Positions 1-40,900 of a stretch of DNA of 40,900 nt are shown piece by piece; the first letter of the stretch is position 1; every line of letters starts with the position of its first letter. The DNA lies in contig NZ_NAPS01000002.1 of NCBI RefSeq assembly GCF_004323185.1, positions 2,453,785 to 2,494,684 of the forward strand, written 5' to 3'. The notes below the pieces were generated by a model. The model was not told where the DNA came from. It saw only the letters and a program-made list of their open reading frames with translations, and did no database searches. The stretch comes from Westiellopsis prolifica IICB1. Lineage in GTDB: Bacteria > Cyanobacteriota > Cyanobacteriia > Cyanobacteriales > Nostocaceae. The position numbers were made by a program, and so were the translations under genes.

Positions 1-1992
1 GAACTGGGAGTTTTCCCCTCAGAACTTGAAACTTCGACTTCAGAACTCGAAACTTCGACTTTAGAATTTGAAATTTCCACATCAGAACTCGAAACTTCGA
101 CTTTAGAATTTGAAACTTCAACTTCAGAACTCGAAACTTCAACTTCAGAACTCGACAGTTCCACCTTAGAAATTAAAACTTTAGCCTTAGAACTCGCAAG
201 TTTGACTTCCGAAATCGAAATTTTGACTTCTGAGTTTGAAAGCTTGAATTCAGAACTTGAAACATTGACTCCAGAACTCCAAACTTTCACCATCTCCCCA
301 CACTCCACTCTTCCCCAATTTCACTTCCTCTTAGAACAACTACGTCAAAACGAACAGCACAACCTTCGCACAGTCTTGATTTTTGATCAATTTGAAGAAT
401 TTTTCTTGATTCACACTGAGTCAGAACCAAGGCGACAATTTTTTGAGTTTTTAGGAGAATGTCTGAAGATTTTGTCCGTCAAAGTCATTGTGTCGCTGCG
501 GGAAAATTACTTACATCATTTGCTGGCGTATAATGATCTACCCGGCATGGAGATCATAAATAAAGATATTCTAAGTAAAAATATTCTCTATAAATTAGGG
601 AACCTTTCACCTGGTGACGCTAAAACAGTTCTCGAATACTTAACCGCAGGTACTCGTTTTCAACTGGAACCTGCATTGTTAGAACAATTGATACAAGACT
701 TAGCAGGAAAATTAGGTGAGGTGCGTCCAATAGATTTACAGATAATGGGCGTCCAATTACAAACAGAGAATATCACTACCTTGGCAGAATATCAGCAGTA
801 TGGTGATCAAGCACAAGAAAAGCTGATTCAGCATTATTTAAATGAAGTCATCGAAGACTGTGGGATAGAAAATCAGCAGTTAGCAAAACTGGTACTGTAT
901 TTACTCACAGATGAAAAAGGTAGTTGTCCCCTCAAAACTCGTACAGAATTAGAACAGGATTTACAGCAATATTTAATTAGAGATAGAAAAACAGAGAAAT
1001 TTTTATTGGATTTGGTCTTACAGATATTAGTCAAATCCGGGATTGTGATCTTAGTGCAAGAAAACCCTTATGATCGCTATCAATTAACACATGATCATTT
1101 AGTTAATTTCATTCGTCAGCAACAACAACCAAAATTAAAACAGCTAACGGCGGCACAAGAAAGAAAAACAGGCTTGAAATCAGCGAGGAAAATCATTGTT
1201 GATCGTTTTTTCAAACAAATTCTCTTTGGTTCATTTGCCGCAGGATTTATATTTGCTGTGATGACAGTTATAGCTTTTGATGCTACTAGGCATAAGCATA
1301 CTGAATTGAGTGAAATGTATCTGATTCAAGGTGAAAAATTAGCAAGAGAAGGCAACTTTGAAGATGCTGCTAACCACTTCCGCAAAGCCCAAAAATGGAA
1401 TTCTGATTTAAAGTTTGATTCCAAAGCCAAAGCACAAGAGTTTATTAACAAAGCCAAAGCCGAACGCTTGTTTGTGGAAGGACAACAACGTTTGGAAACT
1501 AATGAACTAGAAAGCGCAGTAAGTAAGTTCCAAGAAGCACTAAAACTGGATACTCAAATCGGGCGGTTAGCAGCTCCAGTTTTAATTTATGAAGGAAACA
1601 AATTTATGAAACAGGGCAAGATAAAATTAGCTGCGATCGCTTATATCAATGCCCAAAATGTAGATCCAAAAGTAGAAATTTCTGCTGACGCCTGGAAAGA
1701 AATTTGCTTACAAGGTAGCTTAAAAAAACAAGCAGCAGATGTTATGCTAGCCTGTGAAAACGCTGTACAACTAGCTGCTGATAATCAAAAAATTCGAGTT
1801 GTACGTGGTCTTGCTAGAGCAATAACCGGCAACAAACAAGGAGCAATTGAAGACTTTGAAGCATATATCGCCGCAACAGATAGTAAAACAGGAAAATCAA
1901 AAGTAAGAGCTTGGATTAAAGCTTTACGCACTGGCAAAAACCCCTTTACAGATAAAAAATTGAAGAGATTACTAGGAGAAAATAAAGAGTAG
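1..1992 (+). CDS. STAND-type P-loop NTPase with TM segment and TPR repeats, 5' part outside window
   Basis: The frame is open from the first base to the stop at 1992, giving 663 visible residues; the true start and Walker A loop lie upstream of the window. Residues about 7-97 are a 7-residue repeat (T-S-E-L-E-T-S type). A Walker B segment follows at about residue 125 (VLIFDQFEEFF), the hhhhDQFEE signature of STAND ATPases, then a helical region ending in a YQLTHDHL motif typical of the end of such NTPase modules. A hydrophobic helix at about 406-428 should span the membrane. The rest is helical with TPR-like units (GNFEDAANHFRKA, NELESAVSKFQEALKL). STAND proteins act as ligand-triggered switches in signalling or defence; the trigger and output here are unknown. 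The repeat insertion just before Walker B is odd. Confidence 0.8.
   Translation, partial: ELGVFPSELETSTSELETSTLEFEISTSELETSTLEFETSTSELETSTSELDSSTLEIKTLALELASLTSEIEILTSEFESLNSELETLTPELQTFTISPHSTLPQFHFLLEQLRQNEQHNLRTVLIFDQFEEFFLIHTESEPRRQFFEFLGECLKILSVKVIVSLRENYLHHLLAYNDLPGMEIINKDILSKNILYKLGNLSPGDAKTVLEYLTAGTRFQLEPALLEQLIQDLAGKLGEVRPIDLQIMGVQLQTENITTLAEYQQYGDQAQEKLIQHYLNEVIEDCGIENQQLAKLVLYLLTDEKGSCPLKTRTELEQDLQQYLIRDRKTEKFLLDLVLQILVKSGIVILVQENPYDRYQLTHDHLVNFIRQQQQPKLKQLTAAQERKTGLKSARKIIVDRFFKQILFGSFAAGFIFAVMTVIAFDATRHKHTELSEMYLIQGEKLAREGNFEDAANHFRKAQKWNSDLKFDSKAKAQEFINKAKAERLFVEGQQRLETNELESAVSKFQEALKLDTQIGRLAAPVLIYEGNKFMKQGKIKLAAIAYINAQNVDPKVEISADAWKEICLQGSLKKQAADVMLACENAVQLAADNQKIRVVRGLARAITGNKQGAIEDFEAYIAATDSKTGKSKVRAWIKALRTGKNPFTDKKLKRLLGENKE
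19..291 (+). repeat. 13 tandem 21-bp units encoding a heptapeptide repeat inside the STAND gene
   Basis: Thirteen consecutive 21-bp units keep the reading frame. The first six or seven are close copies of TCAGAACTCGAAACTTCGAC, alternating with a variant beginning TTAGAATTTGAA; later units diverge in sequence but keep the E-[LFI]-E pattern. A 21-bp unit equals three degenerate heptamers (GAACTCG, AAACTTC, GACTTCA) and exactly seven codons, so copy number can change without a frameshift. The peptide may form a short coiled coil. Confidence 0.88.
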
Positions 1993-2025
1993 TATTTAAT
2001 TATAATTGTCAGTCAATACAAGTGT

Positions 2026-2138
2026 GCATCCCAATTTTGCATGAATAGCCAGGGATTTAAATCCCTGTCTGAAAGCTAAAGTCCTCTATAAGAGGACTGG
2101 GAAAATTCTTTAACAAGTATTTTTCAAAATTGGGATGC
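2026..2138. mobile_element. MITE-like element with 14-bp inverted ends and two internal hairpins
   Basis: GCATCCCAATTTTG at 2026-2039 is exactly inverted at 2125-2138. Between them lie a perfect palindrome CAGGGATTTAAATCCCTG (2050-2067) and a second hairpin AGTCCTCT-ATA-AGAGGACT (2080-2098), separated by a spacer whose reverse complement reads TTTAGCTTTCAGA. The same hairpin-spacer-hairpin plan recurs near 15730 and 36717. No coding capacity. It may also act as a terminator for the STAND gene and for convergent cobB. Confidence 0.65.
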
Positions 2139-2253
2139 TCCCGTTAACAATTGCCTCAGAGAAAGCTATGGCGGAGCAAGCAAAGCAATTAATTGAGCGA
2201 GTAAAATTAGAAGAAACAGGTACACGGATAACTAACTTCTACAACAATTTTAC

Positions 2254-3729
2254 TCACTCCAAACAACGTCTTAAAAACCTCTGGGGAATTTCTGAGGAAG
2301 CACCCCAGTGCATGTGAATATAAGAGGCGTGAAGATTGAGATGTGGTGAATTAGATCCCCATCCTTCACACCCTGTAAATTCTTCATTGTCAAAGCGATA
2401 AGTTTCAAATAGTGGCTGCTCAAAATTGGACATTAAATAGGAACGATGAAACTCATGTCCATAAACTGTTGTTCCTGCATTTACTAATAAACTATCTTGC
2501 AGAACAACAGCGCGGCGATATCCCAAAGTTAAACGTCCACTCATAACTGCGGTTGTAGGTAACACTCCCACCATCGACCAAGATTTACCTGCAAAATCGA
2601 TAACTTGCTCACACAAATACATCAACCCGCCACACTCGGCAATTGTTGGCATTCCCGTCAGAATCGCTGTTTTAATTGCTGCTTTGGCATCAGTATTTTC
2701 AGCAAGGTTCTGGGCGAACACTTCTGGAAACCCACCACCAAAATACATACCTTGGACTCCTTCTGGTAGCTTAGGATCTTCTAAAGGACTCCAAAAAACC
2801 AACTCTGCACCCAGTTGTTGTAACAAGTCGAGATTGTCTTGGTAGTAAAAATTAAAAGCGCGATCGCGTGCCACAGCAATCTTTACAATAGACGAAAGAC
2901 AAACAAGCAATTTATCCCCCCTGTCCTCCTTATCCCCCTTGTCCCCCCTGTCCCCCCTGTCCCTCTTGTCCCCCTTGTCCCCCTGTCCCTCTATTCTCAG
3001 CAACGGTAACAACCTCTCCCAATCAAAGCAAGTGTCACCCAAATCAGCAAATCGCTCAATTAAAGCATTGAGTTCGGGAAGTTCAACTGTGGGTACTAAA
3101 CCGAGGTGACGATCAGGAATGGTAATGTTATCTTGGCGACGCAGTACACCAAGAATTGGTAATTGTAGGGGTGTAAGAGAATCTTTGAGTAATTGCAAGT
3201 GGCGATCGCTACCAACACGATTTAAGATTAATCCGGCTATTCTAATTCTGGGATCAAAAGAATTATAACCGTGAGCGATCGCAGCAACAGAACCAGACAA
3301 ACGGCTACAATCAATCACTAATATTACAGGTAAATCTAACAGTCTTGCTATATGAGCAGTACTGGCATAATCAGTCATTTGTCCTATGTCATTGGTCATT
3401 TGTTCTTGGTGTTTTGCCAATGACAAATGACTACTGACTAATGACGAAACTCCATCAAACAACCCCATCACGCCCTCAATTAGGGCATAATCCATACCTT
3501 GGCTGTGACGAGTAAAACACTGTTGTACGTATGTTTCTGAAGTTAAAATCGGGTCTAAATTACGACAAGCACGTTTAGTTACATGCTGATGAAACATCGG
3601 ATCTATATAATCCGGCCCTACTTTGAAAGATTGCACTTGGTGCGATCGCCGACACAAAGACGCCAGCAGGGTGAGTGTGACTGTTGTTTTACCCACCCCG
3701 CTACGTTCTCCTGCAATAATTAAAGCCAT
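2254..3729 (-). CDS. cobB: Cobyrinic acid a,c-diamide synthase
   Basis: ATP- and glutamine-dependent amidotransferase that amidates the a and c side chains of the corrin ring in cobalamin synthesis (CobB/CbiA family), cytoplasmic. The N-terminus has the P-loop GERSGVGKTTV and the KVGPDYIDPMFH motif. The C-terminal half is a class I glutamine amidotransferase domain with YFGGGFPE, the nucleophile Cys in AECGGLMYL, and the closing HMHWG motif. At 491 residues it is longer than usual because of two in-frame repeat insertions: residues about 95-120 (LAKHQEQMTNDIGQMTDYA) and about 246-273 (GDK/GDR repeats) at the linker between the two domains. The ATG at 3729 directly precedes the P-loop; the upstream region is an ATTTTAGA repeat without a Shine-Dalgarno sequence. 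It sits 78 bp downstream of opcA on the same strand, so read-through is possible. Confidence 0.93.
   Translation of the reverse strand: MALIIAGERSGVGKTTVTLTLLASLCRRSHQVQSFKVGPDYIDPMFHQHVTKRACRNLDPILTSETYVQQCFTRHSQGMDYALIEGVMGLFDGVSSLVSSHLSLAKHQEQMTNDIGQMTDYASTAHIARLLDLPVILVIDCSRLSGSVAAIAHGYNSFDPRIRIAGLILNRVGSDRHLQLLKDSLTPLQLPILGVLRRQDNITIPDRHLGLVPTVELPELNALIERFADLGDTCFDWERLLPLLRIEGQGDKGDKRDRGDRGDKGDKEDRGDKLLVCLSSIVKIAVARDRAFNFYYQDNLDLLQQLGAELVFWSPLEDPKLPEGVQGMYFGGGFPEVFAQNLAENTDAKAAIKTAILTGMPTIAECGGLMYLCEQVIDFAGKSWSMVGVLPTTAVMSGRLTLGYRRAVVLQDSLLVNAGTTVYGHEFHRSYLMSNFEQPLFETYRFDNEEFTGCEGWGSNSPHLNLHASYIHMHWGASSEIPQRFLRRCLE
2912..2992. repeat. 9-bp STRR tract inside cobB
   Basis: About nine imperfect copies of a CCCCCTTGT-type nonamer. 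Read on the minus strand they encode GDK/GDR/EDR triplets at the junction of the ATPase and amidotransferase domains of CobB. The frame is preserved because the unit is 9 bp. Confidence 0.85.
3371..3446. repeat. CATTTGT/CATTGGT heptamer-derived tract inside cobB
   Basis: Degenerate heptamers (CATTTGT, CATTGGT, GACTAAT) of the same kind as the intergenic STRR next to opcA occur here inside the coding frame. They encode an extra, low-complexity stretch between the GLFDGV and STAHIARLLDLP motifs, a position that in CobB relatives is normally a short loop. Confidence 0.65.
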
Positions 3730-3805
3730 AGCAATTTTAGATTTTAGATTTTAGATTTTAGATTTTATACGCAATCCAAAATCGAAAATCTAAAATCCAA
3801 AATAG
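3730..3805. repeat. ATTTTAGA octamer STRR between opcA and cobB
   Basis: Tandem ATTTTAGA units, then an inverted-sense tract (AAAATCTAAAATCC), fill the whole gap between opcA and cobB. No promoter or ribosome binding site is distinguishable in it. Confidence 0.8.
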
Positions 3806-3807
3806 AA

Positions 3808-5175
3808 TTACCCATTCCCTAATTTGAGTATTTGTCCTATGACTGCGAGACTTTCTTCAAACAGCGCTTCATTTCCCCAACGTTGTACCTGTTGACTCAA
3901 CAAAACTTCGGCTTTCTGTTCAGAGAGTGAAGTTACTTGCTGGAATAATCCGGCAGATTGGGCGCCACCTTGGGTTTCCATCCGCATACAACCGCCAGTT
4001 TCCGTACAGATTACAGTACCACAGTTAGCTTGAGGATTGGTAGAACTTAAGCGTAAAGCAATCAAGTCCCCTGGAACTTCGCCTACATCAGCTACAGGGA
4101 CTCCTGCTAATTCCGCTTCTACTTGCCGTTGGTTATCGGTGCTAAAGCTGACGCGGGTAATATCATAATCATCACTTTCTTTTTGATAAGAAACCGGACG
4201 CCAATTCAAACGACTTGCTAACCAACCTAAAAAGAGTAACGCCTGTGTGGAGTTACCTTTTTCGTAATCAATATTTACTCTGTCAATCTCAATCAAGGCG
4301 GCGCGACGCTGGGGTGGGTCGTAAGCTTCTGCTGTCAATTCTTGCCATCCAGAGAGGCGACGCCAGTTCAAGTCAGCTACAGGTACACCATTTTCCACTA
4401 ATGCTTGTAGGCTGAGTAAATCTATTTCTGACTTATTAAAGTTGCAAGAATCTACAATCACATTATTGCATATTGCCGCCAAGCGTTTGAATAAACCGTT
4501 GTTGGCGTCAGGCGTGGCTTTCCACCACAAAAACTTAGGTAAACCGCCAATCGTCAATGCTGGGATCATACCACCAATCCGTTCTAAAGCGGTGGCGGTT
4601 CCAGTAAGGGTAATGTATTCACAACACACCAGACTGGTGGATGCGCCTTTTTGAATGGGACAGTAGGCAGAGACTTGTGCTTTGACACCTTCGTCTTCTC
4701 CGACTACTGGTAAAAGAGTAATAATCCGACAGGGGTTACGCAGAGCAATTTCGTCAGCAATTCTGGGACTTTTTGCATCTAAACCATAGGATGCAGACCC
4801 ATTCTCTGTTGTCCCACTCTTGTAACGTTTAGCAACTTCTTCCCGCAACAGAGTCAAAGTTTCCTCGGTAGCTGTTCCAGTTTCTGTCAATCCGTACTTT
4901 TTCTGTAATTCTCGCAATGCTGCTTGGGTTTGCGGGCCAGGGATACCATCAATTGGCCCATTGTAAAATCCCAACGCAGCAAGTAAATGTTGGGTTTCTT
5001 CCGACTCATAAACCACCAAAGTAAATGTGGTTGCTCTTGTCGCTGCTGGAAGTGTACCATCTTCGCCAGCCATGCCATAACTTTGCCAAATTTGGCTGAG
5101 TTCCGCTTCAATATCTGTTAGCGAAACATCCTTGGGAGCCTGTAGTGAAAAAATAGTAGGAGCTTGGGGAGTCAT
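3808..5175 (-). CDS. opcA: Glucose-6-phosphate dehydrogenase assembly protein OpcA
   Basis: Cyanobacterial OpcA promotes assembly and activation of G6PDH (zwf product); known from Nostoc and Synechococcus. Start chosen at the ATG giving MTPQAPTIFSLQAPKDVSLT (455 residues), because the upstream in-frame ATG at 5199 lies within repeat sequence. Residues about 60-115 (LLAALGFYNGPIDGIPGPQT, QAALRELQKKYGL) look like a peptidoglycan-binding type 1 fold inserted near the N-terminus; the rest matches the OpcA/G6PD-subunit family, with conserved Cys residues and a GLPKFLWWK stretch. It lies downstream of zwf with a 102-bp repeat-filled gap, so it is probably co-transcribed with fbp-tal-zwf. OpcA in Anabaena is reported as a thioredoxin-responsive redox switch, which fits the several Cys residues here. 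Confidence 0.92.
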   Translation of the reverse strand: MTPQAPTIFSLQAPKDVSLTDIEAELSQIWQSYGMAGEDGTLPAATRATTFTLVVYESEETQHLLAALGFYNGPIDGIPGPQTQAALRELQKKYGLTETGTATEETLTLLREEVAKRYKSGTTENGSASYGLDAKSPRIADEIALRNPCRIITLLPVVGEDEGVKAQVSAYCPIQKGASTSLVCCEYITLTGTATALERIGGMIPALTIGGLPKFLWWKATPDANNGLFKRLAAICNNVIVDSCNFNKSEIDLLSLQALVENGVPVADLNWRRLSGWQELTAEAYDPPQRRAALIEIDRVNIDYEKGNSTQALLFLGWLASRLNWRPVSYQKESDDYDITRVSFSTDNQRQVEAELAGVPVADVGEVPGDLIALRLSSTNPQANCGTVICTETGGCMRMETQGGAQSAGLFQQVTSLSEQKAEVLLSQQVQRWGNEALFEESLAVIGQILKLGNG

Positions 5176-5189
5176 AAGAATAATTTTGT

Positions 5190-5277
5190 CATTTGTCATT
5201 GGTTATTTGTCATTGGTCATTGGTCATTGGTCATTGGTTTTACTAATGACTAATGACTAATGACTAATGACTAATTT
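5190..5277. repeat. Heptamer STRRs between zwf and opcA
   Basis: Tandem copies of ATTGGTC, then of ACTAATG, in the interval between zwf and opcA. They reach up to the zwf stop codon. Confidence 0.85.
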
Positions 5278-6807
5278 CTATAGTCTGCGCCAACGGCGAC
5301 CATCTTGGTTAATCAATAATTCCGCTTCCACGGGTTCCCAGGTTCCAGCTTCATAGTGGGGAATGGTTGTTGGATCTGCGGGTGCATCCCACACAGAAAG
5401 AGCTGGCGTGACAACCTGCCAAGCAGCTTCTACTTCGTCTCCCCGTGTAAATAATGTTTGATCGCCCATCATACAATCTAAAAAGAGGCGATCGTAGGCA
5501 TCAGAAGTTGCGGTGATGCCAAAGGAACCATAACTAAAGTCCATATCAACCGAACGAGTCCGGAAATCTGCCCCAGGCATTTTAACTTCAAACCGTAGAG
5601 AAATACCTTCATTCGGCTGAATCCGCATTGCTAAAATATTTGCATTCATCTGTTGCGCTGCGGATTGAAACATCCGAGAAGGAACTTCGCGGAAGTGGAT
5701 AGAAATCTCGCTAACTTTTTTTGGCATTCGCTTACCAGTACGCAGGTAAAAGGGAACTCCTTGCCAGCGCCAGTTGTCAACCAGGAATTTCATCGCTACG
5801 TAAGTAGGTGTAGTTGAATTGGGATTGACTCCAGGTTCTTCTCTATACCCAGGTACTGGCTTACCTTTCATCCAGCCAGCGCTGTACTGTCCACGCACAG
5901 CCGAAAGATTTAAATTGTTGATATCTGCTAAACGTGTAGCTTGGAGTACTTTAACTTTTTCTGTACGGATACTATCTGCATCCATAGCGTTGGGAGCTTC
6001 CATTGCTGTCAAGCAATAAAGTTGCATCAAGTGATTTTGCAACATGTCCCGCAGTGCGCCGGAGCTTTCATAGTAGCCAGCCCGATCTTCTACTCCGACG
6101 GTTTCAGCTACGGTAATCTGGACGTGGTCAACAAAGCGACGATTCCATAATGGTTCAAAAATAGCATTAGCAAAGCGAAATACTAGCAAATTTTGAACTG
6201 TATCTTTACCTAAGTAATGGTCAATGCGGTAGACTTGCTGTTCTTTACAATATTTCTGCACTACTAAGTTCAGACTTTTAGCCGAAGCCAAATCTCGACC
6301 AAAGGGTTTTTCAATGACTAGACGATGTTTGTAGGGATCGTCCAGCATTCCCCCGGTTCCTAGTTGTTTAATTGCTTCTGCAAAGAAGTTGGGCGCCACA
6401 GAAAGGTAGAACATCCGGTTTCCTCGTGTTCCCCGTTTCTCGTCTAACTCATGCAAAAAAGTCTTGAGTTTATGGTAATCTTCGGGCTTATCGATATTAC
6501 CAGAGCAGTAAAATAATCCTTGAGAAAAGTCCTGCCAGAGTTCCTCTGGACCAACACCGCCATGAACCTCTTCCATCCCTTTTCGCATTTGTTCGCGGAA
6601 GTATTCATGAGTCCAGTCCCGACGTGCTACGCCAACGATGGTTGTCTCTGGTGGAATGCGTCTCTCGCGTCTTAATTTATATAGTGATGGCACAAGTTTG
6701 CGCCAAGTAAGGTCTCCAGAAGCACCAAAGATAACTATAATCTGGGGTTCGGCCATCCCTTGTTGTTGTAGACCGACCCGCAAAGGATTTTCTAGCAGAC
6801 TGACCAT
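5278..6807 (-). CDS. zwf: Glucose-6-phosphate 1-dehydrogenase
   Basis: Oxidises glucose 6-phosphate to 6-phosphogluconolactone with NADP+, the entry to the oxidative pentose phosphate pathway; in heterocystous cyanobacteria it is central to dark metabolism and to NADPH supply for nitrogen fixation. 509 residues, full family length. Dinucleotide-binding motif [18 protein letters not shown] at about 25-42, active-site motif [14 protein letters not shown] with the catalytic His/Asp, the KPFG substrate Lys segment, and the C-terminal domain with [23 protein letters not shown] at 6807 fits the family N-terminus ([12 protein letters not shown]). It lies 301 bp from tal, a gap of pure repeats, and upstream of opcA. 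Confidence 0.97.
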
Positions 6808-6837
6808 AGGAATGAATTTTGAATTTTAGGTTTGAGA

Positions 6838-7095
6838 TGTTGGATCGGGGATCGGGGATCGGGGATCGGGGATCGGGGATCGGGGAAGGTGGGGCCCCCT
6901 CTGGGGATAAGGGGTAACGGGGATTGGGGATTGGGGATCGGGGATTGGGGATTGGGGATTGGGGATCGGTTATTCTCCCTTGTCTCCCAGCTCCCAGCTC
7001 CCAGCTCCCTGCTCTCTGCTTCCTTGTCTTCCTTGTCCTCCTTGTCTCCCTACACTTCCTCCACACCCCACACTCCCCACTCTCCCTTGTTTCCC
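6838..7095. repeat. Composite STRR tract filling the tal-zwf gap
   Basis: Six perfect GATCGGG heptamers (6843-6884), then seven or so GGGGATT/GGGGATC heptamers (about 6919-6968), then CTCCCAG copies (about 6985-7008) and CTTGTC-type pyrimidine repeats to about 7095. The plus strand shifts from purine-rich to pyrimidine-rich, so parts could fold back. Long open frames across it are products of the repeats, not genes. Confidence 0.9.
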
Positions 7096-7108
7096 TTGTC
7101 CATTATTC

Positions 7109-8254
7109 TTATACTGGCGACAACTGCTTGACTTTGTTTTCTAAAGAATCCATTAAGGATTGGAAGGGCTTGACAAATTTGTCGATTCCTTCTGTTAGCA
7201 GTTCGTCCATCACTGCGTTGATGTCGATGTTCACGTCTGGATCTTTGAGATTTTCGATCAGGTTGTAAGCCTCATCTACGTCTGTTTCCACTCGGTTAGC
7301 GACATCGCAGTGATCAGCACAAGCTTCGATGGTTGCTGGTGGTAAGGTGTTAACGGTGTCCTGACCAATCAACTCATCAACATACATGACGTCGCTGTAT
7401 TGGGGGTCTTTGGTGCTGGTGCTAGCCCACAGCAAGCGCTGCACTTTTGCACCTTTGGCTGCCAATTCTTGCCAACGATCGCTTTGTACAATCTTTTTAT
7501 ATTCCTGATAAGCAATCTTTGCATTAGCGATCGCTACTTTTCCTTTAATTGCTTTTAGCTTGGCTTCAACGTTGAGATCGTCAACGCCTTTGGCTAGCTT
7601 GGCATCAATTTTACCGTCAATGTTGCTGTCAATCCGACTGAGGAAGAAGCTAGCTACAGATGCAATTTTGCTGATATCTTTACCTTCTGCTGCTCGTTTT
7701 TCTAAGCCGCGAATATAAGCCCAAGCTGTGTTAATGTAGCTTTCTACAGAGAACAGCAGCGTGATATTGACATTAATCCCTTCGGATATTACCTGCTCAA
7801 CTGCTGGCAAACCGGGTTCTGTGCCAGGAATTTTGATCATGACATTTTCCCGACCAATTTCTTGAAAGTAACGACGAGCCTCAGCAATTGTAGCTTCGGT
7901 GTCATGAGCAATTGTTGGTGGTACTTCTATGCTGACGTAACCATCCAACCCATTTGAGGCTTCGTAAACAGGGCGCAGAATGTCGCAAGCATCACGGATA
8001 TCTTGAAATACCAGTGACTCATAAATTTTGTAAGTTGGCAATCCTGCTTTAATTCCAGTTTCGATATCTTGGTCATAAATAGCATTACCAGCGATCGCTT
8101 TTTCAAAAATAGTTGGATTGGAAGTAATGCCACAAATACCTTTATTTTCCACCAAATCTTTCAATTCACCAGACTTAATAATGTCACGAGTCAAATTATC
8201 CATCCAAATACTTTGACCGTAATTTTTGATCTCTAATAAATGATTTGTCGTCAT
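7109..8254 (-). CDS. tal: Transaldolase
   Basis: Transfers a dihydroxyacetone unit between sugar phosphates in the non-oxidative pentose phosphate pathway. 381 residues, the longer bacterial type (TalB-like barrel with a C-terminal extension). Characteristic motifs: SIWMDNLTRDII near the N-terminus, GITSNPTIFEKAI, the Schiff-base Lys in NVMIKIPGTEPGLPAVE, and NITLLFSVESY. A clear Shine-Dalgarno (AGGAGGG) stands 7 nt before the ATG at 8254. It is second in the fbp-tal-zwf-opcA order known from Nostoc. Confidence 0.96.
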   Translation of the reverse strand: MTTNHLLEIKNYGQSIWMDNLTRDIIKSGELKDLVENKGICGITSNPTIFEKAIAGNAIYDQDIETGIKAGLPTYKIYESLVFQDIRDACDILRPVYEASNGLDGYVSIEVPPTIAHDTEATIAEARRYFQEIGRENVMIKIPGTEPGLPAVEQVISEGINVNITLLFSVESYINTAWAYIRGLEKRAAEGKDISKIASVASFFLSRIDSNIDGKIDAKLAKGVDDLNVEAKLKAIKGKVAIANAKIAYQEYKKIVQSDRWQELAAKGAKVQRLLWASTSTKDPQYSDVMYVDELIGQDTVNTLPPATIEACADHCDVANRVETDVDEAYNLIENLKDPDVNIDINAVMDELLTEGIDKFVKPFQSLMDSLENKVKQLSPV

Positions 8255-8351
8255 ATTTTTTCCCTCCTGCTTATTCTCTTTGCTAGAGAAATTTTCAAAC
8301 CTAGTAAGTTGTTAGTTGTTAATTGTTGCTGATTTCCCGCTAACACCTTAC

Positions 8352-8371
8352 GGGCTAACGACCGTTAGCCC
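8352..8371. promoter_or_regulatory. Intercistronic hairpin between fbp and tal
   Basis: GGGCTAACG and CGTTAGCCC form a 9-bp perfect stem around two bases. With no U-run it is more likely an RNA-processing or attenuation structure, or a small palindromic repeat, than a terminator. TTGTTAG/TTGTTAA repeats lie beside it. Confidence 0.5.
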
Positions 8372-8397
8372 CTACTAACCATTAACTTTTACTACTA

Positions 8398-9450
8398 CTA
8401 ATGGCCGTTTTGAATAAAAGACTCTACCTTTGCTACATCCTCTCTACTACCAATAATTAGAGGTGTACGTTGATGTAGTTTCTTTGGTACCACGTCCAAA
8501 ATGTTCTCATGTCCGGTTGTTGCTCGACCACCTGCTTGCTCGATCAAAAAAGCAAGGGGAGCTGTTTCATAAAGTAAGCGTAGTTTACCTTCTGGCTTTT
8601 GAGCGGTTCCAGGATAGAGAAACACACCACCTTGAATTAATACTCTATGGACATCGCTAACCATTGCCCCACTGTAACGAGCGCTATAACCTTCTGTACG
8701 ATGAACGTAACGGATATATTCCCGAATTGATTCATCCCATTGCCAAAAGTTGCCCTCGTTCACACTATACACCGGACCATGGGCAGGAATCTGAATATTT
8801 TCTTCAGTGAGGATAAACTCTCCTAAACTAGGGTCAAGGGTAAAGGAATGAACGCCCCTTCCTATAGTATAGACCAGCATCGTACTAGGACCATACAGGA
8901 TGTATCCAGCAGCGATTTGTTTACGTCCCGTTGCAAGCAAATCTTTTGCTGTACCATCAACATCTTCTCCTTCCTGTTGACGAATTGAGAAGATGGAACC
9001 CAAACTCAAATTAATATCAGTGTTAGATGAACCATCAATGGGATCATATAGCAAAGTGTAGCGGCCAATGGGACAGTTTTCGGGAATATAGTAGGGATTT
9101 TCCATTTCTTCAGAAGCCAAGCGACATACTAACCCGCTTTGCTTAAATACTGCGATAAATACGTCATTGGCGTAGACATCCATTTTTTTCACAGATTCGC
9201 CCTGGACGTTAGTCTCGCCTGTAAAGCCGAGAACACCTTCCATTAAACCAGCGCGACTGAGGTGACGAGCAATGAGTTTGCCAGCCAAGCCAATACGATT
9301 CATCAGCGCACTTAAATCTTGTGCTTGTGGCGAAAAAGTCTGGAGTTGTTGCAGGACGTGACGGGATAAAGTAGTACAATCACGATCTAAGCTGCGGTTA
9401 GCTGTAGCATCTTTAATGGACTGCTCTAAAGATTCTGCTGCTTTCGTCAT
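8398..9450 (-). CDS. fbp: Fructose-1,6-bisphosphatase class I
   Basis: Hydrolyses fructose 1,6-bisphosphate in the Calvin cycle and gluconeogenesis, and can feed the oxidative pentose phosphate cycle. 350 residues from the ATG at 9450, chosen because GGAGG lies 11 nt upstream and the protein then starts [10 protein letters not shown]; an in-frame ATG at 9471 has no such support. Metal and phosphate motif [17 protein letters not shown], plus [13 protein letters not shown] and [20 protein letters not shown] typical of class I FBPase. First gene of the fbp-tal-zwf-opcA set; the promoter should lie in 9451-9700. Confidence 0.95.
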
Positions 9451-9935
9451 TATCTTTGTCCTCCATAGCAATTAGCTATTTGTTGGGTTGATCCCGTGCC
9501 TTGCAACTTGTGGTTGCTGCCTCTATCTTAGAAAGTTAATTTGACAATTCAGAGGTGACTTTAGACAAACTAAAGAAATCAACCTTTTATCATGCTCAAT
9601 TAAAGTTGTTTGCTTACTTGAGATGATTTTTTCAGGCAAATCTACCTAGTCTTACAAGTAATCAAAATTTATTCGCTATGCACCAGCCATTAGTAATAAT
9701 GACCAATAATTCCTTATTCAGTGGGGGACTTACGGCGATTTAGCTAAACTCTTAATCAAACAGCAATAGCCAACTAGTGGCTAACTTACCTGGAAGTCAC
9801 AACTAGCTGGCTATTTAGCTGCTATTTAATTTTTGATCGATTCACTACGTTTTGGTTACTTGCGGTAACTTATAACTTGCCTAAAAAGTAAGCAATTTGC
9901 TATTATTATCTTTCGTCAGTTTTAAAAGATATATA
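9451..9935. other. Intergenic region between rbp and fbp
   Basis: It must hold the fbp promoter. Near 9766-9825 an imperfect inverted repeat pairs ATAGCCAACTAG with CTAGCTGGCTAT about 25 nt away; it could terminate the RRM gene that reads toward it. No open reading frame is credible here. Confidence 0.4.
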
Positions 9936-10211
9936 TTACCTTTTCGCCCAACTGCCTCGTCGGTTATCCTCCCTTGGTCTTGCCTTGTTGACTTTGAGTT
10001 GACGGCCCATCCATTCAGCACCATCTAATTCTGTAATCGCTGCATCCTCTTGGGCATCATCATCCATTTCAACAAAAGCAAACCCGCGCAGTCTACCCGT
10101 ATCGCGGTCGGTCGGTAACACAACTCTTTTAACCTGGCCGTATTCGGCAAAAACAGCCTTTAAATCGTCTTCGGTAGCGCTGTAGGAGAGATTTCCAACG
10201 TAAATAGTCAT
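9936..10211 (-). CDS. RRM-type RNA-binding protein
   Basis: 91-residue single-RRM protein of the cyanobacterial Rbp family, cytoplasmic and often cold- or light-responsive. RNP2 (IYVGNLS) lies at the N-terminus and RNP1 (RGFAFVEM) in the middle. The C-terminal tail is short and basic (RPREDNRRGSWAKR) rather than a long Gly-rich tail, so it is nearer the short Rbp type than RbpA1-like proteins. Start taken at the ATG (MTIYVGNLSY), where family members begin, not the GTG three codons earlier. The long AT-rich 5' region is typical for regulated rbp genes, but no defined element could be assigned. Confidence 0.9.
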   Translation of the reverse strand: MTIYVGNLSYSATEDDLKAVFAEYGQVKRVVLPTDRDTGRLRGFAFVEMDDDAQEDAAITELDGAEWMGRQLKVNKARPREDNRRGSWAKR

Positions 10212-10640
10212 TTGGATCACGTAAGTCTCAACTCGAGGCGATAAATTCAGCTAATTAGTAAAGTTAACAAGAAACGAAAATACTTTCGTCTGGTCTAACA
10301 TTTAGGCTGAATTTTTCGCGTACGCCTCATATGATAACCGATCTTGACATTTTTTAAAGTGTGAGATTTTACAAACACCTTTAACTTCAAATTAGTCTCT
10401 CTTATATGTGGAGTTTGATTGATGATAAGGTGAATCTTTGAAAGATTTATTCATGCTATTTCTACCAAATATACCTATTTGTGCAGATGCGGGATTTGCC
10501 AATTTAGGAATACGTGATTCACAAAAAAATAATAACCATTTGTGAACATATGTTCTTTCTCTCAGAATTGCTACGCGATCGCACCCAATCCTAAAAGTAT
10601 ATTCAACTATTATTTCTCAAAGGAATTAGCTTAAGCGAGT
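10212..10640. other. Upstream region of the RRM gene
   Basis: AT-rich leader and promoter region. A hairpin TTCACAAA/TTTGTGAA occurs near 10519-10546. No coding potential recognised. Confidence 0.35.
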
Positions 10641-10652
10641 TTGGGGAAAGAT

Positions 10653-10751
10653 GGGGACGGACACTAAAGCGTCCTACGCATTGAGGCGGCTGAAATGTCG
10701 GAACCTGTGTCCGACATTTCAGCCGCCGTCCCCACGGCTGAAGCTCGTGGG
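10653..10751. mobile_element. IS200/IS605-end-like remnant with large hairpin
   Basis: An 18-bp perfect stem (GGCGGCTGAAATGTCGGA at 10685-10702, inverted at 10710-10727) with a 7-nt loop sits inside GGGGACG...CGTCCCC (10653-10659, 10727-10733). It is followed by CCCACG-GCTGAAGCT-CGTGGG (10731-10751) and GCTTTCTGCT. Subterminal hairpins of the CCCACGGCTGAAGC type are typical of IS200/IS605 ends in cyanobacteria. No transposase or TnpB reading frame remains. Confidence 0.5.
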
Positions 10752-10786
10752 CTTTCTGCTTCTATTGCTGTAATTTCATTTTTGCT

Positions 10787-11005
10787 TTATTCAATAGCTA
10801 TTGATTGAGGACCACTAGATCTACCATTCGTTTGTTCAACGCTAGAAGCTGTATGAACATTTGGGTCAGTTTGTTGATCAAGCCAACTTTTAACAGGGTC
10901 ATCAGCAAGATTTAGTCGCAGTACCCCAGAGAAAAAACCACCCATGAATGATACTGGGTGCTGGGCAAATTGTTGAAAAATAGGCGTTAGTTCATCCAAA
11001 AACAT
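10787..11005 (-). CDS. Small conserved-looking protein of unknown function
   Basis: 72 residues, begins MFLDELTPIFQQFAQHPVSF. The N-terminal half is amphipathic/hydrophobic (FMGGFFSGVLRLNLADDPVK); the C-terminal half is polar and probably disordered (SSVEQTNGRSSGPQ). A good ribosome binding site (AGGAGACT) lies about 8 nt before the ATG at 11005, and base composition looks coding. It lies downstream of nrdJ on the same strand, but a 310-bp repeat-containing gap separates them. I recall similar short proteins in Nostocales but assign no function. Confidence 0.65.
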   Translation of the reverse strand: MFLDELTPIFQQFAQHPVSFMGGFFSGVLRLNLADDPVKSWLDQQTDPNVHTASSVEQTNGRSSGPQSIAIE

Positions 11006-11166
11006 AATTATAGTCTCCTAAATTACCTAGATGAGTCTCAAAATTGGTGAATTTTATTCATCGTAGTGTGTGCGAGGAAGTTTGTTAGAAAGAAATGCTT
11101 CACTAAACTAAGAAGAAGAAAATCAATCTAAATGATTCCTTCTTCCTAGTTTCTACATTAATGTGA

Positions 11167-11273
11167 GTCCGATAAATATTATCAGACTAAGCAATCAACT
11201 CGCCCGCAAGCCCCTTAAAACTACAGGAAGTGGGTTTTTGCTATTAGCTCCAAATTGATTTGAGGGCGGGATG
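11167..11273. repeat. Dispersed repeat, copy B (inverted relative to 15694-15732)
   Basis: The reverse complement of 11167-11205 matches 15694-15732 at 35 of 39 positions (core GTCTGATAATATTTATCG). It is followed by a module containing GTGGGTTTTTGCTATTAGC and TTTGAGGGCGGG, again mirrored around 15690-15780. The copy lies just downstream of the nrdJ stop codon, so its stems may end that transcript. Confidence 0.65.
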
Positions 11274-11315
11274 TTAGGCTAATCAAACCCATCGAATTCA
11301 CGTTAAATTAACTAA

Positions 11316-12386
11316 TTAATTGGGATTTACTTCAGGCATCATGCATTTATCTGAATCACAACCTGCGGGTCCTACTTCGATTAATTCACCGAAATCATAA
11401 TGACTCAATGCTGTGTGAAAATCATTCGTTTTACGACGTACTATGACTTCTTGCATCAGTTTTTCGTACTGATCCTTTGTAATTGGTTCAAAGGGCAAGC
11501 GTGGAAAAGTTTGATGATCATCAAATCGCGCTAAAAGAGCTGCACTGATATAACCTTCATCATCACGAATAGTTTCGTATATACGACTTCCCAAAGCTTC
11601 TACTTCTTGCTCTCGCAGTTCAATTGTAGCAGATGTGTTATGGGTCACATAAAATTTCTGCACCTGCATATAGAAATCCATCTGAGATAAAGCGCTAAAT
11701 TTACTAATGTCAACTTCATCAGCGCCTGATAAATCAGCCCAAGGAACAGCCACAGGAATTTCTACTAACCACTCACTGACTCTAGAATCAAAGGGGTCAT
11801 TTAATAAATTCCCCTGTTCATCTTTATCAGATTGAGAAGGTATGACATTGTAACCATAGTCAATACATGCTAAAGCTACTGGATCATTTTTACGGAAAGT
11901 GATTCTGCGAATAAATCTTTGGGCTTTGGGGGGGTGCCATCCTGGAGAAGCACTAGTCAACAAAGATTTTGTACCACTAGGCTGAACAGTGGTGCAACGA
12001 TTTGGACGTTTAAGATTATGCTTGGAGCAATAATCCCAAACTACCTGATGCACAATATTTTTCCAGGTACTCAAGTATTTTTGTTCTTCATGTTTAAACG
12101 CCAATCCTTGAGCAGTGTTTGGTCTTCCTTCAGCCCACCAATATAACCAATCAACCCCAAAAGCATGAACAAAGAAATCAAATAAACCAGTAAAAGAAAC
12201 TCCGACAATCGGGTCAAGTTCACGGCTGTATTGATAGCGTGGCTCTTGGAATTTGTGATGCAAAAGAGCAGCTACAGATAATGCACCTGCGGTGAAGGCT
12301 TCTTCCTGTTCTTTATAGTTAAATGGATCAATTTGATTGAGATGGATTTCTGATAAATTACAGTGGAAGTTAGCACCAATAATCTC
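11316..12386 (-). CDS. nrdJ: Ribonucleotide reductase class II NrdJ, exon 2
   Basis: C-terminal 356 residues of the adenosylcobalamin-dependent ribonucleoside-triphosphate reductase. Read in phase with exon 1, it begins E-I-I-G-A-N-F-H-C-N, supplying the catalytic Glu and the second redox Cys region of the family. It ends with the C-terminal disulfide-shuttle pair in GCDSDKCMMPEVNPN. It has no start codon of its own that makes biological sense; the TTG at 12263 is inside conserved sequence. Joined to exon 1 by removal of 12387-12649, the product is 767 residues, close to the usual monomeric class II length. Unspliced message would stop 2 codons into the intron, so this part is expressed only after splicing. 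Confidence 0.93.
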   Translation of the reverse strand, partial: EIIGANFHCNLSEIHLNQIDPFNYKEQEEAFTAGALSVAALLHHKFQEPRYQYSRELDPIVGVSFTGLFDFFVHAFGVDWLYWWAEGRPNTAQGLAFKHEEQKYLSTWKNIVHQVVWDYCSKHNLKRPNRCTTVQPSGTKSLLTSASPGWHPPKAQRFIRRITFRKNDPVALACIDYGYNVIPSQSDKDEQGNLLNDPFDSRVSEWLVEIPVAVPWADLSGADEVDISKFSALSQMDFYMQVQKFYVTHNTSATIELREQEVEALGSRIYETIRDDEGYISAALLARFDDHQTFPRLPFEPITKDQYEKLMQEVIVRRKTNDFHTALSHYDFGELIEVGPAGCDSDKCMMPEVNPN

Positions 12387-12649
12387 CAGTTTTGTTACCC
12401 TAAAGGCTTTTTATCCTCTAGTTCTACAGGTTCTATAATTCCCTGTAGCTCGGCATACATTTTCTACCATTTGGTAGCCAGGGACTCTTGGAGACATTAT
12501 TGCTCTCTTAACGCTCAGTCTCTATGCTCTACGGTGTCTGGTGATTTTCCAGATTACCACGGGATTGGCAGGTTCATCTGCTAATGATTCCTGTTCTCAG
12601 CCTTCCCCGTTTTTCCCCAGTTTTTTACGTGAGGCAAGTATTATCAAAT
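12387..12649 (-). ncRNA. Group I self-splicing intron in nrdJ
   Basis: 263 nt between exon 1 (ending ...CGTGTGGT) and exon 2 (starting GAGATT). The hallmarks fit: the 5' exon ends in U, the intron ends in G, and exon joining restores N-P-C-G-E. P1 can form between exon CGTGTGGT and intron GCCTCACG with the required U-G at the splice site and a single internal mismatch. A GACT/AGTC pairing resembling P7 (AGAGACTGAG ... AAGAGTCC) is visible, as are a TCTGG/CCAGA stem (P6-like), a CTACC/GGTAG hairpin and CTACAGG/CCTGTAG hairpin (P9-like) near the 3' end. No open frame for a homing endonuclease. Class inferred from these elements by eye; a covariance-model search was not run. Confidence 0.88.
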
Positions 12650-13882
12650 ACCACACGGATTTAAACCATATCTACTCAAACGATGTTCTAATTCTTGAGC
12701 ATCAATATCTGGGTGACGTTGTTGTATCCATTCTTTGGCTTTTCCTTGCTCATAAGCTTGCAAAAATTCAGTTTTCAATTCTGGTATATTTAGCAGATCA
12801 CAGTTAGCTCTGGCTACAGCTTCACCAGCCCATTGAATTGCACCTTCGCCACTGTAGTATTGTTTGCGAACAGCATCAACACATTCTTCTAATGTTGGCT
12901 TACGGTGAAAAACTCTGGTGTGGTTTGCCATTCGCAGTGAATCCCGTTCTGGATCAATACGCCAGTTGCCGTTTTCATCCTGATGCCAAAGGTTTGCTTT
13001 CGCATCAGCAAACAAATTATCACTGCTATAACCTTGACGTATTCCCGCACTTCTTCGGATATTGCCTGCAACAATTGTTACAGCAGCTTCATCGATCAAC
13101 AAACAGCATTCTACTGAATTTAATTGACGCCCAATTGCTTTATTAAGGATAGAAGCGCAGCGCTGGTACAGTCCAGGCAGTTTTACAGGATTGGCAACTC
13201 CTCCAAAGCCATTAAGAACTTCTCCGGCTTGACGCACATCACTGATATCAACTATTACTTGAATTTCCTGAGTCAATCTTTCATCTGTAGAGAGTTCTAG
13301 TAAACTCTGATATGATTGCACCCAGCCTTGACGGCTGTCTCCGACATGGATGATAACGCGGTTAGCATTTGTATCTATTTTGACTTCTGTCAATTCATGC
13401 CGTTCTAGACGGGGAGTAAAACCAATTTCTCCCTGTACAGTTACATTTAAACGATTACGAATTGGGGGCAATTGGTTGATGTATTTTGGTTCTAAAATTG
13501 CTCCAGTACCACAGCCCATCATTGCCAAATCCATCATCAAACCAAAAGCACTCCAGTCTTGGAGGTTGGTAGAAGTACAATTGTAAGCCCCAGAAAAATT
13601 CTGTGGCTTGGCTATCCAGTCTGTACCACCAACCCACAGCCAGCGCCCACTGGGTAATGCTTTCAAGTTACGCTGCATCCGTTCGAGAATGTCAGCCTCT
13701 TGTGGTTGTAGTTTCCCTAAACTGATTAAACCTCCCAAAGTGCGATCGCACACCTGTTCCCATGTTTCTCTTGTTTGTGCCTCTCTACGACGGCTGTAAG
13801 TTCTAAAAAACACTGGGTTAGCAGCTGGGGCTGTTTCTGGAAAGTTTGCACTCTGGCGTTTTCGTTCAAGCTCTCGAACCAT
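12650..13882 (-). CDS. nrdJ: Ribonucleotide reductase class II NrdJ, exon 1
   Basis: N-terminal 411 residues of the B12-dependent ribonucleotide reductase, which makes deoxynucleotides from ribonucleoside triphosphates without oxygen. ATG at 13882 gives MVRELERKRQSANFPETAPA, a plausible family N-terminus. Conserved stretches include GRWLWVGGTDW, the first active-site Cys region (SGAYNCTST), the MDLAMMGCGTGAI loop and the final RYGLNPCG at residues 405-411 with the thiyl-radical Cys (C410). Translation through the splice site would add one Ile and stop (TGA at 12644-12646), cutting the protein before the catalytic Glu. Monocistronic by context. Confidence 0.95.
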
Positions 13883-14357
13883 AAATCAAGCCTTGTTGGT
13901 CTCTCATCAGATTATGACTATACGTTAACTAGCCTCAAGGGTCAAAGCTTGAAAAAAGTATCAGTTTACGGTAAATTTATATCTACAACTACCCAGTAAT
14001 CTTGTAAGCTTAATCGTATCTTACATATATAAAATTAAAATAATTTATACTTATTCATATCACGTATTATATTTAGGTATTCAGACACATTAATTTTGGA
14101 TTTATATAATATAACTTTTTTCAATTTTATTAATAAATTAGGTGATTTACAATTATTTACTGGTGTTGAAAAAGTTAATGATATTGCTCAATACGGTTCA
14201 GTTAGTATTTTTTAGTTAAATGGACGATGTTTAAAGACTTACCATGATACATATCTATATTTGCTTAAACACAAAGGTTTTGGCGTGGTTTGAACTATAT
14301 TGAATTATTGATTACTTTCAATTTATGTATAAGATTATTAAATAATTATAAAAAATA

Positions 14358-14389
14358 AAAAAATCTGATTTCGCGAAATCAGATTTTTT
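14358..14389. terminator. Perfect 32-bp palindrome with flanking A/T runs, orphan bidirectional terminator
   Basis: Sixteen bases pair exactly with the next sixteen around TCGCGA; the outer parts are A-runs and T-runs, giving a GC-poor stem followed by U-rich tails on both strands. It lies more than 470 bp from any recognised gene. It could end an unannotated small RNA or be a protein-binding site. Confidence 0.5.
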
Positions 14390-14901
14390 AAATTTAAAAT
14401 ATTACTAATTTATTCGCAAAAAACATTGAAGACAAGAAAATACTAAGTAATTTTTAGGAACCCATATCTGATTGATCAAGATATTTTTATTACACATTCA
14501 ATCTTGAGCATAAAATAAGAAATAATTTTGCTGAGAAGCTAATTTCAATATGTTTAAGATAATTGAATATTTCAGATAGCAATATTTTTGACTATATTCA
14601 GCAAAAATTCGGCTTTGAGCAAGATTTGATCAAAAAATAATATTTTTGATAAATTGAAATAATTCTATGTAATTCATTATATATTTCTAATGGAATATAT
14701 AAATTAAAGGATATATAATCCCTCTTCTGCCAAGAGTCAGAAAATAAACTATGTGCAGACTCTGACAATAGGCGTTTGTCAGATGCCATTAGTTAGACAT
14801 ATACTATGACCAGAAATGCTTGATTATCTTACCAGCACTAGTATTTATGGACTTACATGAATCGCAGTGCGATCGCAAAGAGTTGATGAAACAAATACAT
14901 T

Positions 14902-14935
14902 TTGACAACTTGTTTAGTGAGATAATTAGATCGTG
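14902..14935 (+). promoter_or_regulatory. Possible sigma-70-type promoter of the pentapeptide-repeat gene
   Basis: TTGACA at 14902-14907, with AT-rich -10 candidates (TAATTA) 15 nt downstream. It stands 40-75 bp before the start codon. Spacing is shorter than ideal. Confidence 0.35.
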
Positions 14936-14976
14936 AGGAAAAGAACGGAAGCACGTTGAAATTTCAAGGGGGAAAT

Positions 14977-15432
14977 ATGAAAAGTAAAATATTGGCAGCT
15001 TTAACCTTAGCAGCTCCCCTGTTCTTTACTGGTGCAGTTAGCGCCAACAATCCGCAGCAAGTACAAAAGCTGTTATCAACTGGGGAATGTATACAGTGTA
15101 ATCTATCAGGAGCAAACCTCAGTGGTGCTCACCTAATTGGTGCTGACTTAAGAGGTGCAAATCTTCAAGGAGCTAACTTGGAAGGAGCAAATCTCGAAGG
15201 TGCCGATCTTACGGGTGCAAACTTGGCAGGTGCTAATTTAGAATCAGCATTTGCAACCAATGTTAATTTCAAAAATGCCAATCTCAACGGCGTCAATTTC
15301 ACCAGTGCCACGATTTTAGATTCTAATGTCCATGGCGCATCAATGAATAACCTCAACATCACTAATGCTGAAATATACAATACAGGAATCGGTATTGGTG
15401 GTGACAGCGCGGATATTCCTGATTGGGACTAA
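14977..15432 (+). CDS. Exported pentapeptide-repeat protein
   Basis: 151 residues from the ATG at 14977, selected because AAGGGGGA stands just upstream; a TTG at 14956 is in frame but unsupported. Residues 1-24 form a signal peptide (MKSKILAALTLAAPLFFTGA, cleavage likely after SA-N). A GECIQC pair follows, then about 14 A(N/D)LxG-type pentapeptides (GANLSGAHLIGADLRGANL) that should form a right-handed quadrilateral helix. Probably periplasmic or lumenal. Such small Cys-pair pentapeptide proteins are common in cyanobacteria with no settled function. The last third is less regular, ending GGDSADIPDWD. Confidence 0.9.
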   Translation: MKSKILAALTLAAPLFFTGAVSANNPQQVQKLLSTGECIQCNLSGANLSGAHLIGADLRGANLQGANLEGANLEGADLTGANLAGANLESAFATNVNFKNANLNGVNFTSATILDSNVHGASMNNLNITNAEIYNTGIGIGGDSADIPDWD

Positions 15433-16252
15433 AGGAATACCAAAAAAGAAATTATTCAATATTTCGTAGGTGCATTACCAAACAATCTCTGATTTTATTG
15501 CTGGTGCGTTAGGCGTTTTGCTAAAACGCACCGTAAGATTTGAAGAATTTTTAAGGAATTTTTCGCATAAGTTATACAGCATTTGAACCCAGTTAAAGTG
15601 ACGTGAGCTTCCAAAGAACAGCATTCGTTATATCTTAAGAGAAACTGTCTAGTTTGCTAGTAGACTTGAGCTATAAGCCAGCAATTTATTTGAGGGCGAG
15701 TAGGTTGCTTGGTCTGATAATATTTATCGAACCCACTTAAAGTGGGTTTTCGCTATTAGCCCGCACTTAAGTCGCGGGCTATATTTTGGTAAAAATAAAT
15801 ACTTTGTTAAACTCACATGATATTTTGGAGATAGTAGGTAGCTAATTTAGTATTTTCCTATATACGTACAGCCACCATTACCACAAATAATTTTAAAAGT
15901 CTAGGCTGTGTGAATACATAAAAATTTTTATTAAGTCTTAATATCAATCTTACTATCAACATTAAGAATAACAGCTTAAGATTGCCTAAATATCAGGTAA
16001 AATCGGCATTTAGACTTGTATAAATAAGGGATGAACTTATTAGTGCATGATTTGTACTTGAATGAGTACGATCATAAGCAGCTTACCAGTCTGAATGCTA
16101 GCCCACCAAATGGGCAAAATTGGTAAGAGCAAAACTTGAACTTTAGTTCAAGGCACATGTCTATATGTGTAAAGTGATGTGTTAGTGCATCGCCGACTCA
16201 ACAGCCTTTTGGTTGTAATTGTCCCGATCAAAGTAACTCAACTGTCACAATC
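15433..16252. other. 820-bp intergenic region between pentapeptide and CAAD genes
   Basis: It contains a hairpin GGTGCGTT...AACGCACC (15503-15532), a dispersed repeat pair (15694-15785), and a perfect hairpin CTTGAAC-TTTA-GTTCAAG near 16135-16152 upstream of the CAAD gene. No credible gene. Confidence 0.45.
15694..15782. repeat. Dispersed repeat, copy C, with double hairpin
   Basis: The 39-nt module at 15694-15732 is shared, inverted, with 11167-11205. It is followed by ACCCACTTAAAGTGGGT and a stem built on CCCGC...GCGGG, joined by TTTTCGCTATTAG. The spacer and paired-hairpin plan match 36717-36780 and, reversed, 2050-2098. Confidence 0.7.
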
Positions 16253-16264
16253 ATGGGAGCGGAA

Positions 16265-16693
16265 ATGCAAGAACCGGAAGTAGTAGAAACAAAGTCTCCA
16301 GAGGCAATAGTGCCAGAAATGAACAACCAAACAGGAACCATTACAAAAATCCAGCCTACTGCACAAACTCAAGACCAATGGTTAAAGTATGGAGAAGTCG
16401 CTTCTAGCTTTTTAGCGACACTACCTGAATACTTGGGAACCTTCTTTAACAAGTACAAACAGCCCCTGGTTACTATTGGTTTAATTGTGGGAGCAATTGT
16501 CGCTGTTAAAGTTGTCTTGGCGATTCTGGATGCTTTAAATGATATTCCTTTAGTAGCACCGACTTTTGAATTAATTGGTATTGGCTACTCTGCATGGTTT
16601 ATCTACCGTTATTTACTCAAAGCTTCTACCAGGCAAGAATTAACCAGTGAAATTGCAACTCTCAAATCACAAGTGGTGGGTAAAGACGCCTAA
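16265..16693 (+). CDS. CAAD-domain (CURT1/CurT-like) thylakoid membrane protein
   Basis: 142 residues from the ATG at 16265, preceded by GGGAGCGG; a second in-frame ATG lies four codons upstream. The N-terminal third is polar and acidic. Two hydrophobic helices (PLVTIGLIVGAIVAVKVVLA; TFELIGIGYSAWFIYRYLL) are separated by DALNDIPLVAP, the signature of the CAAD domain found in CURT1/CurT and appended to some cyanobacterial aminoacyl-tRNA synthetases. The end is a charged helix (TSEIATLKSQVVGKDA). CurT shapes thylakoid membrane curvature and affects PSII assembly. No synthetase domain is attached here, so a CurT-like role is favoured. Confidence 0.85.
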   Translation: MQEPEVVETKSPEAIVPEMNNQTGTITKIQPTAQTQDQWLKYGEVASSFLATLPEYLGTFFNKYKQPLVTIGLIVGAIVAVKVVLAILDALNDIPLVAPTFELIGIGYSAWFIYRYLLKASTRQELTSEIATLKSQVVGKDA

Positions 16694-16846
16694 AACTGAG
16701 TAATTCAGTACCCAAGCGCGATGGCGCAGTAGCGCCCGCCGCCGGCGATCGCATTATTGGTACGCCACAAATTGCTGCTGGATCTCGCCTCCTCCCAAGT
16801 GGTCAAGTAGATTCTTACCAACACTTGGCCACTTGTGTCATCACAT

Positions 16847-17839
16847 TTAATTAGACGCTTTGACAATGTATTCAGATTCAATTGCGTCTAGTCTTCCCGT
16901 TCGCACCAAAGCTTGATAAACCATAGCGGCTACCTCAGCACGGGTAGCTTCTTTATTTGGATTTAGCGTTTTGGGATTGGGGTAGTTGACTACAAGATCA
17001 TTGACTGTGGCTGCTGCTATTTTGTTGTTAGCATACTTAGGGATTACTTTTGCATCCCTGTAAAAACTTAATATTTGAGTTGGGGAATCAGGAACATTTA
17101 AATTCATACCACTAGTAAGGGCAACCAATACCTGTACCCGTGGAATTCTTTGCTGTGGTCTAAAAACTTTGTTAGGGTAGCCTTTCAAAAATCCTGTACC
17201 AATAGCTTGATCAATAGCTGAGTTCGCCCAAAATTGAACTGGTACATCCTTAAAAGCGATCGCACTCTTAGTTTTGCCAACTTCTTTCCCAAATGCTTGT
17301 TCCACAATCGCTGCAAATTCAGCCCGCGTTACAGGCTGATTTGGTCTAAAAGTGTAATCTTCATAGCCCTTAATAATATTTCGAGAGGAAAGCGCATCAA
17401 TAAAACGACGCGCCCAAAAATCGCCAGGTACATCAGTAAATGCGATCGGTGGGGGAATTGTTGATTTTTGCTCAGGAATGACTAGTGGGATCGTTTTGTT
17501 GGTAATAAAAGGTGGTGAAGATGGTTGTTGTTGAGGTAAAGTATTAAAGTTAACACTAGGAGATGGTGTTACTACAGGTAACTTATCCTCAACAGATGTA
17601 GATGATTGCTGGCGAGATTCGACATTAGGAGCAGTTTGCTTAGGTGGAGTACTAGGAGAAGTTACCGAACTAGAGTCAGGTGACAACAAGCTGTTGAAGT
17701 TCCATCCAGATTCCTTACGAGAAAATGACCAAAACAAAATTGCCCCGATAGTAGCAAAGGCAACAAGAATACCAATAAATTCATCAAAGCCGAGGGCATT
17801 TGTTTGAGATGACTTAGGATCGGGAGGCGTGTCTGTCAT
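16847..17839 (-). CDS. Membrane-anchored protein with three SLH domains
   Basis: 330 residues. A cytoplasmic-like N-terminus is followed by a single TM helix at about 22-42 (FIGILVAFATIGAILFW), a Ser/Pro/Gln-rich linker, then three S-layer homology repeats: one with FTDVPGDFWARRFIDALSSR, one with FKDVPVQFWANSAIDQAI, and a divergent third ending in TRAEVAAMVYQALV. SLH domains bind secondary cell-wall polymer or peptidoglycan, and in cyanobacteria occur in envelope proteins. A direct enzymatic role is not visible. The upstream region carries TTGTTGG heptamers. Confidence 0.9.
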   Translation of the reverse strand: MTDTPPDPKSSQTNALGFDEFIGILVAFATIGAILFWSFSRKESGWNFNSLLSPDSSSVTSPSTPPKQTAPNVESRQQSSTSVEDKLPVVTPSPSVNFNTLPQQQPSSPPFITNKTIPLVIPEQKSTIPPPIAFTDVPGDFWARRFIDALSSRNIIKGYEDYTFRPNQPVTRAEFAAIVEQAFGKEVGKTKSAIAFKDVPVQFWANSAIDQAIGTGFLKGYPNKVFRPQQRIPRVQVLVALTSGMNLNVPDSPTQILSFYRDAKVIPKYANNKIAAATVNDLVVNYPNPKTLNPNKEATRAEVAAMVYQALVRTGRLDAIESEYIVKASN

Positions 17840-17854
17840 CGATGATTATCCTTG

Positions 17855-17950
17855 ATTGTTGGTTGTTAATTGTTGGTTATTGGCTGGTCTTTTTTTATTA
17901 CCAATTACTTGCTTCCCGTAATAACCACTAACTACTATCTACTATTTACT
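17855..17950. repeat. TTGTTGG-type STRR between hom and the SLH gene
   Basis: Short degenerate heptamer repeats (TTGTTGG, TTGTTAA, TTGGTTA, then AACTACT) fill the gap between the two minus-strand genes. Confidence 0.65.
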
Positions 17951-17968
17951 CTCTACTAACAAAGTTTC

Positions 17969-19276
17969 TTATAAAACTCGTAACAAGCTGGGAATGCTGT
18001 GTATTGCTGCTAAAGTCTGAATTTCTGCCAAAGCTTGTCGAAAATCTCCTTCTCGGACATCGTGGGTAACAACAACAATTTCTGCTAAATCTCCTTGAAA
18101 GCCTGTTTGAACAACTGATTCTAAGCTGACACCGTATTTACCAAAGCAAGTGCCTAATTTACCAATTACTCCTGGTTGGTCTTGAGTGAGAAAACGGGTA
18201 TAGAATCTGCTAACAAGTTCTTCTGGTGGTGTAATTTCGCAGTAGTCTTGATGTCCACAAGTCAATAGAGGATTGGGTGTGGTTGTACTGGCTTGTAGTG
18301 CTGCTACTAAATTTAAAATGTCAGATGAGACAGCGCTAGCAGTCGCACCTGCACCCGCACCTGGGCCAAAAAACATTACCTGTCCAATCGGTTCTCCTTC
18401 CACAAGGATGGCATTATAAACACCGTTGATACTAGCTAGGGGATGTGCTTTGGGAACTAGGGTGGGGTGAACTCTAACGGAGATGGGGTGATTGGGGGAT
18501 GGAGTGATGGAGGAAGAATTAACTGTTTTAGCTATTGCCAATAATTTAATGACAAACCCTAATTTATCCGCATAGGCTATGTCTGTTTTGCTGATTTGGC
18601 GAATACCTTCACAATAGACATTTTGCAGTTTGATGCGTCCACCAAAGGCTAATGAGGCCAGAATAGCAATTTTGTCTGCGGCATCCAAGCCATCAATATC
18701 GGCTGTCGGATCGGCTTCTGCATAACCCAATTTTTGAGCATCAGCTAAGACATCATTAAAACTGCTGCCTTCAGTTTGCATCCGTGTCAGGATATAGTTG
18801 GTCGTACCGTTGACAATACCTGTAACAGTATGAATCCGGTTAACGCTCAAAGATTGCTTCAGGGGTTGAATCACCGGGATACCACCACCAACAGCAGCCT
18901 CTAGCATGACATAAACACCAGCTTTATTGGCAGCTGTAAAGATTTCATCTCCAAAACGGGAAATTACTGCTTTGTTAGCAGTCACAACGTGTTTGCCATT
19001 TTCAATAGCTTTGAGAATTAGCGATCGCGCTGGTTCGAGTCCACCAATGACTTCGACGACTATATCTATCTGCGGATCATTGACAATTGCTTCCAAATCT
19101 GTTGTTAATACAGCATCTGGGACTTTGACCGCGCGGGGTTTATCGAGCGATCGCACTCCCACCTGGTGTATTTCTATATCTCGCAACAACGGGTGACGTC
19201 CGACACTATCTTGCAAAAGTTGCACCGTACCCGTACCTACCGTACCCAAACCTAGTATTCCCAGCTTTACGCCCAC
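17969..19276 (-). CDS. hom: Homoserine dehydrogenase
   Basis: Reduces aspartate semialdehyde to homoserine, the branch to threonine and methionine. 435 residues when started at the GTG giving (M)GVKLGILGLGTVGTGT; an in-frame start at 19339 would run through a palindromic repeat and is unlikely. Rossmann motif GLGTVGTG, catalytic-domain motifs NGTTNYILTRM and EADPTADIDGLDAADKIAIL, and a C-terminal ACT domain (DQPGVIGKLGTCFGKYGVSL) that normally gives threonine feedback control. With metK in the same window, this touches the methionine/SAM route. Confidence 0.95.
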   Translation of the reverse strand: MGVKLGILGLGTVGTGTVQLLQDSVGRHPLLRDIEIHQVGVRSLDKPRAVKVPDAVLTTDLEAIVNDPQIDIVVEVIGGLEPARSLILKAIENGKHVVTANKAVISRFGDEIFTAANKAGVYVMLEAAVGGGIPVIQPLKQSLSVNRIHTVTGIVNGTTNYILTRMQTEGSSFNDVLADAQKLGYAEADPTADIDGLDAADKIAILASLAFGGRIKLQNVYCEGIRQISKTDIAYADKLGFVIKLLAIAKTVNSSSITPSPNHPISVRVHPTLVPKAHPLASINGVYNAILVEGEPIGQVMFFGPGAGAGATASAVSSDILNLVAALQASTTTPNPLLTCGHQDYCEITPPEELVSRFYTRFLTQDQPGVIGKLGTCFGKYGVSLESVVQTGFQGDLAEIVVVTHDVREGDFRQALAEIQTLAAIHSIPSLLRVL

Positions 19277-19311
19277 GAATCTTATACCAAATTTCACCAA
19301 CAATAATTCAA

Positions 19312-19352
19312 TAATAATTGTAGGGTGAGCATTGCCCACCCTACAATTATTA
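19312..19352. repeat. TGTAGGGTG palindromic repeat upstream of hom
   Basis: A 16-bp stem (19312-19327 with 19337-19352), centre AGCATTGCC. GTAGGGTGGGCAATGC-type palindromes are common dispersed repeats in Nostocales. Confidence 0.65.
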
Positions 19353-19393
19353 CTTAGTCAATTGTCCTACTCTACCTTGAAGCCTATGAGCGC

Positions 19394-19475
19394 GTCTATG
19401 TCATTTGTCTTTTGTCACTAATGACCAATGACAATTGTACAGACGCGAGGAACATCGCGTCTCTACCAATGACTA
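19394..19475. repeat. STRR plus AGACGCGA hairpin between hom and petH
   Basis: CATTTGTC/CCAATGA heptamers flank the hairpin AGACGCGA-GGAACA-TCGCGTCT (19441-19462). The same stem occurs at 38812-38831 with a TATA loop. Confidence 0.7.
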
Positions 19476-19478
19476 AAA

Positions 19479-20786
<1,308 letters not shown>

Positions 20787-21033
20787 TTAACCTGTTCTCA
20801 CAAAAAACCCTTTCACCACAGATGCTGTTCTTTGAATTACCAAATTTTGGTTACAAAAAACTAACACTGGGAAAAGCAGCATCAGCCAATGCCTTGTTAC
20901 GTAGACTCACCAAAGATACTAAGGCATGGTAATAGTCACACCTGTTCACCTTCTAAGGTAGAGGATAAGTTCTTTGGAGAATGTTAATAATGAGTCAATT
21001 TAATTTTTTTTTCGTGATATGGCATCGCTACAA

Positions 21034-21078
21034 CTTGACACTCTCACCGCCAAAGCTCAAGGTTGGCGCGAGATTCCT
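21034..21078 (-). mobile_element. IS200/IS605-type right-end remnant
   Basis: Read on the minus strand: AGGAATCTC, a stem (TTGGCG...CGCCAA flanked by GAG/CTC), then GTGTCAAG. This is the pattern of tnpB-side ends, where AGGAATC is followed by a GC-rich hairpin and a GTCAA end. The adjoining sequence to about 21150 may be decayed tnpB 3' sequence, but I could not read a TnpB motif. Confidence 0.45.
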
Positions 21079-21572
21079 GATTCAACGAGCGATGCTTTTA
21101 GTGCAAGCACTACGAGTCTTACTCGCTCTCCACAGGCTTAAAATCCCGTATGTCTTACGGTACTGTAATACTTTGTTTACTTACTCACCAGTTATGCCGC
21201 TTAGTTTTTACGACTACAGGTATTTTCGGTAAACTATTGGCATTTTACCACAGTCCCTGCATGCAATTCATCTTACGGCCATAGAGCAATCTTGACAGTG
21301 AGATAATTTTCGCAAGAAGGATAACTCTGTTTGACAATTTTTAATATTATCGAGTTTTGCTTGTTCTCTAATAAAAATTTGAAAAAGGTAAAAAACTACT
21401 TTAAAAATCAGATTATACCCTATAGACTTGAATTAACAGAGTCATAAACTGCAATCCGATCATACCATAACGCTCTTAAGAGCTAGCATTTTGCTGCCAC
21501 ATAGAATAAAAATTCCAAACCCATGATTTCTGGGGTTGTGACTTAAACTTTAGTGGTTGGGGATTGACTAGA

Positions 21573-21716
21573 CAAAACTGAACAACCCTTCTCACTCACG
21601 TTCGGAGTTGTTGCGACTATTTTCAGTATTGTTGCGAAAAACCGAACGTGAGTGAGAATCCACCCCAAAAATATAGTTGGCCAAGCCAACAAACCACGCA
21701 TGGTTGTTCAGTTTTG
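21573..21716. repeat. Nested inverted repeat, 144 bp, MITE-like
   Basis: The outer arms CAAAACTGAACAACC (21573-21587) and their exact inverse (21702-21716) enclose inner arms TTCTCACTCACGTTCGG (21589-21605) and their exact inverse (21642-21658). A third small hairpin GTTGGC-CAA-GCCAAC lies between the two right arms. The inner loop contains the near-repeat GTTGTTGCGA/ATTGTTGCGA. No coding capacity. Confidence 0.75.
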
Positions 21717-22066
21717 TTCAGTAAAAATGAAGCGGCTGTACAGCTAGTGTTTCGGGAGTTTTCGTGATTGCTAAACATTCACAACCATGATTTGAAAAAC
21801 GCAATTTCTTGCTGTTAGCAAGCCTTGTATAGAGTAACCCCTTCTGTTAGAATCCAATATATCACTAGGATTAAATACTTACCAGCAACAACTTAGACAA
21901 TAAAAACGGGTAACAATTATTACTGTTAAGCTTACCCGTTGTATTTCTATTTGTGCTGTTAAGTAGCAAGAACGCAGGATAAACCAAAGGGGTAAGCTCT
22001 TGGCTTGATTTCTTGTAGGTGTGAAAAATTATTGATTGACTCATCTTTAGCATTTAGAGGAGATTT

Positions 22067-23071
22067 ATGAGTAATAAACCAGAACGAGTGGTACTAATTG
22101 GAGTAGCCGGAGACTCTGGATGTGGTAAATCTACGTTTTTGCGTCGTCTGACAGATTTATTCGGTGAGGAGTTGATGACAGTTATCTGTTTGGATGACTA
22201 TCATTGTTTGGATCGCAAGCAGCGTAAAGAAACAGGTATAACCGCACTTGACCCCAGAGCCAACAATTTTGACCTGATGTACGAGCAAATTAAAGCGCTC
22301 AAAGAAGGTCAATCGGTCATGAAACCTATTTATAATCACGAAACCGGCGCTATCGATCCACCGGAACACATAGAGCCGAATCATATTCTAGTGGTTGAGG
22401 GGCTACATCCTTTATATGATGAACGTGTGCGATCGCTAATTGACTTCAGTGTCTATTTTGATATTAGTGATGAAGTTAAAATTGCTTGGAAGATCCAGCG
22501 AGACATGGCTGAACGTGGTCATCGTTATGAAGATGTTTTAGCTCAAATCAATTCTCGCAAACCTGATTTTCAGAAGTACATTGAACCACAAAGAGAATTT
22601 GCTGATGTAGTTCTTCAGGTATTACCTACCAACCTCATCAAAGAGGATAAAGAGCGTAAAGTTCTGCGGGTACGGATGCTACAACGTGAGGGTAAAGAAG
22701 GCTTTGAACCAGTTTATCTGTTCGATGAAGGCTCTACAATCCAGTGGACTCCCTGTGGACGCAAACTGACTTGTTCCTATCCTGGTATGCAACTGTACTA
22801 CGGTTCAGATGTGTACTACGGTCGCTACGTTTCTGTTTTAGAGGTAGATGGTCAGTTTGACAATCTCGAAGAAGTGATTTACATCGAAACTCACCTCAGC
22901 AAAACATCTACTAAGTATCAAGGTGAGATGACTCACTTGTTACTCCAGCACCGCGAGTATCCTGGTTCCAACAATGGTACAGGTTTGTTCCAAGTGCTAA
23001 CAGGATTAAAAATGCGCGCCGCCTACGAGCGTTTAACAGCAAAGGAAGCCAAAATGGCCGTTCAAGTTTAA
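22067..23071 (+). CDS. prk: Phosphoribulokinase
   Basis: Phosphorylates ribulose 5-phosphate to ribulose 1,5-bisphosphate with ATP, the Calvin-cycle step that regenerates the Rubisco substrate. 334 residues, normal cyanobacterial length. P-loop GVAGDSGCGKSTFLRRL near residue 13; LDDYHCLDRKQRK holds the second Cys of the redox pair and catalytic Asp; VVEGLHPLYDERVR and HLSKTSTKYQGEMTHLLL follow. The paired Cys residues allow thioredoxin/CP12 control. Shine-Dalgarno AGAGGAGA lies 7 nt before the ATG. A strong terminator follows. Confidence 0.97.
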   Translation: MSNKPERVVLIGVAGDSGCGKSTFLRRLTDLFGEELMTVICLDDYHCLDRKQRKETGITALDPRANNFDLMYEQIKALKEGQSVMKPIYNHETGAIDPPEHIEPNHILVVEGLHPLYDERVRSLIDFSVYFDISDEVKIAWKIQRDMAERGHRYEDVLAQINSRKPDFQKYIEPQREFADVVLQVLPTNLIKEDKERKVLRVRMLQREGKEGFEPVYLFDEGSTIQWTPCGRKLTCSYPGMQLYYGSDVYYGRYVSVLEVDGQFDNLEEVIYIETHLSKTSTKYQGEMTHLLLQHREYPGSNNGTGLFQVLTGLKMRAAYERLTAKEAKMAVQV

Positions 23072-23099
23072 AAAAACAGTATTTGTGTCAAATATCTAA

Positions 23100-23125
23100 G
23101 GGACACCAAGAGTGTCCCTTTTTTT
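23100..23125 (+). terminator. Rho-independent terminator after prk
   Basis: GGGACAC-CAAGA-GTGTCCC stem-loop followed by seven T residues. Confidence 0.93.
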
Positions 23126-23219
23126 ATAACTAGAAATATTGTTATGATTGCAGATTGAGTAGCTAGATTAAATGTTGTCATTTAGTCAGCAAACTCACAT
23201 TGTTTTGGAGGAATTAAAT

Positions 23220-24482
23220 TTGTCTAAACGCTATCTATTTACCTCCGAGTCAGTGACCGAAGGTCATCCAGATAAAATTTGTGATCAGATTTCTGATGCA
23301 ATTCTAGATACCTTGCTCACACAAGACCCGACTAGTCGTGTGGCTGCGGAAGTTGTGGTTAACACTGGTTTGGTATTGATCACTGGTGAAATCACTACTA
23401 AAGCAAGTGTTAATTACGTCAATGTCGCTCGCAATAAAATAGCAGAAATTGGCTACACCGATGCTATTAATGGCTTCTGCTCCAACAGCTGCTCAGTCCT
23501 GGTAGCTTTGGATGAGCAATCGCCTGATATAGCTCAAGGCGTAAATGTTGCCCATGAAGCTCGTCAGGATAGCGAGGAACAATTCGATAAAGTTGGTGCT
23601 GGCGACCAAGGTATTATGTTCGGTTTCGCTTGTAATGAAACACCAGAACTGATGCCTTTGCCAATCAGCCTTTCTCATCGTATTGCCCGCCGACTAGCAG
23701 CAGTTCGCAAAACAGGTCAACTATCCTACCTGCGTCCTGATGGCAAAACTCAGGTAAGTGTGGCTTACCAAGATGGACGTCCTATAGGTATTGATACTAT
23801 CCTGATTTCCACACAGCACACACCTACCATTGGTGATATCACCAATGAGGTAGAAGTGCAAGCCCAAATCAAAAAAGACCTCTGGTCAGCAGTGGTTGAA
23901 CCTGTGTTTGGTGACTTAGAAATCAAGCCAGATGAAAATACCCGCTTTTTAGTTAACCCCACTGGTAAATTTGTCATTGGTGGACCACAAGGAGACTCCG
24001 GTCTAACTGGACGTAAAATCATTGTCGATACCTATGGTGGTTACTCCCGACATGGTGGTGGAGCCTTTTCTGGTAAAGACCCCACTAAAGTAGACCGTAG
24101 TGCTGCCTATGCTTGTCGCTATGCGGCAAAAAATATTGTAGCCGCCGGTCTAGCAGAAAAGTGTGAAGTCCAGCTTAGTTATGCCATTGGTGTAGCACGA
24201 CCAGTGAGCATTTTGGTGGAGACTTTTGGCACTGGTAAAGTTGATGATGAAACCTTGCTGCAACTAATTACAGATCATTTTGAACTGCGTCCAGCTGGGA
24301 TTATCCATTCCTTTAACTTACGCAACCTACCAAGTGAACGAGGCGGACGTTTTTATCAGGACGTCGCAGCTTACGGTCACTTCGGTCGGACAGATTTAGA
24401 TCTGCCTTGGGAGCGTACTGATAAGGCAGAATTGTTGAAACAAGCACTCAACAAACAACCTTCAACTGCTGCGATCGCTTAA
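23220..24482 (+). CDS. metK: S-adenosylmethionine synthetase
   Basis: Makes SAM from methionine and ATP. 420 residues from a TTG at 23220, chosen because GGAGG ends 8 nt before it and the protein then begins (M)[18 protein letters not shown], the usual family start; an ATG at 23172 adds 16 unconserved residues. Motifs: [48 protein letters not shown] and DLPWERTD near the end. SAM is the co-substrate of the radical SAM enzyme encoded at 33454. Confidence 0.96.
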
Positions 24483-24495
24483 TTTAAAACCAGAG

Positions 24496-24534
24496 TTAGG
24501 AGCCAAAAGTAAAAACTATGGCTCCTAATTTTTT
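24496..24534 (+). terminator. Rho-independent terminator after metK
   Basis: TTAGGAGCCA and TGGCTCCTAA form a 10-bp stem around a 13-nt A-rich loop, followed by six T residues. Confidence 0.9.
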
Positions 24535-24668
24535 GTTATCCCCTATTCCTGATATTTGTATAAAATTCATCAATATAAAAACTGCTTAAATACCATCAGA
24601 GTAAGACTAATTATAATATTGAGCGAATATTAGTTCTTGCTATAAAGGAAGATAAGATTAGGTGAGAG

Positions 24669-24684
24669 TCACTGATGTCAGTGA
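24669..24684. promoter_or_regulatory. Dyad upstream of the histidine kinase gene, possible operator
   Basis: TCACTGA-TG-TCAGTGA is a perfect 7-bp dyad about 105 bp before the kinase start. It is the only clear symmetric site in the otherwise AT-rich 24535-24790 interval. Binding protein unknown. Confidence 0.3.
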
Positions 24685-24790
24685 TTTCATGCCTAAACTA
24701 ATTTGCTAATTTTGGCGGATGGATAAGAAGATTTGAGGGATATAAACTCATAAGCCAACCGCTGTTGACAATAGTTTACAAACAACAAAA

Positions 24791-26464
24791 GTGTCAGCCA
24801 ACGAACCCTCAACCGATGAACTACCAACTATCGAATTTCCCTCGCGAGGGAAACTCAAAGCTAGTTCTTGGCGCATCCATCAAAAAATAGGCTATGGTTA
24901 CTTTCTGGCAATTGGGATTGGGTTTTTTGGTTCACTTGCTGGATTGTTTGTTGCGAACTTTTACCGAGGACAACAAATCAAGGAATTAGATCACGCCCAT
25001 TACCAGACGCAAATGCTGGTAAATTACAAAGATGCGATCGCAGATGCACAAATCCAGAGTACGAATTTGCCTGCTGTTGTGGAAGATCCCGAAAGACTAG
25101 CCTACAGAAGAGACAAATTTCTGGAAAATATTGAAAAAACCAAAAAAATAGAAAATCAAATTATGGCTTTTCTGGAAAGCAAGCCTAGAAACCTAGCAAC
25201 CAGTGAAGCTTCTTTACAGACTTTATTACAAAATTACGCGACTAATTTAGACTCCTACGTTCAAGATATTGAGTCTATATTAGAACCAATTAATAACCAG
25301 CAAATATCACAACAACAAGCATCCATAGTCCAGAACCAATTATTAGCTGTGATGCGCGGTGAAACAGCTGCGCGCCTAGATCAACTATACAAATATTTGA
25401 ATGATCTCCTGCAAAGCGCTGAACAAGTAGAAGAGAGGATGAAAAATGACGTCAGCCAGTCTAAAGGAATTGAAAGATCAATAGTCATAGCTAGTATGCT
25501 CTTGTCAGTCGGAGTGGCCGCTGTTGTGGCTTGGCGTACTTCGCGAGCGATCGCCGAACCAGTGATCACAGTTACTCAAGTCGCGGAACAAGTCGCACGG
25601 AAATCAAATTTCGACTTGCGAGCGCCTATCACCACTGAAGATGAAATAGGTTTACTAGCAAAATCACTGAATCGTCTTATTGGTCAAGTATCAAAACACA
25701 CTAAAGAACTTGAGCAAGCCAAAGAATTAGCAGAAGGAGCAAATAAAGCCAAAAGTCAATTTTTGGCAAATATTAGTCACGAACTACGTACACCCTTAAA
25801 TGCAATTATTGGCTTGAGTCAACTACTTCAGGATGACGCTGCTGATACCAGCTTAGGAGAAGAGTTTATTAATGACTTGGAATCTATAAACTCTGCTGGT
25901 AGGCATCTTTTGTTACTGATTAACGACATTCTAGACTTATCAAAAATTGAAGCAGGGAAAATGACTTTTTACCCAGAGACATTTGACCTGATGACATTAA
26001 TCAATAGTGTTGTTTTAACAGTAAAACCGCTAGTAGAAAAAAATGCTAATGTCCTAGAAGTCGATTATGAGCAAGAATTGGGCATCATGCACACTGATCA
26101 GACCAAGCTCAGGCAGGTACTTTACAACTTGCTCAGTAACGCCGCTAAATTTACTACCAACGGTAAAGTGGTACTAAATGTCAAAAGAGAAAAAGTTTAC
26201 AAATCCCGCGAAGAAGCCGTCGAAATCATAATCTTTACTGTAACTGACACAGGCATTGGAATGTCTTTACAGCAACAACAGCAGTTATTTCAACCCTTTA
26301 CACAAGGGGACGCCTCAACTACGAAAAAGTATGGTGGGACTGGACTGGGGTTAGCGATTAGCCGTCACTTTTGTTTGATGATGGGCGGTGAAATTTTTGT
26401 CAAGAGTGAGCAGGGAATAGGGTCGATTTTCACCGTACGTTTACCAATGATTGCTAATGGGTAG
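24791..26464 (+). CDS. Membrane sensor histidine kinase with HAMP domain
   Basis: 557 residues from a GTG at 24791. TM1 at about 38-60 ([20 protein letters not shown]), a helical extracytoplasmic sensor of about 170 residues (four-helix-bundle-like, CHASE3 flavour), TM2 near 235-253 ([18 protein letters not shown]), a HAMP region, HisKA with the phospho-acceptor His330 in [18 protein letters not shown], then HATPase_c with N-box (LSNAAKF), DTGIGM and [10 protein letters not shown]. No receiver domain and no neighbouring response-regulator gene, so it is an orphan kinase whose partner lies elsewhere. Signal unknown. The C-terminus is complete. Confidence 0.93.
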
Positions 26465-26852
26465 GGATCGAGAATTAAGCATGAATTCAGTTAACAGTTA
26501 ACAGTTAACGTTTATCTACAAAATTATTTTCAAACTTCTACTATTACTTACCAGTCAGGCTTTTATCAAGCTACACTATGTCGATTATGCATGATTTGAA
26601 TTTATAGCAAAATTTCGTTTATATCTTCGGTAATCTCTGTTTTTCTTGTATTTGAGTGAGCAAAAGATTTATGCGAAATATGCATAGATTGCAAAAAATT
26701 CAAGATTTGCCAACTACTAAAAGAAGTATATTTTGAAGAATGTCTGAAAACGGACTAAATTTAAGTAGCTTCTAATACAGAAAAAAGTATTAAAAATTAC
26801 TCCAATAAATGTACGTAATGAAAAGATTTTGGCGGAAAGGGACAATAAACAA
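26465..26852. other. Intergenic region between the kinase and amt
   Basis: CAGTTAA heptamers (about 26488-26508) lie after the kinase stop. The remainder is AT-rich and includes the NtcA-type box at 26787-26800. No small gene seen. Confidence 0.45.
26787..26800 (+). promoter_or_regulatory. Candidate NtcA-binding site upstream of amt
   Basis: GTA-N8-TAC exactly (GTATTAAAAATTAC). Its centre is about 60 bp before the preferred GTG start. If it works as a class II site, transcription would begin near 26835, downstream of the TTG at 26829, which supports the GTG start. NtcA control of amt genes is known in cyanobacteria. A matching -10 box is not clear. Confidence 0.5.
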
Positions 26853-28259
26853 GTGCTGAAGAATATTTTGATGATTGGGGCGATCGCCCTAATGTTTCTT
26901 ATAGGCCCGCTTATAGGCAATGCTGTTGCTGCACCAGTTGATGTGAACGCAGCAATTTCTAATGCTCAAACTGCTGCTGATACAGCATTTATGCTAATTT
27001 GTGCAGCTTTAGTATTACTAATGACTCCTGGACTTGCCTTTTTTTATAGTGGATTCGTACGTTCTCGCAACGTTCTCAATACGTTGATGATGAGCTTCGT
27101 ACTGATGGCGATTGTGGGAGTAACTTGGGTTCTGTGGGGCTATAGCCTTGCTTTTTCGCCTGGAAATCCGTTTATTGGTGGTTTACAGTGGCTAGGTTTA
27201 AATGGTGTTGGCACAGAAGTAACTGATTATCTCAAGGGGTCAAATCCTCCAGAGATTCTGTCCTATGCACCAACAATTCCCCATCTGGCATTCATGATTT
27301 ACCAAGCCATGTTTGCTATTATCACCCCAGCTTTGATTTCTGGTGCGATCGCCGAACGAATGAGCTTCACTGCCTATAGTTTATTTGTACTACTATGGTC
27401 TACTTTTATTTACTCTCCTCTAGCCCATATGGTTTGGGGAAAAGGTGGATTCATTGGTTTAGCAGGGGGCTTGGGCGCTCTCGACTTCGCAGGTGGTACA
27501 GTCGTTCATATTAGTTCTGGGGTTTCTGCTCTAGTTGCAGCGATCGTTCTTGGTCCTCGCAAAACCTATCCTGATCGTCTTAGTCCTCCTCACAACGTTC
27601 CCTTCATTTTGTTAGGAGCTGGCTTGTTGTGGTTTGGCTGGTTTGGCTTCAATGCTGGTAGCGCTCTTGCTTCAGGTAGTTTAGCAACAATCGCCTTTGT
27701 TAACACCAATACAGCAGCCGCAGCAGCGGCATTAACTTGGTTAATTTTAGAAAAAGTTTTGCGGGGTAAACCAACCGCAGTCGGTGCAGCTACAGGTGCT
27801 GTGGCTGGTTTAGTGGGTATTACTCCCGCCGCAGGCTTTGTCACACCACTAGCAGCCATTTTAATTGGCAGTATCACCGCTTTTGTTTGTTTCTACGCTG
27901 TTAGCTTTAAACATAAAGTACAAATTGATGACGCCCTTGATACTTACCCTGTACATGGCGTGGGTGGAACAGTAGGTGCAATTTTGACAGCAGTCTTTGC
28001 AACCACCACAGTTAACTCCGCAGCAAAAAACGGTTTACTTTACGGTAATCCAGGCGAATTATTAGTCGAGCTAGCAGCAATTGCGATCGCTTACGTTTTT
28101 TCTGGGGTAGGAACCTTCGTCATTCTCAAGTTGATTGATGCTACCGTTGGTCTGCGTGTGAAGGAAGTAGCAGAAATGCAAGGTGTAGATATCAACGAAC
28201 ACGGAGAAGAAGGTTACAACGAAGAATTTGGCGATCGCATTTCCGTGAGTAATAAGTAG
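26853..28259 (+). CDS. amt: Ammonium transporter, Amt family
   Basis: Takes up ammonium/methylammonium across the plasma membrane. 468 residues from a GTG giving (M)LKNILMIGAIALMFLIGPLI; cyanobacterial Amt1 proteins likewise start MLKKIL. A TTG eight codons upstream is also open. The N-terminal signal-like helix is followed by eleven TM helices with Amt signatures: TPGLAFFYSGFVRSRNVLN, DFAGGTVVHISSGVSALVAA and FNAGSALASG. Pore His residues appear in VVHISSG and in YPVHGVGG. The tail EMQGVDINEHGEEGYN has the ExxGxD regulatory motif that contacts PII (GlnK). An NtcA-type box precedes it. Confidence 0.95.
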   Translation: MLKNILMIGAIALMFLIGPLIGNAVAAPVDVNAAISNAQTAADTAFMLICAALVLLMTPGLAFFYSGFVRSRNVLNTLMMSFVLMAIVGVTWVLWGYSLAFSPGNPFIGGLQWLGLNGVGTEVTDYLKGSNPPEILSYAPTIPHLAFMIYQAMFAIITPALISGAIAERMSFTAYSLFVLLWSTFIYSPLAHMVWGKGGFIGLAGGLGALDFAGGTVVHISSGVSALVAAIVLGPRKTYPDRLSPPHNVPFILLGAGLLWFGWFGFNAGSALASGSLATIAFVNTNTAAAAAALTWLILEKVLRGKPTAVGAATGAVAGLVGITPAAGFVTPLAAILIGSITAFVCFYAVSFKHKVQIDDALDTYPVHGVGGTVGAILTAVFATTTVNSAAKNGLLYGNPGELLVELAAIAIAYVFSGVGTFVILKLIDATVGLRVKEVAEMQGVDINEHGEEGYNEEFGDRISVSNK

Positions 28260-28318
28260 CCATCATGGGGTAAGTACATATAATATCTGGTTAAAGATTT
28301 GGTATATTCCCCAGAATC

Positions 28319-29146
28319 GTGTCCACTTCTGCAAAAACTTCTCCTACCTGGGCAATTTTATCGCTGATCATCAACGGTATACTCTTGCTAGCGGTCATCC
28401 TCCTAATTTGGCGACAGCAGGGTGTTACCGCTTTTTTAGCGAATATATTGCCAAATCACGTCAATGCAAATGCTTCATCCCAACCCACACCAGAATTGGG
28501 TAATCGTCATCAACTCAATTATCAAGAATGGGTAGGTATTCTCAAGCAAGAAGCCAAAGTTGCTGCTGAAAAACACCCCACTCATCTGACCATACTAGCT
28601 GGAGATTCTTTAAGTCTGTGGTTTCCTCCGGAATTTTTACCTGAAAATAGGAATTGGCTAAACCAGGGTATTTCAGGAGAAAACAGCACTGGATTATTAA
28701 AAAGATTAGAAATTTTTGACCGTACCCAACCAGAAACAATTTTTGTAATGATTGGTATTAATGACTTAATCCAGGGCTATGACGATGAGATAATTTTAAA
28801 CAATTATCGGCAAATCATGCGTTACCTGCGTAAGGTGCATCCGCAAACACAAATAGTGATTCAGTCAATTTTGCCACATGCAGGAGAAGAAGCAACTTGG
28901 GAAGGGCGAGAAAAATTACTAAATATTCCAAATAATCGCATTCTGAAGTTGAATCAGCAATTAAAAACTATGGCGACAAAAGAAGGCGTCAAATATTTAA
29001 ATTTGCATCCGCTATTTGTCAACAACCAGGGTAATCTCCGTCCCGAATTCAGTACCGACGGCTTACATCTTAATCCCCAAGGTTATTTAGTCTGGAGTTC
29101 TGCTTTACAGTTATATAGTCAGATAGAACTAGAAAATAGGCCCTAG
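28319..29146 (+). CDS. SGNH/GDSL-family hydrolase, membrane-anchored
   Basis: 275 residues from a GTG at 28319. One N-terminal TM helix (ILSLIINGILLLAVILLIW) should anchor the catalytic domain outside the cytoplasm. Block I Ser in LAGDSLSLWFPP, block II Gly in QGISGENSTGLL, block III Asn in MIGINDLIQG, and block V Asp/His in STDGLHLNPQGY complete the SGNH set. Substrate cannot be told; relatives are esterases, lipases or acetyl-hydrolases acting on polysaccharide or lipid. It starts 59 bp after amt on the same strand, so co-transcription is possible. Confidence 0.88.
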   Translation: MSTSAKTSPTWAILSLIINGILLLAVILLIWRQQGVTAFLANILPNHVNANASSQPTPELGNRHQLNYQEWVGILKQEAKVAAEKHPTHLTILAGDSLSLWFPPEFLPENRNWLNQGISGENSTGLLKRLEIFDRTQPETIFVMIGINDLIQGYDDEIILNNYRQIMRYLRKVHPQTQIVIQSILPHAGEEATWEGREKLLNIPNNRILKLNQQLKTMATKEGVKYLNLHPLFVNNQGNLRPEFSTDGLHLNPQGYLVWSSALQLYSQIELENRP

Positions 29147-29246
29147 TAGTACAAGATAGGGAACTTCCTAATCTCCCAATTTCCCACATCACTTAGTGCC
29201 TCGGTACGAGAAAATATGAAAAAGTGATTTTTGTTGAAAAAAACCA

Positions 29247-30455
29247 ATGGATACTAAAGCTTTTAAACGTTCACTTCAACATTCGGAAAATTATCATCGT
29301 AAAGGGTTTGGTCATCAAGAAGAAGTCGCTACCCAGTTACAGTCAGAATATCAAAGCTCACTGATTCAGCAAATACGGGACAATAATTATACCATTAATC
29401 GGCAAGACGTCACAATCAGATTAGCCCAAGCTTTTGGTTTTTGTTGGGGTGTAGAACGTGCTGTAGCGATGGCTTATGAAACTCGTAAACACTTCCCTAC
29501 GGAACACATTTGGATTACGAATGAAATTATTCACAATCCTTCTGTTAATCAACGAATGCAGGAAATGAAAGTAGACTTCATCCCAGTCATAACAGGGAAA
29601 AAAGATTTTTCGGTTGTGGAAACTGGTGATGTTGTGATCTTACCTGCTTTTGGTGCCAGTGTTCAAGAAATGCAGGTACTGAACGATAAAGGCTGCAAAA
29701 TTGTTGATACTACTTGTCCTTGGGTATCAAAGGTTTGGAATACTGTTGAAAAACATAAAAAGCGTGAATATACCTCAATTATTCATGGCAAATATAAGCA
29801 TGAAGAAACAGTTGCAACTAGTTCTTTTGCTGGGAAATATCTCATTGTTTTGAATTTAAAAGAAGCAGAATATGTAGCTAACTATATTTTGCATGGTGGA
29901 AATCGCGAAGAATTTCTCGCTAAATTCAGTAAAGCTTGTTCACCAGGATTTGACCCCGACAAAGATTTAGAAATGATTGGCATTGCCAACCAGACTACAA
30001 TGCTCAAAAGTGAAACTGAACAATTGGGTAAGCTGTTTGAGCATACCATGATGCAAAAGTATGGCCCAGCTAATTTAAATGACCATTTCCAAAGCTTTAA
30101 TACCATCTGTGATGCCACTCAAGAAAGGCAAGATGCTATCTTGGAATTGGTAGAACAAAAACTAGATTTAATGATTGTAATTGGTGGGTTTAATTCATCA
30201 AACACTGCCCAATTGCAACAAATTTCTTTTGAGCGGGGAATTCCTTCTTACCACATTGATAGTGTGGGTAGGATTTTATCTGGCGATCGCATTGAACATC
30301 GATTATTAAATGGTAATTTGGAAATCACAGAAAACTGGTTGCCTAAAGGAAAAATTGTGATTGGTGTAACTTCTGGTGCTTCTACACCTGATAAGGTAGT
30401 CGAAGATGTTATCGAAAAGATATTTAAATTAAAAACAACAGTAGCGATCGCCTGA
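29247..30455 (+). CDS. ispH: 4-hydroxy-3-methylbut-2-enyl diphosphate reductase
   Basis: Last enzyme of the MEP pathway, making IPP and DMAPP with a [4Fe-4S] cluster. 402 residues, the long cyanobacterial/plant type with an N-terminal extension ([20 protein letters not shown]). The three cluster Cys residues are in [22 protein letters not shown] and [25 protein letters not shown] is the conserved C-terminal motif. Its products feed carotenoid, phytol and hopanoid synthesis, the last matching hpnI/hpnJ about 2 kb downstream. Confidence 0.96.
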
Positions 30456-30502
30456 TTTGGTTTTGAGATCACGTAGCATTCCTAAATCATCCCCTAGAGA
30501 GT

Positions 30503-30536
30503 AGACCCCTGACAACTCTGGCGAAGTCGGGGGTCT
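30503..30536 (+). terminator. Possible terminator after ispH
   Basis: AGACCCCTGAC and GTCGGGGGTCT pair over 11 bp (one T-G) with a 12-nt loop. Only a weak U-rich tail (TTGGCTTTGC) follows. Confidence 0.5.
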
Positions 30537-30597
30537 TGGCTTTGCGATTTTCACAAATCATAAAACACTTAAAACAGCACGTCTCTGGTGGGTTTAA

Positions 30598-31869
<1,272 letters not shown>

Positions 31870-31917
31870 TCTTTAGATAGCCTGGATGCAATAAGTCTCT
31901 ACAATTAAATAGATGAG

Positions 31918-31953
31918 AAAGCGCTCTCCATTTCGGAGGGTGCTTTTGTTTTT
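31918..31953 (+). terminator. Rho-independent terminator after psbA
   Basis: A 12-bp stem AAAGCGCTCTCC/GGAGGGTGCTTT with a 5-nt loop and two G-T pairs, then TGTTTTT. Confidence 0.85.
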
Positions 31954-32026
31954 GGTATACTGTTTCCTTGCGATCGCACACTATTTTTTATACTTTAGTT
32001 GATGGAACTTTTGGAACTGAAATTGC

Positions 32027-33187
32027 TTGAGTATTTTTGATCCAGCTATTATTATTAATTTCCTGCTATTAATTCTCTGCTTAGTAGCTGTTTGGTTTTA
32101 CTGCTATGCAATCTATGCAGCGATCGCCTTTTCTCAGCATCCCTATCCAGTTGCTACAGAATTTCATCCACCAATCACGATTCTGAAGCCGATTTGTGGA
32201 CTTGAGGCTGATGCTTACGAAAATTGGGCTTCTTTTTGCCAACAGCAGTATCCTGTTTATCAGATTATTTTTTGCGTTCGTGACAATCAAGACCCTGCAA
32301 TACCTTTAGTCAAGCAAATTATCAATGACTTTCCTCAAGTCGATATTCAGTTGATAGTTAGCGATCGCACTATTGGTACAAACCTGAAAATCAGCAACAT
32401 AGCAAACGCCATACAATTTGCCAAATATGAATTGCTGCTGATTGCTGATAGTGATATCAAAGTCACAAATGACTACTTGCAACGAGTCATTCAACCATAT
32501 CAAGACAAAGAAGTTGGTGTCGTCACTTGTTTGTATCGTTCTTTACCACATGAATGGGTGACAACACTAGAGGCTATTGGTACTGCGACTGATTTTCATG
32601 CAGGTGTTTTAGTCAGTAACAAAATTGAAGGTATAAAATTTGCCTTTGGTTCTACTATTGCCATTCGCAAACAAGTATTGGAAAAAATAGGAGGATTAGA
32701 AGCGATCGCTGATTATCTCGCAGATGATTTTCAACTTGGCTACCTTCCAGCTCAAGCAGGTTACAAAGTTGTCCTTTCTGATTATGTCGTCGAGCATGTA
32801 CTGACAACCACATCTCTAGCTGATTCAATCAATCGTCAGATCCGTTGGGCGCGCTGTACAAGAGTTTCTCGTCCTTGGGGTTATTTAGGATTGATTTTTA
32901 CCTATGGCACGATCACCAGCTTGCTATTACTACTTACCACAGGAGCATCAATCGTGGGCTGGACTGCACTATTTATAACTTGGATAATGCGGTTAATAAT
33001 GGGTTGGGTTGTGGGAGTTAAGATTCTTAACGATTCTGCTGCTAAAAAATATTTGTGGCTAATTCCTGTATGGGATTTCATCGACTTTGCAATCTGGTGC
33101 TATTGCTTTGTTGGTAACACAATTGAATGGCGGGGACAGCAATTGAAAATCACAAAACAAGGTAAGTTAGTTGCAATGAAAACATAG
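32027..33187 (+). CDS. hpnI: Glycosyltransferase, HpnI-like (hopanoid glucosaminyl transfer)
   Basis: 386 residues from a TTG at 32027. Family 2/21-type membrane glycosyltransferase resembling ceramide glucosyltransferase. N-terminal TM (FLLLILCLVAVWFYCYAIYA), catalytic Asp in LLIADSDIKV, DDFQLGY, the RQIRW processivity-type motif, then two or three C-terminal TM helices. HpnI adds N-acetylglucosamine to bacteriohopanetetrol. The assignment is strengthened by the adjacent hpnJ. HpnK, the deacetylase of the same pathway, is not in the window. A ceramide-type substrate is the alternative. Confidence 0.8.
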   Translation: MSIFDPAIIINFLLLILCLVAVWFYCYAIYAAIAFSQHPYPVATEFHPPITILKPICGLEADAYENWASFCQQQYPVYQIIFCVRDNQDPAIPLVKQIINDFPQVDIQLIVSDRTIGTNLKISNIANAIQFAKYELLLIADSDIKVTNDYLQRVIQPYQDKEVGVVTCLYRSLPHEWVTTLEAIGTATDFHAGVLVSNKIEGIKFAFGSTIAIRKQVLEKIGGLEAIADYLADDFQLGYLPAQAGYKVVLSDYVVEHVLTTTSLADSINRQIRWARCTRVSRPWGYLGLIFTYGTITSLLLLLTTGASIVGWTALFITWIMRLIMGWVVGVKILNDSAAKKYLWLIPVWDFIDFAIWCYCFVGNTIEWRGQQLKITKQGKLVAMKT

Positions 33188-33450
33188 GGATTGGGGATTG
33201 GGGAATAGATTTTCATGTTCTGGTTGTGTAATTTATTATATGACCGATACTTCTTTTGATGGTATAGAAGAAGCAGATGACCTAAGTGGAGTCAATTCCA
33301 TTTTCCAAAATCGTTCGACTGAGCGCTCACGACGGAGTCCAAAATCCATAGACGCCCCTTGGGCGGCTTCTCGTAGAGTAATCCAAAATCTAAAATCAAA
33401 TGACCGTTTAGTTAATTACAAGCTGCGAATTATTAATGGAGATATATATA
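33188..33450. repeat. STRR and palindromic filler between hpnI and hpnJ
   Basis: GGGGATT heptamers directly after the hpnI stop, then TCCAAAATC-type repeats around GACTGAGCGCTCACGACGG and GACGCCCCTTGGGCGGC palindromes. These resemble repeat fillers seen elsewhere in Nostocales. An open frame here (33198-33500) overlaps hpnJ and is rejected. Confidence 0.6.
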
Positions 33451-33453
33451 CCT

Positions 33454-34890
33454 GTGAAGAAAACTTTATTTCTCAGTCCTCCCTCCTTCGATGGGTTTGA
33501 TGGTGGTGCAGGTTCTCGATACCAAGCCAAACGAGAGATTACCTCATTCTGGTATCCTACTTGGCTAGCACAACCTGCTGCTCTTGTACCTAATAGCAAG
33601 CTTGTGGATGCGCCTCCCCACGCACAAACAGTGGAAGATGTGCTGAAAATTGCTAGAGAGTACGAATTAGTAATCATGCACACCAGTACACCATCACTAC
33701 CTAATGATGTGAAGTGCGCCCAAGCCATTAAAGCTCAAAACCCAGATGCACAGATTGGCTTAATTGGAGCGCATGTAGCAGTATTACCAGAGCAGACGCT
33801 ACAGGAAAATCCCATAATTGACTTTGTTTGTCGCCACGAATTTGACTATACCTGTAAAGAACTGGCGGAAGACAAGCCTTGGGACAGCATCAAAGGTCTA
33901 AGTTATCGCGATCGCCAGGGTAATATACATCATAATGAAGACCGTCCGTTGATTCACGATTGGGATTCTATGCCCAGTGTCCTGCCAATTTACGCCCGTG
34001 ATTTAGATATTACAAAATACTTTATTGGCTATTTGCTGCATCCATACATTTCTTTTTATACTGGACGCGGTTGTCCGGCAAAATGTACCTTCTGTCTTTG
34101 GCCGCAAACGATTGGTGGACACCTGTATCGTCATAAAACCCCGGAAGCAGTGGGACGCGAGATGGCAGAAGCGAAAGCCATCTTTGGGGACAAAGTGCGG
34201 GAATATATGTTTGATGATGATACATTTACAATTGATAAGCAGCGAGCGATCGCCATTAGCGAACACATGAAGCGATTGAAGTTGACTTGGAGTTGTAACG
34301 CTCGTGCTAACTTAGATTACGATACTCTCAAGCAACTACGCGATAACGGCTTACGTCTATTATTGGTAGGATTTGAATCGGGTAATCAGCAAATATTAGA
34401 CGGTATTAAGAAAGGAATTAAGCTGGAAGTTGCCCGTAAATTTATGGAAAACTGTCACAAGCTTGGTATCACTGTACACGGCACATTTATTATTGGTTTA
34501 CCTAACGAAACTCAGCAAACCATTGAAGAAACGATTCGCTTCGCTTGTGATCTAAGTCCTCATACAATTCAGGTTTCAATTGCCGCTCCTTATCCTGGGA
34601 CAGAACTTTATCAGCAAGCACAGGACAATGGTTGGTTTAGTGATAATTCTTTAGTTGCTAATTCCGGCATTCAAATGTCTACACTACAATATCCGAATCT
34701 CTCCAGTGCTGATATCGAAGATGCAGTTGAACGGATGTATCGTAAGTTTTACTTCCGTCCCAAAGCCATTATTCCAATTGTCGGTGAAATGCTGACCGAC
34801 CCACAGATGTTAGTGCGTCGTTTGCGTGAGGGACGTGAATTTTTTGCCTACCTCAAAGAACGTCATACCCAAGCAGCCGCGAAAGCATAA
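33454..34890 (+). CDS. hpnJ: Radical SAM protein HpnJ-like (hopanoid cyclitol ether formation)
   Basis: 478 residues from a GTG giving (M)KKTLFLSPPSFDGFDGGAG, where relatives start; an ATG six codons earlier is possible, but its GGAG overlaps better as the ribosome binding site of the GTG. The N-terminal half is a B12-binding-like fold (AQIGLIGAHVAVLPEQTL). The radical SAM CxxxCxxC is in GRGCPAKCTFCLWP. ARANLDYDTLKQLRDNGL and HGTFIIGLPNETQQTIEETI are typical of B12-binding radical SAM enzymes. HpnJ converts bacteriohopanetetrol glucosamine to the cyclitol ether. The opening motif SFDGFDGGAGSRYQAKREI is characteristic. Follows hpnI. Confidence 0.87.
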   Translation: MKKTLFLSPPSFDGFDGGAGSRYQAKREITSFWYPTWLAQPAALVPNSKLVDAPPHAQTVEDVLKIAREYELVIMHTSTPSLPNDVKCAQAIKAQNPDAQIGLIGAHVAVLPEQTLQENPIIDFVCRHEFDYTCKELAEDKPWDSIKGLSYRDRQGNIHHNEDRPLIHDWDSMPSVLPIYARDLDITKYFIGYLLHPYISFYTGRGCPAKCTFCLWPQTIGGHLYRHKTPEAVGREMAEAKAIFGDKVREYMFDDDTFTIDKQRAIAISEHMKRLKLTWSCNARANLDYDTLKQLRDNGLRLLLVGFESGNQQILDGIKKGIKLEVARKFMENCHKLGITVHGTFIIGLPNETQQTIEETIRFACDLSPHTIQVSIAAPYPGTELYQQAQDNGWFSDNSLVANSGIQMSTLQYPNLSSADIEDAVERMYRKFYFRPKAIIPIVGEMLTDPQMLVRRLREGREFFAYLKERHTQAAAKA

Positions 34891-34919
34891 TCAAAGCGAA
34901 ACCACCCTAGAAGTATATT

Positions 34920-36626
34920 ATGAGTTACAGAATGGATCGCCGCGCCTATGCGGAAACCTATGGTCCGACGGTAGGCGATCGCATCCGCCTAGCCGATACA
35001 GAATTATTTATCGAAGTTGAACAAGACTTTACCACCTACGGCGATGAAGTAAAATTTGGTGGTGGTAAAGTCATTCGCGATGGAATGGGACAATCCCCCA
35101 TCTCTAACGCCGATGGTGCTGTGGATATGGTAATCACCAATGCTTTGATTCTCGATTGGTGGGGTATCGTCAAAGCAGATATCGGTATTAAAGATGGCAA
35201 AATCTTTAAAATGGGTAAAGCCGGCAATCCCTATATTCAAGACAATATAGATATTATTATTGGCCCTGGTACAGAAGCCGTCGCTGGTGAGGGTATGATT
35301 GTCACAGCAGGCGGTGTTGATTCCCACATCCACTTTATTTGTCCCCAACAAATCGAAGTGGCGATCGCATCCGGAATTACTACAATGCTCGGCGGTGGTA
35401 CTGGCCCAGCTACAGGTACAAATGCTACTACCTGTACACCTGGCCCTTGGAATATTTACCGAATGCTGCAAGCCGCCGACGCCTTCCCCGTCAACCTGGG
35501 ATTTTTGGGTAAAGGTAACACCAGTCAACCCCAAGGACTTACAGAACAAATTTTAGCTGGTGCGATGGGATTAAAACTCCATGAAGATTGGGGAACCACA
35601 CCAGCAACGATTGATACTTGTCTTAACGTTGCTGATGAGTACGATATTCAAGTAGCAATTCATACTGATACCCTTAACGAAGCAGGATTTGTAGAAGACA
35701 CCATCGCCGCTTTTAAAAATCGTGTCATCCACACCTATCACACCGAAGGCGCAGGTGGTGGACATGCACCGGATATTATTAAAGTCTGCGGTGAGGCAAA
35801 TGTTTTACCATCTTCCACCAACCCCACTCGTCCTTACACTGTTAATACTCTCGATGAACACCTAGATATGTTGATGGTTTGCCATCACCTTGATCCGGGA
35901 ATTGCTGAAGATGTGGCGTTTGCTGAGTCACGCATTCGTCGCGAAACCATCGCCGCAGAAGACATTTTGCATGATTTGGGTGCATTCAGCATGATTTCTT
36001 CTGACTCCCAAGCAATGGGAAGAGTAGGAGAAGTAATAATTCGCACTTGGCAAACTGCACATAAAATGAAACTGCAACGGGGAAGCCTTGGTAGAGATAG
36101 TTTAGCCGATAATTTACGGGCTAGGCGCTATGTTGCTAAATATACTATAAATCCGGCGATTACCCATGGAATTTCTCAGTTTGTGGGTTCAGTGGAAGAA
36201 GGTAAATTAGCAGATTTGTGTTTGTGGCGTCCGGCGTTTTTTGGTGTGAAACCAGAAATCGTCATTAAAGGTGGAGCGATCGCATGGTCACAAATGGGAG
36301 ATGCTAATGCTAGTATTCCCACACCCCAACCTGTACATATGCGTCCGATGTTTGGCAGTTTTGCAGGTGCGCGTCACGCGACATCCTTAACTTTCGTTTC
36401 GCAAACAGCATTAGAAAACGAGATTCCTAGTCAGTTGAAGTTGCAAAAGCAAGCAGTTGCAGTTTCAGGAACACGCCAGTTAAGTAAGCAGGATATGAAG
36501 TTGAATGATGCACTACCGCAGATTGAAGTTGATGCAGAAACTTATGAAGTGAGAGCTGATGGGGAGTTGCTGACCTGTGAACCTGCAACAGTTTTACCAA
36601 TGGCGCAACGCTATTTTTTGTTCTAA
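34920..36626 (+). CDS. ureC: Urease alpha subunit
   Basis: Catalytic subunit of the Ni-dependent urease that splits urea to ammonia and CO2. 568 residues, full length. Ni ligands and active-site residues are present: HIHFICPQQ, carbamylated Lys219 in [42 protein letters not shown] and the flap [14 protein letters not shown]. The start ATG ([20 protein letters not shown]) is standard. It lies only 29 bp after hpnJ, with no ureA or ureB upstream, unlike the usual ureABC order; these subunits must be encoded elsewhere for a working enzyme. Ribosome binding site weak. Confidence 0.97.
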
Positions 36627-36653
36627 TAGGATTGCTATGCTGACATCTTGCAC

Positions 36654-36780
36654 CAGCTGCAATCAGCCGTAAAATAAATTTTCGGCTCAAAGCTTAAACC
36701 CATTAAAATGGCTTAAAACTTTAACTAGTCGGTTTTAAACCGACTTTAGCTTTAAGCCCAAATTTTAATTTAGGGTTAGG
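36654..36780. repeat. Tandem hairpins after ureC, copy D of the double-hairpin family
   Basis: GCCG...CGGC around an AT core (about 36667-36685) is followed by AGTCGGTTTTAAACCGACT, the spacer TTAGCTTTAAG, and an AT-rich stem CCCAAATTTTAATTTAGGG. The spacer is related to TTTTCGCTATTAG at copy C and to the reverse complement of copy A. It may terminate ureC. Confidence 0.6.
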
Positions 36781-36839
36781 TGCAAGATATAAGTATGGCG
36801 ATCGCACTCTTCAAATTCATGTTGGTTACAAAAATCTCT

Positions 36840-37020
36840 GATCCATAGAGAACATTAAAGCGTTTGTTCAATACGCTTCAACGTTGCTTATTAACCTTCC
36901 TTGATCCATAGAGAACATTAAAGCGTTTGTTCAATCCGCTTCAACGTTGTTTATTAACCTTCCTTGATCCATAGAGAACATTAAAGCGTTTGTTCAATAC
37001 GCTTCAAGGTTGCTTATTAA
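36840..37020. repeat. Three tandem 63-bp repeats
   Basis: Units begin GATCCATAGAGAACATTAAA at 36840, 36903 and 36966. The first two are 63 bp and the third is 55 bp before it diverges. Only a few substitutions separate them. Each contains AAGCG...CGCTT and GAACA...TGTTC dyads, and units 1 and 2 hold the palindrome CAACGTTG. Every frame contains stops, so it is non-coding. Confidence 0.9.
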
Positions 37021-37096
37021 TGTGAAAATCTGAAAGCGATGCTGCAAAGCAATGTATGCTGAGAGCTTGCATCTACCTTATATCCCGCAATAAGGT

Positions 37097-38272
37097 TCAG
37101 ATAAGACAAATTACACACATTGTTTTCCTGTTCCCTGTTAAAACTTTTTCGTTCTCTATCTCCTTATTAACTAATAAATTTTGTATAAACAGGTCAATTT
37201 TTTGGGTCGAAATATGCTGCATAACAACGACGTGGGCAAAATTTTCCTCTGTGGCTAATTGCCATTTGCGGCACAGTTCGATTCCAGGTTTATCAAAAAC
37301 CACTGTGGTTGAAAAATCATTAAGTAAAGGATGATAATTTATTTCTAAGAGGCGATCGCGCAGATACCGCGCATTTTGCAAGCAGCTAGCAACTTCCTTT
37401 TGAAAGTGGTGACTTCTGGTTTGGATAGCATACCACAAAAGTAAAGCAGCGATGCCGCTACGTGAACCCAAAATAGTTGTATCTTGACTACCAATATATT
37501 CAACACTTGTCTCTATTTTGTTGACATAAGGTTGACGGGTGAGAACAATTCCATAAGTGATCGGAGAACCAATAAACTTATGACCGCTGACAGAGATACT
37601 TCCAATTGGATAATCCCGAAAACTAATTTTTGGCGCTCCTTTGATAAAAGGAATTAACATTCCCCCGAGTGCGCCATCACAGTGGATGTAATAGCGAACT
37701 CCTACCCTTTCTACTATCTCAATAATTCGCTCTATATTATCTACTGCTCCTTTCATAGTCGTGCCTAAATTGATATTAATGATGGCACTTTGATGTTTTC
37801 GCTGTGATAGCTCATACTCTAGATGTTCATAGTTAATTTCCCCATTAAATTGAGAACATATCACAACATGAGGTATTTTTAATAAACGTGCTGCTTTGGC
37901 AACTGAATAATGAGTATCACTGGAAGAATAAAGAATTGCATCAGGGTTGAGTTCTCTACCCAAGAATATACCGTAGAGATTGCCTTCTGTACCACCACTG
38001 GTGAGATATCCCCAGTATTCTTCTAACTCATAAAGTTGGGCAAACCAGCTAATACATTGTCGTTCAAATTCTTTAGAATGAAGAGCAAAGTTGCCCTCGA
38101 CAAATGGATCACCTACATTATTAAGATAATATTGAAAGAATGGTAGTAATAAAGCGTAATCAAAGTCGAGATTCGCAGGATAGCCTATAGAAAGTTTTGT
38201 GCTTTTGGCTAGATGCTGCTGTAATCGTTTCAAAATTACTGAAGTATTTTTATCAACTAATCGGGGAAACAT
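37097..38272 (-). CDS. hdc: PLP-dependent decarboxylase resembling histidine decarboxylase
   Basis: 391 residues, group II PLP decarboxylase. Conserved parts: GNFALHSKEFERQCISWF, TSGGTEGNLYGIFLGREL (phosphate-binding region), SSDTHYSVAKAARLL, HCDGALGGM (PLP-ring Asp) and SVSGHKFIGSP with the Schiff-base Lys at residue 232, the position known for Morganella histidine decarboxylase. This argues for histamine formation from histidine, but serine decarboxylase-like relatives are close and substrate is not proven. The last 20 residues (ENEKVLTGNRKTMCVICLI) look atypical. Isolated from other amino-acid genes, between repeats, on the strand opposite to ureC. Confidence 0.82.
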   Translation of the reverse strand: MFPRLVDKNTSVILKRLQQHLAKSTKLSIGYPANLDFDYALLLPFFQYYLNNVGDPFVEGNFALHSKEFERQCISWFAQLYELEEYWGYLTSGGTEGNLYGIFLGRELNPDAILYSSSDTHYSVAKAARLLKIPHVVICSQFNGEINYEHLEYELSQRKHQSAIININLGTTMKGAVDNIERIIEIVERVGVRYYIHCDGALGGMLIPFIKGAPKISFRDYPIGSISVSGHKFIGSPITYGIVLTRQPYVNKIETSVEYIGSQDTTILGSRSGIAALLLWYAIQTRSHHFQKEVASCLQNARYLRDRLLEINYHPLLNDFSTTVVFDKPGIELCRKWQLATEENFAHVVVMQHISTQKIDLFIQNLLVNKEIENEKVLTGNRKTMCVICLI

Positions 38273-38355
38273 AAGTTTATTTTTCTTCTTAACTTTGTGA
38301 ATTTTCTTATGGTTTCTCTGTTATGAACTGATAAAGGGTACCAGAGAACAGAAAA

Positions 38356-38418
38356 GCGAAAAAACTGGATTTAGGCTGAAATACTTACTGCACGATCTTT
38401 TTACTCGTGCTTTTTCGC
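38356..38418 (+). ncRNA. Possible structured small RNA or terminator
   Basis: GCGAAAAA (38356-38363) pairs with TTTTTCGC (38411-38418). Inside it, GCACGA (38390-38395) pairs with TCGTGC (38405-38410), directly followed by five T residues. The inner hairpin plus T-run looks like a plus-strand terminator, but no plus-strand gene precedes it. Confidence 0.3.
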
Positions 38419-38754
38419 CTTAATCACATGATTTTTGGGATAAAAATATGAATGACAATGAATTGGTTAGTTATCTTCTGTCTAGGTTGTAGCAAAGCTT
38501 CTCTGTTTTGCAGCTATGTAATCATTACCTAAACATAAATGAACTTTCTTGAGTCGAGAGAAGTTTGAATAGTATCAAATATTCATTTAACAAGCTTGTC
38601 AGCTAAACTCATCTCTACACTAATCACATCATTTGTTTATGTCTTTTTGGTCACTAAGTTGCTACAGCCACTAACAATTTCATTCTAGCTCTTTGTAAAG
38701 GGTTTAAGCTCTTTGCTAATAGCGCAAGTTGTCTGAAGACAACTTCATAAAATC

Positions 38755-38865
38755 GGCGTTGCTGATTTCATGTATGAAAATGATTTTAGGTAATTCCAAA
38801 ACCTTTGTACTAGACGCGATATATCGCGTCTCTACACTAGATTCATACCGCGATTCAGCAACGCC
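38755..38865. mobile_element. MITE-like element with GGCGTTGCTGA ends
   Basis: GGCGTTGCTGA at 38755-38765 is inverted at 38855-38865, and both ends share GTATGAA at the same offset, so the imperfect terminal repeat is about 25 bp. Inside is the 8-bp stem AGACGCGA-TATA-TCGCGTCT (38812-38831), shared with 19441-19462. Confidence 0.65.
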
Positions 38866-39113
38866 ATCAAATCAAACTGCGATTTCAATCGCAGGCGTTT
38901 TTTTGAACATTTGCGATGCTCCGTTTCTTGTTTCAACCTTGGAGTTTCAAGCTCTGAACTCGAAGTTTCTCGTTTCAAACCTCAATCATAGAGAATTTCA
39001 ACAAGCGATCGCACAAATCTCAGAGTGTAAAGCACCCTGAGATTAATCACCCACAACTGGGTTATTGAAGTTTGTAGTAAGTACCAAGCGTGCTGACTAC
39101 AAACTTATCAAAA

Positions 39114-40829
39114 TTAATAATGATTACCAGCTTTGCGGTGATGCATCGCTGTCACGGTATCCGATTGTAATAACTTACCATTGTCAACGATCGCATACAC
39201 AACCCAATGGTCGCCGCATTCCATGCGTTTGTTAACTGAACATTCCAGATAAGCGATTGAGTCGGTGATGATTGCACAACCGTTATCTGCAACTGCTGTG
39301 GAAAAGTCCTTAAATCTATCTTCTCCGGGAGCAAAGTTTTTGCGGAAGTGTTTCATATAATCTTGGTAATTTTCTTCACCCAAGATATTCAAAACAAATT
39401 TACCACCTGTATGCATGATCGATTCCACCGCTCTTTCTTTGGCGATCGCCACAGTAATTCCCGGTGGATTAAAAGTTGCTTGTGATACCCAAGCACCCAA
39501 CATTCCCGTAGAAACTTCACCTTGTTTGGCTGTGACGACGCAAACAGAACCAACAATCCGCCCAACAGCTTGTTCCATCTGGCTTGCAGCAGCTTGAGTC
39601 AAACGTGGTTTTTTCGCTTTTCTCAGGGTTTGGGCAAAATCTGTCGCCATTTCTTCACATTCTTTGAGCATCACATCCGTAGGTTTAAATCTTGCTTTTA
39701 AAGTTTCAAACCCAAATCGATAACCAGCATCTTTAAGCTTACCTTCAATTAAATCAAAAGCCTCGCCACTCCAACCATAGGAACCAAAGACACCAGCTAA
39801 TTTACTGTTGTCACCAACGGCGAGAACAATACCCAAAGCTGTGTGAATCGGTGTAGGTGCATTCCCACCAATCGTCGGAGAACCGATAATAAAACCATCA
39901 CATTTTTCAATTGCGGCGCGAATTTCATCAGGTTCAGCAAATTCGCAGTTAATGGATTCGACAGCGACTCCACCTTTGGTAAGTCCCAAAGCAAAAGCTT
40001 GTGCCAGAGTTGCTGTGTTACCATAAGCTGAAGCATAAAGCAAGGCAACGGAAATCTCACGTTCAGTTTGTGACTTGCTCCAAATTTCGTAGGCTTTGGC
40101 TAGTTCCAACAAACCATAGCGAATTAATGGCCCGTGGATAGTAGCATACATTCTCACTTGCAACTCTGATAATTTTTCCAAAGCGGCTTGCACGTGAGTA
40201 GCATGGGGAGCCATCAAACAGTCAAAATAGTAGCGCTGGTCTTCTTTAAGGAGATCCCAATCTTCATCAAAGACTTCATCACCGCACAAATGCGCCCCAA
40301 ATAGCTTATTCGAGTAGAGAATTTGGGTTTGTTCGTCGTAAGTGCAGAGTCCTGTCGGCCAGCGTGGACTGGGAATTGGAAAGAATCTCAAAATATGACC
40401 CTTACCCAAATCCAGAGTTTCTTTCCCCCGCATGGAAATAATTTTCAGTTCGCGATTCGGGAAAGCTGCGCGTAAATTTGCAGCACAGGGAAGCGAACAA
40501 ACAAAAGTCAGTTTGGGAACTAAATCTAAAAGTGCTTTGATTGTGGCAACGCGGTTAGGATTAAAATGACCAAGAATCACATAATCCAACCGTTCCCAAT
40601 CATTCAAACACTGCCTGAGTGCATCTAAATAAATTAAACTAAAAGTCTCCGGTGGTGGATCAATAACTGCAACTTTCTCACCACTAATTACATAAGAATT
40701 AGAGGTTGTACCTCTAGCTAGCGCGTATTCAATTTCAAACCGCAGGCGTGTCCAACTGCGCGCGCGCAGCACAGTTGTATTTGTCGCAATTGGTAAAACC
40801 TGCACATCGCGAGGATTAGGATTGGTCAT
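39114..40829 (-). CDS. flv1: Flavodiiron protein, class C, Flv1-like
   Basis: 571 residues with three parts: beta-lactamase-like domain (about 1-250), flavodoxin domain (about 260-400, VALLYASAYGNTATLAQAFA), and flavin reductase domain (about 415-571, VGSVCVVTAKQGEVSTGMLG). Class C proteins of cyanobacteria reduce O2 to water with electrons from photosystem I, usually as Flv1/Flv3 pairs. The canonical iron-ligand sites are replaced: LGHFNPNRV instead of H-x-E-x-D-H, RWP where H is expected, and SNKLFG where D is expected; only the last His (TIHGPLIRYG) remains. This basic-residue pattern is that of Flv1-type subunits. The flv3 partner is not in the window. Whether this is the vegetative (A) or heterocyst (B) form cannot be told. 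Confidence 0.92.
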   Translation of the reverse strand: MTNPNPRDVQVLPIATNTTVLRARSWTRLRFEIEYALARGTTSNSYVISGEKVAVIDPPPETFSLIYLDALRQCLNDWERLDYVILGHFNPNRVATIKALLDLVPKLTFVCSLPCAANLRAAFPNRELKIISMRGKETLDLGKGHILRFFPIPSPRWPTGLCTYDEQTQILYSNKLFGAHLCGDEVFDEDWDLLKEDQRYYFDCLMAPHATHVQAALEKLSELQVRMYATIHGPLIRYGLLELAKAYEIWSKSQTEREISVALLYASAYGNTATLAQAFALGLTKGGVAVESINCEFAEPDEIRAAIEKCDGFIIGSPTIGGNAPTPIHTALGIVLAVGDNSKLAGVFGSYGWSGEAFDLIEGKLKDAGYRFGFETLKARFKPTDVMLKECEEMATDFAQTLRKAKKPRLTQAAASQMEQAVGRIVGSVCVVTAKQGEVSTGMLGAWVSQATFNPPGITVAIAKERAVESIMHTGGKFVLNILGEENYQDYMKHFRKNFAPGEDRFKDFSTAVADNGCAIITDSIAYLECSVNKRMECGDHWVVYAIVDNGKLLQSDTVTAMHHRKAGNHY

Positions 40830-40866
40830 AGGTATTTACGTGAGGGGAGGGGATTTTTTGGAGATA

Positions 40867-40900
40867 GGGGATCGGGGATCGGGGATCGGGGATCGGGGAT
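40867..40900. repeat. GGGATCG heptamer STRR at window end
   Basis: Five copies of GGGGATC upstream of flv1; the tract continues beyond the window. Same heptamer as 6843-6884. Confidence 0.9.

Follow-up and report, generated by a model that had tools for sequence, protein, structure and literature searches.

A predicted group I intron at the active-site motif of nrdJ in Westiellopsis prolifica and its relatives at the same codon junction

Group I introns in bacterial ribonucleotide reductase genes have been described before. Meng, Zhang and Liu reported in 2007 (doi 10.1128/JB.01424-06) a group I intron in the RIR gene of Nostoc punctiforme PCC 73102, a report we follow through the passages that cite it (PMC12702839, PMC1995217 and PMC3984707), and the RNRdb description, in the part consulted, counts more than 100 curated group I introns in reductases (PMC2795772). 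With the 2007 report of introns in cyanobacterial reductase genes and the RNRdb entries, the class is already known, as an earlier note on this DNA had suggested that it might be. Group I introns of phages and Bacillus are described in Twort nrdE, SPbeta bnrdE and recA/nrdE of the B. cereus group (PMC3653736, PMC3984707), and a group IA2 intron in Thiomargarita dsrA (PMC4853749). In-frame stops in such introns are viewed, according to PMC3984707, as evidence that ribosome stalling may assist intron folding and splicing.

The window analyzed here, a stretch of 40,900 nucleotides of the Westiellopsis prolifica IICB1 genome, carries on its minus strand both nrdJ and a 263-nt insert (12387-12649) within it. 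The gene is laid out as follows:

12650..13882, minus strand: nrdJ exon 1, 411 codons ending in LNPCG, placed by translation and by TIGR02505 positions 16-378
12387..12649, minus strand: predicted group I intron, 263 nt, with no ATG-led ORF longer than 28 aa; the held-out model R1 matches 12449-12622 at 106.4 bits
11316..12386, minus strand: nrdJ exon 2, 356 codons plus stop, starting EIIGANFHC, placed by translation and by TIGR02505 positions 379-723

The insert splits the active-site motif of the class II ribonucleotide reductase between N-P-C-G and E, and its excision leaves a frame of 767 residues (411 + 356), both as the earlier note had read them. A TIGR02505-type class II reductase profile (NCBIfam) is matched across both exons: exon 1 covers profile positions 16-378 of 724 with 335.2 bits, which for this exon alone is 5 bits short of the whole-protein cut-off of 340.05, and exon 2 covers positions 379-723 with 401.7 bits, the two ranges abutting at 378/379. 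Exon 2 occurs once in the genome, which is listed as 99.98% complete. Neither a class I large subunit (PF02867) nor a class III enzyme (PF13597) was found in this genome by searches that were positive in 11 and 6, respectively, of 14 control genomes, and nrdJ is the sole reductase detected. These results support the view, put forward in the earlier note, that dNTP synthesis would depend on splicing.

Exon 2 is present in 79 of the 148 genomes of the order sample, the window's own included. Reading the NPCG/E junction in these 79 placed an intron at the exact point in 34, comprising 29 introns of the window's kind (type 1) and five of a second kind (type 2; G005, G039, G062, G081 and G121). The 5' exon reads CCGTGTGGT in all 29 type-1 cases and CCTTGCGGT in all five type-2 cases. 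A BLASTN search with the insert returns 29 of 148 genomes, exactly the type-1 set, and misses the type-2 introns, which were found by reading exon junctions. Where the junction is unbroken, in 23 genomes, these nine bases are not constant: one genome has CCGTGTGGT and two have CCTTGCGGT. The last 300 nt of exon 1 in G033 (unbroken, CCGTGTGGT) are 85-86% identical to those of its intron-bearing congeners G092 and G109, and in G011 (unbroken, CCTTGCGGT) they are 97% identical to those of the type-2 bearer G081; the empty sites of G033 and G011 appear to be recent losses or open targets. The comparison of relatives that the earlier note had proposed gave 34 filled sites in 79, with the insert exactly lacking in G033 and G011.

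In three of the genomes examined, G073 (L010), G107 (L101) and G124 (L014), exon 1 is broken a further time by about 200 nt containing stops, in the stretch from residue 388 to NPCG; the peptide that comes next, MTFTISNET..ELEHRMSRFGLNPCG, is conserved and begins with ATG. This arrangement suggests a two-ORF nrdJ that still bears the intron.

The same three genomes, with their upstream break and ATG-led peptide, lend something to the idea that NrdJ is made from two separate genes as two assembling polypeptides with a non-coding spacer between them, as does the fact that exon 1 alone is an open frame of 412 aa. We nevertheless consider this reading exceedingly improbable for the window. The first possible start (ATG, GTG or TTG) in the exon 2 frame is a TTG at 12263, which is 41 codons in and lies beyond the conserved E and the Cys of FHC; the two halves of the TIGR02505 match abut; the supposed spacer shows the fold and covariation of a group I core (see below); and G033 and G011, close to intron-bearing genomes, lack the insert exactly. 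For an intron within a single gene, the splice-site features are as follows:

12650..12657, minus strand: 5' exon side of P1, CGTGTGGT, with U at the splice site
12644..12646, minus strand: in-frame TGA, intron codon 2 (GGT/ATT TGA), 5' of the guide sequence
12628..12635, minus strand: internal guide sequence, the intron side of P1, GCCTCACG; P1 is present in the unconstrained fold
12387..12387, minus strand: terminal intron G (omega-G)

The exon end in U and intron end in G described in the earlier note recur throughout the site. A T closes the 5' exon in all 34 intron-bearing genomes, and the terminal intron G, counted without requiring a G, is present in 34 of 34 introns by peptide position and in 26 of 26 by tblastn boundary. 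The U-G splice pair occurs in 22 of 22 distinct rows; the window's insert shares with group I introns both this pair in P1 and the terminal G. P1 marks the splice site by pairing CGTGTGGT with GCCTCACG, also as described earlier, save for one internal U-U mismatch, which is common to all 29 type-1 copies. Of the 29 type-1 introns, 26, the window's included, have GCCTCACG as their guide and keep the outermost P1 pair, which is broken in the other three (G065, G147 and G107).

Downstream of P1, the remaining elements of the predicted fold are arranged along the insert in the following order:

12614..12620, minus strand: P3 5' strand, CTGGGGA
12605..12610, minus strand: P4 5' strand, ACGGGG
12559..12563, minus strand: P4 3' strand, CCCGT
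12533..12558, minus strand: P6/P6a hairpin, GGT...ACC enclosing TCTGG/CCAGA
12523..12527, minus strand: P7 5' strand of the guanosine-site helix, GCATA, from the alignment of relatives
12491..12522, minus strand: P7.1, GAGAC/GTCTC, around a degraded P7.2, between P7 and P3'
12478..12484, minus strand: P3 3' strand, TCCCTGG
12464..12477, minus strand: P8 hairpin, CTACC/GGTAG, from the unconstrained fold
12453..12457, minus strand: P7 3' strand, TATGC, from the alignment of relatives
12424..12448, minus strand: P9 hairpin, CTACAGG/CCTGTAG
12400..12421, minus strand: P9.2 hairpin, CTAGAGG-ATAAAAAG-CCTTTAG, strongly conserved in sequence

A group I fold comprising P1, P3, P4, P5, P6, P6a, P7, P7.1, P7.2, P8, P9 and P9.2 was placed on 23 of the 29 type-1 introns; the six excluded from the alignment are four of 428-1153 nt together with G021 and G048, which have long loops. 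Across these 23, 97.6% of the 1434 cells of the 66-pair fold are paired, and 41 of the 66 pairs have changed on both sides. Double-change cells number 249 vs. 74.9 (sd 6.7) in shuffles (0 of 500), as counts of non-independent events, given that the 29 type-1 introns share ancestry, and none of five fold measures was matched by any of the 500 shuffles. The covariation score is 0.495 vs. at most 0.095 for slid structures, which are 31-45% paired, in a comparison that favors the proposed structure over its slid versions because it was derived from an aligned row, that of G091. P7 is paired in 100% of cells, with two of five pairs doubly changed, and occurs as GCGUA/UACGC, GCAUA/UAUGC (the window's form), GACUA/UAGUC and GAGUA/UACUC; P3 is 98.5% paired, with five of six pairs doubly changed. 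The insert has, on this evidence, the P3-P8 core with the P7/P3 pseudoknot of a group I intron.

Subgroup IA is defined by extra stems, P7.1 and P7.2, between P7 and P3', and these are found here: all five pairs of P7.1 have changed on both sides, and P7.2 is 90.8% paired among the relatives. The window copy forms 59 pairs, with two broken and five gapped, keeping P7.1 and largely losing P7.2. Its unconstrained minimum-energy fold, a method that cannot display the P7 pseudoknot, contains P1, P3, P4, P6, P8, P9 and P9.2 and is more stable than all of 200 shuffles (z -3.48); in it, the stretch 12491..12522 is paired otherwise.

The erosion of P7.2 in the window speaks somewhat for a group I intron that has lost its ability to splice, in a gene that is dead or whose work another reductase has taken over. 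This is highly improbable in our estimate: both exons are open throughout, P3, P4, P7 and P9 all pair in the window (P3 and P7 with bases unlike the commonest pairs), and neither a class I nor a class III reductase was found in the genome to serve instead.

A covariance model of the core from P3 to P7', R1, was built from 12 relatives with the window excluded. It matches the window with 106.4 bits (E 1.2e-22), its single match across the genome at E 0.001. Across the 148 genomes, R1 matches all 29 type-1 sites with at least 76 bits (12 of these being its training rows), and 13 other listed matches at different places reach 38-59 bits. Rfam's RF00028 does not match the insert at its gathering score or at E 10, nor in a whole-genome search, and the insert falls outside that family as Rfam delimits it. 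We treat RF00028 as a means of detection and not as a defining chemical feature; because the relatives' own model R1 matches strongly, we read the miss as a limit of the Rfam model. The Rfam search that the earlier note had suggested as a check on 12387-12649 consequently fails at both thresholds, and the absence of a covariance-model match, which it had named as grounds for rejection, holds for RF00028 and not for R1 (106.4 bits).

The same division is seen across the sample. RF00028 matches all five type-2 sites (75-89 bits); the matches listed, which extend from ~62 bits upward, include none of the 29 type-1 sites. In 14 of the 29 type-1 genomes (including G107 and G124, which are absent from the RF00028-matched rows), all RF00028 matches lie elsewhere or there are none at all; in the remaining 15, the site may have a weak match below ~62 bits. 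Direct searches at E ≤1 gave no RF00028 match in nine type-1 loci, the window's included, and matched in three type-2 loci. Taken together, covariation, the held-out covariance model, the U-G splice pair and the terminal G support the group I identity given in the earlier note, and sequence comparison identifies the 263-nt insert as a putative group I intron of subgroup-IA-like architecture.

Three further Rfam results concern the same DNA or genome. An isrN match in the window reached 11.7 bits against a gathering score of 44 and was taken as chance. At 35071-35361 (minus strand), the window matches 5_ureB_sRNA with 135.7 bits, antisense within a 568-aa ORF (34920-36626), where conserved coding sequence alone may account for the match. 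The genome's only RF00028 group I match (G000:C1:429454-429722, 84.7 bits) may be an intron of the tRNA-Leu(UAA) type.

We are nearly certain that the insert is a group I intron of nrdJ that should splice itself out. From its observed position, fold, covariation, family and shared site, we infer the following course of events in the cell. Once nrdJ is transcribed, the intron RNA would fold, and an external guanosine held in P7 would cut after ...CCGUGUGGU. Attack by the freed exon behind the terminal G would then link GGU to GAG and re-form N-P-C-G-E. Ribosomes would be halted short of the guide sequence by the in-frame stop, intron codon 2.

A stop is found within the first three codons in 29 of 29 type-1 introns, and it lies 5' of the guide sequence in 31 of the 34 introns of both types. 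Together with the ribosome-stalling view of in-frame stops in PMC3984707, this pattern makes it conceivable that splicing relies on a helper protein or is under translational control by way of the early stop. We consider this distinctly less probable than efficient splicing of the RNA alone, given the compact core and the strong unconstrained fold; moreover, the 29 introns are related, and their shared stop may be inherited.

The junction is also occupied outside the Cyanobacteria. A pattern for the 3' hairpin found 103 stretches in the genome collection, of which 80 were examined as loci; nrdJ of the window's kind is present in 49 and absent in 31. In 47 of the 49, an intron sits at the NPCG/E junction, and in L131 and L172 NPCG was not found upstream within the locus DNA. 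Of the 31 others, 23 are Bacillota loci with an intron at the NPCG junction, and eight involve other genes or are unassigned. The nine Bacillota loci that were read have a flanking protein of VVATNPCG/EQPLAPxSVCNL or very near it, and three exon-2 proteins scanned gave class II families (PRK08115, TIGR02504) as their best. In these three, residue 4 of exon 2 falls on TIGR02505 position 382 and residue 1 accordingly on position 379, the same junction as in the window. On the intron tree, the Bacillota introns, 23 in number, group in a single supported clade to which neither the 48 cyanobacterial introns nor the viral one belong, a separation that rules out recent movement between Cyanobacteria and Bacillota for the sampled copies.

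Several Bacillota class II genes (L112, L140, L149 and L189) have an apparent second interruption near GGSRRGK/AQMIML, and in L112 a nearby ORF reads, by eye, as LAGLIDADG-like. In a contig titled uncultured Treponema sp. (L155), R1 makes four matches on one strand within 1.5 kb (64-1537), which the model would place as several related introns clustered together.

A viral scan with a shortened 3'-hairpin pattern returned at least 120 stretches, giving 80 loci. Among the 80 listed, a nrdJ-like gene is present in two (L290 and L276), both with an intron at the junction. The other viral loci show the 3' hairpin to be shared by a large family of phage-associated introns, and by itself it is no sign of close kinship. 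The L290 intron with its flanks matched 20 of 50,697 phage records, none over more than 80% of its length, and the exon 2 protein matched 225. The nrdJ of Cr-LKS4 (L333) is uninterrupted (2253 bp), and another phage record (L334) has a single long annotated ORF.

The wider set shows how P1 relates to the host codon. We compared 71 introns (70 from named contigs plus viral L290) chosen by the pattern CCNTGTGGT then GCCTCANN, which left free only the third base of the proline codon, its partner and the outermost partner. The proline codon and guide are CCG/CACG in 67, CCA/CATG in two, both from Bacillota, and CCT/CAAG in one, L290; in the last, CCG/CACC, the pair is broken. In type 2, GCGGT is paired with GCCGC in all five introns. 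In viral L276, an intein end precedes TGTGGT and the guide has CAG against CTG (a single case, read by eye): the last-codon base of the intein stands in for the proline base in P1. Neither the Bacillota class II junction nor this codon tracking is mentioned in the open-licence literature searched, a scope outside which Meng et al. 2007 falls.

Inteins are the intron's neighbors in these genes. In-frame inserts occur in nrdJ at four sites (residues 277, 409/410, 418-420 and 549). Six were scanned, namely one per site, a second at 418-420 and that of L276: all six match Pfam Intein_splicing and an intein N-terminal model, two over cut-off in each case, and all six match LAGLIDADG_3 over cut-off. 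The 409/410 site lies 6 nt upstream of the intron. Read by hand, the 79 genomes divide into 34 with the intron, 22 with the 409/410 intein, 23 with neither and none with both (Fisher p 2.8e-7, with relatedness left out of account). In eight genomes the intron is found together with the 418-420 intein, and in seven the 409/410 and 418-420 inteins occur together. Damage to P1 or to an endonuclease target could explain this pattern. Strict exclusion as a structural rule is refuted by viral L276 (8555-9779), where 6 nt separate the end of the nrdJ intein from the group I intron.

The earlier note had remarked on the lack of an endonuclease frame and left the intron's spread as a question. The first point is correct for the window copy, in which the longest ATG-led ORF is 28 aa and no intron-encoded homing endonuclease is seen; nor is it an IStron, as its 263 nt hold no transposase-sized ORF. 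Among the 29 type-1 introns, that of G092 alone holds a long ATG-led ORF, of 322 aa; in the others none exceeds 79 aa. In the pattern-found set, introns longer than 700 nt number 10 of 47 in cyanobacteria and 15 of 23 in Bacillota, in addition to viral L290, and ATG-led ORFs of at least 130 aa are found in 10, 11 and one of these, respectively. Ten intron ORFs were scanned: two have HNH and one GIY-YIG; two match Phage_endo_I below cut-off, one of them also NUMOD3 below cut-off; one matches helix-turn-helix and other DNA-binding families only; one matches NUMOD3 below cut-off; and three match nothing. By these matches, the family would include at least two endonuclease types and probably a third. 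Some of the relatives' ORFs likely encode DNA-cutting enzymes that could aid intron spread, so the question is answered in part, for some relatives at the same site.

Presence of the type-1 intron on a quick nrdJ exon tree requires at least 15 changes, of which starred branches force 11, against a shuffled mean of 23.8; taken together, the four site states require 31. The congeners G092 and G109 are 97% identical in the last 300 nt of exon 1, and their introns (L129 and L134) fall in different clades. Identity of intron core and exon is weakly correlated (Spearman 0.26, 1035 pairs), where the exon side is represented by 231 nt of exon 1, up to a point 9 nt short of the splice site, and the core side uses conserved columns, which inflates its identity. 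These patterns point to repeated gain, loss and replacement of the intron, with past movement that may have been driven by endonucleases. The window's copy most likely belongs, as a member without an endonuclease, to a mobile family that sits at this single codon junction of class II reductase genes in Cyanobacteria, in Bacillota and in viruses. A more speculative proposal, which we put forward tentatively and hold to be rather doubtful, is that the intron fixes host codons through P1 and keeps the gene free of the intein whose site is 6 nt upstream, that nrdJ-bearing viruses ferry the endonuclease-bearing form, and that ORF-less copies such as the window's persist by protecting the site.

Should splicing be confirmed, the one pathway to DNA precursors detected in this organism would depend on a ribozyme. 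Rare events could also be studied in the family as a natural experiment: one codon junction is shared by two class II reductase lineages of different phyla and by viral contigs, with related genomes differing by an intron, a second intron, an intein or nothing. As RF00028 misses introns of the window's type, such genes may be annotated as broken or split.

Cyanobacteria also have small, ORF-less group I introns of the tRNA-Leu(UAA) type. These belong to a subgroup other than the window's and to another host gene, and R1 does not match the C1:429454-429722 locus (L001). Introns of the phage/Bacillus type are alike in the 3' hairpin and the core, and R1 matches introns in other genes or at unassigned places in viral and bacterial contigs (L145, L155, L219 and L230, for example); these lie away from NPCG/E of class II enzymes, the published introns being compared by description only. 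The N. punctiforme PCC 73102 RIR intron, compared through citing descriptions only, is likewise a group I intron in a cyanobacterial ribonucleotide reductase gene, but by the title of its report it carries an insertion sequence element, whereas the window's has 263 nt and no ATG-led ORF above 28 aa. The type-2 nrdJ introns differ from the window's in being RF00028-positive (5 of 5, 75-89 bits) and in their guide, GCCGC against the codons CCT TGC, yet they share with it the insertion point, the U-G splice pair and the terminal G.
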